From Leptospiraceae bacterium (lineage in GTDB: Bacteria > Spirochaetota > Leptospiria > Leptospirales > Leptospiraceae): a DNA stretch of 64,000 nt. The position numbers and the translations under genes are program-made. The notes under the pieces were generated by a model. It was not told the DNA's origin. It worked only from the letters and a program-made list of their open reading frames with translations, and did not search any database. Where the stretch lies: the NCBI GenBank assembly GCA_022402465.1, contig JAKRSH010000034.1:62001-126000 (forward strand), given 5' to 3'. Below are positions 1 to 64,000 of this stretch, piece after piece (within the stretch, counting starts at the first letter, position 1; each line of letters opens with the position of its first letter).

Positions 1-1
1 A

Positions 2-373
2 ATTAAAAAGGAAAAATATATCTTAGATCAACAGCCTGAAATTTATAATTATAATTTAGACCAAGGTATTTGGACCTTAAATAATCTTAGAATAAGCCAA
101 GAAAATTTATCACAATTAGAACAAACTATTCAATCGCTTCAAGTTTGGAAGGCAGATGAGTTCTACACGAAGCAGGCAGTTGATTGGAAACTCATTCCCA
201 AGATAAGCATTCAAATCGCTAATGATAAAAAGCAAATCAAACCAATTCAATTGGACTGCAAGTTTATAAATGCGAAGTCAAATTACTTATGTTTAAAAAA
301 CAATTCATTTTGGATGGAAATAGATCGTTATAGCGTAGAAGCTTTTTTAAAAATATTCGAATCTAAATCATAA
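2..373 (+). CDS. 3' end of a hypothetical protein (5' end outside window)
   Basis: An open frame runs from the left edge to a TAA at 371-373, about 123 residues, so the start lies outside the window. The visible part is hydrophilic with no membrane segment. The layout of short Trp/Tyr-rich strands (VDWKLIPKISIQI, then NNSFWMEIDRYSVEAFLKIF near the end) is reminiscent of the C-terminal part of DUF4340-type proteins found next to gliding/ABC transporter genes, but this is only a resemblance. It converges on the minus-strand gene that ends at 433. Function not assigned. Confidence 0.55.
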   Translation: MKKEKYILDQQPEIYNYNLDQGIWTLNNLRISQENLSQLEQTIQSLQVWKADEFYTKQAVDWKLIPKISIQIANDKKQIKPIQLDCKFINAKSNYLCLKNNSFWMEIDRYSVEAFLKIFESKS

Positions 374-432
374 AAAGAAACTTCTGAACTAGGAATCTGA
401 TTTTTTTTAGTAAAATACAAAGTCAATAGAAG

Positions 433-1050
433 CTATTGCCAAGTACTAGAATTCAATCCTTCCCAAGAAATTTCAACACTTGCTATAGTTGAATCTTCAT
501 GATTTCGAATTTGAAAGTTTTCTAATCGACTATTCATTGATTTTAAAAGCAAGACAACTAATGCAATTCCAATTCCTTCCCCTTCCGAATCATCGGCTCG
601 TTCTAAATAGTATTCCATTATATCATTGTAATTCTGAGAATGTAGAATAGATGAACGGATTTTATTCATCTCATTATTAACCATAGTTTGGTTGTTTTTT
701 ACAGATATATAAATTCCCATATCATTATCATATAGATTGATCTCGACATAGAAATTTTTTTGAATTGCAGCTTCTTTGTAATCTGGAAGTCTTCCATGCA
801 AAACTTTGCTCTTATACATCCGCACACCTAATTCATAATCGGAAGGATGTGATATATCTGCCTTGATTTCTTGAAAGAAAAGTCTTTTCAAATTTGCCTT
901 AATTCCATTCAGCAACAAATCTTTCGATAGAGTAAAGATAGTAGATGTAAATGATTCTAAATTTTTTTGTTTTAGAATAGAAAGGATTGCATCATATATT
1001 TCATTATTCTCTTCGGGATCCCATAAGTGATAACGAAATGTGTAATTCAT
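433..1050 (-). CDS. ATP-binding (HATPase_c-like) protein
   Basis: This 205-residue soluble protein looks like an isolated GHKL/HATPase_c domain, as in anti-sigma kinases or kinase C-termini. An N-box-like helix with DLLLNGIKANLKR lies around residues 44-56 and a G-rich ATP-lid segment (EGEGIGIALVVLLLKSM) around residues 156-172. I see no HisKA phosphoacceptor or receiver domain. Its start overlaps by one base the stop of the upstream acyltransferase gene (TAATG arrangement), so the two are probably translationally coupled. A regulatory kinase or anti-sigma-like role is inferred from the fold only. Confidence 0.6.
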   Translation of the reverse strand: MNYTFRYHLWDPEENNEIYDAILSILKQKNLESFTSTIFTLSKDLLLNGIKANLKRLFFQEIKADISHPSDYELGVRMYKSKVLHGRLPDYKEAAIQKNFYVEINLYDNDMGIYISVKNNQTMVNNEMNKIRSSILHSQNYNDIMEYYLERADDSEGEGIGIALVVLLLKSMNSRLENFQIRNHEDSTIASVEISWEGLNSSTWQ

Positions 1051-2300
1051 TAAAATCTATGATCTGAACTAAAAATTTCCTTGGCTAGAGATTTTTCTTC
1101 ATTCAATAAATTTTCTAATTTATTTCTTAAATTTTGTGTTGTATCTTGAACAAGTTTCTTTTTGTCTTTTTTATAACTATCATAAAGAGTATTCACTAAA
1201 ATAGGAGTGCTGATACGAATTTTAGCAAGATGAGGTCGCATTTTGGTTTCTCCTAGAATTTCTTGTTCGTATCGATACAACCATTCATAAAGCCTTTCCG
1301 ATGAAGGAAGTTCTTTGATGTAGTCAATTTGCATAGTGATAAAATCATAAGCTTTTTGCGCGGCCTTGCGAGCCCATTTTGCAACTTCTTTACTAGGCAC
1401 TTTATCTTTTACATTCTCTAAATCTAAAGTAGCAAGTTCAAGAAAAGAAAGTACTTTTCTTAGTTTTACAATTGCATTCTCTGTCGGATCATATTTGGGT
1501 AATTCAATTTTTTTTGCAATGTTATCAAGAATGGTATGGCGGATTTTTCCCATTCGATAATTAAAATCTTCTGGATTTTCAATTTCAATTCCATATTCTC
1601 TTTCTTCTTTTTCTAGCAATCTTCGCCCAATTGAAAGAAACCTTTCTACTATAGTTTTACCCGTTTTGGATATTCCCATCTTGTTTTCTAGAATTGTAAG
1701 GGAGGCATCTAAATCTTTTTTCATGATATCTTCTTTCGCGTTCATTTTGTATTTTATAAACACTGGTAAAATATAGACTTGTGCATTTGGATCTTTCTTA
1801 ATGGAATCTTCTAGTCCCCAGAATCCTAATTGGGCAACTCCAGGTTGAAATGGTAGCAAGGTATCGTTCAAACCAGAAGTTGGCTCCCCTTCAGGAAAAA
1901 GAACCAACTTACCTTCTGGAGCAGAGATAATTTCTCGAGTTGCTTTTAAGGAATCTTTATCATTTGTTCCAGCAATAACAGAGTAGGCACCTATAGCTTG
2001 TATGAAATCACCGACAAATCCACCACCCCAATCAAAAACTTCACGGGATGCCATATAGTGAAAGCGGGAAGACATAATATTTGCGAGAGTATAAACAACA
2101 GGAGGCTCCTGAGTGGTGGGGTGATTGGATACTATGATAACTCTATGCTTTCTAAGTGATTTGATCGTCTTCTTATCTTCCTCAGAAATTTCAACTCCAT
2201 CAATATTGTGCACTGCTTTCAGTAGAAAAGGTAGCGAAAAATCTGTGAGCCAGAGCAAAGGGTAGTTGAATTTAGGAGGGATGAATGATTTAGTTGACAT
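1050..2300 (-). CDS. PlsC-family 1-acylglycerol-3-phosphate acyltransferase-like protein
   Basis: A 416-residue protein with the glycerolipid acyltransferase signature in its N-terminal half: VIIVSNHPTTQEPP (motif I, near residue 55) and LVLFPEGEPTSGLN (motif III, near residue 132). The family transfers an acyl chain to lysophosphatidic acid or a related lipid at the inner membrane. Motif I reads HPTTQE, so the canonical Asp of HX4D is Glu here. The C-terminal 200 residues are helical, charged and not part of the core domain. It is the first gene of a two-gene minus-strand unit and is divergent from the LmtA-like gene, so a role in envelope lipid synthesis is plausible. Confidence 0.75.
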   Translation of the reverse strand: MSTKSFIPPKFNYPLLWLTDFSLPFLLKAVHNIDGVEISEEDKKTIKSLRKHRVIIVSNHPTTQEPPVVYTLANIMSSRFHYMASREVFDWGGGFVGDFIQAIGAYSVIAGTNDKDSLKATREIISAPEGKLVLFPEGEPTSGLNDTLLPFQPGVAQLGFWGLEDSIKKDPNAQVYILPVFIKYKMNAKEDIMKKDLDASLTILENKMGISKTGKTIVERFLSIGRRLLEKEEREYGIEIENPEDFNYRMGKIRHTILDNIAKKIELPKYDPTENAIVKLRKVLSFLELATLDLENVKDKVPSKEVAKWARKAAQKAYDFITMQIDYIKELPSSERLYEWLYRYEQEILGETKMRPHLAKIRISTPILVNTLYDSYKKDKKKLVQDTTQNLRNKLENLLNEEKSLAKEIFSSDHRF

Positions 2301-2353
2301 AGGTGGAATTTATTTTCGCAAAGCTTATGAATCAAGGAAATTTTTAAAATAAT

Positions 2354-3115
2354 ATGGCATTAATCGAAGAATTTGACAAACAAGGAAACTTTCTCTTTCG
2401 ATGGAGAACCTACGTTCCTGGAGTAATACTAATTAGCTCTCTGTTCCTATTGCCGAAGGTCTACTATTGGGGAGAAAGCTATTCTACAAATTTAATCTAT
2501 ACTTCAATTTGTCTTCTGATAAGCTTAGCTGGGCTTGCTGTTCGTTGCATAACAATTGGTTACACTCCAGCTAGGACCTCAGGTAGAAATACTAAAGAAC
2601 AGGTAGCAGATGTAGTCAACCAAACCGGAATCTATTCCACCGTCCGCCATCCTTTGTATTTAGGAAATTTCCTGATGTATCTAGGTGTGGTTGCTCTTCT
2701 CAAATCTCTGTTATTCGCCGCTATCTTCATTTTATTCTTTTATTTATACTATGAGAGAATCATGTTTGCTGAAGAATTTTTTCTTAGAGGCAAATTCAAA
2801 GATGCCTATTTGAAATGGGCGAATATTACTCCAGCCTTTATCCCAAGTTTCAAAAATTACAAACCTGCCAATTTGAATTTCTCATTCAAAAATATTCTAA
2901 AAAGAGAATATCCTGGATTGTATGGCATCATTGTAATTTTTACAATTTTTGATATTGCAATTCTATATTTCAATGAACAAGGTAGATTTGCATTAGGTTT
3001 TCTAGAAGCCTTAAGACTTGAACAGATTGTATTCTTTGGAGCTGGTTCACTTTTCTATATTTTGGTGAGAATTATCGTGAAAACCACTAAGATTCTTCAT
3101 GTCGAAGGAAGATGA
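2354..3115 (+). CDS. lmtA: Membrane methyltransferase, LmtA-like (lipid A 1-phosphate methyltransferase)
   Basis: A polytopic protein of 253 residues from the isoprenylcysteine carboxyl methyltransferase / phospholipid methyltransferase superfamily. Four to six hydrophobic segments flank the family core GIYSTVRHPLYLGNFLMYLG around residues 93-112, which forms the S-adenosylmethionine site, with the typical downstream Glu-rich stretch (YYERIMFAEEFFL). In Leptospira a member of this superfamily, LmtA, methylates the 1-phosphate of lipid A. The conserved GYTPARTSGRNT segment and length fit that enzyme, but another membrane methyltransferase cannot be excluded. It overlaps the next gene by 17 bases on the same strand. 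Confidence 0.65.
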   Translation: MALIEEFDKQGNFLFRWRTYVPGVILISSLFLLPKVYYWGESYSTNLIYTSICLLISLAGLAVRCITIGYTPARTSGRNTKEQVADVVNQTGIYSTVRHPLYLGNFLMYLGVVALLKSLLFAAIFILFFYLYYERIMFAEEFFLRGKFKDAYLKWANITPAFIPSFKNYKPANLNFSFKNILKREYPGLYGIIVIFTIFDIAILYFNEQGRFALGFLEALRLEQIVFFGAGSLFYILVRIIVKTTKILHVEGR

Positions 3116-4142
3116 TAGACTTGTATTAAAATTTATCCAAGACCTGAAATGGGTCTTGGAATCACCCAGCCTTCTTTCGAATTCTTTTTTCCCTTCAGAC
3201 ACAATAAATCTTAATCTTCATTCTGAACTCTTTGTTCGACTAAGAAATTATTTTTTGCCTAAGTGTAAGGCTTTAGATTTTTCCTTCAACGAAATCCTAA
3301 GCTTTCTTTTAGCTCGTTCTACCAATCGATTGGGGAAATACTATGAATTTCTCCTAGAGTTTTTATTTATAAAATTTCCTGAAATTGATCTAATTCAGAA
3401 AGGACTTCCTCTCAGAGAAGACCATTCTAAAACAATAGGTGAATTTGATTTCATACTATTTGATAGAATGCAAAATAAAATGATTCACCTTGAAGTAGCG
3501 GTAAAATTTTATCTTAAGCTTTATAAAGAAAATGAACCTAAATCGTATATAGGTCCAAGCTTTAATGATAGATTAGACAAAAAAATGTCCAAGCTAGTGA
3601 AACAAACAAGGCTTTCTGAATTGAAGCCAGCGAAAACACTCCTAAAGTCAGTGGTATTGGAATGGCATTTGAATAATAGTAAGGACTTGATTCAGGAAGT
3701 TGAAGGGACTGAAACATCGCATAAAAAGATTCAAAATAATAAGTTTCAAGTAGGTCATAATTTCCAAGCTCAAGATCTAGATGAACTTTCAATCCAAAAG
3801 GTAGCTCTTATCCAAGGGAGACTTTTTTATCCTTATTTAGGTGACAAAATGTACCCAGAGAGCTTAAACCCTGAGCACAATAAATCATTTTTTATTACAT
3901 TAGATCAAATTTCCACTCAAAGAAAATTCCTTAGAAAATTTCTCATTTTACCAAGGCTAGATTGGCTCTCTCCACCCTCTTCCTGGTTGTGGTCTCAAGC
4001 TTATTACTTTCGGACTTTTGAAAAACTTTTATCCCAACAAATGCAGAAATTCAATACATCCATCTACGTTCTTAGCAAAGATTTAAATTCTAAAGTCCAA
4101 AGTTTTTTTGTTCTCCCGGATTCCATACCCCCTCCTCCGTAA
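3099..4142 (+). CDS. DUF1853 family protein
   Basis: A 347-residue soluble protein matching the DUF1853 pattern. Around residues 112-132 it has GEFDFILFDRMQNKMIHLEVAVKFYL, that is a D...E-x-A-x-K arrangement resembling a PD-(D/E)XK nuclease core, preceded by an EFLLEFLF helix. The family has no established function. It overlaps the LmtA-like gene upstream (start at 3099, inside that gene) and its 3' end runs 53 bases into the convergent mtnA gene. The name rests on motif recognition. Confidence 0.6.
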   Translation: MSKEDDRLVLKFIQDLKWVLESPSLLSNSFFPSDTINLNLHSELFVRLRNYFLPKCKALDFSFNEILSFLLARSTNRLGKYYEFLLEFLFIKFPEIDLIQKGLPLREDHSKTIGEFDFILFDRMQNKMIHLEVAVKFYLKLYKENEPKSYIGPSFNDRLDKKMSKLVKQTRLSELKPAKTLLKSVVLEWHLNNSKDLIQEVEGTETSHKKIQNNKFQVGHNFQAQDLDELSIQKVALIQGRLFYPYLGDKMYPESLNPEHNKSFFITLDQISTQRKFLRKFLILPRLDWLSPPSSWLWSQAYYFRTFEKLLSQQMQKFNTSIYVLSKDLNSKVQSFFVLPDSIPPPP

Positions 4143-5166
4143 TGATCTTAGTGATATATTGAGCAGGAGTTATATCAAAAGAAGGATTCAAAGCCTTAGC
4201 ATCCTTGGGAGCTATGACACCTTCACCAAGAAAACTCCTTCCTTCTGTATTTTTTAGAAAACTTAAATTTGTTACTTCTTTAGGATCTCTCATTTCAATA
4301 TGGATTTCTGATCCTGATTTAATATTAAAATCAAAACTATCCTTAGTTCCCGCAACATAGAAGGGTACATTTGCATCCTTTGCTATTATGGCAAGTCCTC
4401 GAGTTCCTATCTTATTAGCAGTATCACCGTTAGACGCAATTCTGTCACAGCCTACAATTACAGCATCAATTTTTCTATCATTCATAAGCCATGCAGACAT
4501 TCCATCAGTAATGATATAGCATTCTATTCCTTCTTCTTGCATTTCGAAAGCTGTAAGACGAGATCCTTGTAAGTAAGGTCTTGTTTCATCTGCATAGACA
4601 GTCAGTTCGAAGCCAGCATCTCGTAAGCTTCGTATTATACCTAGTGCTGTTCCATGTCCTGCTGTTGCTAGAGAGCCAGTGTTACAATGAGTGAGAATGT
4701 TGAGTTTCATTTGAGATTTTGCAAATAGAGAAAGTGCATTCTGTCCTATTTTTTCATTGGCAAGTCTATCTCTTTCTTTTTCTCCAATGGCAAAATTCTC
4801 ACAGGCTAAAAGAAACTTTGGATAATCCATCTGTTTTGCAATAAATTCTTGTATCTTATATTTGAAATCAAGGATCATGCGTGATAAATTCACGGCAGTG
4901 GGTCGAGATGCTAATAATTTAGCGAACATTTCGTCCACGATCTCTTTCTTCGGAATCAAGTTCAATTTCCCTATTTCCATTACAATTCCAAAGGCTCCTG
5001 AAATTGCTATGGCTGGGGCACCTCGAACGACCATTTCACGAATTGCATAAATGGTAGAATCTAAGTCATCTGCGATATAGTAGGTTTTCTGAGAAGGAAT
5101 CAATCTTTGGTCAAGAAGGTGACATTTAAATTCCTTCCACTGTATGGGTTCAAGTTTAGAGGACAT
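4090..5166 (-). CDS. mtnA: S-methyl-5-thioribose-1-phosphate isomerase
   Basis: MtnA converts 5-methylthioribose-1-phosphate to 5-methylthioribulose-1-phosphate in the methionine salvage pathway. The 358-residue protein has the family length and signatures: EMVVRGAPAIAISGAFG near residue 45, LTHCNTGSLATAGHGTALG around 158 (catalytic Cys in HCNTG), ADETRPYLQGSRLTAFE around 192, and VGCDRIASNGDTANKIGT around 238 (catalytic Asp). It resembles eIF2B alpha-type proteins, but the HCNTG and GCDRI motifs support the isomerase. Upstream is the phasin-like gene in divergent orientation; the 3' end overlaps the DUF1853 gene. Confidence 0.93.
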   Translation of the reverse strand: MSSKLEPIQWKEFKCHLLDQRLIPSQKTYYIADDLDSTIYAIREMVVRGAPAIAISGAFGIVMEIGKLNLIPKKEIVDEMFAKLLASRPTAVNLSRMILDFKYKIQEFIAKQMDYPKFLLACENFAIGEKERDRLANEKIGQNALSLFAKSQMKLNILTHCNTGSLATAGHGTALGIIRSLRDAGFELTVYADETRPYLQGSRLTAFEMQEEGIECYIITDGMSAWLMNDRKIDAVIVGCDRIASNGDTANKIGTRGLAIIAKDANVPFYVAGTKDSFDFNIKSGSEIHIEMRDPKEVTNLSFLKNTEGRSFLGEGVIAPKDAKALNPSFDITPAQYITKIITEEGVWNPGEQKNFGL

Positions 5167-5267
5167 AATACTGAGTGTAAATCAGCTAAGGAAAAGTATA
5201 AAAAAAAACTATCTTGGTTTAAAAAAAGACGTGCAAGGTTTCTTGAGGTACTTAAACTAAGGTCATA

Positions 5268-5284
5268 TTTGTGCGTTGCACAAA
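5268..5284. promoter_or_regulatory. Palindromic operator candidate upstream of the phasin-like gene
   Basis: The perfect inverted repeat TTTGTGC-GTT-GCACAAA (7-base arms, 3-base centre) ends 22 bases before the ATG of the phasin-like gene. Its core TGC-N3-GCA resembles the TGC-rich dyads bound by PhaR-type repressors of polyhydroxyalkanoate granule genes, and a phaR homologue lies in this window at 42809. The link is inference from motif similarity. Confidence 0.45.
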
Positions 5285-5306
5285 AGACGAAAAAGGAGTA
5301 AAAAAA

Positions 5307-5525
5307 ATGGAAAAAGAAATTAAAGACGGTTTGAATTTTGTATTAGGTGCTGTTTCTAAAGTGAAAGAAGAATTTGATGGTGGTTTCCAAGGAATCCAAT
5401 CAAACTTCCAAAGCTTAATTGAAAAAGGTGCACAAGACACTAGCGAGTTATCTGTAAATATCAGAAAATATGCTCAAGAAGGCATCAACTACATTCAAAC
5501 AATTCTACCTAAAGAATCTAAGTAA
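5307..5525 (+). CDS. Small phasin-like protein
   Basis: A 72-residue helical, amphipathic protein without a signal peptide. It resembles the phasin-related small proteins that coat polyhydroxyalkanoate granules: repeated KVKEEFDGGFQGIQSNFQ and IEKGAQDTSELSVNIRKYAQ heptad-like stretches, ending in KESK. The ATG at 5307 is chosen because AAAGGAG lies just upstream; an in-frame upstream start at 5271 would sit inside the palindrome. It has its own intergenic promoter region divergent from mtnA. Its stop overlaps the end of the convergent Cys-rich gene by a few bases. Function is inferred from composition. Confidence 0.6.
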   Translation: MEKEIKDGLNFVLGAVSKVKEEFDGGFQGIQSNFQSLIEKGAQDTSELSVNIRKYAQEGINYIQTILPKESK

Positions 5526-6222
5526 TTAGATTTTCTAACCAGTTGAGGCTAGGTGAGTTCTTCTTAAGGAACTTACTTAGCTTTTTTATTAAACTTTCCG
5601 CAGTCTCTGTTTCCAAAGATACTATTTCAAAAGAAGTCCTTTGGTCGGCTATGCCTCGAAATCTAAGATATTCATGCAGAAAGCCAAGAACAAACTCACG
5701 GTGTTTTCCAAAAAGCCAATCCTTGGGATATTTTAATTTGGTAAATAAAAGTTCTAAGCAAGTTGTGATTTCATGATTTGCTGCAAGTTGTGAGTAATCC
5801 AAAGAATTTGATGATAATTCTTGGAAGACACTTTTCCATTGTGCCGAATCTGGATTTTCTCTATTGCGACATTGGTAGCCTAGACAGATAGAACTTCCAT
5901 AAAATGAGTAATTTTGGCTGAGAGGATTTCCTGTCCTACTTGGATGAATCATACAACCCATCTTATAGCCTCCATCTAAGTAACCAAGAAAGGGGCAATT
6001 GTAGGTGCTTTCATCTTTTTTGGAAATTTGCTTTTCCTTTGCCTCTCTGGATTGTCTGTAAGCTGGAAGGGAATGAGAAATTTTGAAATCAACAGTATTC
6101 TGAAATTCTTCTGTCCTTTGAAAGAGCAGTAGGGTGATTTCTTTTCTTGTTAGATTCAGATTAAAAACTCCACAGCAAGAACCGCAAGAAACTGATCCAT
6201 TATCTGGGTAGCATAAACTCAT
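5518..6222 (-). CDS. Hypothetical Cys-cluster protein
   Basis: A 234-residue protein with an N-terminal CGSCCGVFNL cluster (residues 13-22), plus CPFL near 84, GCMIHPSR near 97 and ICLGYQC near 120. This recalls metal- or Fe-S-binding YkgJ-type proteins (CxxCC plus later Cys), but the remainder is unlike them. There is no signal peptide or membrane segment. It lies 11 bases downstream of the CHAT protease gene on the same strand and could be the fourth gene of that operon. Function not assigned. Confidence 0.6.
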   Translation of the reverse strand: MSLCYPDNGSVSCGSCCGVFNLNLTRKEITLLLFQRTEEFQNTVDFKISHSLPAYRQSREAKEKQISKKDESTYNCPFLGYLDGGYKMGCMIHPSRTGNPLSQNYSFYGSSICLGYQCRNRENPDSAQWKSVFQELSSNSLDYSQLAANHEITTCLELLFTKLKYPKDWLFGKHREFVLGFLHEYLRFRGIADQRTSFEIVSLETETAESLIKKLSKFLKKNSPSLNWLENLIT

Positions 6223-6233
6223 AATTGTGAAAT

Positions 6234-8063
6234 CTAAGTTGTCGTTTTATTCTTATAATCTATGATCTGATAACCTGGAAAGGAAAGAGCAAGTTCTCCT
6301 TTCTCTTGGTTGTCTATGATATTTGCATGGTAGGGTATCATGATTTTTTTCTTTTCATTGTAAACCACAAGATTGCCTCGGAATTTTTCAATTTGTTCTC
6401 CCACATAATCTTGTTTAACAAGGGGAGCTGTAATCAAAGAAGATTGAGGCTTCATACCTCGGAAGAAATAATGGTAGTTCGAATTTTCTGATACAAGGAA
6501 AATATTGATTTTCTCAAATTCTTCTAATTCAACTAAAAGATTTTCATAAAAATATTGGTAAGTGATAAGATAGGAATCACGAGAACTCTCATCAATTTTT
6601 CCTTCTTTGTACATCAAGGTCCAATTTAATAATTTACGTATAACATCATGATTGGAATTTAAAATATCAATGATAGATTCAACATGGGGAGTTATTTTTA
6701 ATTTTTTGAAATCCCAAAGGCAGGCAAGGATCAATTCCCACCACTTAGAAATAGGAATAGAATCGTCTTGGTTCTCTGGAAATTTCTTTCCAAGACTATG
6801 GTATTTATGATCACTGAATACTATAGATCCAAGAACCTTGGAAAATTCCTCAAAGCACTGAATCAATTTCTCCATCTGAAGTTCCGTTGGCTGATTTTCC
6901 TTTTGAGAATTAAGAAAATTTACATAAGATAGTGCAATTGGTGTAGGATAAAAATTCATCACAAAAGATGGATTGATAATCTTTTGGGCTGCTGGATCGT
7001 TCTCCGGATCAAGTAAGATTGTAAAATCAGGATTGCCATAAAGTGAATAGTTAGCCCATGTTAAATCATTTGGGTCATAATTTCGTCTAGCATATTCACG
7101 TGTCATAAATAAAGACTCTCCAACCGTCTTATCGCTGAAGAGGTAAGAATAAAAACGAATTGTAAAATCTATCGTGTTCTGGTTGTCTAAGATTTCCCAA
7201 TTTGTTCCTATGAATGTTTTGATTCCTGACATGAGAAAAGAACCAGCAAAATTATTCATAATATTGGTATTTATACTCTTGCTAACTTGTGTTGAAGAAA
7301 GGCATGAATTGCTAAAGACGATATCTGTAGAAATACCTGAATTCTTAATCTCACGCGCCTTTAGAATTTTGCCATCTGCAAGAAGCCAGCCATTTTCTAA
7401 AGGATCATCAGAAAAGTAAAGATGACCGGAGTAATGGATAATATTTTTGTCCTTGATTAAAGATAAGAGCTTAAGCTTTGTTATATGCTTTCCGCCTATG
7501 AACTCCATTTCTAATCTTGATGAAGATACTTTCTCCGAAAGGATTCTAAAAAGTTCTTCTCCTTCCCTCTGAGCCCATACCAAATCCTCTGTTGGATCTG
7601 CAATAATCAGCATCTTCAGTTTTTCTTTACCGTGGTTAGGCTTCACATGGAAGCCTCCCCTTATTGTTTTTCCTATATGGAACTTATCTGCAAGAAAGCA
7701 ATTTCCATCATGTAAAACTTCCCAAGGAATTAAGGCAAGTCTTGGATCTATATTGAAATGTATACTTTTGTCCGTTGCCAATCTTAGTCTTTCAACAATT
7801 TCAGAAGGAAAAAATTGGTGAAAGAATGTCTGACCCAGAGTCTTGAGCTCACTAAGAATATCTGTATTTAGTATAGTTGATTTGTTGGTTGAGTTCTGAA
7901 CAATGTTTGAAACTCTAACTAAGTTCTCAATCTCAGAAATGTATTCTAAAAGGAGATCATCATCAATGGTAGATTGTAAGTGTGATTCCCCACTGGGCGT
8001 GTTTCCATCTAGGACGTTAAATATGTTAACATTGCCGACTCTATCAATGATCAGGCTGATCAT
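6234..8063 (-). CDS. CHAT-domain (caspase-like) protein
   Basis: A 609-residue soluble protein. The CHAT peptidase domain spans about residues 85-360, starting with the hallmark [12 protein letters not shown] (109-120) and ending in FIGTNWEI (near 284). The predicted catalytic dyad is His214 in IIHYSGH and Cys254 in VFSNSCLSS, 40 residues apart as expected for a clan CD cysteine peptidase. The C-terminal 250 residues are unassigned and may bind a substrate or signal. The gene follows a middle protein (9-base gap) and a sigma factor on the same strand. By analogy with CHAT proteases that cleave partner proteins, the neighbour is a candidate substrate; that is inference. No strong ribosome binding site is visible and the start codon lies in a hairpin. 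Confidence 0.85.
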
Positions 8064-8065
8064 TG
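8045..8065 (-). promoter_or_regulatory. Inverted repeat enclosing the CHAT gene start codon
   Basis: Ten-base perfect arms (CAATGATCAG and its complement) with a one-base centre cover the ATG at 8061-8063. As RNA this can form an 8-bp stem CAAUGAUC/GAUCAUUG closing a five-base loop, with the start codon inside the stem. Because the previous gene stops only 9 bases upstream, translation of that gene would be expected to open the hairpin, giving translational coupling. Confidence 0.5.
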
Positions 8066-8072
8066 GTAAAAA

Positions 8073-8834
8073 TTAATCTACAATGAGATACAAGTCAACT
8101 AATTTATTTGAAGCGGAACCTAGAAATTCAACTGTATATTCTCCTTCTTTCAAGCCAGAGAAATTTACAATGCCATCAGAATTCAATCGATTGGACAAAA
8201 TGAACCTATTTTCTTTGCGAAGAATTACTTGTTTGTATGTTTCAATAGAATCATTTTGATCGATTTTAATACTCAGGAAAACTTCTTCTGGAGTTTCTCT
8301 AACCATTTGGTAAAAGAATTTCTGCCCATTTTGGATGGTTTCTTCGAATACCACATGGCTTGCTGAATTTTCTGTAACAGGATTCAGAGTGCCTAGTGAG
8401 GATCGGATGTCTGGAGAGAGTGAAAGTCTTGGTGTTAGAGTTAAATCATCTTTTAAAGATTCAAAAACCTGAATTCCCATTTGAGAAAGTCTTACCAAGA
8501 GCGTTTGTTTTCTTTGAGGCTTTTCTAAATTCTTTTCTGTATAACGAAGTAGAAAATCGGGAACCTTGGCTTTGTTACCAGCTTGCAATTGTAATTCGGC
8601 CTTAGCTACATCTAGATCTGCTTGGAATTCCTCTAGTTCTTTGGATGATAAATTGAGGGAGGGAGAGATAGAATTCATTTTGGAAAGTGTTAAAATTACT
8701 TCAACCTTGGAAATTGTATGGAAAATAGAATCATTGTCTAAGGCATCATCAAAGACTTGCTGATCGTTTTCAAAATACCTTTCAATTGCGTCATCTGGAG
8801 TTGATGGGTTGGTATCGTTTTTCTTTGATGGCAT
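8073..8834 (-). CDS. Hypothetical protein between sigma factor and CHAT protease
   Basis: A 253-residue acidic soluble protein with no membrane segment and no recognised family. The N-terminal 120 residues are helical (DDAIERYFENDQQVFDDALD, then a Leu-rich EELEEFQADLDVAKAEL-like region and VPDFLLRYTEKNL). The C-terminal 100 residues look like a beta-sandwich (KFFYQMVRETPEEVFLSIKI, FSGLKEGEYTVEFLGS). The start is supported by GGAG ahead of the ATG. Sitting between a sigma gene (41 bases away) and a CHAT protease gene (9 bases), it is a candidate cytoplasmic anti-sigma factor and/or protease substrate, by analogy with Csx30. No sequence similarity to Csx30 was demonstrated. Confidence 0.6.
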   Translation of the reverse strand: MPSKKNDTNPSTPDDAIERYFENDQQVFDDALDNDSIFHTISKVEVILTLSKMNSISPSLNLSSKELEEFQADLDVAKAELQLQAGNKAKVPDFLLRYTEKNLEKPQRKQTLLVRLSQMGIQVFESLKDDLTLTPRLSLSPDIRSSLGTLNPVTENSASHVVFEETIQNGQKFFYQMVRETPEEVFLSIKIDQNDSIETYKQVILRKENRFILSNRLNSDGIVNFSGLKEGEYTVEFLGSASNKLVDLYLIVD

Positions 8835-8875
8835 ATCCTAGCTCCTCGCTCTTTGAAAATCTGACGACAAGTTAT

Positions 8876-9787
8876 CTAAGAAAACTCATCGAATTTAATA
8901 TTTTTTTGCAATTTTTCGACTACCCGAATCAAAGTCACACTCACTCCACCTTCAGAAATTCCTAAAAGATGAGCCACCTCCTTATAAGGAGTCCTAGAAA
9001 GAAAATGACCCTTTTGCTTTCTTTCGATTAATTTACGTCTTTGTTCGTATTTTTTATGAAGAGAGGCTCCGATTTTATCAACGAATGGTAGGTTGGATTT
9101 AGAAGCCTCAACTGGCTCTGCTTTCTGTTGCTCTTTAAGATCTAAGATGCTTAAGTATATAGCGGTTATCTTATCTTCTAATTTGTTGATATCCTCTTCT
9201 TTATTTGAGAGAGAAGTTCGTATGTCTAAGATCCATTTCTTAAGATCGGGGAGCTTGATTTTTGCCTTTTCTAAAATATATTCAATTTCATCTTTTTCTA
9301 ACTGCAGGTAAAATATATAAGACAATTTGAATATTACTCGACTCTCGATTTTTATTTCTTGTAGATTGATGAGGAATTGTTCAGAGATTTCAACCGCCTT
9401 TTCTTTTTCATAGATTAAAGGATCGGCTTCATCTTCAATGGTATTGTATTCTTTACCTTCTGCATTTGTTCTTGTTATAGATTGAATCTTCACTTCTTTA
9501 ATGGTTCTCTTCCAATCAATAAGTAAGTTTCTCAGAACAGAATAGAACCAGGTTTTGAAGCTAGACTTACCTCCAAAACTCTGCAACCTTCTACCAGATT
9601 TAAGTCTCTCGAAAGCATAGATATAGAAATCACTTGCGTCATCTTCTGAAAGATGGAAGACTCGAATTGGGAAATTATAAATATCTTCAGAATAAATTTC
9701 AAAGAATTTTTTTAGAGCGCTGGGATCCCCATTTCCTCCATCGGAAATAAGTTGATTGACCTCTTGTGGACTTAGTAGTTTTTGCAT
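8876..9787 (-). CDS. Sigma-70 family RNA polymerase sigma factor, ECF-like, with long linker
   Basis: A 303-residue protein with sigma region 2 at about residues 25-95 ([16 protein letters not shown], then [18 protein letters not shown] for promoter melting) and region 4 at the C-terminus ([29 protein letters not shown], a helix-turn-helix around 265-293). Between them lie about 160 residues of charged helices, far longer than the 50-residue linker of a normal ECF factor, which may be a regulatory insertion. It heads the operon with the middle protein and CHAT protease and is divergent from the M23 peptidase gene 45 bases away. Confidence 0.8.
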
Positions 9788-9832
9788 TGCAGATGATAGA
9801 ATGAAATATGAGATGGTATCATTTAAGAATCT

Positions 9833-10744
9833 ATGAAATCCTTTACTTTGTTATATTTGCTAGTCTTCCTCATCCATTGCAAGGAATTTTTTCCATCCAT
9901 TCAATCACAGGATAAAAAACATTGGAATTTTACTTGGCCAGTTCACACGGACCAGATTTCAGATAGAGTATCATCTGTTTTTGGTGAATCAAGGTGGGAT
10001 CATTTCCATAATGGGGTTGATATTTCTTCGTATTTAGAAAAAGTCCATTCTATAGGAGAAGGTAAGCTTTTGTATACTCGGTATTCATCGGATGATCCCT
10101 TTCATGAAGAATGGGGTTCTGGTGATACAGTTTGGATAGATCATGGTAAGGGTGCCTATTCAGCATATTATCACCTTCATCCATCCCATGGTAACTTGGG
10201 GATAAGTATTCAAAATGGTCAAGAAATTGGAATCACTGGTAATACTGGTCACTCCAGTGGAGGGCATTTACATTTTGTACTAAGTTTAGAATATGGAAGG
10301 AAAATAGTGAATCCTCTCATCTATCTACCCTCTATCGTGGATGAAACAGCGCCTCTAATTGGTGGACTTTTCGTACATGTAGGTGAGAGTTACACAAATA
10401 TAAATTCCGGAGATAGTATTTCTTTATCCGATACTTTTCCATTTACCGTTTTAATCCAAGACAGTGGTGTGAGAAAGAGCCAAAGATTTGGTGTTCAAAA
10501 TGTCCAATTTAACTTAAATGGGAAACCTGTTCAAAAGAGTAATTTCAACTCCATCCAATTTGAAAATGAAGATTGGCTCAATGAAAATGGATTCAAGTTT
10601 AATGATCTATTTTTGAGAGACAGGTATTTAGTTGGAAATCTAGCCCTTCCATCAGGTGAACATACTATTGAAGTTGTAGCTACAGACTTTCATGGGAACA
10701 TGGCCGTGAAGAGTTTTACTTTCTATGTTACCAGGACTAAATGA
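9833..10744 (+). CDS. M23 family (LytM) metallopeptidase, probable lipoprotein
   Basis: A 303-residue envelope protein. It starts with a hydrophobic signal ending in FLIHC (Cys16), a plausible spirochaetal lipobox. The LytM domain spans about 35-165 with intact zinc ligands: His59 and Asp63 in HNGVD, and His145/His147 in GGHLHF, plus His114 in YYHLHP. Such enzymes cut cross-links in peptidoglycan peptides. Residues 165-303 form a beta-rich C-terminal domain. A broken paralogue of the last third of the protein lies at 13273, about 2.5 kb downstream, so the region has been rearranged. Confidence 0.85.
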
Positions 10745-11143
10745 TTCTTGCCTCGGCTCAAAGAGAATTTTATCTTTTTACTTTGAAATTTAAATTATAA
10801 GTCAAATCAAATTAGAAATTTGGGACTAAGTTCCTTGGATTTCTCTTGGAAAGCAAGAATACTCAGCTCAACTAGATCCTAGCCCTATACCAGTCTGGCT
10901 TAATCTTTTCTCCTTTTTCTTAAAGAGTTTATTGTAAATAGATAGAGATTTTTCTGAAAGTTTTGCCTTTCTAGCGAACCAGAAGACAATCTTTAAGACG
11001 GCTTTCGACTGTCAAAAGATTGTTGCTGTTTAAATTTTCCTTATCTTCATTCAATAGATTTAAAGGAAGAAGCTTTTCCTTTCGTTAACAAAAAATACAA
11101 TGAAAAAATGCTCTTAATTTGTAATTCTGCATAAACTAAAAAT
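10745..11143. other. Gene-free 0.4-kb stretch
   Basis: No open frame with coding character was found on either strand. An imperfect hairpin lies at 10987-11022 (CAATCTTTAAGAC paired with GTCAAAAGATTG, 11-base loop) without a clear T-run. A TetR half-operator-like TAGATAGA occurs at 10939-10946. The stretch separates two convergent genes and marks the left edge of the accessory region. Confidence 0.4.
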
Positions 11144-11809
11144 TTATGCAGAGTTTATCATGTGTCCTGTCTTTACCAAAATTACGGTTTCTTGCTCAAC
11201 AAATGGATGATGAGTAGAAAGATGAGGACTTCTTATCCAAGTGCCTGCAGGGTAGCGAGCATGCTCATCTATGAATTCTCCTGAAAGGACAAAAATTTCT
11301 TCACCTCCCCAGTGTTGGTGTGGTAAAAACCTTTCACCTGCCGGCCACTTAACGAGAGCAGTACTCTCTGTTTGGTAAGTATGCAATGGCATAACCTTAA
11401 GCCCTCCATGACCTTGGTGCCAGAACTGCTTGGATGTATCAATATTAACAGACTGCAAGTCCTTAGGATTAAAATGACTAAGCTTGACAAATAGAGAACA
11501 TCCCTCAAGGCTTCCAGGCTTATGTTTCGATCCAGGTGGATTTCGTAGATATGATCCAGTTGGATAGCTTCCTTTTTCATCAATAAATTCACCTGATAGA
11601 ACGAATATTTCTTCGCCATATTCATGTATGTGTTCTGGAAAGAAGGTATTGGGAGCATATCGAACAATGCTTGTTGATCGTCCTGTCTCCTTAGCCTCAC
11701 GTTCTAGCATAATTCGATCAACACCAAACGAAGGACTGGCTGACCAGTCCATTTTGTCTGTATTGATAACAATCCTTTTAGTAAAATCTAAATTATACGG
11801 ATATTCCAT
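11144..11809 (-). CDS. Tandem cupin (ChrR-type) protein
   Basis: About 221 residues made of two repeated cupin domains of the ChrR/cupin_7 type. Each carries a metal-binding motif followed by an almost identical stretch: FFPEHIHEYGEEIFVLSGEF near 55-75 and FLPHQHWGGEEIFVLSGEF near 160-180, each then EFIDE...YP.G...R.P. Cupins of this type bind Zn or Fe and act as anti-sigma sensor domains or dioxygenases. There is no ASD zinc-binding anti-sigma domain here, so a free-standing enzyme or sensor is more likely. The ATG at 11809 is preferred over a TTG at 11818. It follows the SDR gene in the TetR cassette. Confidence 0.75.
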   Translation of the reverse strand: MEYPYNLDFTKRIVINTDKMDWSASPSFGVDRIMLEREAKETGRSTSIVRYAPNTFFPEHIHEYGEEIFVLSGEFIDEKGSYPTGSYLRNPPGSKHKPGSLEGCSLFVKLSHFNPKDLQSVNIDTSKQFWHQGHGGLKVMPLHTYQTESTALVKWPAGERFLPHQHWGGEEIFVLSGEFIDEHARYPAGTWIRSPHLSTHHPFVEQETVILVKTGHMINSA

Positions 11810-11821
11810 AAATTTCAAATA

Positions 11822-12589
11822 TTAATTGCGCCCCGCCATAACGCCACCATCAACATTTAAAATCTCACCTGTGATCCAGGAAGCTTTATCAGAAAGAAGA
11901 AATTCAATAGCATTAGCAACATCTATTGGCTGACCGATTCTACCAATTGGATGGAAACTATTGAAACCGCTTAAGGCTGAAGGTATATTAGCTTCCTCTA
12001 TAAAAGACTTATAAATAGTAGTTTGAACAACTGCTGGAGCAACCGCATTAACTCTTATGTTCGAATCAGCAAGCTCCATTGCTAAGTGCTGAGTTAATGA
12101 GTGCAGACCTGCTTTCTGCATAGAATATGCAGAGGATGGTGTAGATTTTACTGCCTGATGTGCCCACATAGATCCTATATTAACAATTGATCCTCCCCCA
12201 TGAGTCTTCATATTTTTCACAACAGCTTGTGTTAGAAAGAAAAATGCCTTATTTATCTCCAATTGTAGGTCATAATCAGTCTCAGTATGCTCTATAAAAC
12301 TAACTGGTTTAAAATATCCTGCTGAATTTACAAGAAATTTGATATGTCTTTTTTCGTCGGCAACCTTCGAAACGAGTTTATCTAGTTGGTTACGGTTATA
12401 GAGATCAGCGACGACAATTTCAATTCTTGAATCCTTAGTCTGGCTTAAATCTATCTTCACATTCTCAAGTTCATCTTGATTGCGCCCAACAATCATAAGA
12501 GGGATACCCTGAGCTACTAGAAGACGAGCGGTTTCTTTTCCCATTCCTGTAGATCCACCTACAATGAGAGCAAGTTCTTTTTGTTCCAT
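11822..12589 (-). CDS. SDR family NAD(P)-dependent oxidoreductase
   Basis: A 255-residue classical short-chain dehydrogenase/reductase. It has the Rossmann motif GGSTGMGKE near residue 11, NSAGYF (NNAG equivalent) near 92, the catalytic SAYSMQKAGL (Tyr/Lys of YxxxK) near 155, and a C-terminal SWITGEILNVDGG. The start at 12589 is chosen because AAAGGAG precedes it; an upstream in-frame start at 12616 would lie inside the operator palindrome. The substrate is unknown. It is followed 12 bases later by the tandem cupin and preceded by tetR, so it probably belongs to a TetR-repressed detoxification or catabolic unit. Confidence 0.85.
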   Translation of the reverse strand: MEQKELALIVGGSTGMGKETARLLVAQGIPLMIVGRNQDELENVKIDLSQTKDSRIEIVVADLYNRNQLDKLVSKVADEKRHIKFLVNSAGYFKPVSFIEHTETDYDLQLEINKAFFFLTQAVVKNMKTHGGGSIVNIGSMWAHQAVKSTPSSAYSMQKAGLHSLTQHLAMELADSNIRVNAVAPAVVQTTIYKSFIEEANIPSALSGFNSFHPIGRIGQPIDVANAIEFLLSDKASWITGEILNVDGGVMAGRN

Positions 12590-12602
12590 AAAATTCTCCT
12601 TT

Positions 12603-12626
12603 AATCTATCTATCAATAGATAGATT
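12603..12626. promoter_or_regulatory. TetR-type operator upstream of the SDR gene
   Basis: A perfect inverted repeat with 11-base arms (AATCTATCTAT and its complement) around a CA centre, lying 13 bases upstream of the SDR start and just downstream of the tetR stop. It shares the 18-base core TATCTATCARTAGATAGA with a second site in front of tetR, so both are likely bound by the same repressor. Confidence 0.7.
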
Positions 12627-12642
12627 GTTTATTTAAAAAAAT

Positions 12643-13188
12643 TTAAATTATTTTTTTTACAAATGACTTTAAAGCATTTAATCGTTTTTTGCCTTCATAA
12701 ACACGATCTAAAACAACAGATCCATTTAACGAACTCATAATTAAATATACAATTTCGTTTACTTCTTTGTCTATTTTAAGTGGCGTAGTTGACAGAATCG
12801 AATTAAGCTTTATCTCAAGTTCGTTGTAAAAACTCTTAATCGCTTTCTTTTCTTTATCTGAAAGTAAATCAATCTCACTCGCTAACATGCCACAAAGACA
12901 GTTGAGATTCTTTGATAAGCTTTCTTCATAGAGTTTGATCAAAACTAGAATTTTTGAAGAGGGGGAAACTAACTTCGCAGTTTCTAGTTCCAATCTTTTA
13001 AAAAAGTTATCCTTATAATCGTTTGCTAATTCTTCTACTAAGGCAGCTTTAGTAGGGAAATAGTAATGAACGCTTGAAGACTTAATACCTATCTCATTAG
13101 CAAGATCTCTAAAGCTAAAAGCATTGTATCCTGCCTGCCTAATGCGCTTACTGGCTATCTCTTTGAGGTTTGATTTTAAATCATTCAC
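12643..13188 (-). CDS. TetR/AcrR family transcriptional regulator
   Basis: A 181-residue regulator with the TetR helix-turn-helix at the N-terminus (FSFRDLANEIGIKSSSVHYYFPTKAALVEEL, about residues 23-53). A helical ligand-binding domain follows (about 60-180) with LNCLCGMLASEIDLLSD in the middle, typical of the YcdC/AcrR-like subgroup. Matching palindromes lie just upstream of this gene and of the SDR gene, so it probably represses both itself and the SDR/cupin pair. The inducer is unknown. Confidence 0.85.
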   Translation of the reverse strand: MNDLKSNLKEIASKRIRQAGYNAFSFRDLANEIGIKSSSVHYYFPTKAALVEELANDYKDNFFKRLELETAKLVSPSSKILVLIKLYEESLSKNLNCLCGMLASEIDLLSDKEKKAIKSFYNELEIKLNSILSTTPLKIDKEVNEIVYLIMSSLNGSVVLDRVYEGKKRLNALKSFVKKII

Positions 13189-13198
13189 AAAATCAATT

Positions 13199-13216
13199 TA
13201 TCTATCAGTAGATAGA
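13199..13216. promoter_or_regulatory. TetR-type operator upstream of tetR
   Basis: TATCTATCAGTAGATAGA begins 11 bases before the tetR start (minus strand). It differs from the core of the operator at 12607-12624 at a single position and is an imperfect dyad about the same CA centre. Its position fits autoregulation. Confidence 0.65.
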
Positions 13217-13272
13217 GAGTCAACGATTTAAACAAATTTTCTTGCGAAATATTAAAAGTTTTTTATTAATTA

Positions 13273-13561
13273 TTGGAAATCTCGCACTTTCATCAGGTGA
13301 ACATACTATAGAAGTCGTAGCTACAGATTTTCATAGGAATATGGTTTATTTTGGATGATCCTCGCGAATTTGAAATCAGAAACCTATATTTGTCTGTGGG
13401 AGCACAGCGATGATGTTAAGTGATACAAGGTAGTCAGAATATATTAAATCCTTGGAGATAGGAAGCAAAACTACAGTCTATTCGATTGTGCACTAGATCA
13501 GAATTTTCGAACAGAAGGGAACACTGTGGTTTTTGTTTATAGAAATGAAAAGATGTGGTAA
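13273..13561 (+). pseudogene. Degraded M23-peptidase paralogue fragment
   Basis: Positions 13273-13344 align without gaps to 10632-10703 of the M23 peptidase gene with 8 differences in 72 bases by my count, six of them synonymous ([23 protein letters not shown] against [23 protein letters not shown]). The frame then breaks. Further coding-like pieces follow in changing frames (DDPREFEIRNLYLSVGAQ, then NYSLFDCALDQNFRTEGN to a TAA at 13559-13561). This is the broken 3' part of a paralogous gene, or the displaced original 3' end of the upstream gene; the synonymous bias favours a once-functional paralogue. Confidence 0.65.
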
Positions 13562-13596
13562 GTTAATCTGAATATAAGATCAATTAAGCTATGCAT

Positions 13597-14310
13597 TTAT
13601 AGATGAGTAATGAATTCTAACCATGATTCTGGTAATAATTCCAACATACTTGATTCAATAACACGGTCAAAACCTGTGATTGTCAAGATTCCATAAACAA
13701 TTAAGAGAAATGCCATAGCATACTTTCCAATTGAATAGATCCATCTTAAGCCTCTTCTGTTATTCTGGACCAATCCTCTGGAAAGGTAGGCAATCCCAAG
13801 CAAAGGAATCGAAGCACTGATTCCGAATACTAACATTATAAGACTACCCATAAAAATCTCACCCTCTTTAGCAACCAAGGTAACTGCAATTCCGAGCGTA
13901 GGTCCCGAACATGGACTCCATATAAATCCCAGGAGAATTCCTAATATTACAAACCCCAAAGATGAATTCGTCCCAATTTTACTTGCAAAATGATTCGATC
14001 TATTTGCTATTCCTTGTAACTTCAAGGCTAATTGATCATTCAAATATGGTATAATTAGAACTAAACCAAATAAAATGAATAAAACAGCACTAAAAATTCT
14101 CAGACCTTCTTGACCTACTCCTGCTACTTTTGTCGTTAGTGCAAATGTAACACCTAAGACTACAAAAGAAAAAATCAGACCAGCAGAGATATAGACTGGT
14201 CCCCACTTATTTTTATTCAGAGCACTTCCTACTATAAATGGTAATGCGGTAATTACACAAGGAGACAAGGATGTAATTAAACCGGCTGCAATAGCAATCA
14301 AGAAGATCAT
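13597..14310 (-). CDS. ccdA: CcdA/DsbD-type cytochrome c biogenesis transmembrane protein
   Basis: A 237-residue protein with six hydrophobic segments. The paired Cys signature is LSPCVITALPF (about residue 18) and IWSPCSGPTLG (about residue 131), which in CcdA/DsbD carries electrons from cytoplasmic thioredoxin across the inner membrane. The gene starts 12 bases downstream of a periplasmic thioredoxin-like gene, with AGGA ahead of the ATG. The pair probably forms an export pathway for reducing power, here under the shared TTGTAAGAA promoter. Confidence 0.85.
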   Translation of the reverse strand: MIFLIAIAAGLITSLSPCVITALPFIVGSALNKNKWGPVYISAGLIFSFVVLGVTFALTTKVAGVGQEGLRIFSAVLFILFGLVLIIPYLNDQLALKLQGIANRSNHFASKIGTNSSLGFVILGILLGFIWSPCSGPTLGIAVTLVAKEGEIFMGSLIMLVFGISASIPLLGIAYLSRGLVQNNRRGLRWIYSIGKYAMAFLLIVYGILTITGFDRVIESSMLELLPESWLEFITHL

Positions 14311-14322
14311 TAAATTCCTATT

Positions 14323-14733
14323 TCACTTCTTGGTATTCTTATCAAGAAAAGATGCAATCTTTTCTGCTCTAGTTTCACCTATCAGTTCATCGATGATTTT
14401 ACCATTTTGAAAGATTGCGATTGTTGTTCTTTGGTTTACTTTAGGACCTGCAAATGTATCTATCGCATCCCAATCATAAGCAAAAATGGAAATTTTTGAA
14501 TTGTATTTTGGCAAGAGAGAATCGAGGGCTTTGAGCTGAGCCATGCAAGCGGGACACCAAGTTGCATTAAATGCTACTGCTATTTTTTTGCCTGATTCCA
14601 TTTGTTGATTGTATTCATTATTATCCAAAGTCGGTATAGAAAATTTATATTTTGCACTACTAGCCATCGCAAAATATGTTCCTGAGCAAAAAAGTAAAAA
14701 CATGGGGATTAATATTTTAAAAATTAAATTCAA
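14323..14733 (-). CDS. Exported thioredoxin-like protein
   Basis: About 136 residues with a signal peptide or N-terminal anchor (MNLIFKILIPMFLLFCSG) and a thioredoxin fold with active site FNATWCPACMAQ (Cys60 and Cys63). The TTG start at 14733 is chosen because AGGAGA lies 7 bases upstream and because the promoter motif at 14763-14789 lies between it and the alternative TTG at 14805. It is co-transcribed with ccdA, so it is the likely periplasmic acceptor of CcdA electrons, for methionine sulfoxide or disulfide reduction. The specific target is unknown. Confidence 0.8.
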   Translation of the reverse strand: MNLIFKILIPMFLLFCSGTYFAMASSAKYKFSIPTLDNNEYNQQMESGKKIAVAFNATWCPACMAQLKALDSLLPKYNSKISIFAYDWDAIDTFAGPKVNQRTTIAIFQNGKIIDELIGETRAEKIASFLDKNTKK

Positions 14734-14762
14734 TGATAATTCTCCTAGTGATTTATTAATAA

Positions 14763-14789
14763 GTCGTAATTTTTGTATGTTTCTTACAA
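14763..14789 (-). promoter_or_regulatory. Predicted ECF promoter of the thioredoxin-ccdA unit
   Basis: On the minus strand TTGTAAGAA (14781-14789) is followed after 14 bases by CGAC (14763-14766), about 30 bases upstream of the chosen start. The same arrangement occurs upstream of four other transcription units between 14.7 and 19.4 kb. Confidence 0.6.
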
Positions 14790-14896
14790 AAAAAATAATT
14801 TGCAAAGTAGCTCAAGCTATTGATATCTTAATCAAAATCTAATGCTCTTATAGATTTGAGTTTAATTCAATTTCTTTTATCGGTTAAATAATTTAT

Positions 14897-15133
14897 TTAA
14901 TCTAATTCCTTATTTTCGTTGGAAGAATCCTTTTTTAGTGATTTAATAATAGCATAAGAACTATAAGTAGAAACTAAAAAAGGAACTAAGTAGGTAAGGG
15001 CTACTTTAAAAATGGGAAAGGATCCCCATTTTCCCAACACAAAAAGTTCATAGTTGTTGATAAGGACTAGAATTGTTCCTACTAACATTGAGGTTTTTAA
15101 ACCACGAGCTATGATCAATCTATTATTGGGCAT
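14897..15133 (-). CDS. nrtS: NrtS-like small nitrate/nitrite transporter
   Basis: A 78-residue protein with two transmembrane segments. The pattern ARGLKTSMLVGTILVLINNY, then KVALTYLVPFLVSTYSSY, matches the NrtS family of small nitrate/nitrite transporters described in marine cyanobacteria. The tail is charged. There is no nitrate or nitrite reductase gene in the window, so the substrate is uncertain; it could instead serve another anion. It lies downstream of the HD-GYP gene on the same strand (65-base gap). Confidence 0.6.
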   Translation of the reverse strand: MPNNRLIIARGLKTSMLVGTILVLINNYELFVLGKWGSFPIFKVALTYLVPFLVSTYSSYAIIKSLKKDSSNENKELD

Positions 15134-15198
15134 AGCCCTCTTTTAAGAAATCTACAAATTTTTCCTTTGAGATACCTCTATATCTGTTGATCATTGAA

Positions 15199-16062
15199 CT
15201 ATGCTACTAACTCCATTTTATTTGGGAATAAAGATATCATAGAATCAATCACTGATGCATCTATATTTGTTTTATATACAGTGGTTTCTGGTTTTGCTAT
15301 TTCTTTAAATTCCAAAGAAAATCCAGTTTTGTTCTTTCTATCTTGGTGGAGAAGAAAATTACCCGTGCAGGCACGGCAGACCCCGACATCTCCGTCAGTG
15401 GTGTGAGAAGTTAATTGTATCGGTGCATCACAGGACGGACAAGTCAATAAAGGAATTCCTTCATCGCTATGCCCCACAATATGTTCAATTTTTTCGAGAG
15501 GAATGCCAAAGAACTTTCTCAAAATTCCTGAATCGAATTGCTTGCCTTCTTCTTCTTTGAGAATAGATATAGCCTTGGAAATAGACATTCCTTTTCGATA
15601 AGGACGAATGGATGTCATTGCATCTAAGGCATCACAGATTCCAACTATTTTTGAAAACAGTGTCACCTTGTCCCAATCCATTTGATTTGGATAGCCATTG
15701 CCACTTGGCATTTCATGGTGCTGTTCAATTACATCTCTTACAAGTGGAGCCAATGGGTGTGCCTGGATGATGTCAATACCAATTTTAGGATGAGTTTTTA
15801 TTATTTCATATTCACTTTCATCCAGCTTGGATTTCTTATTGAGAATAAAGTCCGGAATGCCCACTTTTCCCAGATCATGAAGAAATGCACCTGCCATGAG
15901 TGTGGACAATTCTGTCTGATTGAGACCAAGCTCGATTCCAACTAACTTAGAAAACTGAGAAACCCTCCAAAGGTGTCCAGCTGTATATGGATCTTTCGCT
16001 TCAACGACATTAGCTAATACAAAAAGGGATTTTAAAAGGTCTTTTTGAATATCTAATTTCAT
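15199..16062 (-). CDS. HD-GYP-type phosphohydrolase with C-terminal zinc ribbon
   Basis: A 287-residue cytoplasmic protein. The HD-GYP domain covers about residues 10-190: HLWRVSQFSKLVG, FLHDLGKVGIPDFIL (HD dyad and GIPD), THPKIGIDII, EQHHEMPSGNGYP (degenerate HHE..GYP). Such domains hydrolyse cyclic di-GMP. Residues 208-245 hold two CxxC pairs (CPSCDAP and CRACTGN), a zinc ribbon not typical of the family. There is no membrane or receiver domain. It is separated from the 48-aa membrane protein gene upstream by 3 bases, so it probably shares the TTGTAAGAA promoter. Confidence 0.85.
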   Translation of the reverse strand: MKLDIQKDLLKSLFVLANVVEAKDPYTAGHLWRVSQFSKLVGIELGLNQTELSTLMAGAFLHDLGKVGIPDFILNKKSKLDESEYEIIKTHPKIGIDIIQAHPLAPLVRDVIEQHHEMPSGNGYPNQMDWDKVTLFSKIVGICDALDAMTSIRPYRKGMSISKAISILKEEEGKQFDSGILRKFFGIPLEKIEHIVGHSDEGIPLLTCPSCDAPIQLTSHTTDGDVGVCRACTGNFLLHQDRKNKTGFSLEFKEIAKPETTVYKTNIDASVIDSMISLFPNKMELVA

Positions 16063-16065
16063 AAC

Positions 16066-16212
16066 TTAATCTTTTCGGACCTTCCAATAGTTAGCAGCTA
16101 TTACAAGAAATCCCAATCCAGTTATGGCTGGAGGCAAACCTTGAACTTTCCATCCAAGAAAAATCATCCCAAGACCTAATGTAAACATAATCAAAGCTGA
16201 ACTTTTTTCCAT
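16066..16212 (-). CDS. Small 48-residue two-segment membrane protein
   Basis: A short gene with an ATG at 16210-16212 preceded by AGAGG and ending three bases before the HD-GYP start. The product has two predicted transmembrane segments (ALIMFTLGLGMIFLGW and PAITGLGFLVIAANYW) and a basic tail WKVRKD. No family was recognised. It is the first gene after a minus-strand TTGTAAGAA-N14-ACAC element, so it is probably a real member of the stress regulon, and the HD-GYP and NrtS-like genes may be read from the same transcript. Confidence 0.6.
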   Translation of the reverse strand: MEKSSALIMFTLGLGMIFLGWKVQGLPPAITGLGFLVIAANYWKVRKD

Positions 16213-16262
16213 CTTATACCTCTAGCAGTAATTTTTATAGTTTGATTCTAATTAATTATTAT

Positions 16263-16289
16263 GTGTCAGGTGGAAGATAATTCTTACAA
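16263..16289 (-). promoter_or_regulatory. Predicted ECF promoter (leftward) of the 48-aa protein unit
   Basis: Minus-strand TTGTAAGAA (16281-16289), 14 bases, then ACAC (16263-16266), about 50 bases before the start of the 48-residue protein. It forms the left half of a 25-base inverted repeat with the rightward element, so two -35 boxes face away from a 7-base centre. Confidence 0.6.
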
Positions 16290-16296
16290 AATTAAA

Positions 16297-16323
16297 TTGT
16301 AAGAAGTATCTTTTAAATTACAC
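16297..16323 (+). promoter_or_regulatory. Predicted ECF promoter (rightward) of the YHS gene
   Basis: TTGTAAGAA (16297-16305), 14 bases, then ACAC (16320-16323), about 50 bases upstream of the YHS-domain gene. Together with the leftward element it gives divergent promoters. Confidence 0.6.
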
Positions 16324-16372
16324 AAAAACTCAATCAGTAAATCTGATTGAATTAAAATTAAAGGAATTTCAA

Positions 16373-16792
16373 ATGATTAAAAAAATTTTAGTCTTAATTA
16401 GCTTAATCTTTACTTTTGCTCTTTATGCAGAAGATAAAGCGTCTTTAGGTGGGTATTGTCCAGTAGCCTATGTAAATATGGGTAAAGCCATTAAAGGTGA
16501 TGCTAAATTTTCTAGTAGTGCTAATGGTAAACTTTATTATTTCGTAAATGCAGATATAAAGAAAATTTTTGATAAAAATCCAGAACAATTCACAAAACCT
16601 ATTCAATACGATAGTTTTTGCGCAACTGCAATAGCACTAAGTAGCAACAAAATTGCATCTGATCCAGAAATTTTTTCAGAAGTAGACAAGAAATTTTATT
16701 TCTTTTCCAATAAGGAAGCAAAAGAAATGTTCGATAAAGATCCTAAAGAGTTTATCAAGAAAGCCGATAAAAACTGGAAATCTCTAAAATAG
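16373..16792 (+). CDS. Exported YHS-domain-like protein
   Basis: A 139-residue protein with a signal peptide (KKILVLISLIFTFALYAEDK). A YHS-type repeat follows: LGGYCPVAYVNMGKAIKGDA then GKLYYFVNADIKKIFDKNPEQF, and a second copy SDPEIFSEVDKKFYFFSNKEAKEMFDKDPKEF. YHS domains occur in metal-handling and heavy-metal proteins, and GYCPVAY carries the Cys. Start: AAAGGA lies upstream of the ATG. It has its own TTGTAAGAA promoter and a hairpin after the stop, so it is probably a single-gene unit of the stress regulon with a possible metal-binding role in the periplasm. Confidence 0.75.
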   Translation: MIKKILVLISLIFTFALYAEDKASLGGYCPVAYVNMGKAIKGDAKFSSSANGKLYYFVNADIKKIFDKNPEQFTKPIQYDSFCATAIALSSNKIASDPEIFSEVDKKFYFFSNKEAKEMFDKDPKEFIKKADKNWKSLK

Positions 16793-16802
16793 ATTAGTAT
16801 AA

Positions 16803-16846
16803 AAACACAAGTAGCCTGCACAGAAAAGTATGGGTTATTTGTGTTT
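16803..16846 (+). terminator. Hairpin after the YHS gene
   Basis: AAACACAA (16803-16810) pairs with TTGTGTTT (16839-16846), extended imperfectly by GTAGCC/GGTTAT. It lies 11 bases after the stop codon. There is no long T-run, so it is only a candidate terminator. Confidence 0.4.
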
Positions 16847-17009
16847 CCATGAATTTACTGAATTCAATCAATAAGTGAAACAGCGAATCAAATTGAAATA
16901 TAGGAAGACTAGGATACCACTGGAAACAAGTATATAGTTACTCTGAAATTAGAAAAATTCTTTCAAAAAAGAAATCCTTTATTAAAGAAAATGTAGAAAA
17001 CAATTTAAC

Positions 17010-18866
17010 CTACACTTCAAATAAATTCATTTTCTTCTTCATGTCTAATGCCATATTTGAAATTGATTCGGAAGAGGCACTTAATTCTTCCATCCCAGCT
17101 GCATTGGACTGTGTAGAATCGTTGAAGTTGTAAATTGCCTGACCAATTTCTAGTGTTGCAGATTTAACTTCTTTCATTGAAGATTCAATGCCTTGTGAAA
17201 TCTTCAGAATGGTATTGTTACTAACGATAATGTTATTGCTATAAGACAATTGAGTTTCAATATTATCACTAACTGAATTAACTAAAGATCCAAAATTCTG
17301 AATACCATGAATTAAAACCTGAAAGATTTTTGCAGTATCCTCAATGGTATTAGTTCCTTTACGAATATCTTCATCGCTTTTGCGAATATACGAATCGATT
17401 TCTTTAATTGACTTTGCAGTTTTACTAGCAAGTTTACCGATTTCTTCAGCAACTACAGAAAAACCCTTACCGTAATCACCGGCTCGGGCAGCTTCAATAG
17501 CAGCATTTAGCGCTAAAAGATTGATCTGGTCGGATATGCTTGTGATAATTTCGATCACGGATCGGATTTGTTCGGAGGACTTATCAATTGATTCAATACT
17601 TGATTTCATAGATTCAAGGGATGATTGACCTTTCTTTGAGTCAGTTGTCATTGTTCTCACAGATTGAATTGTTGAATTAATATTTAACTTTACTTTATTA
17701 TTAGCATCAGTGAGTGCATTAATGTATTCTTTTAATAAATGAATCTGATGTACTTGATCCTCCGTTTTAACTGTTATATTTTCAAGAGTTGCGTTAATCT
17801 GCTCAATCGAGGCCGATATTTCCTCAGAAGATGAAGCTTGAGTTTGCGCATTTTGCGTAAGAACAGATAAAGATGTTGTCATTTCTTCAGAAGAGTTAGA
17901 GCCATTATTAGAAACATGTAGAATATCCGAAATAATCATCGAAAGTTGGGATATCATTGAATTAATATTCATCGAAAGTTTTCCAATATCATCCGGGTAA
18001 ATAGCAATAGTTTGATTATGCAAATTACCTTGCGCTAGTTTACCAAGTAAACTATTTACCTCGACAAGCGGAGAAAGTTTTGTTTTTAAGTAAAAGAAAA
18101 AGAATAAAGATACAAAAAATGTTGTCAAACCTGCAATGAGTGATTGATTGATCATATTTTTTAAAATAATTTCTTCATTTGAGGAAACTGAAAAATCGCT
18201 ACCGCTGCTCACTGAAGATATAAACAAAGATTCGTTCAGCTTAGCGGAGAATAGAATTATTATTATAGAAAGTGAAGCAATACCAATGGACAATATAAAA
18301 GGAGCTGATCTTGATATAGATCGAAAATAGGTTCTATGATCCTCATCTTCAATTAAAGGTCGATCAAAATAATTTAGTTTTCCTATTTTCGATAGTAAAA
18401 TTTCAACAGCAATATGTGTGTATGCAGTATTGAGAAGGGTAGCAAATAATAATATTGAAATTAAATAATAGTTTTGAATTGAAGAAGATCCACCCATTAT
18501 CGAGAAGAATGATAAAGTTATTGTAGATCCTATCAACCATCGAAAAAAATTCAAGAGTGACAAATTTCCTGGTAGAGATATATACGATTTCCATCCTAGT
18601 GAATAATCTTTAACATCAGGAAATTTATTTTTCTCAATTAGACTAAGATAATCTTTTAGCCCTTTAGAATAATGAAAGAACTTAAGAAAAAACGGTATCA
18701 TATAAAAAATGAATCCTATTGATACACCGATTAGAAGTGAAAAATATTGCTTTCCATTTGGTTCCACAAAATAGAATAAAAAGATTAGAGTTAGTGGAAC
18801 CACAAAAAAAGTTGAAAATCCTTCGGAAAGAAATAAAAGGGATAAACTAAGCGACCTTTTTTTCAT
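17010..18866 (-). CDS. Methyl-accepting chemotaxis protein with multi-pass membrane input domain
   Basis: A 618-residue receptor. The N-terminal 280 residues hold about six hydrophobic segments rather than the usual two flanking a periplasmic sensor. A HAMP domain lies near 275-330, then the coiled-coil signalling domain with the conserved tip [40 protein letters not shown] (about 465-505). It relays signals to CheA/CheW. No CheW-binding pentapeptide is visible at the C-terminus. There is no TTGTAAGAA element upstream, so it is probably not part of the stress regulon, only embedded in the region. Ligand unknown. Confidence 0.9.
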
Positions 18867-18909
18867 CTCGATATGTTTATCTCAATTTAAATATCATTTA
18901 TTTTTAAAT

Positions 18910-19191
18910 TTATTGAATTTCCACTCCATTCCAGAAAGCTATTCTTCCTTCGATAGCCTTTGCTGAAGGTGATTTAATTGATTTATATTCCCATGCAGCG
19001 TTATTGTTTACTTTTCCATCAACTACAATATCATTGTAAGATGCCGTACCTTTCCACGAGCAGACAGATGTCATCGTTGATGGACTTAGGTATTCTAATT
19101 TCACTGATTCTTTAGGGAAGTACATTGCCTTGTCTACTTCAATTGTATCCTCTGATTCTGCGATGACTTTTCCATTCCATATTGCCTTCAT
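18910..19191 (-). CDS. DUF427 domain-containing protein
   Basis: A 93-residue protein matching DUF427 along its whole length: AIWNGKVIAESEDTIEV, YFPKESVKLEYL, TSVCSWKGTASYNDI, AWEYKSIKSPSAKAIEGRIAFW. The family is a small beta-barrel of unknown biochemical function with a conserved CxWKG motif. The start has GGAG about 8 bases upstream. A variant of the shared promoter (ATGTAAGAT-N14-CTAC) lies at 19226-19252 on the same strand. Confidence 0.85.
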   Translation of the reverse strand: MKAIWNGKVIAESEDTIEVDKAMYFPKESVKLEYLSPSTMTSVCSWKGTASYNDIVVDGKVNNNAAWEYKSIKSPSAKAIEGRIAFWNGVEIQ

Positions 19192-19225
19192 GTTTAAAAA
19201 TCTCCTATTTTCCTTTACCGCTTTA

Positions 19226-19252
19226 GTAGTTTAAATCTACAGAATCTTACAT
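19226..19252 (-). promoter_or_regulatory. Predicted ECF promoter of the DUF427 gene
   Basis: Minus-strand ATGTAAGAT (19244-19252), 14 bases, then CTAC (19226-19229), about 35 bases before the gene start. It differs from the TTGTAAGAA consensus at two positions but keeps the spacing and the AC of the second box. Confidence 0.5.
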
Positions 19253-19333
19253 ATCCTTATTAAAATTATTTCATACTTTCTAATAATCTGCAATCGACAC
19301 CTTTAAGTTTTAAAATTTATATGAATGAATTTT

Positions 19334-19360
19334 TTGTAAGAATATCAATTCGAAATACAC
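19334..19360 (+). promoter_or_regulatory. Predicted ECF promoter of the AhpD-like/YceI/bufferin unit
   Basis: TTGTAAGAA (19334-19342), 14 bases, then ACAC (19357-19360), 20 bases before the ATG at 19381. Its position inside the longer open frame from 19321 is what excludes the earlier ATG as the start. Confidence 0.6.
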
Positions 19361-19380
19361 TTTATTGTAATGGAGAATCA

Positions 19381-19932
19381 ATGAATAAATTCAAGACAAA
19401 GCTAAATCCAGAAAAAGAAGATACAGAGAGTAAATCAGTACAAGAAATATTTATTACTACAAAGAAAAATCTGGGAACTATTCCTAACATGTATAAGAAT
19501 ATGGGCGTTTCTTCAGGTTTGCTAAGTACCTACATACATGGATATACAGAATTGAGGGGAAGCAAGATTTTTAAACCTCACGAAATGGAAGTGATTTTCC
19601 TTACTATAAGCAAGGAGAATGCTTGCGATTATTGTCTAAAGGCTCATAGTTTTATTGGGAGAAAAATGACTAGCGTTCCCGAAGATGTTATTCAAGCGAT
19701 TCACACCAGAGGATCTATTTCTGATCACAAATTAAATGCATTGCATGAATTTGTTGTTCACTATTTGAATTCAAAAGGGTGGTTGCGTCCAGAAGAAGTG
19801 GAGAAATTTACAGATGCGGGCTTTCCAGAGGAAGCTATTCTAGAAATTATATTAGCTATTTCTGTAAAGACAATCAGTAATTATTCGAATCATATTTTTG
19901 ATACAGAAATTGATTCAATGTTTAAAAATTAG
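19381..19932 (+). CDS. AhpD/carboxymuconolactone decarboxylase-like protein
   Basis: A 183-residue protein with the AhpD-type redox centre ENACDYCLKAHSFIGRK (about residues 78-94, CxxC with downstream His). It matches the peroxidase-related CMD branch and probably reduces peroxides or passes electrons to a peroxiredoxin. The ATG at 19381 is chosen: GGAG lies 5 bases upstream and the predicted promoter overlaps the alternative start at 19321. It is the first gene of a plus-strand run, followed 9 bases later by YceI. Confidence 0.8.
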   Translation: MNKFKTKLNPEKEDTESKSVQEIFITTKKNLGTIPNMYKNMGVSSGLLSTYIHGYTELRGSKIFKPHEMEVIFLTISKENACDYCLKAHSFIGRKMTSVPEDVIQAIHTRGSISDHKLNALHEFVVHYLNSKGWLRPEEVEKFTDAGFPEEAILEIILAISVKTISNYSNHIFDTEIDSMFKN

Positions 19933-19941
19933 GAGTGAATG

Positions 19942-20568
19942 ATGAGAACTACAACATATATAAAAAAGATTACACAGGCTATCTCAATAGGATTGTTAGT
20001 TACGGGAGTAAGTTTATCTGCAGATACAACTTACAAAATTGACAAAGAGCATACAAGCTTAGGTTTTGAAATAGACCACTTAATGATTAGCACAGTCACA
20101 GGCAGATTCAAAACCTTCGATGGGGAAATCATTATTAGTGATGATAAGAAGAAGCTATTGTCTATTCAGGGATACGCTTTAGCTAAATCAATCGACACAG
20201 ATAATTCAAAAAGAGATGAGCACCTTAGATCTAAAGATTTTTTTGATGCTCAAAAATTTCCGAAGCTTGAATTCACGATAAAAGAATTAGATATATCTTC
20301 GGGAAGCTCATCTAACGTTAAAGGCAAGCTTACGATACGAGGAATAGCAAAAGAAGTAAAAGTAAAGATTAAATTTAAAGGCACCGTAACGGATCCTTGG
20401 GGTGCTGAAAAACTTGCCATTGATGCTGAAAGCACAATCAATCGTAAAGATTTTGGTTTAACTTGGAACGAAGCATTGGAGTCTGGTGGAGTTATGGTTG
20501 GTGAAGATGTTAAAATCGTAATCAAGGTGGAAGCTGATCTTGTGGAAACCAAGAACTCAAAGAAATAA
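19942..20568 (+). CDS. YceI family exported protein
   Basis: About 208 residues: a signal peptide ending near SLSADT, then the YceI lipocalin-like beta-barrel (YKIDKEHTSLGFEIDHLMISTVTGRFKTFDG, DEHLRSKDFFDAQKFPKLEF, KLTIRGIAKEVKV). The family binds isoprenoid or amphiphilic molecules in the periplasm and is induced by acid and other stresses. Two adjacent ATGs exist (19939 and 19942); AGGAG is better spaced for the second. It sits between the AhpD-like gene (9 bases) and the bufferin-like gene (37 bases), so all three are probably one transcript. Confidence 0.85.
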   Translation: MRTTTYIKKITQAISIGLLVTGVSLSADTTYKIDKEHTSLGFEIDHLMISTVTGRFKTFDGEIIISDDKKKLLSIQGYALAKSIDTDNSKRDEHLRSKDFFDAQKFPKLEFTIKELDISSGSSSNVKGKLTIRGIAKEVKVKIKFKGTVTDPWGAEKLAIDAESTINRKDFGLTWNEALESGGVMVGEDVKIVIKVEADLVETKNSKK

Positions 20569-20605
20569 TTTAAATAAAATTATTAAATCAAAAAAGGAAA
20601 ATAGA

Positions 20606-20899
20606 ATGGAGACAAAAAATATAATTCTCATGGGGGCATTACTTGCCATGACTCAAATGGCTGGATGTGCTTCAGCGCAATCTACGGAAGCCACTAATCA
20701 AGCTGGAAAATGCTATGGAGTGGCAGGCCCTAAGCAAGGTGATTGCGGAGGAAAGGATCCAAAAACAGGAAAAACATGGAGCTGTGCTGGTCAGAATCCA
20801 ACAGCAGATCTTGGCTGGAAGAAAATGACTAAAGAAGAGTGTGATGCGGCTGGTAAACACAATTCAGCAACAACTAAAAACTTTGTTGCCAACAAATAA
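20606..20899 (+). CDS. DUF2282 (BufA1 bufferin)-like lipoprotein
   Basis: A 97-residue protein with a lipoprotein signal (ALLAMTQMAGC, Cys21) and then the four-Cys pattern of DUF2282: KCYGVAGPKQGDCGG (Cys36, Cys47), WSCAGQ (Cys60), MTKEECDAAG (Cys79). DUF2282 proteins (bufferins) are substrates of MNIO (DUF692) enzymes that modify the core Cys, and they buffer copper in the periplasm. Here the predicted product is lipid-anchored instead of soluble. Start: AAGGA upstream of the ATG at 20606. Directly downstream is a broken DUF692 gene, so any modification would need an enzyme from elsewhere. Assignment is by motif recognition. Confidence 0.65.
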   Translation: METKNIILMGALLAMTQMAGCASAQSTEATNQAGKCYGVAGPKQGDCGGKDPKTGKTWSCAGQNPTADLGWKKMTKEECDAAGKHNSATTKNFVANK

Positions 20900-20915
20900 A
20901 AAAGATAATTCTTCT

Positions 20916-21293
20916 TCGGTTGGTCTTTCTTTCTGAGAGCCCAATCGAGTAGAATTTTTAGGTAATAAATTAGATATAGATTTTATCGAAATTATTACTG
21001 AAAATTTTTCATACAATCAGGTTCCTGATAGGGACTTTATTGCAAGCTTCAGTGAATCTTATCCACTCCTTTTGCATAGTTTAACTATGAATATGGGATG
21101 ATTGGATGATTTGGAGATTCCCTATTTTAATAAAATAAACTCACTATTTAAAGAAACCAATCCATTATTCATAACAGATCATTTGTGTATGACCAGGCAC
21201 AATGGAAAAAGCTCTTTCGACTTACTTCCTATTCCTTATACTAAGAATATGATTAATCATCTTCAAGAGAGATATTTACGATTACAAGATAGA
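20916..21293 (+). pseudogene. Broken MNIO/DUF692 (BufB-like) gene, N-terminal half
   Basis: One continuous frame shows clear DUF692 features interrupted by two TGA codons (20934-20936 and 21099-21101). Pieces in order: VGLSF, then DIDFIEIITENF, then FSESYPLLLHSLTMNMG, the second stop, then FKETNPLFITDHLCM and DLLPIPYT, ending in LRLQDR at a TGA near 21293. The C-terminal half of the roughly 270-residue TIM barrel is missing. MNIO enzymes use iron to convert Cys of bufferin precursors to heterocycles. The first stop could be a CGA-to-TGA change. The neighbouring DUF2282 gene supports the assignment. Confidence 0.75.
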
Positions 21294-21503
21294 TGAAATG
21301 GACGAAGTGAATTTTTATTTTGATGCTCTTGATACATCGCTTAGATTATTTAAAATATGGCTATGATGTCAGAACAAAAAATACCCTTGAGACAATTTTT
21401 CTAAAAACTAGAAATATAATGGGAGTTAATATAAGAAATATTTCTGGTAAAGAATATTTTTTCATGGAATGTAGAAACTTGTATATGTACTGAACCTCCG
21501 AAA
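21294..21503 (+). pseudogene. Decayed coding remnant, unrecognised
   Basis: Two coding-like segments in different frames: KIDEMDEVNFYFDALDTS ending at a stop near 21365, and then VRTKNTLETIFLKTRNIM through FFMECRNLYMY to a TGA near 21494. They do not continue DUF692 in any way I can see and were not assigned to a family. The frame change near 21360 suggests a small indel. Confidence 0.4.
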
Positions 21504-21526
21504 CAATGTATTGTATCATTTTTCAA

Positions 21527-22050
21527 ATGAATCAAAATTCAAAAATTTTAATCTTGAATAGAGAAGGTCATTCATTAGTAGGTGCGGCGGTAGTTTTTGC
21601 AGCTAAGCATTTGCCAGATGTAAAAGCTATCCTTACAATTAGAGTCCCTTCGGATCCTAGGCATGAAGAACATCTACTAAAGGATAGTATAAACGATATT
21701 GAAATAAGTGGATGTGCTATTGTCGATATCGGAGGAAGAAATTTCACTATCAAAAAACAATTCTTGGAAGATATTCGAAGTCATAGTCTTCCTGAAGCTT
21801 TGAAAGAATTGAAAAAGCCTCTCTTGGTTTTGCATTCCCCCAAGATGTAATTGTAGGAATCGATAATGCTCGTAAGATATTTGAATCTGCTTACCATTCC
21901 AAGAGCTTTGTATCTTTGGATGGAGCCAATCATTTGCTATCTGATTCGCAAGATTCGCAATTCGTAGGAAATATGATAGTCTCTTGGATAACAAGATATC
22001 TCCCAATTGAGGAAAAAAACCTTAGACTGAAAGATCAAGAAATCAAGTGA
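21527..22050 (+). pseudogene. Frameshifted, truncated alpha/beta hydrolase (OsmC-linked type)
   Basis: From an ATG at 21527 the frame encodes the middle of an alpha/beta hydrolase of the kind fused to OsmC: GHSLVGAAVVFAAKHLPDVK (nucleophile motif, with Val in place of the second Gly), IRVPSDPRHEEHLL, VDIGGRNFTIKKQFLEDI, LLVLHSP. At the C5 run 21837-21841 the frame is lost. One added C restores QDVIVGIDNARKIF, then KSFVSLDGANHLLS and VSWITRYLP, ending at 22050. The N-terminal strand region and the OsmC domain are absent. It is probably a former member of the redox-stress cluster. Confidence 0.7.
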
Positions 22051-22081
22051 ACTTGTGGATTACAAAAGAAAAATACACATC

Positions 22082-22360
22082 TCAAATTTTACCATGTGCT
22101 TTACTTTCTAAATTATGTAGAATGCGAACTTTCATATCTGTCGGCATATGTGGCGATCCGGAAAGTTTTCCTTCCTTATCTGGAAGAGTAATGATTGAGT
22201 GGAAGCCTTTGCACATTTCGCACATATAGAGATGGAGTTTCAACTGGAATTTTTTTATCATTCCAATAGAAATCTGGTCTCGTTGGAAGGAAAGAAGTTC
22301 TGAGACTTCATTGCAGGAGAGCATCCATTTCCCTTTTCCTTTTGTGCAGACATTAGACAT
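22082..22360 (-). CDS. Zinc-binding (ZAS-type) anti-sigma factor
   Basis: A 92-residue cytoplasmic protein with the zinc anti-sigma pattern Cys16, His43, Cys47, Cys50 (HLYMCEMC). It probably binds and silences the ECF sigma factor encoded immediately upstream. Its start overlaps the sigma gene by 8 bases, the usual translational coupling, with AGGA upstream. The Cys/His cluster makes it a candidate thiol- or metal-sensitive switch, as in RsrA- and ChrR-like factors. No transmembrane segment is present, so the signal would be cytoplasmic. Confidence 0.75.
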   Translation of the reverse strand: MSNVCTKGKGKWMLSCNEVSELLSFQRDQISIGMIKKFQLKLHLYMCEMCKGFHSIITLPDKEGKLSGSPHMPTDMKVRILHNLESKAHGKI

Positions 22361-22895
22361 TTGAAATTCCTTTTCCTTCCATGCAGATCTTCAATTGAAT
22401 CCGTATTCTATGTAATAATACATGTAGATTAGACGTAGAGATATCCAATTTCTTACAAATTTCAGAAGAATTCATTTGTTCAAATTCTCTCATTTTATAA
22501 AGAATTCTATGTTGGTTAGGTAAAGTATCTATACAGTATAACAAAGTATCCCATATTAAGGAATTTTCTAAGTTTTCATAAATAGATTTGCGTGAATCTG
22601 GTTGATTATTGATCCAGAAGCCAGAATCATCAAAAGCATTTAACTTAATTTCAGATTCAGATATTACTCTAGAATTCTTATATTTTTTTCTATAGATTTC
22701 ATAAATTTTATTCTTCAAAATCCCGATTATCCATGTGCTAGGGCTGGAGTCTCCTCGGTATTTCTCCCAGGATTGGATTGCAACAAGGAATGTATCTTGA
22801 ATCACGTCCTCAATTTCTTCAGGATCACTTAAACGTGAACGAGCGTAATTGTATAGAAGATCAGAATATTCATTGAATAATCTTGTTATATCCAT
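22353..22895 (-). CDS. ECF sigma factor
   Basis: An ECF-family factor of 180 residues with region 2 (LFNEYSDLLYNYARSRL, EEIEDVIQDTFLVAIQSWEKY, STWIIGILKNKIYEIYRK) and region 4 (LPNQHRILYKMREFEQMNSSEICKKLDISTSNLHVLLHRIRIQL). Two adjacent ATGs exist (22898, 22895); GAGGA is better spaced for the second. ECF factors paired with zinc anti-sigma proteins control DUF2282/DUF692 operons in other bacteria (for example the Neisseria sigma/MseR pair), so this is the likely controller of the AhpD-YceI-bufferin unit and the other TTGTAAGAA promoters. This link is inferred. Confidence 0.9.
   Translation of the reverse strand: MDITRLFNEYSDLLYNYARSRLSDPEEIEDVIQDTFLVAIQSWEKYRGDSSPSTWIIGILKNKIYEIYRKKYKNSRVISESEIKLNAFDDSGFWINNQPDSRKSIYENLENSLIWDTLLYCIDTLPNQHRILYKMREFEQMNSSEICKKLDISTSNLHVLLHRIRIQLKICMEGKGISNV
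22432..22458 (-). promoter_or_regulatory. Promoter-like motif inside the sigma gene, ahead of the anti-sigma gene
   Basis: Minus-strand TTGTAAGAA (22450-22458), 14 bases, then CGTC (22432-22435), about 70 bases before the anti-sigma start. The exact 9-mer and spacing match the regulon motif, with a classic ECF CGTC second box. It also encodes part of region 4 (CKKLDIS), so coincidence is possible. Confidence 0.35.
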
Positions 22896-23477
22896 CATGT
22901 CCTCATAATGTAGAAAGATTAGAAATACAATTTGTTATGAAATTAAACTTTAACGTTAGCCATGGATTGACTTTCATTTAATTTTAAATCTCAATGTAGA
23001 AGTATGAATCAATCTGGTTTTTAATTGAAAGAAGTTCATTTTATAGTTTTGAATTTTTAAGCAGTGTTAGAGTTATTTTGAATTTTAGCTAAGACTTTAT
23101 GATTTCTATTTTAATAAATACTTTGCAATTAGTCAAATAAAAAATTTGTGATAAGTTTATATGCCTGCACCAGCTCTTCCTTGGCTTAGTAAAATGATAT
23201 TTAGTTTAGATTTTATAATCATTTTCTCATTTCCACTTTAGTTGCACCATTCGATAAGGATGACTGGGATGGTCTTTTGGTAGAATCAAATTATTTAGGT
23301 CTTAAGAATATAGAGACTATGGAAAATTTTTAAATCGATACTAATTTATATCCATTCTTTTCTTATCTGATAACTTTCATTTTACGATATTCTTGAACAT
23401 GAATTAGAGTTGATAAGAAAAAAAGTAGCAAGGTGCTTACAGTAAGTTTTGGAAGGATAGTTAGTAATTTAGAAAAA
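22896..23477. other. 0.58-kb stretch without intact genes
   Basis: No intact gene is visible. A coding-like scrap in one frame at about 23206-23333 (LVAPFDKDDWDGLLVESNYL followed by GLKNIETMENF and a stop) looks like the end of a lost gene but was not assigned. No good match to the TTGTAAGAA motif lies in front of the sigma gene, so its own promoter is unclear. The stretch ends at the tRNA-Ala gene. Confidence 0.4.
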
Positions 23478-23553
<76 letters not shown>

Positions 23554-23638
23554 ATTTTTTCTAAATACCAACCGTAGGTTAAAATGTTCTTAAGAAACCT
23601 ATGGTCTGGAAACCTGTTTCAAAAGTTCAAACACGGTA

Positions 23639-23712
<74 letters not shown>

Positions 23713-23763
23713 GTGATGACCATGATTTAAAGAATGAATTTGGAATCAAACTTTTTTATAAAT

Positions 23764-24474
23764 TTAGTAATCAAATAGTCCAGGATCTTTATCCACTTCC
23801 TCTGCCATTGCTTGGATTAAATGAGATCCATTTGCACTGGAGTGATTCACTTCTTTAGAAACTTGGTGGCTTTTCCAAATATTTGACTTACTGATGTCGG
23901 TTATTTTTTGGATTTCTCTTGAGCTCAAGCTAGGATCCAACCAGGACTCATAATGTTCCTTTGGTATAACAAGAGGCATGCGATCGTGGATATAGGAGAC
24001 AGATTTATTGGCTTGTGTAGTGATTAAGGCTAGGGTATATTCTTCGCTACCATCTTTTCCCATCCAAATATCATAGATTCCTCCTAAAGCAAAAGAAGCT
24101 AGGTCGGATGTATAGATGTAATAAGGATATTTTATTTTATTTTTGGTCATCCATTCATAATAACCCTCTGCTTGGATGAGGCAGCGTCTTCGAAGATAAG
24201 GGCCACGAAAGGATGGTTTTTCTTCAATACCTTCGAGTCTTGCATTGGAATATCTTTTTTGCAAAGCATCCTTAGACCAGGCAGGTAGAAGGCCCCAAAG
24301 TACAAAATCACTTAGGTATTTCCCTGAGTCTTTTCTTAGAATTTCAACAGGGCTTCCAGGCGCGATATTGTATCTGGGTGCAAAATGTTCTTCAGTTAAG
24401 AATGGACTTCCATCCCGCAGAATCAAATCTGCAAAAATACTTTCTTTAGCAAAACGTACAAATCTTCCACACAT
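23764..24474 (-). CDS. yedK: SOS response-associated peptidase (SRAP/HMCES-like)
   Basis: A 236-residue protein of the SRAP family, which forms a covalent link to abasic sites in single-stranded DNA through Cys2. It shows MCGRFVRF at the N-terminus, RYNIAPGSP (Asn), WGLLPAWSKD, NARLEGIEEKPSFRGPY, RCLIQAEGYYEW (active Glu) and a DRMPLVIPKEHYESWL C-terminal block with the conserved His. All key residues are present. It is one base from hemW on the same strand and probably shares its transcript. Confidence 0.9.
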   Translation of the reverse strand: MCGRFVRFAKESIFADLILRDGSPFLTEEHFAPRYNIAPGSPVEILRKDSGKYLSDFVLWGLLPAWSKDALQKRYSNARLEGIEEKPSFRGPYLRRRCLIQAEGYYEWMTKNKIKYPYYIYTSDLASFALGGIYDIWMGKDGSEEYTLALITTQANKSVSYIHDRMPLVIPKEHYESWLDPSLSSREIQKITDISKSNIWKSHQVSKEVNHSSANGSHLIQAMAEEVDKDPGLFDY

Positions 24475-24475
24475 A

Positions 24476-25705
24476 CTAAGATTTCTGAAGAGTTGAATTC
24501 TCTTCTAAGGCTCGAGTAAGTTCTAAAATATAGCTATCCAAATACATCACAGCTTGAGATTTCCATTGGAAGATGCCATTCTCATAATAAGCTAATTTCC
24601 TATTGGACCATGCTTTAAGTTTCAGATCGATAATGCTTTTAACTTGTTCAGCTTGGTTCCATAGGAAACTTTCAATTTGTATGGGTGCAAAGATTCTAAA
24701 TAAAGATAAAAAGAGTTCTGTAGCATAATCAGCTGCTTCTTGTTTGGTGATTGTAGGATCCTTTGTATATGCTTCTAGATTACGTGCATTTCCATAGCGA
24801 GAATGACCATCATAGCCGTGAGCACCAGGTCCCAAACCTAGATAGGGTTCCATCATCCAATAACGAAGATTATGCCTAGACCTATGTCCAGGAAGGCAGT
24901 AATTCGATACCTCATACCATTCATAACCTTTGGAATTCATAATGGTTGGAAGCGATTCTAATATTTTAATTTGTAAGTCTTCTTCGGGTTGAATTTTCTT
25001 TCCTTCTCGGACCTGTCTTGAGTATTCTGTTCCTTTTTCTAAAGTAAGAGAATACATGCTGATGTGAGTTGGTCTGAAGCTTAGTAGAAAATCAAGATCA
25101 GAATAAAATTCTTCTTCTTTTTGACCTGGAAATCCATAGATAAGATCATAGCCCGTTTCGCTTATTCCTGATGAGGCAAGAATCTTAGGAGCATTTTTAT
25201 ACTGATCGGGATCATAGTATCTTCCTACATATTGAAGGTACTTAGGGTTTCTAGATTGGTATCCCATGTTGATTCTAGTAAATCCAAGTTTTTGCCAAGC
25301 TTTAACATTATCTTCTGTTACATCTTCAGGATTCGCTTCTAAGGTCATTTCCAAATCATGACTAAGCTTTAAATTTGTTTTGAGAAAATGAATGAAGTCA
25401 TCTAAGTATAAGAGATCCATACGTGAAGGTGTTCCACCGCCAAAGAAAATTGTATCATAGATATAAGAATGCCAATATTGATTTTCAGCTAAGCGAGTTT
25501 GTAATTCTTGCTTGTATGTTTGGAAAATATTTTTTTCCACTAGGGAAGGCTTTATACCAGATCCTATGGAGTAAAAATCGCAATAGGAGCATTTTTGTAT
25601 ACAGAATGGAAAATGAATATAAACTCCAGAATAGCCTTTTCTTTTTTGGATGATTTTTGTTTGTTCTAAGAAAATCTGGGAATTGGATGAATACTTATCT
25701 TGCAT
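24476..25705 (-). CDS. hemW: Radical SAM family heme chaperone HemW
   Basis: A 409-residue protein with the radical SAM cluster motif FPFCIQKCSYCDF (Cys35, Cys39, Cys42), the FFGGGTPS glycine motif, and the HemW/HemN-like C-terminal domain. HemW binds heme for delivery to respiratory enzymes; it resembles HemN but lacks the N-terminal features of coproporphyrinogen III dehydrogenase. The start codon overlaps, on the opposite strand, the start codon of the exported protein gene at 25704. No strong ribosome binding site was seen. Confidence 0.9.
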   Translation of the reverse strand: MQDKYSSNSQIFLEQTKIIQKRKGYSGVYIHFPFCIQKCSYCDFYSIGSGIKPSLVEKNIFQTYKQELQTRLAENQYWHSYIYDTIFFGGGTPSRMDLLYLDDFIHFLKTNLKLSHDLEMTLEANPEDVTEDNVKAWQKLGFTRINMGYQSRNPKYLQYVGRYYDPDQYKNAPKILASSGISETGYDLIYGFPGQKEEEFYSDLDFLLSFRPTHISMYSLTLEKGTEYSRQVREGKKIQPEEDLQIKILESLPTIMNSKGYEWYEVSNYCLPGHRSRHNLRYWMMEPYLGLGPGAHGYDGHSRYGNARNLEAYTKDPTITKQEAADYATELFLSLFRIFAPIQIESFLWNQAEQVKSIIDLKLKAWSNRKLAYYENGIFQWKSQAVMYLDSYILELTRALEENSTLQKS

Positions 25706-26180
25706 GAGAGCTTTTCTTTTGATTCTATTATCATATTTGATTCTGTCAATGAGTCTTCTTGGAAATCCATCCTATAAACCTGAAGTGGATAGAGGGATTC
25801 GTAAGATGGAAAATTTTTCCTTTTTAGGCTGTGACTTTCAGATTCCTGAGGAAGCCTATTTAAATTATGGAGAAGGACAGAAGAAAAATCTACGGGTCTA
25901 TCCCAAATTTGAAGATCGTTTTTTTTTGGTCTTTCGTGAGCTTTCTCGCGTTCTGAAAGAAGAGGAAATTCAGGAGATTTTGCCAAAGGAAGCTAAACCT
26001 GTCCAAATCGGGAAAATTTTCTTCCAAAAAGAAGAATATCATACAGATAGAAATGATCTTGTGCAAATCAGCTTTCTACTCAATGAATCAAAGATTTTAA
26101 TCAGAGTCTTTCTGCGTAAGGAAGAAGAATCATTAATTGCAAGCTTTCTCAACTTACAATGGATTTCTACTTGTCGATAG
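25704..26180 (+). CDS. Hypothetical exported protein
   Basis: A 158-residue protein with a signal peptide (MRAFLLILLSYLILSMSLLG) and a soluble domain of alternating charged strands (GCDFQIPEEAYLNYG, VYPKFEDRFFLVFRELSRVL, IFFQKEEYH, RVFLRKEEESLIASF). No family was recognised. The ATG at 25704 overlaps the divergent hemW ATG by two bases (CATG), so the promoter of each gene must lie inside the other. A more distant in-frame start inside hemW is less likely because it would precede the signal peptide. Confidence 0.6.
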   Translation: MRAFLLILLSYLILSMSLLGNPSYKPEVDRGIRKMENFSFLGCDFQIPEEAYLNYGEGQKKNLRVYPKFEDRFFLVFRELSRVLKEEEIQEILPKEAKPVQIGKIFFQKEEYHTDRNDLVQISFLLNESKILIRVFLRKEEESLIASFLNLQWISTCR

Positions 26181-26207
26181 TGGTAGAAAAAAAAAACTGG
26201 AGTCTCG

Positions 26208-26281
26208 GGGCCTATAGCTCAGTTGGTTAGAGCAGCAGACTCATAATCTGCGGGTCGAAGGTTCGAGCCCTTCTGGGCCCA
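26208..26281 (+). tRNA. tRNA with CAT anticodon (Met, or Ile2)
   Basis: A 74-base cloverleaf with acceptor GGGCCTA/TGGGCCC, anticodon loop CTCATAA between GCAGA and TCTGC, discriminator A, CCA not encoded. The sequence alone does not separate elongator Met from lysidine-modified Ile2; the first acceptor base pair (G-C) excludes the initiator form. Confidence 0.9.
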
Positions 26282-26309
26282 CGAAATTTCTTAAGAGAGT
26301 CTAAACATT

Positions 26310-26885
26310 GTGGATTATCTAGAGGTCAGTATATCGGATATATCTCTCACTAATGTTGGTTTCGCTGTTTTTCTGAAAGCAAAAGAATCCAAGGAAGAGA
26401 GAGTTGTGCCTATTTTTATTGGTCCCTTAGAAACTCACTCTATCACATCTGTGATTGATGGAACCAAACCACCAAGACCTATGTCTCATGACCTTATGCT
26501 TTATATGGTTACAGCATTAGGTGCTGCAGTGATTAAAGTTGCCATTGAAGAAATCCTGGATAATACTTTTTATGCAAAGGTTTCACTTAGAAAAGATGAA
26601 GAAATTATTGTATTAGATGCAAGACCATCTGATTCCATAGCTCTTGCCCTGCGTGCCAATGCTCCTATTTATGTTGCTCAGGCAGTATTCCAAGAAGCTG
26701 GCATCCTAATGAACTCTGAAGAGATCCAAGGGCAATCCGTTACGGCTGACAAGAAACCTGCCTCTCTACCCAAGACCCAATTGCAGATTTTAGAAGATAC
26801 ACTTGAAAGCGCCCTTAGAACAGAAGATTATGAAACCGCTGCCAAAATTCGAGATCAAATTAAGAAATTAATTGAAAACGGCTAA
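26310..26885 (+). CDS. Bifunctional nuclease (BFN/DUF151) family protein with UVR motif
   Basis: A 191-residue protein starting at a GTG. Residues 1-130 are a BFN domain (MDYLEVSISDIS, VVPIFIGPLETHSI, RPMSHDLMLYMVTALGA, LDARPSDSIALALR). Residues 160-190 form a UvrB/UvrC-type helical hairpin (LESALRTEDYETAAKIRDQIKKLIE). BFN proteins have been reported to have DNase and RNase activity; the UVR hairpin usually mediates protein contacts. It lies 28 bases after a tRNA gene. Confidence 0.88.
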   Translation: MDYLEVSISDISLTNVGFAVFLKAKESKEERVVPIFIGPLETHSITSVIDGTKPPRPMSHDLMLYMVTALGAAVIKVAIEEILDNTFYAKVSLRKDEEIIVLDARPSDSIALALRANAPIYVAQAVFQEAGILMNSEEIQGQSVTADKKPASLPKTQLQILEDTLESALRTEDYETAAKIRDQIKKLIENG

Positions 26886-26968
26886 GAATTTCCTCTTTCC
26901 TTTAGAAACGAGTTGCTAAAATTATTTCATTCTTAAATAATAGTAATACTAATTTTTAGAGGAATGTT

Positions 26969-27331
26969 ATGGAAATGGAAAAAATCTTAATGGATTTAGT
27001 GAATGCAAGCATTGCTGTATTCAAATCTGGCGAAGGGAAGTTGAAATCAGCTGTAACTGATTTAGAAAAACTTTACGAAGAATTAAAATTGAAGGGTGCA
27101 TCTGAAACTTCAGAAGATGCGCAAAAGCTACGTGACTTGCTGAATAAGACAGTTGCTGATTCTAAATCTGCAATCAACCAAGCAAATGCTAGCTATGAAG
27201 AAGTTTTGACAAAAGTTAAAGACAACTATACAAATCTTTCTGCTCAAATAGAGACTATGGTACCTGCTCAAGTGAAGGAAACCGTTCAGAAAGGAATCGA
27301 TGAACTAAACAAACTTATTAAAAAAGGTTAA
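26969..27331 (+). CDS. Phasin-like protein
   Basis: A 120-residue, fully helical acidic protein (FKSGEGKLKSAVTDLEKLY, LRDLLNKTVADSKSAINQAN, QIETMVPAQVKETVQKGIDEL) resembling the phasin-related proteins of leptospires that associate with storage granules. The ATG at 26969 is supported by GAGGA upstream. It is followed by a strong intrinsic terminator, so it is the last gene of its unit. Unlike the 72-residue phasin-like gene at 5307, no TGC-N3-GCA palindrome is visible upstream. Confidence 0.6.
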   Translation: MEMEKILMDLVNASIAVFKSGEGKLKSAVTDLEKLYEELKLKGASETSEDAQKLRDLLNKTVADSKSAINQANASYEEVLTKVKDNYTNLSAQIETMVPAQVKETVQKGIDELNKLIKKG

Positions 27332-27342
27332 TTGATTTAAAT

Positions 27343-27377
27343 ATCCTTCCCTTAGACGCATAGGGGGAGGATTTTTT
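27343..27377 (+). terminator. Rho-independent terminator
   Basis: A 12-bp stem (27343-27354 with 27361-27372, two G-U pairs) with loop GACGCA, followed by a T-run. It lies 11 bases after the phasin-like gene. Confidence 0.85.
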
Positions 27378-27445
27378 ATGTACACACAACTTTTGGTTTT
27401 GCCTCCTTATCCAATTTCAATCAGTATGCATTTATAGAGTTATTT

Positions 27446-28765
27446 ATGAATAGAAACACTTTGATTTTATTTCTCATAGTATTTGGTGACATGATGGGCT
27501 TCTCAGTCATCTTTCCTCTTTTTCCAGAAACAATACGCCATTATATACAATTAGGCAATGATCCAATTTTTATTGGCATCTATCGATTAGCGGAGTCCTT
27601 AGCAGAAGATAAGGATAATGTATTTTTAATAGTTTTGTTTGGTGGGATTCTCGGTTCGATTTACTCTATCCTGCAATTTATTTTTTCTCCTGTTTGGGGA
27701 AAGCTTTCTGATAAAATTGGAAGAAAACCAATCCTACTTTTTACGAGCCTTGGAAATCTAATGGGCTATGTTATTTGGCTTTTTTCAGCTAGTTTTACTG
27801 GATTTGTTCTGTCTCGTATTATAACAGGTGCTATGGGAGGAAATATATCCGTCGCAAGTGCTTCTATGGCAGACTCTACATCTATCAAAGACAGAGCAAA
27901 AGGTATGGGTATGATAGGTGCAGGTATTGGTCTTGGTTTTGTTTTTGGTCCTTTTCTTGGTGGACTTTTAAGTAGTTCTGAATTGCCTCAAATTTTTCCA
28001 AGCCTTAGTCAGATTTCCTTTACTATTTTTTCAACATCAGCTTGCATATCCCTTCTGATAGCTCTTTTCACTTTGATTTTGGTAATTGTATTTTATAAAG
28101 AAACTCTACCTAAACTCAATGGAAAGCTTACAGATAGTGACCAAGCGAGTGAAGTAAATGAAAAATCGATTCATCCTATCTTTGATATGTTCTCTACAAG
28201 ATTTAGAACATTATTTTCAATTTCTTTTATATATCTATTGTTTATATTTTCATTTTCTGGATTTGAATTTTGCTTAAACTTTTTTCTAAATACTGAATTT
28301 GAGTTCACGCCCAAACAAATCGGTTTAACTTTTTTGTACATCGGTAGTATTTTAATCTTCATACAAGGTGGAGTTGTAAGAAGACTTTCGGGCAAGGTTG
28401 CAGAAGTAAAGATAGCTATAGCCGGAACGGTATTCCTAATTATTGGATATTTAGGTTTGGATATTTTTACTTTAAATGCTGCCTTACTTTTTGTATTTCT
28501 CGGATTCTTGGCTGTGGGCTCTGCACTCTTACACCCAAGTCTTTCTTCTATTGCCTCACTTAGATCTAGTGCCAATCACCAAGGAAGAAGTCTTGGAATC
28601 TTTAGAGCCTTTGGTTCTCTTGCACGTGCATTTGCACCAATAAGTTTTGCATTCATTTATTTCCAAAAGGGACCCTATCTAGTTTTTGCAGTATGTATAG
28701 GTTTTTCTCTTCTCTTTGGCATGCTTCTCTTAGTGATTCGCGAGCACAAAAGAGAAACCTTGTAA
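27446..28765 (+). CDS. MFS transporter
   Basis: A 439-residue protein with 12 hydrophobic segments. It carries the MFS signature between helices 2 and 3 (WGKLSDKIGRKPILLFTSLGNL) and motif C-like GAGIGLGFVFGPFLGG in helix 5, the pattern of drug/H+ antiporters such as TetA-like exporters. A long soluble loop (KLTDSDQASEVNEKSIHPIF) links the halves. The substrate cannot be inferred. It converges on prmC, which ends 26 bases downstream. Confidence 0.88.
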   Translation: MNRNTLILFLIVFGDMMGFSVIFPLFPETIRHYIQLGNDPIFIGIYRLAESLAEDKDNVFLIVLFGGILGSIYSILQFIFSPVWGKLSDKIGRKPILLFTSLGNLMGYVIWLFSASFTGFVLSRIITGAMGGNISVASASMADSTSIKDRAKGMGMIGAGIGLGFVFGPFLGGLLSSSELPQIFPSLSQISFTIFSTSACISLLIALFTLILVIVFYKETLPKLNGKLTDSDQASEVNEKSIHPIFDMFSTRFRTLFSISFIYLLFIFSFSGFEFCLNFFLNTEFEFTPKQIGLTFLYIGSILIFIQGGVVRRLSGKVAEVKIAIAGTVFLIIGYLGLDIFTLNAALLFVFLGFLAVGSALLHPSLSSIASLRSSANHQGRSLGIFRAFGSLARAFAPISFAFIYFQKGPYLVFAVCIGFSLLFGMLLLVIREHKRETL

Positions 28766-28791
28766 TTGAATCGTATCAATCAGAAGTCTAG

Positions 28792-29649
28792 TTACTTTTG
28801 AAAAATTACAAATCTATCTTTATTAGAAAGATCTTTCTGAATTGTTGCTTGGAATCCTAGACCCTCTCCCATTTGTAATAAGTCTTTTGCCTTATCCGGG
28901 TGGGTTTCTAATATCATTCTTCCACCAGACTTTAGATTTTTAAAAGCTCCCATAAGTAAGCTTTGGTGCATTTGCATAAAATCATCTGCAACTAAGGCAA
29001 GTCTTGGTTCCTTCCTTACTTCTTCACTTAACAGAGATTCTTCTTCTGGAAGCACATATGGAGGATTCGCAAAAATATAATCCAATTCTTGCATTCCTTC
29101 CCAAGCATTCCAGAAATCTGATTCTATAAAATTTTTGTCATTAAAGGGAAGGTGAGGCAAAACATTTTTAAAATTTTCTTTAGCTACTTCTATTGCGGTT
29201 GGTGAAATATCCAAGTAGAAGATAGTTCCATTTACTCTTGCTTTCTGGATGGATATTCCTATACAACCTGAACCACAGCAAAGATCTAGGGCAAGGAAAG
29301 AATCTTCGGCTTTGATCCAGTTTTTAATAACATGATCTACTAGTTCTTCTGTTTCAGGACGAGGTATGAGAACAGATTCATTTACTATAAATAATGATTT
29401 GTAGAAATCTTTTTTACCTAAGAGGTATGCTGTTGGAATTCTTTCTGAGCGCTGAATAATGTAATTTCGGTAAAGATCTTTTTGAATTGTTGTTAAGGGC
29501 ATATCAAATTTTGCATAAAGTTGAATGCGGCTTAATTTTAAAATATGTGCAATAAGAATTTCTGCTTCTAGTCGTGCAGATGGGATTCCTTTCTTGTCTA
29601 GAAATTCCGTAGATTTCTTAATGAAGTAAAGTAGTGTGTTCTCGTCCAA
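28792..29649 (-). CDS. prmC: Peptide chain release factor N5-glutamine methyltransferase
   Basis: A 285-residue class I methyltransferase that modifies the GGQ glutamine of RF1/RF2. It has the N-terminal helical domain (about 1-75), then GKKDFYKSLF, LIPRPETEELVD, the SAM motif LDLCCGSGCIGISI and the substrate motif FANPPYVLPEE. It begins with TTG, 19 bases after the end of tRNA-Arg(CCT). I see no strong ribosome binding site, so the start is less certain than the identity. Confidence 0.9.
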   Translation of the reverse strand: MDENTLLYFIKKSTEFLDKKGIPSARLEAEILIAHILKLSRIQLYAKFDMPLTTIQKDLYRNYIIQRSERIPTAYLLGKKDFYKSLFIVNESVLIPRPETEELVDHVIKNWIKAEDSFLALDLCCGSGCIGISIQKARVNGTIFYLDISPTAIEVAKENFKNVLPHLPFNDKNFIESDFWNAWEGMQELDYIFANPPYVLPEEESLLSEEVRKEPRLALVADDFMQMHQSLLMGAFKNLKSGGRMILETHPDKAKDLLQMGEGLGFQATIQKDLSNKDRFVIFQK

Positions 29650-29668
29650 TTGTGGTGTAATTCAAAAT

Positions 29669-29741
29669 TGCCCCCTACAGGATTCGAACCTGTCCGCATA
29701 GTTTAGGAAACTAATGCTCTATCCACCTGAGCTAAGGGAGC
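29669..29741 (-). tRNA. tRNA-Arg (CCT)
   Basis: A 73-base cloverleaf beginning GCTCCCTTAGCTCAG with anticodon loop TTCCTAA, acceptor GCTCCCT/AGGGGGC, and no encoded CCA. The top of the anticodon stem carries a T-T mismatch (27-43). The 5' end follows directly after the TAA of the preceding gene with no spacer. Confidence 0.9.
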
Positions 29742-30386
29742 TTAGTTTGGTTTTCTCTTCTGATTTACGATTCTTTGAAAGTCGTTGATATTGTGAATAA
29801 TTATTTTGTCGGAATATAAATCGATTTTTCCATTTTTAACATATTGATTGAGAACTTTCTGCACTTCACCCACAGGTTGAGCACACCAATTGGCGACATC
29901 TTCAACTGTGGTATTAAGTATCACTTCATGGAAGGTATCTGAATTGGAATTCTTTTCGTGTAACATAAGAAATACATCAGCTACCTTGCCAAGTATATCA
30001 TCCATTAAAAGTATCATTAGCCTTCGTTTCGCATCATAGATTCGAATAGAAAAAATATTCAATAACTTCATCGCAAGAGCTGGGTTCTTGGTCATAAGCA
30101 TTTCGAAATTCGCTCTGTTGAAGTTCAATGCTTTAACTTCTGTTACCGCTATTGCTGTGGCTGATCTAGGTTGTTCTTCTAGTATAGCCATTTCACCTAG
30201 AATATCACCAGATTCTAAAACATCTAAGGTCTTGATAGATGAACCTACGGTTTTGGTGATTTTTACCTTTCCTTCTTTGATTAAATAGAAGTCGTTCCCT
30301 GGTTCATATTCGCAGAATAAAATTTCATTGGGTTGGAATACTTTTCCAAATTTATCGAACATTGCCTCGAGCATTGCATCATTCAT
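29742..30386 (-). CDS. Crp/Fnr-type cyclic nucleotide-binding regulator
   Basis: A 214-residue protein: a cyclic nucleotide-binding domain ([38 protein letters not shown]), a dimer helix, and a C-terminal winged helix ([36 protein letters not shown]). It resembles CRP-family regulators with a less canonical recognition helix. The PRSATAIA phosphate-binding cassette is well conserved, so a cyclic nucleotide ligand is plausible. Its start overlaps the stop of the cNMP-TPR gene by one base. Confidence 0.85.
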
Positions 30387-31438
30387 TAAGCAAGTTCCTT
30401 CATCTTAGCTTTAGCTTTACTGGTCATAGTATCATCAGCAGGGGAAAGCAGAGTAACTTTATTGTAGAGAGTTTTTGCTTTCTCCTTTTCACCTAGATTC
30501 TCTGAACTCATAGCTAAGTGATAAATACATTCTTTGAGATATGAACCCTTGGGGTATTTCTTGATATAATTCGACATAGATGAAAATGACTCATCAAAGG
30601 CTTCTTTCTTAAACTTAACAAGACCTAAATGAAATACAGCTTTCTCAACAGCCTTTTCATCTTCCTGGGTTGTACTATCCTCCCTGCTTGCCAAGGCTTG
30701 GAACAATTTTCCCGCTTCGTCTAATTGATTTGCATTCATTAAAGTCTGGGCTTTTTGGAAAATTCCAGGAATAGAGTTCGGATCAAGGGCTGCACTCGCA
30801 TCTAACTTGGGTTGTGTGGCAGGTGCTTTCAGCATTTCTTCTAATTTGCTTGGACCATTGCCTTCTTGTTGGTAGGTCAAAGGTTGAATGTTAACTGGAT
30901 AAGGAGAATGCTTAGAAGATGCATCATATAATTCCTGGGCTCTCTTTACATAGGCACCGCTTGGATAGTGTTTGATATATTGCTGGAAGGCATAAGCTGC
31001 ATGGTCATAGTTTCCATTCTTATAGAAAACTTCTGCAACATTCATGAGCTCATAGGAAGCATTCCTTGCTTCCCCTTGGCCTAAGATTTCTCTGAGTTGT
31101 CTATGAACTTGGCGAAGTTGACTGGAGAAAACTTTTAACATTTTAATGATAAGATGGGTCTTGTTGGATACAAATTTCTCAAATTCATTGATTCGAAAAA
31201 CAAGTACTGAAGCATCACCAACAATTTGCGCAGTCTCTTCTCTTGGGTATCTACCTAGAGCAGATTTTACTCCAAAAAATTCACCAAGTCGAACATCTTC
31301 TTTGAGTTCATTGCCGTTAACACTTGTAAATGTAAGAATAACACGCCCTTTCTGGAGGACATAGATATCTTCTGCCTTATCTTTTTCAAAATAAACAATT
31401 GATCCACTTTTATAATTTCTAACGATAGGGCCTGACAA
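30386..31438 (-). CDS. Cyclic nucleotide-binding domain and tetratricopeptide protein
   Basis: A 350-residue protein: a cNMP-binding domain (about 5-120: [41 protein letters not shown]), a linker, then helical TPR-like repeats ([57 protein letters not shown]). There is no DNA-binding domain, so it may be a cyclic-nucleotide-controlled scaffold. It is translationally coupled with the CRP-like regulator and may partner with it. Confidence 0.8.
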
Positions 31439-31458
31439 ATCTGTTCCTCTTAAACTAT

Positions 31459-32709
31459 TTATTCCACTAATGGCAAAAATGCCAAATCCTTTTTATAACC
31501 AAGTGAGGATTGTAGCTTTTTCATGACATTTTTTGGAGATCCTAGGATTTGGAAATGTTCTGAATCTTTGTTGCCAAGATAAATCGTCTCAGAGACTACC
31601 TGAAGCTCTTGAAAGAGAGATTCCAGGCTTCCTTTCCCAAAGACAGGTTTACCATCTTTGACTAGTAGAACTATATCTCTAGGTTCTGAGAGCAAAAGGT
31701 TTTCATAAGGGTTCTCGGATTTCTTTTTTAGCAAGAAAAAATCAGCAGATTTTCCTACATCCACCGTTCCTAGGTTTTTTGACAATTGAAGGGACTTGGC
31801 TGCATTGGAAGTAACCATTTGGAATAGAATTTGAGCCGCATTTTTCTTATATTTTGTTTCTTGCAAAAGGGAGTGTGCTAGTTTCATTTCAGTAAGTATA
31901 TTCTCAGAACCAGCCATTGCAAGATCGGTTCCCAATGAAATATTAACTTTAGCATCAATAAAAGATTCTATGTTTGTAGTCCTTCCAAAGATATGCAAGT
32001 TAGAACTTGGACACCATACCAAATTTGCATTAGCCTCTGCTATTTCTTTTGCTTCTTTGGTTCCAAATGGAAGGCAATGAACAAGAACAGAAAATTCACC
32101 GAGTGCATTTTGTTTCTTCAAGCTTTCGAAAGATCTTTGGGATTCTTCATCAAAGCCTTCGCCAAGGTGAGTTACAAATGGGATTTTTTTTTGTTTGGCT
32201 AAACTGTATTCAATCTCAGCCCCATCACCCCAACCTAAACTATACGAGCAAATAGAATGCGATAAAGTATAATCCTTCACTAAGCGAACCAACAAACCAT
32301 CTATTTGTGATCGATTCACGAAATGAGGAATATGATCCATAACAGTAGTTGTTGCACCAAGAAGATTGCGGTATGCTCCAAGTTGGTACAAATCACTGAT
32401 ATCTAGAGTCTGTCTTTCTGAAAAAACCAAAGAAGATTTTAATTCATTGTCCCATGAAAGCCAATTGTTGTATTTTACCTTGCCACCCACTCTTGGCGAA
32501 TAGGAGGCAATCATATGATCATGACTATTGATTAGAGCAGGGTAGAGAAATAAATCTCTTGCATCAAAGAGGGCTACATCAGAATTACTAAGTTCATCTT
32601 GTATGCTATCGAATTTACCGTTTTTTATAAAAATATTTTTCTTGAATGAACCTTCCATTCCGACAAGGTCTGCGTTTTGAATTTCCCAATTCACAAAATT
32701 ATTATCCAT
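31459..32709 (-). CDS. Amidohydrolase family protein
   Basis: A 416-residue metallo-amidohydrolase with the metal ligands in place: HDHM (first His pair) near residue 63, VTHLGEGFDEES near 180, VLVHCLPF near 210, SLGTDLAMAGSENI (Asp) near 263, and a composite beta-sandwich formed by both ends. It resembles 5'-methylthioadenosine/S-adenosylhomocysteine deaminase-like and related deaminases. mtnA at 4090 would use a downstream product of methylthioadenosine, but the genes are far apart, so the substrate is unproven. It overlaps the LysM-LytM gene by 8 bases. Confidence 0.75.
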   Translation of the reverse strand: MDNNFVNWEIQNADLVGMEGSFKKNIFIKNGKFDSIQDELSNSDVALFDARDLFLYPALINSHDHMIASYSPRVGGKVKYNNWLSWDNELKSSLVFSERQTLDISDLYQLGAYRNLLGATTTVMDHIPHFVNRSQIDGLLVRLVKDYTLSHSICSYSLGWGDGAEIEYSLAKQKKIPFVTHLGEGFDEESQRSFESLKKQNALGEFSVLVHCLPFGTKEAKEIAEANANLVWCPSSNLHIFGRTTNIESFIDAKVNISLGTDLAMAGSENILTEMKLAHSLLQETKYKKNAAQILFQMVTSNAAKSLQLSKNLGTVDVGKSADFFLLKKKSENPYENLLLSEPRDIVLLVKDGKPVFGKGSLESLFQELQVVSETIYLGNKDSEHFQILGSPKNVMKKLQSSLGYKKDLAFLPLVE

Positions 32710-33346
32710 TCCGAATCACTTCCATTGGATTCAATGGCTTATCCTTATTTGAGATTTGAAAATAAAGTCCTTTTTCCTTGGAAATATTTCCAATTCGATT
32801 TCCTCTTGAAACAGTTTGACCTTCAATAACAAGCACTTTGGAAAGATTCCCATAAATAGAATAAAAGCCACCATAGTGTTGCATAATAATATAGTTACCA
32901 TAGCCATCCATGTAATCTATTGCAACAACCTTTCCTGAGTCTATGCATAGGACATTTTCCGTTTGGGATGGATTATGGAAGAGTACACCCTTGTGAGGAG
33001 CATAGGATATACTAGAAAAATCTATTTTTACTTTTGATCTGGTTTCAAGTGGATATAGAAAATTTGTAGAAGTTTGCTTGGAAGTTTGACCTTGGCTTTT
33101 CGCTTGGATATCTTCTGAAGTCTTAAATACTGGAATGCGCAAACTCTCACCCACAAATAAGCGAGGGTCTTTGATTTTTTTTTCATTCCATCGGTAGATG
33201 TCTTTGGTGCTTATTTTAAATTTTTGTGAGATAGAGAAGAGAGTATCCTTGGATTGGACTTTGTAGGATTGGAAATGGAGAATTTCTGCAATCAATCCTG
33301 TAAAGCTTAGGATAAAAAGAGTTATAAAAAGGAAGAAAGATTTCAT
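32702..33346 (-). CDS. LysM and degenerate M23 (LytM) domain protein
   Basis: A 214-residue exported protein: a signal peptide (FFLFITLFILSFTGLIAE), one LysM domain (YKVQSKDTLFSISQKFKISTKDIYRW...LFVGESLRIP) and a LytM-like domain (GYGNYIIMQHYGGFYSIYGNL, GLYFQISNKDKPLNPME). The zinc ligands of active M23 enzymes (HxxxD and HxH) are not seen; HKGVLF and YFQI take their places. It is therefore probably an inactive EnvC/NlpD-like activator of amidases in cell separation. Confidence 0.8.
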   Translation of the reverse strand: MKSFFLFITLFILSFTGLIAEILHFQSYKVQSKDTLFSISQKFKISTKDIYRWNEKKIKDPRLFVGESLRIPVFKTSEDIQAKSQGQTSKQTSTNFLYPLETRSKVKIDFSSISYAPHKGVLFHNPSQTENVLCIDSGKVVAIDYMDGYGNYIIMQHYGGFYSIYGNLSKVLVIEGQTVSRGNRIGNISKEKGLYFQISNKDKPLNPMEVIRNG

Positions 33347-33395
33347 AAAACGTTCTTTCTTATTTTCGGATCAAAACTACCTCAGATATGAGAAA

Positions 33396-33436
33396 CCCCC
33401 GCTTTTTTATGAAGAATCATCATAAAAAACGAGGGC
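33396..33436. terminator. Inverted repeat downstream of fusA
   Basis: CCCCCGC-TTTTTTATGA pairs with TCATAAAAAA-CGAGGG across a seven-base loop, with a mismatch in the middle. It lies between the fusA stop and the LysM-LytM gene and is probably the fusA terminator. Confidence 0.55.
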
Positions 33437-33471
33437 TTGATTCTCTTAAACCAGTGTCTAGACTTAGGGTT

Positions 33472-35583
33472 CTATTCTTCTGAATTATTGACTTTGTATT
33501 TCTTCATCAATTCTTCCGCTACGTTTCTTGGAACTTGAGAATATTTTGCAAATTCCATAGCAAATTCAGCCTTACCCTGGGTGGAAGATCTAAGCACTGT
33601 AGAGTAACCAAACATTTCCGAAAGAGGAACCTCAGCTTCTACTTTGCAGTAGTTATCTTCTTCGGTTGTGTTCTGGATTACACCACGTCTCTGGTTCAAG
33701 GAAGCCAATATAGCTCCTTGGAATTCCGAAGGTCCTTCCACATCTACTTTCATAATCGGTTCTAAGATAATTGGATTCGCTTTGGAAAAGCCTTGTCTAA
33801 ATCCATATCTTGCTCCAATTTGGAAAGCCATATCAGAAGAGTCCACATCATGGTAGGCTCCATCATTGATAACAGCTCGAACACCAATGATAGGAAATCC
33901 TATCATGCTCCCTCTTGGAAGGCAGGATCTAAATCCTTTATCACAAGAACCTATGTATTCACGTGGAATGGATCCACCAACAATGTTATCCACGAATTCG
34001 TAGTCTTTACCTTCTTCAGCAGGAATGGGCTCAAGGTAGCCAGCCACTCTTGAAAATTGTCCCTGACCACCAGTTTGTTTCTTATGGGTGTAATCGAAAT
34101 CAGCTCTTTGGGTGATTGTTTCACGGAAGGCAACCTGAGGTGCTCCAGTAACTAAATCAACACCATATTCCCGCTTCATTCTTTCAATATAAACTTCTAA
34201 GTGCAATTCACCCATTCCTTTGATGATGGTCTGACCAGATTCTTGGTCGACCTCTGTTTGGAAGGTTGGGTCTTCTTTTGTAAATCGGTTGAGGGCTTTG
34301 GCAAGATTTGCTAATTGCTTAGATTCTTTACATTCAATAGTTAAGGAAATCACAGGATTTGGAACAAACATAGATTCCATAGTCAACTTAGATTTACCAT
34401 CTGTGAATGTATCCCCAGATGCACAATCAATACCAAATAAGGCTACGATGTCACCTGCTTCTGCTGAGGCGATTTCCTCCATTTCATTGGAATGCATACG
34501 TACAAGTCGTCCCACATTGTGCTTCTTTCCAGTGGAGGAGTTGTAAATAGCCATACCTTTTTGGATCTTTCCTTGGTAAACTCGAATATATGTTAGCTGA
34601 CCATATCGTCCATCTTCCAATTTGAATGCAAGACAAACCAAAGGTTTCTCAGCATCAGAAACTAAAGTAATTTCTGAATCTTCATTTCCGATTTCCATAG
34701 CCGTGTTCTTAACGTCCATAGGAGATCCAAGATAATCAGCGACACCATCTAGCAGAGTCTGAACTCCTTTGTTCTTAAATGCAGAACCCATGAAGACAGG
34801 AACTAATTTCAATGCGAGAACGCCATTTCGAACAGCTTCTTTGATCAATTCAGGAGTTGGCTCACCTTCTAGCATAGCTTCCGTTAATGCATCTGAAAAT
34901 AAGGAAGCAGCATCTAGCAAGGCTTCTCTTTTTTCATTGGCTAATTCGACTAATTCTTCAGGAATTTCCTTTTCAACAATTTGTAGACCATTCTCTCCTT
35001 CAAAATAAAGAGCTTTCATGGTTACTAAATCAACTACACCCTTGAGATCATTCTCTAAACCTATGGGTAGTTGGATGGCGTGGGCATTCAAATGAAGCTT
35101 CTCACGTAGCTGGCTAATAACTTTCCAAGGATTGGCACCAGTTCTATCCAATTTGTTGATAAAAGCTAGTCTTGGAACATTGTATCTTTTCATCTGTCTA
35201 TCAACAGTGATGGATTGAGATTGAACTCCAGCCACTCCACATAGAACCATAATAGCTGAATCGAGAACTCTCAGAGATCTCTCAACTTCTATAGTGAAGT
35301 CAACGTGACCTGGTGTATCAATGATGTTGATAGAAGTATCTTTCCAGGTGCAATAGGTTGCTGCAGATTGAATTGTAATTCCACGTTCTCTTTCAAGATC
35401 CATAGAGTCCATCTTAGCACCAACTCCGTCCTTTCCTCGAACTTCATGGATAGCATGGATACGATTTGTATAAAATAAAATACGCTCTGTTAAGGTTGTC
35501 TTCCCTGAATCGATGTGTGCAGAAATCCCTATATTTCTAGTCTTGAGTAATTTCTCAGAAGGGGTAAATGTGGCAGTGCTCAT
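33472..35583 (-). CDS. fusA: Translation elongation factor G
   Basis: A 703-residue EF-G that drives ribosomal translocation with GTP. P-loop [41 protein letters not shown] (G3), [11 protein letters not shown] (G4), and domains II-V to a C-terminal EELMKKYK. The start at 35583 follows GAGGA with 5-base spacing; an in-frame start 9 codons earlier lacks one. The P-loop has Ser where most bacterial EF-G have Ala, the form known from spirochaete (spdEFG1) and mitochondrial factors. Confidence 0.97.
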
Positions 35584-35681
35584 AGTTTCCTCAATTTTAA
35601 TTATTACCAATCTGGTAAATCGACCTCTCTTGTAAAGGAATTTTGGTTGGGTTTTCTGTAGTGTTTTCCATACTTGCCTAG

Positions 35682-37322
35682 ATGAAATGGTTCATGGAAT
35701 TCTTAAGTCGGTTCTCCGTAGCAAGATCCGTAGTAGGAGGATTCTTTCTTCTTATCTTGGTAGGTAGTTTTTTTATCTATGGATTTGAAAAGGGTGCCTT
35801 ATCTTATGTTGACTCTTTTTATCTTTCTGCTTCTTCTGTTTGCGTTACAGGACTTACACCTGTTCCCTTATCGGAATTAAATTTCCTGACCCAATTGACA
35901 ATCATGATCTTAATCCAATTAGGTGGATTGGGTATTATAACATTTACTGTTGTAATTGGTATTTTGATATTAAAAGGTTTATCGAGAAATACAAAATTTC
36001 ATCAATTCATAAAAGATGCTATAGATTCCACTGAAGAAACAGATACGAGTAGCAAGTTTACGGAAGAAAATAATTCTAGTATAGAAGCGGTGAGTTTAGG
36101 AAAGGATGAAGGTTCTACTACTCCAAGGCAGCCCACCTCAACAGATACAATTTCTAAAGAAAAGGATGAACCAACCGTACTTCGTGTGCTATTTTCTATT
36201 ATCAATATTTCATTTACTATAGAAGCCATAGGTACCTATTTAATTTATGTTAATTTTCCAGAAAATATCCCAGAGAACGTGGATAGATTTTTTCTTAGTC
36301 TTTTCACTTCAATTTCAGCTTTTAATAATGCTGGTTTTTCTATACTAGATGACCTTTCTATCATAACCTACTACCCAAGTTCACTTTATATAATTTCAGG
36401 ACTCGTAATTCTCGGTGGTATTGGCTTCCCTGTGATCATTTATGTTGAGAAGATTCTATTGCAATCTCTGCATAGGATAATGTTTTACTTGGAAGCTAAT
36501 TTAGAAACCTATTATGTTCGCAAAATCATGGATCATCCCGAAAGAGAAGAGCTGCCTCGTTTTTTTCCAATAATTCTGAAAATATCCCATTCCTTGGATG
36601 AAAACATAACCGAATATGACAGTCATTTGTTGGGAAGTTCGAATAAGATCCAGTGGAAGGTTTTACTTTATGGAACTTTAGGGCTTTTAACATTGGGCAC
36701 ATTCTTTGTCTTATTGCAAGAATCTTCCAATCCTCATACCTTATATGGAATGGAGCCAGCCGTCAAATTTGCGAATGCTTTTTTTATATCCGTTTGTTCA
36801 AGAACAGCTGGTTTTAATTCTATAGATTTATCAGGCGTTAATGATCCAACAATTGTTATGATTATTGTGCTCATGTTTATTGGTGGTGGTCCTCAAGGAA
36901 CCGCTGGAGGGGTAAAGATTACAACTGTTGTAATTCTATTAGCTTACCTAAAGAATGTGATCAATCCTGCTAAGAGTGTTCGTTTGTTCGGTGAAATTGT
37001 ATCGAAAAATTCTATAGCAATTAGTATACGGGTTTACTTCCTCGCGACAACGATAATCGCTCTAATATTTTTATTTCTGACCTTACTAAATCAAAATGAG
37101 CATATTTTGCATGTAATCTTTTTTGAATTGATATCTGCCTTCTCGACAGTGGGTTTTTCTTTGGGCCTTACTCCAACCTTGGGTGATGTGGAGAAATTGT
37201 TTTATTGCCTAGTTATGTTTGTGGGACGAATCGGAATTTTTACTATACTCATCGCTGCAACAGGGCATACTGGCGTTCCTAGAATGGGCGATGACGATGG
37301 AGTCAAGATCCAGGTTGGATAG
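35682..37322 (+). CDS. TrkH/KtrB-type potassium uptake transporter
   Basis: A 546-residue membrane protein with four repeated M1-P-M2 units. The selectivity-filter segments are [25 protein letters not shown] and FSTVGFSLG, the TGLT/NAGFS/TAGFN/TVGFS set of KtrB/TrkH. A long soluble insertion of about 65 residues, rich in Ser/Thr/Glu, follows the first unit near residue 105. No TrkA/KtrA regulator gene lies nearby. It begins a rightward block that continues with a membrane-anchored hypothetical protein 46 bases on. Confidence 0.88.
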
Positions 37323-37368
37323 GTGTTTTTAGATTGAAATTTTGATTCTTAGAGATATTTTGGAGATT

Positions 37369-38385
37369 ATGAAAGTAAAAGATTATTTTAAAATTGAATG
37401 GAAGAGACCAGATCTGAGCAATGAAGAAGCTAAGAAAGAATCTCGCAAAAATGCATTATCCGAAAAGCTAGAAGCAATCTATTCCCGCATGGAGACAGTT
37501 GAAATCTTAAATTCAAATGGGAAATCCGCGGATTCTTTTGTTCTTTCTGAGTTGCTTTTACTGGATTTATTCAATGTTATAGCAGAATACAAAAATTTTC
37601 ACCCAGCTAAGGATTCTAAAGAAATCGTATCCAAAATTTCTTCCTTACCTGAGTCCCTCTCCAAATTGTTCTCCGATCAGAAAGAACTACTTGGTATAAA
37701 AGAATTAGCAATCAATGAAGAAAATGCAGAAATTTGCGAAGAGCAGTTAGCAGTTATTCTAGTTGGCTTAGAAAAATACCTAAAGCAAATCCGTAGATCT
37801 GAATTACATACAAGCTTAGACGATGTAAAGAAAAGATGGAGAGTTCAAGTTGGTACTTTGCTTGGAATCTTTTCTCTGATTGTTGGCTCTTTCATTTACC
37901 AAAAAGTGAAATATCCAAATTTCGAAGATGGCAAAGCTCAATTATTTTTGTTAAGTGATGAAAGTCCTGTTGCTATAGAAGCTAACTCTCTTACTTTACC
38001 TGTGCAACAAAGTAAGAAAGGGGAATGGGTCGAATATAATTTTGAGATAAGTTCACCTATTGCATTTTCATCCATAAGGATTGATCCAGTAGATCAAAGA
38101 AGAATGAAATTTTCAATTTCTGAGCTTACGATTCTTGGTGAGAAAGATAAAGTTCTCTACAGAAGAGATTTTGTATTGAATGAAAATTTTCTAATTAAGG
38201 ACTATGCAAGTATAGGAGAGATGAATGATCTCAAAGCAGGAAAGGCAAAACCTGGGGGTTTTGTTGAGATGGTCAGCACTGGTTCCAATCCTTATTTTGT
38301 ATTAAAGACTGCTCCCATTACAAATGCCAAAAAAATTATTCTAAAAACTAGAATCACAGAAGAACGTTATAAATTTAAGGATTGA
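37369..38385 (+). CDS. Hypothetical membrane-anchored protein
   Basis: A 338-residue protein: about 150 charged helical residues, one transmembrane segment (VGTLLGIFSLIVGSFIY, near residue 163) and a C-terminal beta-rich extracytoplasmic domain (WVEYNFEISSPIAFSSIRID, KISELTILGEKD-like, NPYFVLKTAPITNAKKIIL). The start at 37369 is supported by GGAG; an earlier in-frame start at 37342 lacks one. Three bases separate it from the UbiA-family gene, so they are co-transcribed. No family was recognised. Confidence 0.65.
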   Translation: MKVKDYFKIEWKRPDLSNEEAKKESRKNALSEKLEAIYSRMETVEILNSNGKSADSFVLSELLLLDLFNVIAEYKNFHPAKDSKEIVSKISSLPESLSKLFSDQKELLGIKELAINEENAEICEEQLAVILVGLEKYLKQIRRSELHTSLDDVKKRWRVQVGTLLGIFSLIVGSFIYQKVKYPNFEDGKAQLFLLSDESPVAIEANSLTLPVQQSKKGEWVEYNFEISSPIAFSSIRIDPVDQRRMKFSISELTILGEKDKVLYRRDFVLNENFLIKDYASIGEMNDLKAGKAKPGGFVEMVSTGSNPYFVLKTAPITNAKKIILKTRITEERYKFKD

Positions 38386-38388
38386 TTT

Positions 38389-39297
38389 TTGAAAAAAATC
38401 TTTTACAATTATCTTCTCTTAATGAGGGTCCCGCAATGGATTAAGAATATAATCCTATTTGCAGGGATTCTCTTTGGAAAGAAAATAACTGATCAATCTG
38501 CCTTTATAACAGTGGTTTTTGCCTTTTTTTTATTTTCTATAATCGCATCCTGTCAATATGTTATTAATGATTATTTAGATAGAGAGGAAGATGCTAGACA
38601 TCCAGAGAAGAAGAAGCGTCCTATTGCTTCTGGGGCTATTGATGGATCCATCGCACTTGCCATAACTCTTATTATACTGCCATTGGCCTTAGTTGCTTCC
38701 TATATATTAAATCATGCTTTCGCGTTTATAGTTTTATTTTATTTATTATTTAATATAGTCTATAGCAAATACTTGAAGCACCAAGTTATCTTAGATGTAA
38801 TGAGTATTAGTATAGGCTTCGTTCTACGAGCCATTGCTGGTGCGATTGTTATTGATGTAGCATTTTCATCTTGGTTACTGTTGTGTACATTTATGTTATC
38901 CCTATTTTGGGGATTTAGTAAAAGACGAGGGGAGCTGGATCTTTTAGAAGGGAATGCTGGTAAACACAGGAAAATACTTAATGAATATTCCACATCCTTC
39001 TTGGATCTTATGATGTCTATAGTTGCGACTATGACATTGATGAGCTATGTCATGTATACAATTTCACCTTCAACCATCCAAAATCTTGGAACAGACAAAA
39101 TGATTTATACAGTTCCAGTTGTAGTTTATGCAATCTTTAGGAGTTTGTACATAATTTATATCAAGAATATGGGTCATAATCCAACTAAGGCTATTTTAAC
39201 TGACCGTTCCGTAATAGCTTCCGGCTTTTTATGGCTAGCTATTGTTTTTATTGTAATGTATGCAAAGCTTGAGTTTAATCTTCCAACGGAGTTTTGA
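38389..39297 (+). CDS. UbiA-family prenyltransferase (decaprenyl-phosphate phosphoribosyltransferase-like)
   Basis: A 302-residue polytopic protein with the UbiA aspartate motif CQYVINDYLDREEDARHPEKK near residue 58 and the second loop AVVDVAFSSW-like region. It resembles the branch that transfers 5-phosphoribose to polyprenyl phosphate (DPPR synthase, Rv3806c-like) more than menaquinone or heme enzymes: MRVPQWIKNIILFAG at the N-terminus and RPIASGAI after the first motif. It starts with TTG preceded by AAGGA. The product would feed arabinose or ribose donors for surface glycans. Confidence 0.75.
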   Translation: MKKIFYNYLLLMRVPQWIKNIILFAGILFGKKITDQSAFITVVFAFFLFSIIASCQYVINDYLDREEDARHPEKKKRPIASGAIDGSIALAITLIILPLALVASYILNHAFAFIVLFYLLFNIVYSKYLKHQVILDVMSISIGFVLRAIAGAIVIDVAFSSWLLLCTFMLSLFWGFSKRRGELDLLEGNAGKHRKILNEYSTSFLDLMMSIVATMTLMSYVMYTISPSTIQNLGTDKMIYTVPVVVYAIFRSLYIIYIKNMGHNPTKAILTDRSVIASGFLWLAIVFIVMYAKLEFNLPTEF

Positions 39298-39827
39298 TGG
39301 ACGCCAAAGATTTACGATACCATAAGAAAAATACTTGGATTAAATATTTACTGCTCTTTATTGGCTTCACTTTTATTTCATTGAGTTTGGCATTTTTTCG
39401 GGGATCTGATCATGGGACAGTTCCGAAATTAGATGGCTTAATTTGGATTCAAGGATCGGAAGAGAAAGATTTAAAGGCTAAGCAAGCTACTGTTTTTTAT
39501 TTTTGGGCAACTTGGTGTTCAGTTTGTAAATTAAATGAACCTTTCTTGAAATTCGCCCTGAATGGAATACAAGATAAAAATGTAAATTTTGTTTCTGTTG
39601 AAGAAGGCTCAGTCCCTCCTAAAGAATTAAAAGATTTTTTAAAAGACAAAGACATTCAATTTCCTGTAGTCGTGCTTCCTTCCAAGGGAATCCAAGATTT
39701 CAATGTCACCGCTTATCCTACTACTATCTTTGTTGATTCAAACCAAAATATTCGATTTGTAGACTCTGGAATTTTGAGTCCAATTAGCTTTTGGATTCGT
39801 TTGTATATTACCAAAATTTTTTCATGA
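39297..39827 (+). CDS. TlpA-like thioredoxin-fold protein, membrane-anchored
   Basis: A 176-residue protein with an N-terminal anchor (YLLLFIGFTFISLSLAFF) and a thioredoxin domain with active site FYFWATWCSVCKLNEPF and cis-Pro region AYPTTIFV. It probably works in the periplasm as a thiol-disulfide oxidoreductase. The ATG at 39297 overlaps the stop of the UbiA-family gene and has GGAG upstream. Its stop overlaps the start of the HExxH protein (ATGA), so the three are coupled. Confidence 0.8.
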   Translation: MDAKDLRYHKKNTWIKYLLLFIGFTFISLSLAFFRGSDHGTVPKLDGLIWIQGSEEKDLKAKQATVFYFWATWCSVCKLNEPFLKFALNGIQDKNVNFVSVEEGSVPPKELKDFLKDKDIQFPVVVLPSKGIQDFNVTAYPTTIFVDSNQNIRFVDSGILSPISFWIRLYITKIFS

Positions 39828-41062
39828 ATCCCAATTTATATTTTTTTTCTTCTAAGAGGCTTGCCAATTGGAAGGAGGAATACTTAAATCATATTTATAA
39901 TGAAAATTTAAAATTACTAAATCAAATTTCATTTCTAGCTTCTACCAAAATAAAATTGGAGCAAATGTTAAATTTTTATCTTTCTAAGCAAGCGATAGCT
40001 TGTTTAGAATTTGTTTCTATCCACCTTAGTGAATACCAATATTTTTCTGATATGGATGATTATCTTTCCTCATACTCAGGCAATGAGAATGAACTACTAG
40101 ATACAATCTTATTCAACCTGGAATCTGATTTTTCTGAAGAATCAACTTATTCTTTGCAATTTATACAATATACTAAGTCAAGAAATTTGAAATGGCAAAG
40201 CTTTCCATCTAAGATGGCAACAAAGTCTTTAAGCCAAGCATTGAAAATTCAATCCAATTTACTTCCTAATAAAGATTCGAAATATTATAAAAAATACAAA
40301 CATAGATTAAAATCTCCTTCCCAGACTGGAAAGATTCTAGATGACACAAAATATATCCAAATAAAAAGGACAGACGAATCTAAATATTTACAATTGATTC
40401 ATGCAAAAAATAAACTTACAGAATTGTGGCCAGAAGGTACTGAAGTATTTACAGTATTGACTGATCGTATTCATTTAGTTAGATCAAAGAATCTGGTGAG
40501 CTTTAGTCACTTTACAGAACAAGGCATTACATATATGAATCTTTGGGGCAGGGATTTTCTAGATACCATGGACGATCTTATCCATGAAAATTCCCACCAT
40601 CATTTGAATCTAATTTTGAAAAAATTTAAAATATTAAAGACAAAATCTTCAGATGAAGTCTATTACTCCCCTTGGAGACATGAGCTTAGGTCTTTGTATG
40701 CTATCCTTCATTCTGTATTTACTTTTACTTGTGGTGCACTTTTGTTCGAAGTTTTGATTGAAAGAGAAAAAGATGAAACAGCTAAGACTTTAAAAAAATT
40801 TCGAGATAAAATTCGATTCCGTTTTATGGAAGAGTCTTACAATTTATCATTCAGTTTACAGGATTTGCAGAAGGCGGTTCTAAAGAACACATTTACTAAT
40901 AAGGGTAAACTGCTGATTCTAGAACTGCAATCTATCAATACTAGACATTTAAAGAAAATAGATTCACTTAAGCCCATACTAAAGAAGGCATCCCTAAGAA
41001 AGATCAATGAGCTTCAGAGCTCACTTGCTAAGAAACGAAAGGAATTTAATCTAAGTTTTTAA
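39824..41062 (+). CDS. HExxH-type putative peptide beta-hydroxylase
   Basis: A 412-residue soluble protein. Around residues 243-320 it shows WGRDFLDTMDDLIHENSHHH (HExxH with His254, Glu255, His258) followed by VYYSPWRHELRSLYAILHSVFTFTCG. This resembles the aKG-HExxH peptide beta-hydroxylase family (mod_HExxH), enzymes found with ribosomal peptide clusters. The remaining N-terminal 240 residues are helical. No precursor peptide gene is visible nearby. The start at 39824 overlaps the previous stop. Family assignment is by motif and moderately sure. Confidence 0.6.
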   Translation: MNPNLYFFSSKRLANWKEEYLNHIYNENLKLLNQISFLASTKIKLEQMLNFYLSKQAIACLEFVSIHLSEYQYFSDMDDYLSSYSGNENELLDTILFNLESDFSEESTYSLQFIQYTKSRNLKWQSFPSKMATKSLSQALKIQSNLLPNKDSKYYKKYKHRLKSPSQTGKILDDTKYIQIKRTDESKYLQLIHAKNKLTELWPEGTEVFTVLTDRIHLVRSKNLVSFSHFTEQGITYMNLWGRDFLDTMDDLIHENSHHHLNLILKKFKILKTKSSDEVYYSPWRHELRSLYAILHSVFTFTCGALLFEVLIEREKDETAKTLKKFRDKIRFRFMEESYNLSFSLQDLQKAVLKNTFTNKGKLLILELQSINTRHLKKIDSLKPILKKASLRKINELQSSLAKKRKEFNLSF

Positions 41063-41085
41063 ATTAAGAACCGATACATTAAGAT

Positions 41086-41856
41086 ATGGAACCATCTTTT
41101 AAACCTAAACCACTTTTAAACAAAAGTGAATTAAAGAATATTAAAAGACAGAGAACCAAAATTGAAGGCAAGAAAGTTGTTACGGATGATGTACGTAAAC
41201 TAAAAAGCTTAAAAGTAACACCTGAATTATCTGAAGAAGAAGAAATTAATTATTATAAAGAACCGATTTGGATAGAATACTATATTCCAAAAGAATCTAG
41301 ATTTGCCTATGAAACCAAGTTTTTATATATAAAGCTTATCGATCCTGAGGATAGAGAGGATGGATTAGATCGCTATCTGAAAATATATAAAGATAAAAAT
41401 GAATTTTTCGATGTGATTCGATTCATGGGAGAGTATCCGAAAAATAATGAAATCATAGAAAGATCTTACCATGATAGAATGGGGATGTTAAATACAATTA
41501 ATAGGATATTAAGAAATTATGAAAAGACATCAGATCCTGCTGAGCTAAAAGAAGCTTGCTATGTTGTGGAAGGATTAATAAAATTTGAACCCACTCTAGC
41601 AACCATTCAATTGTTTCCAGATTATTTAATCTATAACTTGAATTGGATGATACGGGAATTAAATAAATTTAAAATCACCTTTTCATTAGAGGACTCAACA
41701 ATTTCTTTATTGATTAAGAGAAGAAATGAATTTTGGGAAACTCATGATTTAGAAATGGATGAAGACTTTGATTTACTTGCAGCCTTATTTTATGAACAAG
41801 CTTTTCCGCATAGAGGTGCCGAGGAGCTTCAGGCAGATGATTTTTTAATGGAATAA
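41086..41856 (+). CDS. Hypothetical protein
   Basis: A 256-residue soluble protein with a basic N-terminus (KPLLNKSELKNIKRQRTKIEGKK) and a longer mixed domain (WIEYYIPKESRFAYETKFLYI, DRYLKIYKDKNEFFDVIRFM, LLIKRRNEFWETHDLEMDEDF). No family was recognised. It starts 23 bases after the HExxH protein and may act with it. It overlaps by 12 bases the convergent response-regulator-like gene. Confidence 0.6.
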   Translation: MEPSFKPKPLLNKSELKNIKRQRTKIEGKKVVTDDVRKLKSLKVTPELSEEEEINYYKEPIWIEYYIPKESRFAYETKFLYIKLIDPEDREDGLDRYLKIYKDKNEFFDVIRFMGEYPKNNEIIERSYHDRMGMLNTINRILRNYEKTSDPAELKEACYVVEGLIKFEPTLATIQLFPDYLIYNLNWMIRELNKFKITFSLEDSTISLLIKRRNEFWETHDLEMDEDFDLLAALFYEQAFPHRGAEELQADDFLME

Positions 41857-42750
41857 TTCATCCTCCAGAAGCCATTTAAATTGTTTAGCGAAATCAAGCA
41901 TTTTTATAGCCTCACCATTTATTTTATGAATTATATCTTCATCTCTTAAGTCAATTCCCTTAAGTTGAAATCGGACAGTCTTATCCCAATGAAGTATAGA
42001 TCTACGTTCTAATTCAACTAAAGGATTTGGTGTTATAAATAAACTATGAACTATGCTCTGAAGTAGTTGTTTCTCAGTCATGAGAATGTGTGAGATTCTA
42101 CTGATGCCATTCATAAGATTTTTAGCAAGTCCTGGAACATGAAAATTTTTGAGTCCAAGTATCAGTGGAATATGATTGGACCTTTCTATGGAATGATCTA
42201 GCCATTCAATGCAATTACGATTAGATTCTAAGGCAAGATCCCAGTTCAAAATAACACAGTCAGGCTTGGCACTGGGAATTGATTCGAGTAAATCTGTCCA
42301 TTGCAAAGGGAGCATTACTCTGTGACCTATAGATTCGAATATCTCTTTTAGAATTATATCTAGATAAGGTTTTCCAGAATAAATCCAAATAACAAGGCTT
42401 TTCTCTTTAGGACTTAAACTTTCAACTGGTAACTGGTTAATATAATTAATATCCGACCATATTTTAGAATATCCCAATCGAAAGATTTTAAGTTTTTCTT
42501 CTTTATTCAATTCACCTAGAATTAAGGTATCCCAATAATTATTTCTAACTTCCGTTAAAACTTCAATTTTGGGATTTGTGAAAATATAACAAGATGATTC
42601 TGCAGGAGGTAGAATCGGAATGTCCATTTTACCAGAAATATTTTGAGCAGAAATGGATTTCCATTTTAGAAACTGATTTAGAAAATCCGAGGAAGCCTCA
42701 TCAAGATTTGACTTGATTATACATTGTATGAAACGTTTCTTTCCTAGCAC
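41845..42750 (-). CDS. Hypothetical protein with response-regulator-like fold
   Basis: A 301-residue protein. The segment around 125-210 (SLVIWIYSGKPYLDIILKEI, ESIGHRVMLPLQWTDLLESI, KPDCVILNWDLALES) has the hydrophobic alternation of a receiver domain, but no acidic pocket or phosphoacceptor Asp in the usual context is clear. Similar patterns occur near the N-terminus (PILPPAESSCYIFTNPKIEV). It is divergent from phaR. Function not assigned. Confidence 0.5.
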   Translation of the reverse strand: MLGKKRFIQCIIKSNLDEASSDFLNQFLKWKSISAQNISGKMDIPILPPAESSCYIFTNPKIEVLTEVRNNYWDTLILGELNKEEKLKIFRLGYSKIWSDINYINQLPVESLSPKEKSLVIWIYSGKPYLDIILKEIFESIGHRVMLPLQWTDLLESIPSAKPDCVILNWDLALESNRNCIEWLDHSIERSNHIPLILGLKNFHVPGLAKNLMNGISRISHILMTEKQLLQSIVHSLFITPNPLVELERRSILHWDKTVRFQLKGIDLRDEDIIHKINGEAIKMLDFAKQFKWLLEDELFH

Positions 42751-42808
42751 TCTTGCATTATTTTAGTTGACCCATGGATTGTTAAGTAGAATACTTAGGT
42801 AGATTTCT

Positions 42809-43363
42809 ATGAAAGTTCTTAAACGATACGCAAATCGACGACTCTATGATCCTGAGACAAGTAAAACAATCACCCTTGAAGATGTTGCTGAAATGATACT
42901 GAATGGCAGTGAGGTAAAGGTTATTGATAATCTCACAGGCAATGATATCACACCTAAAATTTTGGGACAGACCTTTCTTAAAGTAAGTCTTGGACAGAGG
43001 AATGAAGATTTTAGTAATTTCATGCTTACCGCTTTGATTCGAGAAACTGGGAAAAATATTTCAGGTCTTTTTGAACGTTTGGTACTGGGAGGCATAGGTT
43101 CCGGGTATTTAAACCAAGCAAGAGTAGAGAAAATCATCCAAAGCATGGTCAATTTGGGAGAATTGAATTCTTCAGAAATCGTCTCTTATAAAGAAGATCT
43201 TCTGAGAAATCTAGCTTCACGAACGAGTGAGAAAAAGGATCAAATCCTAAAAGATCTTGGTAAATTAAGTGAAACCCTCATTGAAGATCAAGCGAATGCA
43301 AATGCTTTTGATATTTCAGACAGAATGAATGAAGTTGCTGAAAAATTGAAAGAAAAAAAGTAG
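42809..43363 (+). CDS. phaR: Polyhydroxyalkanoate synthesis regulator (PhaR)
   Basis: A 184-residue regulator. The N-terminal PHB/PHA accumulation domain [30 protein letters not shown] is a near-perfect family signature, followed by the second domain with [22 protein letters not shown] and a helical tail. PhaR represses granule-associated genes and is released when polyhydroxyalkanoate is present. No PHA synthase lies in this window, but two phasin-like genes do. Confidence 0.9.
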
Positions 43364-43421
43364 CCTAGCCTAATCAAGATGTGAATTTAAAAAACCGATG
43401 TTATAAGTTAGGGAGTAGCAG

Positions 43422-44342
43422 ATGAAAAAAATCTTAGCTTTTATTACTATACTAATTCTTACTGATTCCATTTTTTCCATAGAAGAAGGCTTTCATGTTC
43501 CTGAGCCAAATCTAGAAGTTTATGAGAAACTAAACCAAAAATTGCTTTATGGCGAACCTAAAGATGCCGCCTATGCAGCAGAAGAGCTGATGTTTTTTAA
43601 TTCTAGACGTGCTGTTCGAAGCTTGGTTAAGGCATTGCGTGGTCCTGATAATTTTCCTGATAGCCCTCGTAATACGGCACTAGTTAAATTCTATTCTGCA
43701 AGAGCTCTTGGTTATTTAGGAAGTCCCTATGCGGCTAAACCTTTAATTGAAGAATACACTATGCAACAAGAAAAGATTACTGAATTTAAACATGAACCCA
43801 AAAAGTCCATGGCTCAAATTTCTACTGGTGAATCTTTAAGTAGTCCATTTTTCTTTGATAAAGATGATTATACAATCCCTCTCGCGACTGGCGAAATGCT
43901 AAGGGCATTAGGAAGATTAGAATACACTCCTGAAGCAGAAGCAGTATTAAAGGATGCATTAAAGCACAAGAATTCCTACATACGTGCTTCAGCTGCTGAT
44001 GGACTCCGCCTTCTTGAAAAAGTTGAGAATCTCGGACCCTTGAAGGAAGTTGTTGGTTCAGAGACTGATGATTATGCTAAAGCATCTGAACTAGGTGCAA
44101 TTTGTACTTTAGAAAGAGGAGCAACTCCATCCTTTAAGGAACTAACGAATATGTTATCCAGTGATGATCCTGGAGCTAGGATGAAAGCATCACATTATCT
44201 TGGTGAGATAGATCTAAGATTAGCGGAAGTTCCTTTAACGAAAGCACTGGAAATAGAAGACGATCCTATTGTTTATTCACAAATGAAGCAAGACTTGAAG
44301 CGCATCATGGCTTTTAAACGTCCGGCTCATGTTGAGGAATAA
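43422..44342 (+). CDS. Exported HEAT-repeat protein
   Basis: A 306-residue protein with a signal peptide (KKILAFITILILTDSIFSIE) and helical HEAT/PBS-lyase-like repeats: YAAEELMFFNSRRAVRSLVKAL, ARALGYLGSPYAAKPLI, TGEMLRALGRLEYTPEAEAVLKDALKHKNSYIRASAADGL, ASHYLGEIDLRLAEVPLTKAL. Likely a periplasmic scaffold. The start has GGGAG nearby. No clear partner among neighbours, and the convergent dnaE ends 27 bases away. Confidence 0.75.
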   Translation: MKKILAFITILILTDSIFSIEEGFHVPEPNLEVYEKLNQKLLYGEPKDAAYAAEELMFFNSRRAVRSLVKALRGPDNFPDSPRNTALVKFYSARALGYLGSPYAAKPLIEEYTMQQEKITEFKHEPKKSMAQISTGESLSSPFFFDKDDYTIPLATGEMLRALGRLEYTPEAEAVLKDALKHKNSYIRASAADGLRLLEKVENLGPLKEVVGSETDDYAKASELGAICTLERGATPSFKELTNMLSSDDPGARMKASHYLGEIDLRLAEVPLTKALEIEDDPIVYSQMKQDLKRIMAFKRPAHVEE

Positions 44343-44368
44343 AAGAATATATTTTTTTGCTAAGATTT

Positions 44369-47300
44369 TTATACCACAAATTCTCGTAATTCTTCACCAA
44401 CTGTATAATAAACAGTTCTTGCCCCAAGGATTTCGAGAATCGTTTTTAGAATTTCAGGGCTTGGATCAACACTAAAATGTGGATGTGCCTTGATCACTCG
44501 CTTGGGACTTCCATCTCCCGAAAGATGAAAGAAAACACTGGATGAGCCCTTGCTGCTTCCAAGGATATCATTCAATTTTTTAATTGTATCTAGTTGTGGA
44601 TGGGTTCCAAGATCTATCTTGATATGAATCGCTTTCTCCATCTTTTCTTCCAACTTAGCGTCTGTTAGTTCTTCGACGCTATTTACAATAATCTGCCCCT
44701 TGGTTTCTGATTCTCCCACTTCCACTTTCTCAAGCATACCTTTTAAGAATAATGCCTTACCTTCAATAAGCAAATGCTTAGACTCTTGGTAGGATTTAGA
44801 AAAACAAACACAATCAATTTCACCTGTTTCATCTTCGATAACAAAATTAGCGAACTCATCACCCTTCTTGGTTAATTTTGTTTCCTTCTTAGTTATGATT
44901 CCAAGAATATCTACCTTGGTCTTGGATTTGATATCTTCCAAATTCTCAATCTTGGTAAATTTCAATTGCTTTAATTGTGTCTTGTACTGATCCAAAGGAT
45001 GCCCAGAAAAATAAAGACCAGTCATCTCTCTTTCTTTTCTAAGAATATGGTCGAATTCCCATTCTACTGATTCCTTAGGAAGATTAAGTTGCATAGCAGG
45101 AGCATGGGCACCAAAGAGAGAAAATTGACCTTCTTGTGCTAATTCTTGTTCCTTGGCTGCAAAAGATAGTATGGTATCTACAGATTCAAAAAGACATTTC
45201 CGAGTATATTGGAAGCTATCTAGAGCTCCGCTACATATTAAACTTTCGATAACTTTTTTATTGCAGAGGCGTATATCTAAATTCTTAATAAAGTCTTCTA
45301 TGCTAGTAAACTTACTGTGCTTATTTCTTTTTTGTATGATTTCATTGCCTGCAAGATCTCCCACTCCTTTGATGGATGCTAGGCCAAAGCGAATTTTATG
45401 ATCACCAGTGATACTAAAATTTACGTCTGATTCATTTACATCAGGACTTGAAATTGCAATTCCCATATCCTTGGCGTTGTTGATGTATTTTACAAGATCA
45501 CTTGCTTTACCATTTGCTGTAGCTAGCAGTGCAGCCATATATTCTGTTGTATAATTGGCTTTAAGATAAGCTGTTTGGTAGGTAATCATCGCATAAGCAA
45601 CAGAATGCGATTTGTTGAATCCATATTCTGCAAATGTTTCCATTTGCTCAAAAAGTTCAGTAGCTATCTTGACAGATATTTTTCTTTCTTCTGCCCCTTT
45701 AATGAATTTTTCTTTGTAGTATGGGATTTCTTTAATCTTTTTCTTCGCCATAACCTTACGTAGACCATCGGATTCACCCGCAGTGAAACCACCAATGATC
45801 CTAGAAATACTCATCACCTGCTCTTGGTAGACAATGACTCCATAGGTTTCTTCTAGTGCTGGGATTAGATCTGGGTGTTGGTAATGAACTGGTTTTTTCT
45901 TACTCTTTCTATCTAAGTATTCATCCAACATCCCAGCATTCATAGGACCTGGACGATATAAGGCAATCAAGGCAACAATCTCTTCGAAGCTTTGAACCTG
46001 TGCCTTGGCAACAAGATCAGTGATACCAGAAGATTCTAACTGAAAAACTCCCTTTGTATTCGCTTTGCGAAGAAGGGAGTAGGTTGGCGCATCATCTAAA
46101 GGAAGTTGATCAATTTCAATTTGGATATTCTTGTGTTCTTTGATTAGGTTTAAACAATAATTAATGGTCGTTAGGTTTTTAAGGCCTAAAATATCCATCT
46201 TGATTAGTCCAACAAGCTCAAGCATGTTCTTATCATACTGGGTCACTATGGATCGTTTGGATTTGTCCTTTTCCGCAACAGTTGCAAGAGGGACTATATC
46301 TTCCAGAGGAGAAGGTGAAATTACAACTCCCGCCGCATGCCTACCAGGTTGGCGAAAGTTTCCTTCCAGTTTATGGGCTATTTGGAATACTTTTTTATTT
46401 AAATCATTTCGATTGATAATTTTCTTAAGGTCTTCCGATTTGATAAGTGCACTATCAAGACTAATTCCTAACTCTTTGGGAAAAGCCTTGGTCATTTCAT
46501 TGGACTCCGCGAAGGAAACATTGAAAACACGAGCTACATCTTTTAAGGCAGCTTTGGCGGCAAGTGATCCAAAGGTAATAATCTGACCAACCTTATCTTC
46601 TCCATATTTTTGTCGGATGTAATTGATTACTTCTTCTCTACGATCCATGCAAAAGTCGGTATCAATATCAGGCATTTCTTTACGGTCAGGATTTAGGAAT
46701 CTTTCAAAGAGCAGAGAGTATTTTAACGGATCGACATCAGTTATGCCAACTCCATAGGCAACAATAGACCCAGCTGCCGATCCTCTTCCTGGTCCAACTG
46801 GAATACCTGCCGATTTTGCATAATTGATATAGTCTTGAACTATAAGAAAGTATCCTGCAAAATTCATGTTACGAATTGTACTCATCTCAAATTCATAACG
46901 TGATTGGATCTCTGGACTAATTTCCTTGTATCTCTTCTTTAATCCTTGTTCTGTGATCTTTTCTAGGTAAGACTGAGCATCAAAGCCTTCTGGAACTGGA
47001 AACTCGGGAAGTAGAGGAGTCCCAAAACTTAAATTCAAATCACATTTGTCGCGAATCTCAAGTGTATGGAAAAATGCTTCTGGGTTATCAGGGAAAAGAC
47101 GCATCATTTCTTGGGGATTTTTTACATAGAATTCTGAATTAAAACCAAGTCGCATCTCATCATCGATTTTCTTCTGCATACCTATTCTAAGTAAAATGTT
47201 CTGTGCTTCCTGGTCATCTTTAGATAAGAAATGGGAATCATTGGTTAGAACTGTTTTAATACCTAGCTTCTTGGAAAATTCTAAAATTTTTCGTGCTACG

Positions 47301-47860
47301 ATTGCCTGTTCAGGAATTCCATGGTTTTGGATTTCAAGATAGAAGTCTTCTTTCCCAAAGATTTCATTTAATTTGCCTGCAAGTTGGAAACTTTGTTCTT
47401 CTTTGCCTTCTAGAATCTTTTTATTTACTTCCCCAGCAAGACAGGCAGTTAAGCAAATTAAACCTTCACTGTTATGTGAGAGTAGGTCGTAGTCAATTCT
47501 TGCCTTACGATAGAATCCTTCTGTATAAGACCTGGAGGCAAGTTTGATAATGTTTTTGTAACCGGCTTCATTCTTGGCAAGGAGGATGAGATGGTAGGCT
47601 CCTCCATCTGCAATCTGATCGAGTTCCTCTTCTTTATTTCGAGAAGGGGTAACATAGAACTCACAGCCTAATATGGGTTTGATGCCTTCTTTTTTGGCTT
47701 GGTTGTAGAACTCAATTGCACCATACATATTGCCATGGTCAGTAATGGCAACGCTGGACATTCCAGACTCTTTCACCTTTTTCATGAGATCTGGGATACG
47801 AATGGCTCCATCCAGCATGGAATAGGTAGTATGTAGGTGTAAATGTGTGAAATCTTCCAT
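44369..47860 (-). CDS. dnaE: DNA polymerase III subunit alpha
   Basis: A 1163-residue replicative polymerase of the DnaE1 type. N-terminal PHP domain ([35 protein letters not shown]) with metal ligands apparently intact. Catalytic core [15 protein letters not shown] and [24 protein letters not shown] (Asp-x-Asp), and [17 protein letters not shown]. Near residues 970-1050 an OB-fold ([37 protein letters not shown]). No exonuclease domain inserts in PHP, so it is not PolC. It stands alone between convergent and gatB genes. Confidence 0.97.
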
Positions 47861-47937
47861 AGATAAAAAGGCTATGGAGACATAGTTCTAAAAAAAACCA
47901 GAAAGGTCAACTCATGCCTCGCAGGATCTTCCAAGAA

Positions 47938-49395
47938 TTAAGTATTTTTTTGAGGTGCTGGTCCCAATTTTTGAAGCAACAGATCGTTGACTGTTTTGGG
48001 GTCAGCTTTACCCTTGGTCTCTTTCATAACCGCACCAACCAAGGCACCTAAGGCTCTATCCTTGCCCGCCTTATACGAATTAACTGATTCTTGGTTGGAT
48101 TCGAGAACCTGGTCAACAATTCGTTCGATTTCTTTGTCATCACGAACCACTTTTAGTCCTTTAGCTTCTACTATCTCTTCTGGACTATTTGTACTCGTAA
48201 GCATTTCTTCAAACACAGTTTTCGCAATTTTTCCTGAGATTTCGCCTTGGTTAATAAGAGCTATTAGCTTACCAATTCTTTCAGGACCCACAGAAAATTT
48301 ATCGATTGAGATGCTTTCCTTGTTTACAATACCAAGTACTTCGTCCTTGACCCAGTTAGATGTTTTCTTGGGATCTTTGGAAATTTGCAAGGCTGACTCA
48401 TAGTATTCCGAAATCTCTCTTTCGGAAGTTAAAACTTCAGCATCGTATTCTGGCAATTGAAGTTCTTCCATAAAGCGAAGCTTTTTCTTGGAAGGAAGTT
48501 CTGGTAGAGAAGATCGTATAGCTTCAATTTTTTCCTGAGGTATTTCGAATGCTGGAAGATCTGGTTCTGGGAAATAGCGATAGTCATGGCTCATTTCCTT
48601 GGATCTCATAGGAACTGTCTTGAGTAAGCTTGCATCCCAAAGTTTGGTCATTTGCTTAAAAGATTCACCACGGGAGTAAACATCTTTCTGCCACTCCACC
48701 TCGTAATCTATCGCTTGTCGAACTGCCTTAAATGAGTTTAAATTTTTAATTTCAATTCGTGTACGAAATTCTTTGTCGCCCCTTGGACGTATGGAAACGT
48801 TCGCATCACAGCGCAGAGAACCTTCTTCCATATTGCAATCGGAAACTCTCACATAACGAAGGATAGATTTTAAATTATTCAAATATACGTAAGCTTCTTC
48901 AGAGGATCTCATCTCAGGTTCTGAGACGATTTCTATAAGAGGGGTCCCAGCTCTGTTTAAATCGACATAGGATTTATTGATGGAAGAATCATGGGAGTGG
49001 ATTAATTTACCAGCATCCTCTTCCATATGAATTCGAGTCAGGTTTACAAATTTTTCTGAACCATCCTTCAAGGCTATCTTAACACCGCCTCCCGTTGCGT
49101 ACGGTTTGTCATATTGGGAAATCTGATAACCCTTGGGTAAATCTGGATAGAAATAATTCTTACGATCGAATTTAGTAAAATTCGCAATCTTGCATTCTAA
49201 TGCAAGTCCCGCTGTAATCGCCTTATCAAGTACATCTTCATTGAGAACTGGTAGTGCTCCTGGTAATGCCGCACAAACCGTTGCAACATGAGTATTGGGA
49301 CTGCCGCCAAATGAAGCTGCAGCTGGGGAAAAAATTTTTGATTTTGTGTCCAACTGGACATGGACTTCTAATCCAATAATAACTTCGTAATCCAA
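47938..49395 (-). CDS. gatB: Aspartyl/glutamyl-tRNA amidotransferase subunit B
   Basis: A 485-residue GatB, the subunit that binds tRNA and kinases of the GatCAB complex turning Glu-tRNA(Gln) or Asp-tRNA(Asn) into Gln/Asn-t[86 protein letters not shown], and the YqeY-like C-terminal domain ([25 protein letters not shown]). The TTG at 49395 is chosen because GAGGA precedes it and the family starts here; a longer in-frame start at 49446 adds 17 unlikely residues. gatA and gatC are not in the window. Confidence 0.95.
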
Positions 49396-49495
49396 GGGTT
49401 CCTCTTTTTTCGATTGCCTGAGTCCACTTTTGCAAAGGAAAGACAATCGAAAAGTAAAAAAGAAGTAAAACTTCTCTTTAGGTCATAAACTTAAG

Positions 49496-49711
49496 CTAGT
49501 CTTTTTTCTTGGAAATGGAATTTGCAATTGCTATCCAAATCTGAGGTAGATAAGAACCTACCAAAATCATTCCTAGACCGAAGAGGGTTTCCTTAGTATG
49601 AAGGGATCTCTCTTGGTTGAATTTGAACAATCCAACATTGATGATAGATACATACCATCCAGAAACCATTAAGACAAATCCTATCAATTGAGGTAGAGCA
49701 TATTTAAACAT
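49496..49711 (-). CDS. Small hypothetical membrane protein
   Basis: A 71-residue protein with two hydrophobic segments (LPQLIGFVLMVSGWYVSIINVG and FGLGMILVGSYLPQIWIAIAN) and a basic end (SISKKKD). It lies 11 bases after the aldehyde dehydrogenase gene on the same strand, so it is likely co-transcribed. No family was recognised. Confidence 0.6.
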   Translation of the reverse strand: MFKYALPQLIGFVLMVSGWYVSIINVGLFKFNQERSLHTKETLFGLGMILVGSYLPQIWIAIANSISKKKD

Positions 49712-49722
49712 AATTGTGATTC

Positions 49723-51252
49723 CTATAAGAAAAATTTAGTAGTTAGATTTACCATTCTTCTCACAAAATTCGTGTAAGGTGGATACATCATTTTGATTGA
49801 ACTAATGGGAGCTTGCTTGAGAATCGATCTTTCGTGAGAAAATTGTTTGAAGCCAAAAATTCCATGGTAGCTCCCCATTCCCGAATGGTTTACTCCTCCG
49901 AAAGGAAGATTAGGATTCACCAAGTGAATGATGACATCATTGATAACAGCACCACCCGAAGAAGTTGACTTTAGTAAGGTTTTGATTTTGTCCTTCGCCT
50001 TGGAAAATATATACATAGCAAGTGGTTTTGGTTTGCTATTGATGAAATCAATCACTTCAGATTGGTCCTTGTAAGTGATAATTGGGAGTACAGGCCCAAA
50101 AATCTCGTCATGCATAATTCTAGAATGTTCAGGAAGCCCTGATACTATAGTGGGAGAAATGAAGTTATCGGATGAATTAAAATCCCCACCCATTTCAATT
50201 TTTGCACCCATTTTAACTGCTTCATTTACATAACTAGTAACTCTCTCATAGTTTCTTGCATTTATCATTCTGCAAAAATCTTGGGAATTGGATTTGTTTT
50301 CGGAGTTGGAACCAAAGAATTTATTGACAGATAATTTTGCTGCACTTACAAATTCTTCTTTCTTGGACTCTGGCACAAATAGATAATCAGGTGCAACACA
50401 AGTCTGACCAGCATTCAAAAACTTACCCCAAACAATAGACTCAGCCGCATGCTTGATATTTGCTTCCTCAGTAAGGATTGCAGGAGATTTGCCACCTAAC
50501 TCAAGAGTAACTGAAGTTAAATTCTTTGCAGCTTTTTCCATAATGATTTTGCCAACATGAGTCGAGCCAGTAAAGAATATATGATCGAAAGGAAGATCGT
50601 TTAAAAGTCCGGACACTTTGTAGTCTCCCTCGAAGACAGCAACTTCATCCTCTGAAAAAATTTCTGCTAAGATTTCTTTAGTAAGTTTAGATGTTGCCGG
50701 TGTAAATTCAGATGGCTTTAAAATTACTGTATTCCCAGCAGCAACCGCAGCAAGAATTGGAGCAAATGCTAGATGAAAAGGATAGTTCCATGGAGAAATA
50801 ATTAGCACACGACCTTTTGGCTCGTAATGAATTTCAGATTTTGCACCAAACATTGTTATAGGTGAAGCAACTCTCTGTGGTTTCATCCAATATTTGAGAT
50901 GTCGGATTGCATCTTTGGCCTCACCAATAGTTGGTAAGATTTCTGAAATATCAGTTTCTGCTTCCGATTTGTTAAAATCTTTTCTAAGTGCTTCTTGGAT
51001 TTTGGTTTTATTTTTAAGTATAGATTCTTGTATTTTCTTGAGCTTTTCTATTCGCTCAGCTGCAGTAGAATGTCTTAATTTTAAGGCAGTTTCTCTTTGA
51101 GCATGAAAGATTTTGTGAATTGCTTTAATGCTTTTTTCATCTAGTGGTGTTTCTTTAGATTTTCCCATGCTTGACTTAACACTGATGCCTGTCTTGGATC
51201 TAATCTTAGTTCCTGAGTTGGATGATGGTTTACGAGCTGCCTGAGTTGCCAT
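49723..51252 (-). CDS. Aldehyde dehydrogenase family protein
   Basis: A 509-residue NAD(P)+-dependent aldehyde dehydrogenase of the class 3 type (fatty-aldehyde-like): [47 protein letters not shown] (general base Glu), [14 protein letters not shown] (nucleophile Cys), [38 protein letters not shown]. The first about 40 residues are an unusual Ser/Lys/Arg-rich tail. The C-terminus ([15 protein letters not shown]) is amphipathic and may associate with membrane. It is followed by a small membrane protein gene. Confidence 0.9.
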
Positions 51253-51368
51253 AAATTTAAGAATCTCCCTTTCTTAAAGTAAAGCAAGCTTTCCTAGTCT
51301 TAGCAAGCGATTTTTTGAAAAATTCTACCCAAACCAAGACCAAATTTCAAAGTGGAAGAACTACATTC

Positions 51369-51440
51369 GCCTCGGTAGTTCAACGGATAGAACATCGGTC
51401 TTCGGAACCGATAGTGGGGGTTCGATTCCCTCCCGAGGTA
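51369..51440 (+). tRNA. tRNA-Arg (TCG)
   Basis: A 72-base cloverleaf with acceptor GCCTCGG/CCGAGGT, anticodon loop CTTCGGA, discriminator A, and no encoded CCA. A decayed MscS gene starts 55 bases downstream, so the tRNA 3' side may be an old recombination site. Confidence 0.92.
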
Positions 51441-51495
51441 AAATTCGCAATGTCTTGGTTTGCAGGCTTGGAATTTTTTATTTTTGATGAACTGA

Positions 51496-52104
51496 AATAG
51501 CTTCCGTTCTGGTTTAAATTTATCAATATTTTTAGCTGGATCTGCAGCACTTCTGGTTGGGGTTGGATTAGGTTTACAAAATCTTTTTAATGATTATATC
51601 TCAAGAATGATTAATCTGTTTGATTCAACGATCAAAGTTGGTGATGTAATAGACATTAACAAATTTGTTTGTGAAGTGAAAGAAATAAATCTAAGAACAT
51701 CCCTAGTTCTTACTAGAGATGATAAATGTATTGTTCTTCCAAATTCGCATTTAACTGCAAATCAAATTATCAATTGGACACATAACACAATTGCTTCTCG
51801 ATTTGATGTTAAAACAGGAGTTGCCTATAGCTCAGATCTACCTTTAGTAAAAAAGATATTAATCGAATCAATAGGGAATGATACCAGAATATTAAAATAT
51901 CCAAGTCCTTTTGTTAGATTACTGAATCATGGTAAATCTACTATAGGATTCGGACTATACTTTTGGACAAATGACGTTTTTAGAGTGGAAAATATTAAAA
52001 GTAATCTTAGAGAAAGAATTACATTTATCTTTCGTGAGAATCAAGTTGAAATTCCTTTCCCACAAAGACTTGTTTATAGTAAAAATCTGGATGAAAAGAA
52101 ATAA
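51496..52104 (+). pseudogene. 5'-truncated mechanosensitive channel (MscS family)
   Basis: The open frame after a TGA at 51493-51495 encodes GLNLSIFLAGSAALLVGVGL, the pore-lining third helix of MscS channels, then LGLQNLFNDYISRM and the beta-domain (VGDVIDINKFVCEVKEINLRT, DDKCIVLPNSHLTANQIINW, SRFDVKTGVAYSSDLPL). The first two membrane helices and a start codon before the pore helix are missing; the first ATG (51607) lies after the pore helix and would give a 165-residue soluble fragment. Probably inactive remains truncated beside tRNA-Arg. Confidence 0.7.
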
Positions 52105-52206
52105 TCATATCATTGTGTTAGTCTTTTTATATTTAATAAGGATGAATCTCCTGCGAGAAATGGATTTTGAATTTTTTAACAATATTTTGAATAATGAAGG
52201 ATAACT

Positions 52207-52641
52207 ATGAAAGAAATGGAACAAAGCAATACTAAAATCAATAAAGGAATTCCTAATGGGCTAGTTTGGGGAACGCTACTATTCGGATGTTATCTATATT
52301 TGTTCTTCTTCATAGGGATTTATTTTTTTTGGTCAAATAAAGATATAAAATCATTTATGGATTTCTTTTTTTTAGTTCTCGGTTCTGCGGGATATCTTTC
52401 TGTTTCTGGAATCTTATTTTTTGTAGTTCTTTATTATTCTATTATATTTATCTGGAAAGACCCTAATTTTAAACAAAGTATCAAGAATAATTGGCCAGTG
52501 ATTCTTGCTTTTTTTTATCCACTGATTCCGAATCTGCCAGGGCCTATAGATGAAGGAATTCTTTCTATTGTAATGTTTATTATCCGTGTGATTTTGTTTT
52601 TTAAAACTGGAAAGACTATCAAAGACACCAACAAGAATTAA
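52207..52641 (+). CDS. Hypothetical membrane protein
   Basis: A 144-residue protein with about four hydrophobic segments (GTLLFGCYLYLFFFIGIYFF, FFFLVLGSAGYLSVSGILFF, WPVILAFFYPLIPNLPG, GILSIVMFIIRVILFF). The start has AAGGA upstream. No family was recognised. It lies 102 bases after the MscS remnant; the intervening stretch holds no gene. Confidence 0.6.
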   Translation: MKEMEQSNTKINKGIPNGLVWGTLLFGCYLYLFFFIGIYFFWSNKDIKSFMDFFFLVLGSAGYLSVSGILFFVVLYYSIIFIWKDPNFKQSIKNNWPVILAFFYPLIPNLPGPIDEGILSIVMFIIRVILFFKTGKTIKDTNKN

Positions 52642-52703
52642 AAAACAATCTATACTTTAATTTAGATATCCTATATTTTAAATAAACTTATCTAGGTTCT
52701 CAA

Positions 52704-53042
52704 TTAAATCCTGCTTTCACCAATTAAAATCAATTTCATGTTTCCTTTGCACTTATAAGTTAAGAAAATAAGATACGGAGCAAAAAACATAATTCCTGCT
52801 ACAGAAGCAATTCCAGCAAGAGCCAAGGCTTGAATTGTAAAATGTTCTCTCCAGGCAAGCCATAGTGCTGAAAGAATTAAATAGCAAGTAAAATCTAAGT
52901 TAAATTGACCAGACCAAGTAAGGGAAGCTATCTCTCCAAAAAAAATTGGAATCAAAGACCAACCATGGTTGTATCCAACAATAAAAGTAACAGAAAGAAT
53001 GGCAATAGTCATAAGGACTAAGATCGCTCGAAATAGGTTCAT
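52704..53042 (-). CDS. Hypothetical membrane protein
   Basis: A 112-residue protein with three hydrophobic segments (AILVLMTIAILSVTFIVGY, FTCYLILSALWLAWREHF, LALAGIASVAGIMFFAPYLIFL) and the soluble loop IFFGEIASLTWSGQFNLDF, typical of small conserved membrane proteins of unknown function. No partner is visible nearby. Confidence 0.6.
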   Translation of the reverse strand: MNLFRAILVLMTIAILSVTFIVGYNHGWSLIPIFFGEIASLTWSGQFNLDFTCYLILSALWLAWREHFTIQALALAGIASVAGIMFFAPYLIFLTYKCKGNMKLILIGESRI

Positions 53043-53152
53043 GTTTATCTCCTAAAGATATTATTTATAAACTTTTAATATTATAGAGTTTCTGAAAGTA
53101 AATGCAATAACCTCCAAGGTAATATCTAAATTTTTTTGTGATTTATTTTCAA

Positions 53153-53950
53153 TCATTCATAAAAAAGTTTCTTAGTAGCTTCATCAGATGGATAAAATAG
53201 TTCCACTCTTAACTCCTGAACTGTTAAATCCAAGGCTGTTCCGAGTGTAGTGATCATGGTAAAAAAATTTGCAATTGTATTCTCTTTTTTAAAACTAAGA
53301 TTAATATATGGTAGACTTGCATCCATTTGAAGTGAAAAGGAAGTTGTCTTGTTCTTTACTTGAGTTATTTCATTGTAAAGCTTTACTAAATCATTATTCT
53401 GAGTTTCAATAATTTCATTCATTAGTCTACTTAGTAAAAATTGTTCTATAAAATTCCAATTCTGGGTGTAATTTCTCAAACCGTCCTTGGCAAATAAAAT
53501 TTTAAAACTATTATTGTACTTATTTCTATTATTTGGTCCCAAGAACTTCTCTATCATTTTTTCAAATCCATTGTTCTTTAAAAGAATATTGTATTTCTGA
53601 TCGACTACTATACCTGGAAATGGCTCATGCTTGGTTAAAATGCTTTGTATTGCTTGGTGAACTGTGGCTAGCTTAGAAGAACTGAGAGGTTCTTCTGAGA
53701 ATTCTGCCGAAAAACCTGCTGCTCTTAGAAATGCATTTCGGTGTCTAAGGGATAATTTTAATGTATTGGAAATCCGAACTATCAAATCTCGACTTGGTTT
53801 CGATTTTCCTGTTTCTATAAAACTCAAATGCTTGGAGGATATTCCAACATTTAAAGCGAGATCCATTTGGCTGATTCTATTCAGCTTGCGCCAAAATTGT
53901 ATTAAATTGCCTATGTCTTGGTTTTTCTTAAGGGATATCAGAGGAATCAA
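53153..53950 (-). CDS. XRE-family regulator with MmyB-like ligand-binding domain
   Basis: A 265-residue protein: an N-terminal helix-turn-helix (WRKLNRISQMDLALNVGISSKHLSFIETGKSKPSRDLIVRISNTL, residues 20-65) and a C-terminal MmyB-type domain (ILTKHEPFPGIVVDQKYNILLKNNGFEKMI, then LPYINLSFKKENTIANFFTMITTLGTALDLTVQEL). Proteins of this type regulate nearby redox or metabolic genes; the ligand is unknown. It is the last minus-strand gene before a 0.35-kb gap. Confidence 0.8.
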   Translation of the reverse strand: MIPLISLKKNQDIGNLIQFWRKLNRISQMDLALNVGISSKHLSFIETGKSKPSRDLIVRISNTLKLSLRHRNAFLRAAGFSAEFSEEPLSSSKLATVHQAIQSILTKHEPFPGIVVDQKYNILLKNNGFEKMIEKFLGPNNRNKYNNSFKILFAKDGLRNYTQNWNFIEQFLLSRLMNEIIETQNNDLVKLYNEITQVKNKTTSFSLQMDASLPYINLSFKKENTIANFFTMITTLGTALDLTVQELRVELFYPSDEATKKLFYE

Positions 53951-54305
53951 TCAATACCTATCCGTGAATTCGTTTTCCTTATAAGAATCCTAATTTCAAT
54001 GTACCAATCAAGAAAAATTTATTTGTCTTATCAAAGGTGCAAATTGTAAACTTAAAATAGAACTACTCTACTGAGATTCAATTATATTAAAGTAGCTAAC
54101 AAATCAATTCTTCTATAGTATATGAATTTTGAATATTTTAAAATAACTTACAAAAAGTAGATAAATTATTTATAAAACATCTTAAATATTTGATTTTTTA
54201 ATACGTTTTAAAGGAATAAATCTTTTTTTTAATTGATTATTTAGAAATTTAAATAGAAAATGCTATTCTATTAGTTTTGTGCTATGCAATGAAACTAGAA
54301 TATTC
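53951..54305. other. AT-rich intergenic stretch
   Basis: Very AT-rich, divergent promoter region between the XRE regulator and the sensor kinase. No gene, RNA or convincing operator was recognised. A GTG at 54279 is in frame with the kinase but lacks a ribosome binding site. Confidence 0.4.
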
Positions 54306-56492
54306 ATGACAAAGTTAAATCAAAAAACTATTCTACTTGTTGAAGACGAAAAAATTATAGCTATGAATCAATGCAGAATTCTTGCAGAGGAAGCCTTTCT
54401 TGTAATTCATGCATCTTCAGGAGAAGAGGCTTTAGAGATAGCGAATGATAAATCAATAAAGATAGACCTAGTCTTGATGGATATAGATTTGGGGAAAGGC
54501 TTGGATGGAACTGAAACCGCCGAGATTATTTTACAAGGACAAAATGTCCCAATTCTATTTCTTTCCTCCCATATGGAAAAGCAGATTGTTGATAAGACAG
54601 AAAGGATTACATCTTATGGCTACGTTGTAAAGAATTCAAGTTTTACAGTGCTTGATGCAGCAATAAAAATGGCTTTTAAGCTATTTGAAGCAAAAGAAAA
54701 AACAGAAAATGAAAAAGAAAATTTAAATACAATTTTACAATCGATAGGCGATGCTGTTATTGCTACCGATTTGAATGGTGATATCATTCAAATGAATCCT
54801 GTTTCGGAACAATTAACAGGTTGGAATTTTCAAGAGGCGAAAGGGAAATCTTTAACAAATATCTTTCATATCATCAATTCAATTTCAAGATTGCCTGTAG
54901 CAAATCCTGTTGATTTAGTTCTGGAGCAAGGTGTCGTCGTAGGCCTAGCCAATCATACAATTTTAGTCTCTAAGAATGGTGATGAATACCAAATATCAGA
55001 TTCAGCATCGCCTATTCGAAATAGAAATGGAGAAATGAGAGGTGTTGTTCTTGTTTTTAGAGATGTTACAAATGAATACAAAACCCAACAAAAAATAATT
55101 GATGGGGAAAGACGGGCTAAGGCAATTTTAGAAGCTTCCCCTGTGCCTATTGTTGTGAATGATGATAATCAAAATATTTCACAATTAAACCCAGCTTTTA
55201 TTGAAACTTTTGGATATAATTTAAACGATATTCCTAAGTTATCCGACTGGTGGCCTAAGGCTTATCCAAATCCATCCTACAGGGATATGGTTTCTGAATC
55301 TTGGATACAGCGCTTGAATTCTGCAAAGAAAGAAAATACTAAATTCGAGCCTATGGAATTAACACTCCGATGCAAAAATGGAGAAGATAAGATTGTAATT
55401 GCTCAGGCTTCTCCACTTGGCGATTCATTTCAAGGAGAACATTTAGTAACGCTCTTTGATATTACTAAGTCCAAAGAGGCAGAAGAGACAATTCGTTTAA
55501 ATGTTCAGCTTTTAGAAGCAAGTCAATCAATAGCTAAGTTAGGTGGATGGGAATTTGATTTAATCTCAGGGGTTCTTTTTTGGACAGATGAAACATATAA
55601 GATTCATGATACAAGTCCGCAAGAATTTACTCCAACAGTTGATACAGGAATTAGTTTTTATTCTCCAGAATCTCAGGATATACTTTCAAAAGCGATTAAG
55701 CTTGCAATCGACGAAGGCCTAGGTTATGATTTGGAACTTGAAACTTATACTACAAAAAAAAGGAGGATAGATGTAAGAACAACATGTTCTGTTACAATGG
55801 TGAATGGAAAAGCTACCAAATTAACGGGAACTTTTCAAGATATTACGAAGCAAAAAGAAATGGAAAAAAAGTTAAAAAGTTTGCTTAAGGAGAAAGAATT
55901 TATATTAAGAGAAGTGCAACATAGAATTAAAAATAATATGAATATTATTGTGAGCTTACTCTCTTTACAAGCCGAAATGCAAAATGATAATCTAGCAAAA
56001 GTTCATCTGCAAAATGCTGCTTCAAGAGTTCAGTCTATGGTTGTATTATATGATAAATTATATAGATCAGATAACTCAAATTCACTCTCAATTAAACTTT
56101 ACTTACCAAGTTTAATTAAGGAAATTATTGAACTTTTCCCATCAACTCATGATATAGAAATTATTACCCAAATGGAAGATATAATATTAAACAGTAAAAT
56201 TTTATCATCGATAGGCATTTTAATAAATGAATTGATTACAAATACTATGAAATATGCATTTACCAATCAAACCAAGGGAATCATAGCTGTTACTGCTACA
56301 AAGAAAGATCAATTAATAAGGATCATTTACCAAGACAATGGGAAAGGAATACCTGATACTATAAATCTTGAAACCACTTCTGGATTTGGATTGCAACTGA
56401 TTAAACTTCTGGCTGATCAAATGAATGGATCAATTAAAATTGAAAGAGAGAATGGAACAAGATTTATCTTTGAATTTAACTTAGCTCATTAA
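54306..56492 (+). CDS. Receiver-PAS-HisKA_2 histidine kinase
   Basis: A 728-residue cytoplasmic kinase: an N-terminal receiver domain (TILLVEDEKIIAMNQCRIL, LVLMDIDLGKGLDG with Asp59), three PAS-like domains (about 140-260, 275-390, 405-520) including GDAVIATDLNGDIIQMNPVSEQLTGW, then a HisKA_2 phosphoacceptor (REVQHRIKNNMNIIVSLLSLQAE, His539) and HATPase_c (ILINELITNTMKYAF, DNGKGIPDTINLETTSGFGLQLIKLL). No transmembrane helix, so signals are cytoplasmic. No partner regulator lies beside it. Confidence 0.88.
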   Translation: MTKLNQKTILLVEDEKIIAMNQCRILAEEAFLVIHASSGEEALEIANDKSIKIDLVLMDIDLGKGLDGTETAEIILQGQNVPILFLSSHMEKQIVDKTERITSYGYVVKNSSFTVLDAAIKMAFKLFEAKEKTENEKENLNTILQSIGDAVIATDLNGDIIQMNPVSEQLTGWNFQEAKGKSLTNIFHIINSISRLPVANPVDLVLEQGVVVGLANHTILVSKNGDEYQISDSASPIRNRNGEMRGVVLVFRDVTNEYKTQQKIIDGERRAKAILEASPVPIVVNDDNQNISQLNPAFIETFGYNLNDIPKLSDWWPKAYPNPSYRDMVSESWIQRLNSAKKENTKFEPMELTLRCKNGEDKIVIAQASPLGDSFQGEHLVTLFDITKSKEAEETIRLNVQLLEASQSIAKLGGWEFDLISGVLFWTDETYKIHDTSPQEFTPTVDTGISFYSPESQDILSKAIKLAIDEGLGYDLELETYTTKKRRIDVRTTCSVTMVNGKATKLTGTFQDITKQKEMEKKLKSLLKEKEFILREVQHRIKNNMNIIVSLLSLQAEMQNDNLAKVHLQNAASRVQSMVVLYDKLYRSDNSNSLSIKLYLPSLIKEIIELFPSTHDIEIITQMEDIILNSKILSSIGILINELITNTMKYAFTNQTKGIIAVTATKKDQLIRIIYQDNGKGIPDTINLETTSGFGLQLIKLLADQMNGSIKIERENGTRFIFEFNLAH

Positions 56493-56539
56493 TCACAAGA
56501 AGACTAATTTTCCTATGATCCTTTAAGTAGAATGTTGCT

Positions 56540-56836
56540 TTGTTTCAGAATAAAATAATAGAACCAATTGTCTTAGGTGAAGTCATTTCATATGACGGAC
56601 TAAAAATACGAATGGAAGACTCAGTATATTCAGAAAAAATAGGATTATTAAAATATAATGAAGAAGTTATAGTAATAGCTGAAAATGGAAAAAGTGATTT
56701 TCTTCATAATAAAAATGTTCCATCCATCATTCGCCTGCTTAAGAATGGTATCCCTGAATCAACTATGGTATCTTATAATCACCTTGGTGATGAAGCAATA
56801 GAATTATTAGCAAAATATATATATTCAAATTTTTGA
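56540..56836 (+). CDS. Hypothetical protein
   Basis: A 98-residue frame from a TTG start, in the order strand-rich then helical (IVLGEVISYDGLKIRMED, EEVIVIAENGKSDFLHN, IRLLKNGIPESTMVSYNHLG, ELLAKYIYSNF). No ribosome binding site or family was recognised. Coding character is plausible but not secure, and it lies 47 bases after the kinase gene, so co-expression is possible. Confidence 0.4.
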   Translation: MFQNKIIEPIVLGEVISYDGLKIRMEDSVYSEKIGLLKYNEEVIVIAENGKSDFLHNKNVPSIIRLLKNGIPESTMVSYNHLGDEAIELLAKYIYSNF

Positions 56837-56945
56837 TGGCTTGCTTACTGTATTATAATAACTATTCTTATAAGCCTATTAGTAGTTGGAAAGATATGAA
56901 CTCAAGAAAATATAAAGAATTAGATTCAAGTAAAGAAGGGTACTT

Positions 56946-58538
56946 ATGATAAAAAATTTGGAAACAGAACATTTCGATCTTATCTGCATCGGTTCAGGAA
57001 TGGGATCGCTTACTGTAGCAAGTCTGCTTGCCCAGCATGCCGACAAAAAAGTTCTTATACTTGAAAAACATTTTCAACCAGGAGGATATACCCACTCCTT
57101 CCAAAGAAAAAGAGGTCTTTATCATTGGGATGTGGGTATTCATTATGTGGGAGACATGCAAGAAGGTGGATTCTGTAGACAACTCATGGATACAATAACG
57201 GATCGTAAGGTGGTATGGAACAAAATGTCCGAACCGTTTGAGAAATTTGTGTATCCTAAGAGAACCTTTGATTTGTATGGGGATGCTAAACGGTTTCAAT
57301 CGGATCTAATTTCTCAATTTCCCGATGAAGAATCATCCATTCATCAATATTTTGAAGATATTCGAAAGGCATCTGCTCTCTTTGGTAAATCAATGATGTT
57401 GAAAGCCTCAGCTCCATCCTTAAAAGCAATGAATGCCCAAATGATTGAGAAGAGTATATATACCTTGAAGGATTATTTGGATTTTCATTTTAAGAGTATA
57501 GAATTGAAAGGCATACTTGCTTCCCAGTGGGGTGATTACGGTCTACCTCCATCTAAGTGTAATTTTGCGACACATGCTTCTTTGGTTGTCCATTATCTAA
57601 ATGGCGGATACTATCCGGTAGGTGGAGCTGGCAAAATTTTTGATTCAGTTGAACCCTTGCTTGAGGCTAAAGGCGGAGCTGTTCTTTCATCTGTAGAAGT
57701 TCTAGAAATAATTATCCAAGATGAGAAAGCAATAGGAGTAAAAACAAGAGCGCTTAGGGGAGAATTATTGGAAAGAAATTTCTATGCTCCAATCATAGTT
57801 TCAGGGGCAGGAGCACTTCCTACTTTCACGAAATTTATTCCTTCTGGTGTTAACATTCCATTCCTGGATCAATTAAAAGATTTTTACAAAAAGCAAAAAA
57901 TGACTACTTCCGTCTGTGTATATATGGGTCTTAAAGAGAGCCCAGCCAAGTTTGGATTTCGAGGAGAGAATCACTGGGTGTTTGCTTCGAATGATCATGA
58001 AGAAAATTTTGCAGGCAGGAACGCCTGGTTGCAAGATGGACAAAATGCTGAGATCAAAAACCTCTACATGTCCTTTCCAAGCTTGAAAGATCCAGAAGCG
58101 AAATCACACACTGCAGACTTTATCACTTTTACAGATTATGAAAATTTTGCAAAATGGAAAGACCTTCCTTGGAAGAAACGTGGCGAAGACTACGCGGCTC
58201 TGAAAGCAAAAATTTCCGATTCCGTCTTACGAAAGCTAGAGCAAATGTATCCAGGTTTTTCTGAGATCGTTGATTACATAGAAGTATCTACTCCTATCAC
58301 CAACGAGCATTTTACCTCGCACCCTGATGGCGCTATCTATGGTCTTGCCTGCGTTCCCGACCGCTATGATAAAGAAAAGTCACCTTGGTTTGAAGTGAAA
58401 ACACCTATAGAGGGGCTTTTGCTTACAGGAGCTGATGCAGGTGGTTCTCCAGGAATTGCAGGTGCCATGATGGGAGGTCTCGCAACAGTTTTAATCATCC
58501 AAGGGAATCGGGAGATTTTAAAGAAAATTTTAAAATAA
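56946..58538 (+). CDS. CrtI/RetSat-like FAD-dependent oxidoreductase
   Basis: A 530-residue flavoprotein of the phytoene desaturase/retinol saturase type. N-terminal dinucleotide motif FDLICIGSGMGSLTVASLLA, then ILEKHFQPGGYTHSFQRKRG, WDVGIHYVGD, and C-terminal LLLTGADAGGSPGIAGAMMGG. Members act on carotenoids or retinoids; here the substrate is unknown. Start: AAGGG upstream of the ATG. The sterol desaturase-like gene follows at 147 bases, so both may modify lipids. Confidence 0.85.
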   Translation: MIKNLETEHFDLICIGSGMGSLTVASLLAQHADKKVLILEKHFQPGGYTHSFQRKRGLYHWDVGIHYVGDMQEGGFCRQLMDTITDRKVVWNKMSEPFEKFVYPKRTFDLYGDAKRFQSDLISQFPDEESSIHQYFEDIRKASALFGKSMMLKASAPSLKAMNAQMIEKSIYTLKDYLDFHFKSIELKGILASQWGDYGLPPSKCNFATHASLVVHYLNGGYYPVGGAGKIFDSVEPLLEAKGGAVLSSVEVLEIIIQDEKAIGVKTRALRGELLERNFYAPIIVSGAGALPTFTKFIPSGVNIPFLDQLKDFYKKQKMTTSVCVYMGLKESPAKFGFRGENHWVFASNDHEENFAGRNAWLQDGQNAEIKNLYMSFPSLKDPEAKSHTADFITFTDYENFAKWKDLPWKKRGEDYAALKAKISDSVLRKLEQMYPGFSEIVDYIEVSTPITNEHFTSHPDGAIYGLACVPDRYDKEKSPWFEVKTPIEGLLLTGADAGGSPGIAGAMMGGLATVLIIQGNREILKKILK

Positions 58539-58706
58539 ATAGCTAGAAAGAAAAGTTCAGATCTCCCAATGGAAGAGAATTTCATTTGTACTAGGAATCT
58601 GCTGAGGGAAAAGTCATTTGACAGAGCAGTACCTGCCAAAAACATAGAAGCAGATTCCCTAAAAACTCAAATTTAGGGCTTCTACATGTTTGGAGGCGCA
58701 AGTCTA

Positions 58707-60020
58707 ATGTCTATGAACAGTGATATTTTTATGGAGTATGCCTTTGCGGCTATGCTCATCCTCATCGGAGTAGAAGCATTCTTCTCATTTTGGAAAGATA
58801 GAGGCTACTACAGAGTCAATGTTTTAATCGCCGATGTAAGCAATGGTGTTATTTTTGCCCTGGCAGGAATAGGAATTTTAGTAGGTGCCTTATTTTGTTA
58901 CAATTGGCTTGAGTCAAATTTTTCTTTATCCCAAATTGGGATCCAACTTTTTCCACTCTTAAACCCATTCAGCCTAGAGCCAAATTTTACTGTCCATTGG
59001 AATGTTCTAGCAGCTTGGGTGTTTTCCATAGTTCTTGCTGATTTTATTTATTATTGGTTTCATAGACATACTCACACTATCAATATTCTCTGGGCTTGTC
59101 ATGTTACTCATCATTCCACAGAAGAGATGAATTTATCCGTAGCTTTCCGAGGGAATGCATTCCAAAGAATATTTGAATATACTTATTTTCTTCCTATGGC
59201 TATGCTCGGTATTCCTTGGGAAATGTTTTTTCTTAGCCATAGAATTCTTAAAGTCTACCAATTTTTTGTTCACACAAGATTCGTAGGGAAACTTGGTTTC
59301 TTAGAGATTTTCATGGTAACACCCTCCAATCATAGAGTTCACCATGGCACTCAAAGAAAATATTTAGATCGAAACCACGGTGGTATTTTCATTATTTGGG
59401 ACAAATTGTTCGGAAGTTTCGAAGAAGAGACAGACGAAGTAATTTATGGATTAACAAAACCTGTAAGAACATTCAACCCTATTACATTAAATCTACATGT
59501 GTATTCTGAGATTCTGGCAAATATGAAAAAAGCGAGAAACTGGTCCGATAGACTCAAATTGGTTTTTAAAGAACCTGGATGGAAGCCTGATTATATGATC
59601 ACACCAGAAGATGATTTTAAAGAACCTGCTTATTTAGAAAAGTATGATCCAAAAACCCCTTTGAATGTTATGATCTATGTTATTCTGCAAGCGATAGTTC
59701 TTGTCTCTGTTGGGCTTCTGATTTGGAAGGTTGCAAAATTAGATGTGACCCAGGGATGGCCTCTCATACTTGTCGGATCCTTTGTGGTATTTAGTCTTGT
59801 TTCTATCAATCGTACTATGGAAATGAAAAAGTGGTCTAAGAGAAGCGAAGTCATACGAAACATCATCTTAGTAGGCTTTCTTGTGGGTGTAGCTGTTTAT
59901 TTTCATATACCAGCCATAGTCTATCTATCTATACCACTTTTAGCCCTAGCACTCGCTTCTTTATTTTGGATCGTTGTGAAACGAAAAACTTTCTATAGCT
60001 ATAGTTTAGCCACTTCATAA
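58707..60020 (+). CDS. Sterol desaturase family (fatty acid hydroxylase) protein
   Basis: About 437 residues with several hydrophobic segments. The di-iron histidine boxes are present: HRHTHTINILWACHVTHHSTEE (first two, about residue 120) and HRVHHGTQRKYLDRNHGG (third, about 210). Such proteins hydroxylate or desaturate sterols or acyl chains using di-iron. GGAGG lies 10 bases before the chosen ATG at 58707; an upstream ATG at 58686 and another at 58713 are possible. The extra C-terminal 120 residues hold more membrane segments. Confidence 0.88.
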   Translation: MSMNSDIFMEYAFAAMLILIGVEAFFSFWKDRGYYRVNVLIADVSNGVIFALAGIGILVGALFCYNWLESNFSLSQIGIQLFPLLNPFSLEPNFTVHWNVLAAWVFSIVLADFIYYWFHRHTHTINILWACHVTHHSTEEMNLSVAFRGNAFQRIFEYTYFLPMAMLGIPWEMFFLSHRILKVYQFFVHTRFVGKLGFLEIFMVTPSNHRVHHGTQRKYLDRNHGGIFIIWDKLFGSFEEETDEVIYGLTKPVRTFNPITLNLHVYSEILANMKKARNWSDRLKLVFKEPGWKPDYMITPEDDFKEPAYLEKYDPKTPLNVMIYVILQAIVLVSVGLLIWKVAKLDVTQGWPLILVGSFVVFSLVSINRTMEMKKWSKRSEVIRNIILVGFLVGVAVYFHIPAIVYLSIPLLALALASLFWIVVKRKTFYSYSLATS

Positions 60021-60067
60021 TTCCATACTCTGCCTTGAACCTTAGAGATGTTCAAGGCAAGATTAAT

Positions 60068-62080
60068 TTACTTTTTCAATCCCTTCTTAATTTCTTCCAA
60101 GCTTTTGTCTGAAGGAAATAATTTATTTAGGATCAATAGTTCATTGCTAATATTTAAGTAGGCTAGGGTCATATCATGGTGTTTTTGGCAGAGAAGGATA
60201 TTGGTTTGGCATAATTTTAAATCTTTGAAGGGTGGGGAGATAGTTTTCGTTTCGCCGTCCCCATGTTCTAAGGCTTGGACATACATGATTTCGTCTTCTA
60301 TCCATCCAAAAATATTCCCGTAGGCATAATAAGCAGATTTGGATTTGGTTTTTCGTAAATCCCTACCCATAGAACTAAAATAAACCTCTCTTTCCATAAA
60401 ACCAACAATAGTTGGGAGAACATCTAACTGAGATGCAATTTCAGTCCTTAGTTCAGCTTGAATGATTTTGGGAGCATAGACTAAAAAAGGTACAGATCTA
60501 TCTTCATAATAATTGAGAAATCTATGGTGGGAATGATCGGATACTAAGACAAAAATAGTATTATCAAAGTATTTCGCAGATTTAGCCTTATTGATAAATC
60601 CTTCTAAAGCCCAGTCAGCATAGTGCAAAACGTTCAAGTATTCATGATCTTGGGTCGTCTTATCAAAGACCTTGAACTTTTCATCAGGAACAGTATATGG
60701 ATAATGAGTTGTTCCTGTATGGATGACGGCAATGAAGTTTTTATCTTCAGGATAGCTAGAAAGTCGACTATGCAATTCATTATAGGTATCTTCATCGAAA
60801 TAACTCCAGGGTCCTGTTTTATAGTTTGGATTTTTTTCTAACTCTTTCTTGCCAACTAAGGTGTCGAATCCCCAATGAAACATGATACTTCCCTTATTAT
60901 TGAAGCTCAGCTCTGTTCCTGTTACAAATAATGTCTCATAGCCTAAGGATTTTCCAATATTTCCAAGTCCTGAAAATCGATTCAGAATTTGTGGAGTTCT
61001 AACAGCTGTTAACCCTGGTCTGTCAGGAATTCCACCAATCAAAGCCATTAATCCATTCGTGGTTCTTCCTCCACTTGCAATAAACCGATTGAAGAAGAGA
61101 CCTTTTTTTGTTAGCTCATTGAAATAGGGAGTAAGAATCTTGTTGTTTACTTTGCCAGTACCTATTCTATCAATGTATTTACCAGTCCAACCTTCCAATA
61201 CAACAACTACGATATTAGGTAGAGCTTTATTACTAATAGTTGTAGTCTTTCGTAGTAGTGGGTATTCAGGACTTATGAATTCAGTCCCTTCATATTCAAT
61301 TTCTTTACGAACTAGGGAGGCAGCAAGAACCAAATTCATTCTATGTCTTTTGTCAAACTGAGTCATCTTTAGATCGGTAATCGCTGTAAAGCCAGGATTT
61401 AAAACAAGATCATTGACTATAGTATCTTTGGAAATGATAGCATCACTCGATCGGAGAGGGCTTACTTGCAATCCTCCCCTAATTCCAATGACAAGAAAGG
61501 CTAATACTACAACAAATTGTAATATTGCTATTTTATAATTAAAAGGAGTATGAATGTAAGGAAATTTAGACTGAACCTTGTAAATACCAAAAACTAGAAG
61601 AGAAATTGCTAAAATCCCAAGAGTAAATAAAATCGGACTTTGTGAAAATGCAGATCCAATTAAAGGAAACATTTCCCATCCCAAGTAAGCAAAAGCCTCA
61701 TAGCCGATATGCTTATTGCCATTTTCATAGTAAATTAAGTCTGCAACTAATAAGAAGATTAGGATAGTCAGAAAAAATACAGGAATTACTCGCCAAACAA
61801 AACGAAAACTCTTTCTGATATTTAAAAAATGGATAGTCGAGTATAGTAAACTAATACCAATAAAAATACTCAAAACAGAAAAATCAAATCTTAGACCTAA
61901 GAAGAATGCTTTTGCTACCGTAATTGGGCTTGCAGTCTGGATTCTATAAGAATATAAAAGAAAGAAGGCAACTCGATACAGTGTTAGGAAAAGCATTCCA
62001 GCAGCTATGAGAACCAAATGGAATTTTACATAGAAGGGTAGTTTCGAAAATCTGATTTTGAATTGATTAAAAATTGTCAT
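60068..62080 (-). CDS. LTA synthase-like phosphoglycerol transferase (sulfatase fold)
   Basis: A 670-residue protein with five N-terminal membrane segments and an extracytoplasmic alkaline phosphatase/sulfatase-like domain from about residue 275. Metal residues and nucleophile: NIVVVVLEGW (Glu), SGGRTTNGLMALIGGIPDRP (Thr), FVTGTELSFN, VLVSDHSHHRFL (Asp and His). Family members transfer phosphoglycerol or phosphoethanolamine to envelope polymers. In a diderm without teichoic acid the acceptor may be a glycan or lipid A. It faces the sterol desaturase-like gene. Confidence 0.85.
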   Translation of the reverse strand: MTIFNQFKIRFSKLPFYVKFHLVLIAAGMLFLTLYRVAFFLLYSYRIQTASPITVAKAFFLGLRFDFSVLSIFIGISLLYSTIHFLNIRKSFRFVWRVIPVFFLTILIFLLVADLIYYENGNKHIGYEAFAYLGWEMFPLIGSAFSQSPILFTLGILAISLLVFGIYKVQSKFPYIHTPFNYKIAILQFVVVLAFLVIGIRGGLQVSPLRSSDAIISKDTIVNDLVLNPGFTAITDLKMTQFDKRHRMNLVLAASLVRKEIEYEGTEFISPEYPLLRKTTTISNKALPNIVVVVLEGWTGKYIDRIGTGKVNNKILTPYFNELTKKGLFFNRFIASGGRTTNGLMALIGGIPDRPGLTAVRTPQILNRFSGLGNIGKSLGYETLFVTGTELSFNNKGSIMFHWGFDTLVGKKELEKNPNYKTGPWSYFDEDTYNELHSRLSSYPEDKNFIAVIHTGTTHYPYTVPDEKFKVFDKTTQDHEYLNVLHYADWALEGFINKAKSAKYFDNTIFVLVSDHSHHRFLNYYEDRSVPFLVYAPKIIQAELRTEIASQLDVLPTIVGFMEREVYFSSMGRDLRKTKSKSAYYAYGNIFGWIEDEIMYVQALEHGDGETKTISPPFKDLKLCQTNILLCQKHHDMTLAYLNISNELLILNKLFPSDKSLEEIKKGLKK

Positions 62081-62152
62081 AGGTCTCCTGAAAATTATAG
62101 TATTCCATGTTAAATTCCAACTATTTTAAAAAATAAATTTTAAATTATGAAA

Positions 62153-63406
62153 TCATTTCTCTGCTTGCTCAATCAATTTGAAAATTTTACCCGTTTGGTA
62201 ATCTGCTACAAAAATTTCACCATCCTTGTCTCTTCCAAAAGTTGAAATCAGAATATTCCATTTTCCTAAGGCTAATGTTTTCTGAGGATCAAGAGTTTCT
62301 TGGTTCTTGGGAAGATCTATTGCCCAGATTCTTCCTGCTATAAAATCGCCAAAGATATATTTTCCTTTAATGGCTGGAATCGAGGAGCCAGTGTATACAT
62401 AACCACCTGTTATCGATTGACCCTCTGTTCTACCATATTCATAGATCGGATCAGCATAAGATTCCGATTTGCAATTTTCTATGTAACAATGAAATCCTTC
62501 CTTAGGATTCCATCCATAGTTTTTACCTTTTTCTAAAATATTAATTTCCTCGAATTTGTCCTGACCAACATCAGCAAGTACTAATCTTCCATCAGGTGCA
62601 AAAGAAAATCTCCAAGGATTTCTGAGTCCATAAGCATAGATTTCTTTAAGACCAAGCTTTCCATCCAAGAAAGGATTGTCCTTAGGAATTGTATATGGCT
62701 TGTTAGATGAAGTGTCTGGATTAGGATCTATTCTAAGCATAGATCCTAATAGAGTTTTTGGATTTTGTCCATTGCTGAGTGGGTCTGCTCTCCAACCACC
62801 ATCACCTAATCCAATATAAAGATAGCCATCTTTTCCAAAGGCAACTTGTCCGGCATTGTGGTTCGGGTAAGGCTGTTCAACTTCAAGAAGTTTTCTTTCT
62901 TTGCCAATTTTCATAGCATCGAAGGAATCTGGAGATTCTACTGTAAATTCGGAAATCGTTGTGAGATCTTTACCATTTTTTGAGAGAACAAAATTGGCAT
63001 AGACAAATGGTTTTTGGGGATATTCAGGATGAAAAGCAAGTCCTAGTAAACCTTCTTCACTATCATAAATAACATCTAATTCTAAAATGGTTCTTGATTT
63101 TCTGCTGCTTCTATCGAATACGATGACCTTTCCTCGTTTTTCCAAGAGAAACATATACCTTGAATCATGAGGTGGAAATTGAATATCCGTTGGTTCCTGG
63201 ATTTTTGTAACTTCATTTAAGTTTATCAATACTTTAGAACGCTTCTCGTCTTCGGCCACAAAAAGAGGTTTTGTGTTGAGAATCTTTTGTTCCGTTTCGT
63301 ATTTGCGTGTGTAGAATTTCATAAATGTTCTACCTATATCATTGCAGGAGAATGCAAACATTACTGAGAAAAAAATTAGAGATTTTATAAAGTGATTCAT
63401 TGTCAT
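62153..63406 (-). CDS. PQQ-dependent sugar dehydrogenase-type lipoprotein
   Basis: A 417-residue protein with a lipoprotein-type signal (IFFSVMFAFSC) and a six-bladed beta-propeller of the soluble glucose/sorbosone dehydrogenase type: LEKRGKVIVFDRSS, GLLGLAFHPEYPQ, NHNAGQVAFGKDGYLYIGLGDGG, YGLRNPWRFSFAPDGRL, DVGQDKFEEINIL, ISTFGRDKDGEIFVADY. PQQ-binding is predicted from the family; no pqq genes are here. The start at 63406 follows AAAGGG; a second ATG at 63400 is possible. It probably oxidises sugars at the cell surface. Confidence 0.85.
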   Translation of the reverse strand: MTMNHFIKSLIFFSVMFAFSCNDIGRTFMKFYTRKYETEQKILNTKPLFVAEDEKRSKVLINLNEVTKIQEPTDIQFPPHDSRYMFLLEKRGKVIVFDRSSRKSRTILELDVIYDSEEGLLGLAFHPEYPQKPFVYANFVLSKNGKDLTTISEFTVESPDSFDAMKIGKERKLLEVEQPYPNHNAGQVAFGKDGYLYIGLGDGGWRADPLSNGQNPKTLLGSMLRIDPNPDTSSNKPYTIPKDNPFLDGKLGLKEIYAYGLRNPWRFSFAPDGRLVLADVGQDKFEEINILEKGKNYGWNPKEGFHCYIENCKSESYADPIYEYGRTEGQSITGGYVYTGSSIPAIKGKYIFGDFIAGRIWAIDLPKNQETLDPQKTLALGKWNILISTFGRDKDGEIFVADYQTGKIFKLIEQAEK

Positions 63407-63525
63407 ACCAACCCTTTTCCAAATTAAGAAAATCCAGGAATTAAACAAGAGGAAAATGGATAAAATCTTGTACTTCTAGGCGACTACGGTATTGACAATC
63501 TAATTCTTAAAGAAAATATAGATTC

Positions 63526-63822
63526 ATGAAACTTTCTCGAATCTTTTATTCTTTAATTTTGTTTCTTTCTATGTATTTTCTTTCGGCTTGCGATGAATAT
63601 GTTGAACAAAAATGCAATATGGCCTGTGCCAAATTTTCACAATGCGCAGAAGAAAGGTATGGAAAAGATATTAAAATTACAGATGTTGAGAGATCTCAAC
63701 TTGCAATAGATTGCGAAAAAGGTTGCACGCGAGAGCAGAGTTTTATTCTTCCTTGCTTTGAGACAGAAACAACTTGCAAAGGTCTACAAGCTTGCGTCCT
63801 TGAATCAGGCTATATGGATTGA
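63526..63822 (+). CDS. Cys-rich lipoprotein of leptospiral type
   Basis: A 98-residue protein with signal SLILFLSMYFLSAC (lipid-modified Cys), followed by many Cys in regular spacing: QKCNMACAKFSQCAEERYG, DCEKGCTREQSF, LPCFETETTCKGLQACVLES. Short Cys-rich lipoproteins like this are characteristic of Leptospira. Likely an exported, disulfide-stabilised surface protein. It stands alone, divergent from the sugar dehydrogenase gene. Function not assigned. Confidence 0.75.
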   Translation: MKLSRIFYSLILFLSMYFLSACDEYVEQKCNMACAKFSQCAEERYGKDIKITDVERSQLAIDCEKGCTREQSFILPCFETETTCKGLQACVLESGYMD

Positions 63823-63883
63823 TCAATCTAAAAAGAATTATTATTTATAAACTGCACTAAAGGCAAATACAACAAAAAATACT

Positions 63884-64000
63884 ATGAAACATTCCAACGA
63901 CGATTCCTTAAATTCTCACCAGTCTAGTTTATTCACAAAGACGCATCTTTATATCTTGTTATTCGTATCCTTACTTCCTTTGTTTTTAACTTTTCCATTA
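63884..64000 (+). CDS. 5' end of a membrane protein (continues beyond window)
   Basis: An open frame from an ATG at 63884 to the window end, 39 codons. A soluble start (MKHSNDDSLNSHQSSLFTKT) leads into a hydrophobic segment (YILLFVSLLPLFLTFPL). Only the N-terminus is visible, so no family is assigned. No strong ribosome binding site is seen. Confidence 0.5.
   Translation, partial: MKHSNDDSLNSHQSSLFTKTHLYILLFVSLLPLFLTFPL

Follow-up and report, generated by a model that had tools for sequence, protein, structure and literature searches.

The locus examined in this work raises the question whether a CHAT protease could free a sigma factor by cutting its inhibitor, independently of CRISPR. In type III-E CRISPR, as described in PMC10028731, the protease Csx29 cuts Csx30, an inhibitor of CASP-sigma, at residues 427-429. 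The sequence-only reading of the window, by which we mean the whole stretch of 64,000 nucleotides analysed here, had proposed that the same three roles could exist without CRISPR in three adjacent minus-strand genes, encoding a sigma factor (SIG), a middle protein (MID) and a CHAT protein (CHAT). The three open reading frames are present and adjacent (Table 1), and the intergenic gaps calculated from the ORF coordinates in the window are 41 nt between SIG and MID, 9 nt between MID and CHAT and 11 nt between CHAT and ZN. The proposed independence of CRISPR agrees with our searches, in which direct repeats of 22 or more nucleotides within 120 nt were absent from positions 1-26000 of the window and 0/14 neighbouring proteins matched in PADLOC. 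Two further genes had been overlooked, namely ZN and the conserved, divergently transcribed M23 peptidase gene. ZN belongs to the SIG-MID-CHAT unit as its fourth co-directional member.

Table 1. Genes, predicted catalytic codons and candidate elements of the locus (positions in the window).
Feature	Position	Strand	Remark
SIG, ECF-type sigma factor, 303 aa	8876-9787	-	regions 2 and 4 joined by a long linker
MID, putative soluble anti-sigma factor	8073-8834	-	helical N part and beta C part (predicted); zinc ligands lost
CHAT protein, 609 aa	6234-8063	-	PF12770 match, caspase-like domain at ~97-344
ZN, Cys-rich protein	5518-6222	-	8 invariant Cys, remote CxxCxxCC (PF03692) likeness
M23 peptidase, divergent from SIG	9833-10744	+	PF01551 6.1e-16
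CHAT His214 codon (predicted catalytic)	7422-7424	-	invariant in 27-sequence CHAT alignment
CHAT Cys254 codon (predicted catalytic)	7302-7304	-	invariant in 27-sequence CHAT alignment
MID R144 codon, candidate P1 residue	8403-8405	-	R/K kept in 43/43 relatives; low-pLDDT stretch
CGTC element, -10-like, SIG-MID gap	8863-8866	-	kept upstream of MID

In the NCBIfam search SIG matches TIGR02937 (sigma70-ECF) with an E-value of 1.1e-33 and 116 bits against a cut-off of 42.9, and through this model SIG has the regions 2 and 4 of an ECF factor. Since the match at residues 24-296 spans a model of 165 positions, about 100 extra residues lie between these two regions, which bears out the unusual linker described earlier for an ECF-like sigma factor. 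The Pfam matches to regions 2 and 4, at residues 66-95 and 262-295, are both under their cut-offs, and a sequence search of the PDB with SIG returned ordinary ECF factors only.

For MID the unfamiliar family suspected before is still unfamiliar, as no Pfam family over cut-off and no NCBIfam or PADLOC family was matched. Its predicted models show the expected layout of helices first and beta strands after, with pLDDT mostly <50 in the helical part. Among the relatives of MID, Pfam reports zf-HC2 (PF13490) over cut-off in five of the six MIDs tested from distant CHAT-SIG-MID operons, and the zinc motif Hx3Cx2C of ZAS proteins is present in 6/8 MIDs from the rest of the class. The profile of the MIDs in the window's order aligns with this class-level profile over nearly the whole length (E 2.5e-25), its N-terminal part falling on the zinc region, and it matches the distant zf-HC2 MIDs at 2.1e-7 in the C-terminal part only; the comparison between class-level and distant profiles is weak (E 0.004, probability 8%). 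The MIDs of the order are without the full zinc motif and a CxxC remains in two MIDs of the window's family. The window's own MID does not have Hx3Cx2C, and there are zero zf-HC2 matches in the whole genome, while by its position beside an ECF gene and its homology to ZAS proteins it would be counted among them. Judged by these profiles, MID is a derived form of a zf-HC2 (ZAS) anti-sigma factor that has lost its zinc ligands. The matches to both the class-level and the distant zf-HC2 MIDs lead us to class MID, by its ancestry, as an anti-sigma factor, with SIG as its putative partner. A PDB search with the MID profile (E<=1), which remote homology could escape, gave one irrelevant match and no Csx30 chain. 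The fused SIG-MID model, made from genome G007, has a pLDDT of 51.9 and a pTM of 0.29, a quality too low for reading an interface. A fold search with this model returned generic Ig-like matches only and was discarded. The fused models were built from 9 and 13 sequences.

CHAT matches PF12770 in Pfam at 2.6e-20, with 73.5 bits against a cut-off of 24 (residues 97-344), and no other protein of the genome gives a CHAT-domain match at E<=0.001. Among the order's full-length CHAT proteins, 27/27 have H210, G213, H214 and C254, and the dyad His and Cys are likewise invariant in 7/7 distant relatives, so the apparent His214/Cys254 dyad noticed in the single sequence is a conserved feature. The alignment omits two proteins, a fragment at a contig end (G015) and one broken by a stop (G018), the first piece of which retains the His and the Cys. 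The fused MID-CHAT model has a mean pLDDT of 62, with a caspase-like core from about residue 410 that mostly reaches 70-85 and with lower values in the loops. Its best structural matches are SAVED-CHAT, gingipain RgpB, the caspase-like part of DdvA, separases and Csx29. Residues ~401-610 of the fused model align with 8tl0_C over 179 residues (Z 18.4, rmsd 2.4), and the same region gives Z scores of 16.2 for RgpB, 12.8-14.8 for separase and 13.5 for Csx29 (8eex_B). The protein thus combines a PF12770 match over cut-off, a His/Cys dyad and a predicted caspase-hemoglobinase fold. The invariance of the dyad and the caspase-like fold matches suggest that CHAT is probably active as a protease. PDB sequence searches with CHAT gave no match, and Pfam found no TPR at E<=1, a search which divergent repeats could escape. 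Near plasmid CHAT genes of other phyla (14 records, with four non-Leptospira regions read) sigma gene annotation was absent.

The taxonomic distribution shows how far these genes belong together. All 8/8 genomes of the window's family, from 5 genera, have the order SIG-MID-CHAT-ZN, with a contig break parting SIG from MID-CHAT-ZN in G001 and G006. Identities to the window proteins within the family are 46-55% for CHAT, 43-56% for SIG and 25-33% for MID, making MID the fastest evolving of the three. Across the order, CHAT and SIG are each found in 29/30 genomes, and the only genome lacking them, G009, measures 0.9 Mb at a completeness of 76%. In the 21 sister-family genomes that have both genes, the set is divided between two loci, M23-SIG-MID and CHAT-ZN. 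There, a match to the MID profile follows SIG in 19/21 genomes and an unmatched open frame in the other two (G020, G022), and CHAT follows a pdxJ-like gene in 13/21 by motif scan. We extended the survey to 392 genomes of the phylum, counting SIG matches at E<1e-50 and CHAT matches at E<1e-40 as strong. Strong SIG matches were found in 29/30 genomes of the order, 17/18 of the rest of the class and 0 outside it; for CHAT the numbers are 29/30, 15/18 and 0. SIG and CHAT occur together in 44/48 class genomes, and SIG without CHAT in G145 (83% complete) and G220 (54% complete). In the further class genomes examined, SIG-MID and CHAT-ZN are unlinked. The co-conservation of the trio expected earlier is therefore seen in gene content, whereas tight linkage is lost in the sister family, where CHAT lies elsewhere with ZN.

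The co-occurrence of SIG and CHAT in the class could reflect plain vertical inheritance. As common descent confounds it, we give more weight to gene order. All 15 genomes outside the class with a SIG or CHAT match at E<=1e-15 were examined, and in 8/15 SIG and CHAT are adjacent. Six of them have CHAT-SIG-MID on one strand (G032, G040, G056, G066, G074, G094), one has CHAT-SIG cut by a contig end (G044), and in one SIG-MID is divergent from CHAT (G031). Among the others, G164 has SIG-MID with the R motif and no CHAT match at E<=1e-15, while in G041 and in the single genus of G091, G120, G148 and G152 a CHAT gene is present with no SIG close to it; the 'SIG' match of G060 looks spurious. The trio is adjacent, in an order other than that of the window, in four other spirochaete families. 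The linkage of the same three genes in two different orders argues strongly, on the level of genome comparison, that SIG, MID and CHAT act in one pathway.

The sequence CGTC is frequent among the -10 elements of ECF promoters. It occurs upstream of MID, within ~70-80 nt of its start, in 21/27 genomes of the order, compared with a mean of 2.3-2.4 and a maximum of 7 in shuffled sequences; this count leaves out G018, where the start of MID is uncertain, and G020, which is without a MID in the set. It is also present within 80 nt of MID in 5/8 class-level genomes. There is no enrichment upstream of SIG (3/29) or of CHAT (1/20 and 0/8). For the -35 element, the upstream hexamer is inconsistent between genera and could not be fixed. 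The distribution suggests an ECF-type promoter for MID, and for CHAT and ZN along with it in the window's family, and such a predicted promoter before MID would close a feedback loop. In the sister family, the idea that CHAT shares the promoter is unsupported by the 1/20 above, and for pdxJ the signal is marginal, with 7/13 in 80 nt against the shuffled maximum of 7; neither was kept.

If CHAT cuts MID, the question is where. In the alignment of 27 MIDs from the order, the only positions that do not vary are M1, P92, R144 and G231. The R144 column holds R in 27/27 MIDs of the order and 8/8 of the rest of the class, and R in 5 and K in 3 of the 8 outside the class, which gives a basic residue in 43/43. 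In the MID-CHAT model R144 lies inside the stretch 77-169 of the window's MID with pLDDT <50, and the equivalent R143 of the G007 MID is also in a low-pLDDT stretch (fused residues 452-463). Gingipain R and separase cut after Arg. As the lone invariant basic residue in a predicted loose loop, R144 is a candidate P1 site for a clan CD protease; a structural role of this residue is an alternative. We also note that the MID of G164 keeps the R144-type residue, though CHAT is undetected in that genome.

ZN follows CHAT in 8/8 genomes of the window's family, where the two overlap by 4 nt in 6/8 by their coordinates, and in 18/21 of the sister family, two of the three misses (G015, G017) being contig ends. 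The M23 gene stands beside SIG in 7/8 and 18/21 genomes, respectively. ZN has eight invariant cysteines and resembles PF03692 (CxxCxxCC) at E 0.024, below the Pfam cut-off. It is the likeliest candidate for an input or regulator of CHAT.

In the reading that we favour and regard as probable, that CHAT cuts MID and so frees SIG, we infer the binding of SIG by MID, the cleavage and its site, the signal, the use of the promoter and the role of ZN as follows. The ECF-type factor SIG would be held inactive by MID, a soluble ZAS-derived anti-sigma factor. A signal, for which the cysteine-rich ZN would be the likeliest input or regulator, would activate the CHAT protease with its His214/Cys254 dyad. 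CHAT would then cut MID at one basic residue. The most likely site is behind R144, in a loop adjoining the beta domain. The remnant of MID would let go or undergo degradation, leaving SIG free for RNA polymerase, and CGTC-driven transcription of MID, with CHAT and ZN in the window's family, would close the loop. From the earlier idea of protease-controlled release, the three roles are strengthened by the occurrence of the trio in two gene orders, the ZAS relationship of MID and the conserved dyad; the tight linkage does not hold in the sister family. Against this reading speak the unlinked CHAT of that family, the CHAT broken by a stop in G018, the genome G164 without a CHAT match and the CHAT genes without a neighbouring SIG in G041 and in the genus of G091, G120, G148 and G152. 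The shortened CHAT frame and missing ZN of an L. interrogans record (see below), the poor SIG-MID model, the pLDDT <50 of the MID linker in the MID-CHAT model and the weak match between class-level and distant MID profiles also count against it.

An unlikely alternative to cleavage of MID is that CHAT cuts SIG, within its linker of roughly 160 residues, or ZN, and that MID is a plain anti-sigma factor released otherwise. The linker is kept throughout the order without another assigned role, and in most of the order's genomes CHAT and ZN are overlapping or adjacent, even where MID lies elsewhere. However, a ZN-like gene was not found alongside the distant CHAT-SIG-MID operons, which makes ZN unlikely as a general substrate, and it is MID that has the conserved basic residue in a variable loop. 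We consider it rather improbable that CHAT works without proteolysis, its domain contacting MID or SIG and altering the complex. DdvA, an anti-sigma factor, does include a caspase-like domain (structure match at residues 800-991), but a dyad invariant in 27/27 full-length proteins from the order and in the 7/7 distant relatives would be unexpected in a scaffold. Similarly improbable is that SIG-MID forms an ECF switch complete in itself and that CHAT-ZN is another system, the joining of the two in the window's family being incidental. The sister family and the further class genomes examined do carry the two pairs at separate places, but such independence hardly fits the adjacency of the trio in four other families of spirochaetes, where the gene order differs. 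That MID is instead a FecR-like co-activator needed by SIG, which CHAT would cut to switch the system off, is very improbable, since its relatives are ZAS-type anti-sigma factors and no membrane or receptor part is assigned to it, although PMC12655853 describes, for LIC_12757 of L. interrogans, a FecR-like protein with both an inhibiting and a helping effect.

In one L. interrogans record (NZ_CP092665.1) we find M23, SIG (WP_001054050.1), MID (WP_000377027.1) and a CHAT frame of 403 aa, which retains the dyad part and is followed by no ZN. WP_001054050.1 is LIC_10225, 301 aa, entered as an 'unclassified' ECF factor in the table of a review (PMC12655853), and LIC_10225 is thus the L. interrogans orthologue of SIG. 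A transposon-mutant study (PMC5100919) includes lic10225 in one of its tables. A description of the operon was not found in the literature searched, and one may exist elsewhere. LIC_10225 hereby gains likely partners and a putative mechanism, with C254 and R144 named as single residues for experimental studies. More generally, CHAT-triggered sigma release has experimental support from a rare CRISPR type, for which it is so far best known. Finding these three roles again outside CRISPR, at one or two loci in almost all genomes of the class, would point to a general use of caspase-like proteases in bacterial transcription control.

Among known systems, ECF54 of actinobacteria is similar in that an ECF factor has a CHAT gene in its context, along with genes for subtilase and carboxypeptidase domains, and control by proteolysis was proposed earlier on account of the CHAT genes (PMC8999054). 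ECF54 is described there without an anti-sigma factor, whereas SIG is accompanied by MID. The anti-sigma factor structures 8rw5 and 8rot, attributed to DdvA by their PDB titles, share the caspase-like domain with CHAT (Z 16.2 and 15.6), and differ in that DdvA is one transmembrane protein and CHAT a separate soluble one. DdvA belongs to Myxococcus xanthus, where its sigma factor is DdvS. In CalpL/CalpT/CalpS of type III CRISPR, a protease cuts an inhibitor and the sigma factor is freed. The logic of inhibitor cutting is the same, while CalpL is a SAVED-Lon protease and is coupled to CRISPR.

The closest likeness is to Craspase. In both, the genes for a CHAT protein and an ECF-like sigma factor stand together with that of an inhibitor, putative in the case of MID, whose N- and C-terminal parts are separate, and both CHAT proteins appear to have a caspase-like fold, with Csx29 chains heading the Foldseek list for the window's CHAT. 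The differences are that the spirochaete locus has no CRISPR repeats or PADLOC matches within the regions searched, and no gRAMP/Cas7-11 gene with a CRISPR array in the locus-level search, that almost all genomes of an entire class retain its set, that MID is ZAS-related, that MID has a conserved Arg while Csx30 is cut at 427-429, and that the window's CHAT is without a TPR family match. If our reading is right, the spirochaete set would resemble Csx29-Csx30-CASP-sigma in its working; it is not a member of Craspase, given the lack of CRISPR features nearby and the apparently different origin of MID. A wider proposal, which we put forward tentatively and hold to be possible at most, is a CRISPR-independent switch of caspase type, class-wide and present also elsewhere in the phylum, in which CHAT would cut the ZAS-derived MID after R144, gated in Leptospirales by ZN as a metal or redox sensor, and would free SIG, a sigma factor of its own class. 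If this is true, Craspase would be the CRISPR-captured version of an older circuit of protease, inhibitor and sigma factor.

Across the Leptospirales, the Cys-rich protein ZN is tied to the gene for CHAT, the caspase-like protein with a His/Cys dyad, and not to that for the ECF-type sigma factor SIG. Eight Cys and one His are invariant in ZN across the order-wide CHAT loci, and the protein may act as a metal or redox sensor.

One genus outside the class (G091, G120, G148 and G152; loci L206, L251, L252 and L253) encodes a CHAT protein of the same family of about 440 aa, with neither SIG nor the proposed anti-sigma factor MID found near its gene; in G120 the gene that follows is amidase-like. 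Another outside-class genome, G032, has a second caspase-like protein, secreted-looking, about 1.2 kb before CHAT-SIG-MID. Several genomes of the sister family (L090, L092-L095, L097) have sigma-54 activator-like genes upstream of pdxJ/CHAT. The CHAT frame in an L. interrogans plasmid record ends at 403 aa, retains the dyad part and is missing from the PLSDB gene table; genes of a chromosomal type, dnaE among them, are also present on this 109-kb 'plasmid'.

Coordinates of the features discussed
Feature	Sequence	Position	Remark
ZN	window	5518-6222 (-)	
Double ChrR-type cupin gene	window	11144-11818	PF12973, 1.4e-62
Second caspase-like protein, G032	L203	2831-3877	on reverse complement of locus
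CHAT frame, L. interrogans	L243	5001-6212	

SDR and TetR genes adjoin the double cupin gene in the window. The ChrR-type cupin domain is otherwise familiar from zinc anti-sigma factors.

Follow-up and report, generated by a model that had tools for sequence, protein, structure and literature searches.

The window analyzed here, a 64-kb stretch from the 4.0-Mb genome of a Leptospiraceae bacterium, contains an ECF sigma factor gene, an overlapping gene for a zinc anti-sigma (ZAS) protein just downstream of it, and a series of neighbouring genes, several of which are preceded by a shared promoter-like motif (Table 1). With only regions 2 and 4 in its 181 aa, and with Sigma70_r2, r4_2 and TIGR02937 scores above the respective cut-offs, the sigma factor belongs to the ECF class (group IV). 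The anti-sigma protein carries the ZAS pattern of the RsrA/MseR/ChrR type (C..HxxxCxxC), of which the residues C16, H43, C47 and C50 are invariant in 8 homologues, and it has no obvious membrane segment. A profile search with this protein against the PDB gave no match, and its AlphaFold model, built from the single sequence, was too poor to be informative (pLDDT 41). The 48-aa protein that opens the HD-GYP unit matched no family in Pfam or NCBIfam, and the NrtS-like gene probably closes this unit. The earlier note had let the motif decide the starts of the thioredoxin-like and AhpD-like genes, and these choices are sensible: the thioredoxin start was placed at TTG 14733 (with AGGAG), as a start at the in-frame TTG 14805 further upstream would make the promoter part of the gene, and the AhpD-like start at ATG 19381 is preceded by GGAG.

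The bufferin genes next to the sigma factor gene are in part degraded. The BufA2-like precursor, which has a lipobox-like MAGC, falls short of the BufA2 definition, both in score (29.1 bits, with the cut-off at 60) and in having four cysteines besides the lipobox cysteine instead of six. It is 71% identical to a paralogue in an intact cluster, and the BufA2-like homologues beside the sigma gene in the related genomes G113 and G053 do score above the cut-off. The local maturase gene is a remnant with in-frame stops that lacks its C-terminal half, and a short remnant represents the BufC partner protein. An intact paralogous bufA-bufB-bufC cluster lies at another locus of the same genome (L120 on G000:C34), with its MNIO maturase gene at G000:C34:95853-96632.

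Table 1. Genes, gene remnants and predicted promoters around the sigma/anti-sigma pair (window coordinates).
Feature	Position	Strand	Evidence
CcdA/DsbD transmembrane thiol electron carrier, thioredoxin unit	13597..14310	-	Pfam DsbD_2 1.2e-16
Exported thioredoxin-like protein	14323..14733	-	Pfam Thioredoxin 1e-11; translation
Predicted ECF promoter 1, TTGTAAGAA-N14-CGAC, thioredoxin-ccdA unit	14763..14789	-	pattern match and start distance
NrtS-like nitrate/nitrite transporter	14897..15133	-	NCBIfam NrtS 1.1e-6, above cut-off
HD-GYP-type (HD_5) protein	15199..16062	-	Pfam HD_5 8.5e-27
Small membrane-type protein (48 aa) that opens the HD-GYP unit	16066..16212	-	ORF list
Predicted ECF promoter 2, TTGTAAGAA-N14-ACAC, left arm of divergent pair	16263..16289	-	pattern match and start distance
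Predicted ECF promoter 3, TTGTAAGAA-N14-ACAC, right arm of divergent pair	16297..16323	+	pattern match and start distance
Exported YHS-domain (seleno)protein-family protein	16373..16792	+	NCBIfam YHS_seleno_dom 2.3e-25, above cut-off
MCP gene, after DUF427 on the same strand	17010-18866	-	
DUF427 protein	18910..19191	-	Pfam DUF427 8.3e-28
Predicted weak ECF promoter 5, ATGTAAGAT-N14-CTAC, DUF427	19226..19252	-	matrix score; backed by strong orthologous G159 promoter
Predicted ECF promoter 4, TTGTAAGAA-N14-ACAC, AhpD-like/YceI/bufferin unit	19334..19360	+	pattern match and start distance
AhpD-like/peroxidase-related protein	19381..19932	+	TIGR01926 6.7e-11, below cut-off
YceI-family periplasmic protein	19939..20568	+	Pfam YceI 1.1e-43
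BufA2-like bufferin precursor, 4 Cys and lipobox-like MAGC	20606..20899	+	NCBIfam BufA2 8.2e-7, below cut-off
Bufferin maturase (MNIO, DUF692) remnant	20907..21290	+	
BufC (DUF2063) partner-protein short remnant	21329..21457	+	tblastn 44% over 43 aa
Zinc anti-sigma (ZAS) protein	22082..22360	-	NCBIfam antisigmaE 7e-10, below cut-off; residues invariant in 8 homologues
ECF sigma factor, regions 2 and 4	22353..22898	-	Pfam Sigma70_r2 6.5e-18, r4_2 8.9e-9

The exact motif TTGTAAGAA-N14-MSAC occurs four times in the window, compared with a mean of 0.09 in shuffled sequence. All four sites fall within 4.6 kb and each of them points at a gene start, at distances of 29, 50, 49 and 20 nt for the sites at 14763, 16263, 16297 and 19334, respectively, which confirms the earlier observation that four units are preceded by the motif with identical spacing. 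The two-mismatch form that had been described ahead of the DUF427 gene, ATGTAAGAT-N14-CTAC, is in promoter position (34 nt ahead of the ATG) and does have two mismatches in box 1, but its box 2 is CTAC and not ACAC or CGAC, and in a leave-one-out matrix test it was equalled by 23 positions of the 64-kb window. By itself, this site is weak and not significant. Instead of the six units that were originally proposed, we count five, namely four with strong sites and the DUF427 gene by orthology (see below); the sixth, the sigma operon, has no motif in its upstream region, where the best matrix score was 3.4 versus 18.4-18.6 at the real sites. A fifth TTGTAAGAA with a near-match (22432..22458, minus strand) was rejected as a promoter since it is coding sequence inside the sigma gene, as were sites with moderate matrix scores at 6147 and 59461, which lie inside ORFs.

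A short-word test on six upstream regions gave a p-value of only about 1/300 in this AT-rich DNA, and the case for the motif was therefore made to rest on its genome-wide specificity and on the genome G159. Pattern searches of the whole genome, with the reversed pattern as a control, returned five exact copies (four in the 4.6-kb island and a fifth inside an ORF) against none for the control. The 47 other genomes of the class contain 15 exact copies in total, a mean of 0.3 per genome, and 12 of these are inside ORFs. When up to one mismatch was allowed, no enrichment was observed in the whole genome (36 sites versus 42 for the control), and 30 of the 32 sites beyond the four exact island sites lie inside ORFs. 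One of the outcomes that the earlier note would have taken as refuting, a lack of genome-wide enrichment upstream of genes, is thus seen at the one-mismatch level, although the intergenic exact sites of the genome are all within the island. Because the motif is not enriched genome-wide, the regulon would be local rather than global, and it appears to be confined to the island.

Since the genus was represented by this genome alone and the sigma factor is absent from all seven other genomes of its family that were examined, conservation was sought in the order and the class. The best orthologue of the sigma factor (49% identical, with a ZAS partner) is found in G159, which belongs to another family. 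There, a DUF427 gene located 2.5 kb from the sigma orthologue has CTGTAAGAA-N14-CGAC 25 bp before its ATG, and TGTAAGAA-N14-CGAC occurs only this once in the whole G159 genome. Held out of the matrix, the G159 site ranked above all positions of the window other than the four exact sites. We consider this DUF427 promoter, predicted as it is, the strongest evidence that the window sigma factor would read the motif. The genomic surroundings of other homologues are also related: a YHS gene follows sigma-ZAS in G151 and G175, the order BufA2-MNIO-sigma-ZAS is found in G053 and G203, and DUF427 occurs with EgtB near the sigma gene in G159 and G103, with a predicted sigma-ZAS-egtB-egtD operon in G159. 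Apart from G159, the sigma homologues, at 31-39% identity, were without the motif, and none was detected in the bufA upstream regions of G053, G113, G194 and G203; a motif-like site in G113 (L058:1320) was rejected because it is inside an ORF, and a relaxed motif at L104 because it lies 2 bp before an ORF start, which is too close. No thioredoxin homologues were found near sigma homologues (tblastn, query start 14733), and a scan of named genomes for the sigma factor gave only a remote match, in Kaistella.

It is conceivable that the sites are genuine ECF promoters read by another ECF sigma factor, as the genome has several sigma-like candidates (19 at first look) and the sigma operon itself lacks the motif. 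We regard this as improbable, because the window sigma is close by (3 kb), because in G159, too, the lone strong site and the orthologue of this very sigma factor are about 2.8 kb apart, and because, of nine aligned sigmas, just those of the window and of G159 have the recognition helix NLHV.LHR in common. A different explanation starts from the divergent pair, in which the sites at 16263 and 16297 together make up one inverted repeat, each forming an arm with TATCTT in its spacer, and are, for that reason, not fully independent: a dimeric transcription factor might use TTGTAAGAA as its operator half-site, with the full site at 16281-16305, where TTCTTACAA-N7-TTGTAAGAA forms a perfect 9-bp inverted repeat that is extended by TATCTT/AAGATA. 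This is very unlikely, as the remaining sites, like the one in G159, are single half-sites, all of them facing genes and with AC at a constant distance, neither of which a dimer operator needs. Ordinary housekeeping (sigma-70) promoters that share a -35-like TTGTAA by chance are very unlikely as well, even though TTGTAA resembles TTGACA and the region has 31-35% GC, since the hexamers at 17-nt spacing are CGACTT, ACACAT, ACACAA and ACACTT, not TANNNT, and the rest of the genome and the class contain next to no exact copies.

Our preferred reading, with a probability of roughly 0.8, is that the ECF sigma factor encoded at 22353-22898 and its ZAS anti-sigma control five neighbouring units via the shared promoter code. 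That a single ECF sigma factor would read these promoters, as proposed earlier, is well supported by the spacing and orientation of the sites, their genome-wide specificity, the G159 promoter and the spacing known from neisserial sigma-E. The sites and their specificity, the gene families, the ZAS residues and the promoter next to the G159 orthologue can be read from the sequence itself; we infer the reader of the sites, the inducing signal and the outputs as follows. The anti-sigma would be a cytoplasmic ZAS of the RsrA/MseR kind that holds the sigma factor in its zinc-bound, reduced form; homology, in the shape of the ZAS motif and the gene content, points to sensing of thiol oxidation or metal, as the earlier note suggested. 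The sigma factor would be freed when the Cys/His zinc site is oxidized or the zinc displaced by a thiol-binding metal, e.g. copper, and with it RNA polymerase would initiate transcripts about 6-8 nt after GTAAGAA-N14-(C/A)(G/C)AC. The units switched on would be thioredoxin-CcdA, the 48-aa protein with HD-GYP and NrtS, YHS, AhpD-like/YceI/bufferin precursor and DUF427, perhaps including the MCP gene behind DUF427. Through the encoded proteins, the cell would repair its envelope thiols, keep metal buffered and retune c-di-GMP signalling. Counting against such a switch are the lack of the motif at the sigma operon, whereas both neisserial sigma-E and sigma-F of Caulobacter control their own expression, as well as the missing one-mismatch enrichment, the weak DUF427 site, the shared inverted repeat of two sites and the lack of the motif at the sigma homologues more distant than that of G159.

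The Streptomyces SigR promoter differs from the window motif. The likeness to Streptomyces RsrA that was seen here is in the ZAS pattern, i.e. one N-terminal Cys plus HxxxCxxC, with a cysteine spacing of 26 versus 27 in the window (PMC2893595). The sigma-E promoter of Neisseria meningitidis has GTMAGBWTT at -35 and CGTCTAAH at -10, 21-22 nt apart (PMC2893595). Counted between first bases, this distance compares with 21 nt from GTAAG to the -10 in the window; GTAAG fits GTMAG, and the window -10 is CGAC or ACAC versus the neisserial CGTC. In Neisseria, too, an ECF sigma gene is followed by that of a small cytoplasmic ZAS, MseR (Cys ... HxxxCxxC), and the regulon is a very small one of redox/repair genes (PMC2893595, PMC3240639). 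Neisserial sigma-E, however, is autoregulated and targets its own operon and msrA/msrB (PMC2893595, PMC3240639), whereas no autoregulatory site was found in the window, where the targets would be trx-ccdA, YHS, AhpD/YceI/bufferin, DUF427 and HD-GYP. RpoE2/HrsE of Haemophilus influenzae likewise has a small MseR-related cytoplasmic anti-sigma and controls neighbouring redox-repair genes, and it is barely autoregulated, like the window sigma without its own motif, but the genes under its control are msrAB and one for a DMT transporter (PMC7907618). The Caulobacter crescentus sigma-F promoter, GTAACC-N16-CGAA, is similar in shape (distance 22 nt versus 21 in the window), and its regulon contains bufferin-type genes (DUF2282/DUF692) and responds to metal stress; the differences are that NrsF is a six-helix membrane protein and not a ZAS, that the bufferins are of the Buf1 (DUF2282) type, and that the sigF operon is autoregulated (PMC3511200). 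The BufA2-like precursor and the intact bufA-bufB-bufC paralogues of the same genome resemble the known bufABC clusters (PMC12452194), from which the window cluster differs in its bufB remnant and its predicted ECF/ZAS-type promoter. In a bufferin survey, sigma factor and NrsF genes were found in Buf1 but not Buf2 clusters (PMC12452194).

The functions of Leptospira sigma factors are mostly unresolved according to a 2025 review (PMC12655853), and little has been established about what ECF sigma factors of spirochaetes control or which promoter code they read. Here, a sigma factor and its zinc anti-sigma share about 9 kb with five predicted target units and the explicit promoter code in front of them; because the parts are this close together and the code recurs next to the orthologous G159 sigma, the predicted regulon is directly testable in a heterologous reporter. 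Small ECF/ZAS regulons are known from other bacteria, and the predicted one of the window would differ from them in its targets. More tentatively, and with the odds somewhat against it, a spirochaete ECF/ZAS group may couple ergothioneine synthesis/DUF427 and BufA2-type bufferins via a GTAAGAA-N14-CGAC promoter that is shared across families; this bacterium would then have both unregulated and stress-induced DUF427/bufferin sets, the induced lipoprotein bufferin using the maturase of the other locus in trans. The predicted regulon itself would link ECF/ZAS control to BufA2 bufferins, an association absent from the bufferin survey, and to ergothioneine/DUF427 genes.

Four exact copies of the two-box promoter motif TTGTAAGAA-N14-(A/C)(C/G)AC are present in the window, compared to an average of 0.09 in dinucleotide shuffles, and each of them faces a gene start at a distance of 20-50 nt. 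Of the five units in this island, one encodes an exported thioredoxin and CcdA, a second a 48-aa protein together with HD-GYP-type and NrtS-like proteins, and a third a YHS protein; the fourth combines an AhpD-like protein, YceI and a BufA2-like precursor, and the fifth encodes DUF427. The form ATGTAAGAT-N14-CTAC that the earlier note described before DUF427 is indeed present, but because 23 window positions equal it in the leave-one-out matrix, this site is not significant alone. Matrix scoring revealed no site upstream of the sigma operon. The six units that the note had tied together are thus reduced to four strong members and a weak one (DUF427). An extra TTGTAAGAA (22432-22458) was rejected as coding sequence within the sigma gene, and a plain word-sharing test of the six upstream regions reached only about 1 in 300. 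Since the sites at 16263 and 16297 are the arms of a single inverted repeat (TTCTTACAA-AATTAAA-TTGTAAGAA, lengthened by TATCTT; folded as DNA, the hairpin has z = −4.7), they may have a common origin. The trx and AhpD sites stand apart from this repeat, which is near-perfect and made up of two divergent promoters whose −35 boxes are back-to-back with 7 bp between them.

In the whole 3.99-Mb genome, the exact motif occurs five times and the reversed pattern never, the fifth copy lying within an ORF. With one mismatch allowed there were 36 matches versus 42 for the reversed control, so that the global enrichment for which the earlier note proposed to look was not found. Besides the four island copies, 30 of 32 one-mismatch sites lie within ORFs, and neither of the other two has a convincing gene start behind it. 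The relaxed pattern TGTAAGA-N17-AC gave 34 matches (control, 39): all five island sites are promoter-placed, and 24 of the 29 others are within ORFs. A search of 47 further genomes from the class turned up the exact pattern 15 times, at most twice per genome and 12 times within an ORF. The motif is therefore a local, gene-oriented feature of the island.

The sigma factor is absent from all seven other genomes of the family. Its best orthologue in the phylum sample (49% identity) belongs to a different family (genome G159), where sigma, ZAS anti-sigma, egtB and egtD share a strand and DUF427 lies opposite (NCBIfam: EgtB 7.8e-150; EgtD 5e-83, slightly below cut-off). There, CTGTAAGAA-N14-CGAC is located 25 bp before the DUF427 ATG, and this site is the only copy of TGTAAGAA-N14-CGAC in the 3.8-Mb genome. 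Among nine aligned sigma homologues, only those of the window and G159 share the region-4 recognition helix NLHV.LHR. A thiolase gene in G159 (locus L122, G159:C2:9875-9899), with GTAAGAA-N14-CGACTAC 34 bp upstream, is a possible second regulon member. The window's gene associations recur in relatives, as neighbourhoods rather than as expression: in G151 and G175 sigma-ZAS is followed by a YHS protein, in G053 and G203 it comes after BufA2 and an MNIO maturase, and G159 and G103 have DUF427 and EgtB close to sigma. At loci L061 and L062, BufA2, an MNIO maturase with a C-terminal HvfC-like part, ECF sigma and ZAS form one apparent operon.

The sigma protein consists of regions 2 and 4 only. The 92-aa anti-sigma matches NCBIfam antisigmaE at 7e-10, under the model's 50-bit cut-off, and no membrane segment is apparent in its sequence. 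Its residues C16, H43, C47 and C50, invariant across eight homologues, fit the ZAS pattern of MseR and RsrA (PMC2893595); the Cys-to-His spacing is 27 in the window protein and 26 in theirs. In the best-supported reading, thiol oxidation or a thiol-binding metal would make the ZAS protein let go of sigma, which would then transcribe from the five promoters. The distance from GTAAG to the −10 box, 21 nt here, is the same as for neisserial sigma-E (GTMAGBWTT-N12-13-CGTCTAAH; PMC2893595) and close to that for Caulobacter sigma-F (GTAACC-N16-CGAA; PMC3511200). Small local regulons are usual for this kind of system: neisserial sigma-E controls seven genes (PMC2893595) and H. influenzae RpoE2 controls its neighbours with little autoregulation (PMC7907618). 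Because oxidative exposure did not raise sigma-E expression in neisserial cells (PMC2893595), the inducing signal should not be taken for granted.

The bufferin cluster of the island is decayed. Its intact paralogue (locus L120) carries egtD and egtB on one strand and DUF427, bufA, bufB and bufC on the other; DUF427 is 60% and BufA 71% identical between the two, and the ECF motif is absent from the intact cluster. Window BufA has a lipobox-like MAGC, which the L120 copy lacks, plus four further cysteines, and the L120 cluster might modify it in trans. Both BufA2-like precursors have four cysteines, not six. Judged from its translation, a hydrolase-like ORF that separates the anti-sigma gene from the bufferin remnants appears frameshifted near 21848; its first part has no Pfam match. 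A second copy of the 3' part of a peptidase-like gene lies 2.6 kb from the first, beside the left island edge; the two make a 72-bp direct repeat (89% identical).

Coordinates of motif sites and associated features (window positions unless prefixed)
Feature	Position	Remark
Exact motif copy	14763-14789(-)	exact pattern match
Exact motif copy	16263-16289(-)	exact pattern match
Exact motif copy	16297-16323(+)	exact pattern match
Exact motif copy	19334-19360(+)	exact pattern match
DUF427 motif form	19226-19252(-)	two-mismatch form
Inverted repeat	16263-16323	
MNIO maturase remnant	20907-21290	behind bufA; in-frame stops
Fragment of maturase partner	21329-21457	behind bufA
Intact paralogous cluster	G000:C34:88000-104000 (L120:4801-9448)	same genome as window
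BufA2-like precursors	20606-20896; L120:7512-7805	
Hydrolase-like ORF	21506-22050	
72-bp direct repeat	10632-10703; 13273-13344	
Peptidase-like gene	9833-10744	
BufA2-maturase-sigma-ZAS	L061:8080-10740; L062:480-3230	

ECF/ZAS switches that govern a small redox regulon are already known, and a bufferin survey reported genes for sigma factors and NrsF from Buf1 clusters but not from Buf2 clusters (PMC12452194). The novelty lies in the promoter variant, in its conservation across families beside the orthologous sigma, in the mix of target genes, and in BufA2-type genes under putative ECF/ZAS control.

Follow-up and report, generated by a model that had tools for sequence, protein, structure and literature searches.

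Two described families of bufferin precursors bear on the locus analysed here, Buf1 (DUF2282, PF10048) and Buf2 (BufA2, NF050166; the 'Cys-Lys' captophorins). According to the 2025 survey of these systems (PMC12452194), modification falls on the central cysteine pair of Buf1 while the outer two cysteines are joined in a disulphide, Buf2 has six or twelve cysteines, and genomes with Buf2 in which no MNIO was found number 0 of 864 (Table 3). The same text proposes that the signal-peptide part may take part in recognition, and it already describes stand-alone precursors, for which modification at a distance, or none, has been proposed; it leaves open which role the stand-alone genes play and whether several bufferins can be served by a single MNIO pair. 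MNIO products can include lipoprotein precursors, as has been shown for DAG-RiPPs such as lipo-NedABC (PMC12636315), whose NedA, an EGKCG-type oxazolin, has a MNIO and a partner of its own.

The locus examined here lies in the window, by which we mean the whole stretch of 64,000 nucleotides that was analysed, from a genome of 3.99 Mb that is the sole representative of its genus in our comparison. The bufA gene (20606..20899, forward strand) is an unbroken open frame of 97 residues, as the initial annotation had stated, and encodes a bufferin-like precursor with a Sec-like N-terminus and four further cysteines (Cys36, Cys47, Cys60 and Cys79) beyond Cys21. The lipobox claimed by the same annotation was recovered by eye as a possible MAGC motif at Cys21, and the precursor is probably lipid-anchored there, as predicted from this motif. 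The stretch reads QMAGC, with Tyr at the Gln position in the second copy that this genome carries on its contig C34, and we take this Gln, four residues ahead of the Cys, to be a misfit to the strict lipobox pattern.

The four-cysteine pattern seen by the initial annotation is present in the protein, but the membership in DUF2282 that had been attached to it did not stand, because PF10048 gave only 11.1 bits (E 0.42; curated cut-off 22.4) and had no match in the whole genome at E 0.001. The BufA2 profile NF050166 scored 29.1 bits (E 8.2e-7) on the window precursor and 29.3 bits on the C34 precursor, both below its curated cut-off of 60. The controls for these scores were two plasmid Buf1 proteins, with 85.0 and 85.3 bits for PF10048 and 19-23 bits for BufA2, and six six-cysteine Buf2 proteins (three from plasmids and three from related genomes), with 72.5-105.6 bits for NF050166 and no PF10048 match; the two sets of controls are thus well separated. 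By score it is in neither described family, being intermediate and closer to Buf2. In pairwise comparison outside its own genome it is matched best by Buf2 from within its phylum (45.7 bits at most), followed by proteobacterial Buf2 and Buf1, and the tree also places Buf2 nearest; tblastn against plasmids gave no match.

The profile of these precursors, run on a sample of 392 genomes of the phylum, yielded 28 matches in 20 genomes, namely the two of the host genome, 23 strong relatives, and three weak matches outside these 23 (in G016, G023 and G029). All 23 strong relatives carry six core cysteines, including two of N-x-Cys-Lys type (one motif reads Cys-Thr in L039), whereas the window and C34 precursors both have four, in place of the six or twelve conserved in Buf2, lack both Cys-Lys-type cysteines, and have their second and third cysteines separated by a short insert. 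Likeness to Buf2 is nevertheless seen in the C-terminal block CAGQN...GW..MTKEEC of the window precursor, in the lipobox-type N-termini (by eye) of 12 of 16 relatives from a related family of the order, and in the acidic residue that follows the ERD motif of the MNIO, which is Glu in the C34 enzyme and acidic in 4/4 Buf2-adjacent MNIOs of the related order. The substrates thus lost the Cys-Lys motif, whereas the enzyme kept its acidic residue. The four cysteines that are left have their counterparts in Buf1, and the first motif (KCYGV-type) and the 11 residues between the first and second cysteines are as in the Buf1 controls, although the later spacings differ. On these sequence features we regard the two precursors as a four-cysteine form between Buf1 and Buf2.

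This form was sought more widely. In the family of the host organism 1 of 8 genomes gave a match, the one being the host genome itself, and pattern scans of genome contigs with the C34 precursor and with both precursors returned 48 and 90 matches, respectively, with no confirmed relative, so that these scans found no named organism with the four-cysteine form. The weak matches of G016 and G023 resemble ordinary Buf1 adjoining a MNIO. In G029 the weak match (L073, G029:C17:33857-34066) is to a short protein of Buf2-like type that has four cysteines and ends in a His/Gly-rich tail; no MNIO was found in this related genome, which is 78% complete, so that it may be a counter-example to the presence of a MNIO in every bufferin genome. 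Neither a four-cysteine Buf2 nor a bufferin next to a fossil MNIO was met in the accessible text of the open-licence PMC literature.

Downstream of bufA, the frame that the initial annotation had identified as DUF692 was confirmed far above chance (PF05114, 89.5 bits, E 3.4e-25, cut-off 25), in agreement with one half of its suggested profile search, the other half of which (DUF2282) fell below cut-off. This pseudo-bufB (20919..21296, forward strand) holds the N-terminal half of a MNIO, covers profile positions 2-127 of 263, and shares 43% identity with the C34 BufB along 128 residues. It is interrupted by three in-frame TGA codons (20934, 21099 and 21294) rather than the two first reported. 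Most of the C-terminal half is absent, as had been noted, but a frameshifted piece survives at 21277..21324 (forward strand), a short match of 16 residues to residues 151-166 of the intact BufB, and the initial annotation, right in setting a dead enzyme beside an intact precursor, had missed a pseudo-bufC fragment at 21329..21457 (forward strand) that aligns with the intact BufC at its residues 51-93 (44% identity over 43 residues, tblastn E 1.1e-5). Large parts of both genes are gone between and beyond these fragments, the stretch with LLEN, LDLNN, YHLAG, DAHD and ERD is missing from the window MNIO, and with three stops there is no full-length frame with catalytic residues. Differences between the bufB remnant and the live copy fall on the three codon positions in the proportions 56, 38 and 75 over 126 codons, and this excess at third positions suggests that selection acted on the gene during a large part of its history and that its death came late. 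A repeat scan around the locus gave no clear insertion scar.

The remaining neighbourhood consists of genes of other families. Directly upstream of bufA, separated by a gap of 37 bases, lies a YceI-family gene (19939..20568, forward strand; PF04264, E 1.1e-43) with which bufA is probably co-transcribed, preceded by an AhpD-like (carboxymuconolactone decarboxylase/peroxidase-related) gene (19321..19932, forward strand; TIGR01926, E 9.5e-11, below its cut-off) whose true start may be, by eye, the ATG at 19381 behind GGAG; transcription of the window bufA behind both genes is likely. A DUF427 gene (18910..19191, reverse strand; PF04248, E 8.3e-28) has a 60% identical paralogue directly upstream of bufA in the C34 cluster. 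Directly behind the dead bufBC lies a broken alpha/beta hydrolase/OsmC-type gene (21527..22050, forward strand), recognised by comparison with annotated proteins and with its end set by eye, of which the part 21527-21850 is about 50% identical to annotated bifunctional alpha/beta hydrolase/OsmC proteins; the region 21527-22050 resembles a local gene graveyard. Beyond it are an anti-sigma-like protein (22082..22360, reverse strand; NF052368, E 7e-10, 38.6 bits, cut-off 50) and an ECF sigma factor (22353..22898, reverse strand; PF04542, E 6.5e-18; TIGR02937, 100.8 bits, cut-off 42.9). In three loci of relatives (L036 4756-5938, L038 3552-4743 and L040 2168-3237) Buf2-type clusters also adjoin an ECF sigma gene and a NrsF anti-sigma gene (PF06532, 49.6-58.5 bits). 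A promoter and terminator scan gave nothing clearly above shuffles, and the upstream regions of the window and C34 loci share short AT-rich matches only.

The search for another DUF692 gene that the initial annotation had proposed found one intact copy, on C34, a separate contig of the same genome, in an uninterrupted cluster of DUF427, bufA, bufB and bufC. This BufB has no stops, scores about 286 bits with PF05114 (286.1-286.3; cut-off 25) and, among five MNIO models, scores best with the bufferin maturase NF050167 (276.6 bits, below the cut-off of 310). Its alignment keeps LHG, SDH, LLEN, LDLNN, HLAG, DAHD and ERD, which we take to be the MNIO ligand motifs (in part after PMC13419390). The bufC-like gene lies directly behind bufB, whose TGA stop overlaps the bufC start, and its product scores 23.1 bits with PF09836 (DUF2063) as a protein and 25.2 bits in the genome search, below the cut-off of 27.2. 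The genetic link with a MNIO and a DUF2063-type partner, by which bufferins in the wide sense are recognised, is thus found in the C34 cluster and, as fossils, in the window. Beyond these two loci no other PF05114 or PF09836 match was found across the genome at E 0.001, nor was a third bufferin. The presence of a DUF427 paralogue beside both clusters indicates that the duplicated unit was probably DUF427, bufA, bufB and bufC. AlphaFold models built from single sequences were of poor quality for BufC (mean pLDDT 40.2) and for BufA (42.9) and were set aside. Beside the intact cluster, L003 4801-7046 encodes a histidine-specific methyltransferase (PF10017, 303.5 bits) and a FGE-sulfatase/DinB protein, presumably the expected ergothioneine synthesis pair (EgtD and EgtB).

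A MNIO adjoins 11 of the 23 strong relatives and is not adjoining in the other 12 (ten of the same order and two of another family of the class), some of which may be contig effects since some assemblies are fragmented; G025, however, carries its bufferin and its fused MNIO on different contigs, each well away from the ends, and the bufferin of G026 also lies in the interior of its contig. All 16 genomes holding the 23 strong bufferins encode a MNIO. The stretches scanned around the fused MNIOs of G024-G027, about 1.5 kb on each side for three of them, showed no cysteine-rich precursor, and the other MNIO of G025 adjoins a precursor with six EGKCG/EGKC-type repeats (L050 4722-5093), an oxazolin-type cluster in the same order. 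A natural fusion of MNIO and DUF2063 partner was demonstrated by scan for L037 alone (4805-6568, 587 aa; PF05114 326.8 bits, PF09836 45.9 bits), and similar long frames of about 600 aa occur in L028, L029, L034 and L053. The gene order in L036 6088-8249 is bufB, bufA and bufC, followed by a second bufferin, which deviates from the bufABC order described as strictly conserved in PMC12452194.

Taking these results together, we consider it somewhat probable (about 0.57) that the locus is a former bufferin operon whose maturation genes are dead and whose surviving precursor is matured in trans by the BufB and BufC of C34. The window precursor would be a Buf2-derived, four-cysteine bufferin, probably lipid-anchored, bound by the C34 BufBC in the cytoplasm; BufBC would oxidise cysteines to thiooxazoles, by analogy with Buf1 those of the central pair, Cys47 and Cys60, and the modified precursor would then be exported and lipidated at Cys21, to buffer copper at the envelope. 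We infer the trans-modification, the target cysteines and the lipidation, as well as copper as the metal, the last of these from the family. Among the three options offered by the initial annotation, the trans-acting MNIO has gained most, given the intact second MNIO, the BufC-like protein and the sister precursor in the genome. The reading is favoured because the C34 bufB and bufC-like genes are intact, the cores of the two precursors are near-identical and the window precursor, unlike the dead bufB with its drifted GC content, shows no relaxation, and also because 12 of the 23 relatives are MNIO-distant, yet every genome concerned encodes a MNIO. Counted against it are the signal-peptide part, of which only 16 of 33 residues are identical between the two precursors, the scores of the C34 BufC and BufB below the DUF2063 and NF050167 cut-offs, and the weak bufferin-like match of G029, in whose genome (78% complete) no MNIO was found.

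A less probable alternative, which we hold to be rather unlikely, is that the window precursor is now unmodified, a plain cysteine lipoprotein with a metal or thiol/redox role, and that the loss of the local bufBC followed a change of function. The death of its own bufBC, its place behind the AhpD-like and YceI genes, and the divergence of its signal-peptide part from the copy beside the live enzyme all agree with this. The absence of both Cys-Lys-type cysteines might be added, but the same two cysteines were lost in the C34 copy, so that their loss is no mark of an unmodified protein. Moreover, while the precursors are 71% identical overall, the cysteine region (residues 34-85) is almost the same in both, with 46 of 52 residues identical and 6 different (dN 0.07), synonymous change between the two being saturated.

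Decay in progress, in which the whole operon is dying and bufA would merely have been spared so far, had also been offered by the initial annotation and is improbable in the light of the fates of the two copies. The adjoining bufB and bufC are broken, as is the hydrolase gene, and three stops in 127 bufB codons scale to only about two in bufA, so that the intact frame alone is no proof; a gene of 97 codons can stay unbroken for a while by chance, and a single genome gives no date for the death of the enzyme. However, in the precursor tree, in which the window and C34 copies are sisters (100/100), the end branch is 0 for the window copy and 0.39 for C34, and in the MNIO tree (24 rows, five MNIO loci, L086-L090, having been left out for failing the motif filter), in which they are again sisters (100/99), it is 0.83 for the dead gene and 0.59 for the live one. 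Four of the six core differences could be polarised and all four changed on the C34 side, none on the window side. Across the 29 differing columns of the whole precursor the relatives side with the window copy in 11, with the C34 copy in 7 and with neither in 11, and against the 23 relatives, which are not independent of one another, the window copy has changed less than the C34 copy in 18 comparisons, more in 2 and equally in 3. GC content was kept at 44% in bufA, as opposed to 30.5% in the dead bufB and 38% in the corresponding part of the live gene. Branch lengths, polarised core changes and GC, together with the open frame and the four core cysteines retained, indicate that the local enzyme died and that the precursor, as judged from its sequence, shows no relaxation.

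An assembly error, or recoding with TGA read as an amino acid, is scarcely credible as the explanation of the broken MNIO: all three in-frame stops are indeed TGA, but two of them align with Arg and Gly rather than Trp or Cys in the live enzyme, the intact bufB itself terminates at TGA, and the loss of most of the C-terminal half and of most of bufC, with the frame shifted, rules out assembly error as the whole cause.

Returning to maturation in trans, the locus resembles the stand-alone precursors of the survey (PMC12452194) in having no functional MNIO adjoining and a MNIO elsewhere in the genome. It is new with respect to them in that the cause is visible, namely the loss of a local enzyme whose bufB and bufC fossils lie downstream, and in that a matched sister substrate sits beside a live enzyme. 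With the NedA of lipo-NedABC (PMC12636315) it would share a MNIO substrate with a lipoprotein signal, although lipidation and modification have been established for NedA and are predicted for the window precursor. More tentatively, the two precursors may represent a third kind of bufferin, derived from Buf2, in which the Cys-Lys cysteines were lost before the duplication, a diverged BufBC acts on the central pair, and this one BufBC serves soluble and lipid-anchored precursors at two loci, splitting copper buffering between periplasm and membrane.

The genome thus offers a clean pair: the cores are near-identical, the local enzyme is alive at one locus and dead at the other, and one precursor is probably lipidated and the other not. 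An intact bufA beside dead bufBC, together with a complete sister cluster, constitutes a natural test of whether one enzyme serves separate targets, and the absence of the Cys-Lys-type cysteines from both precursors puts to the test, in addition, which cysteines are required by a Buf2-type MNIO.
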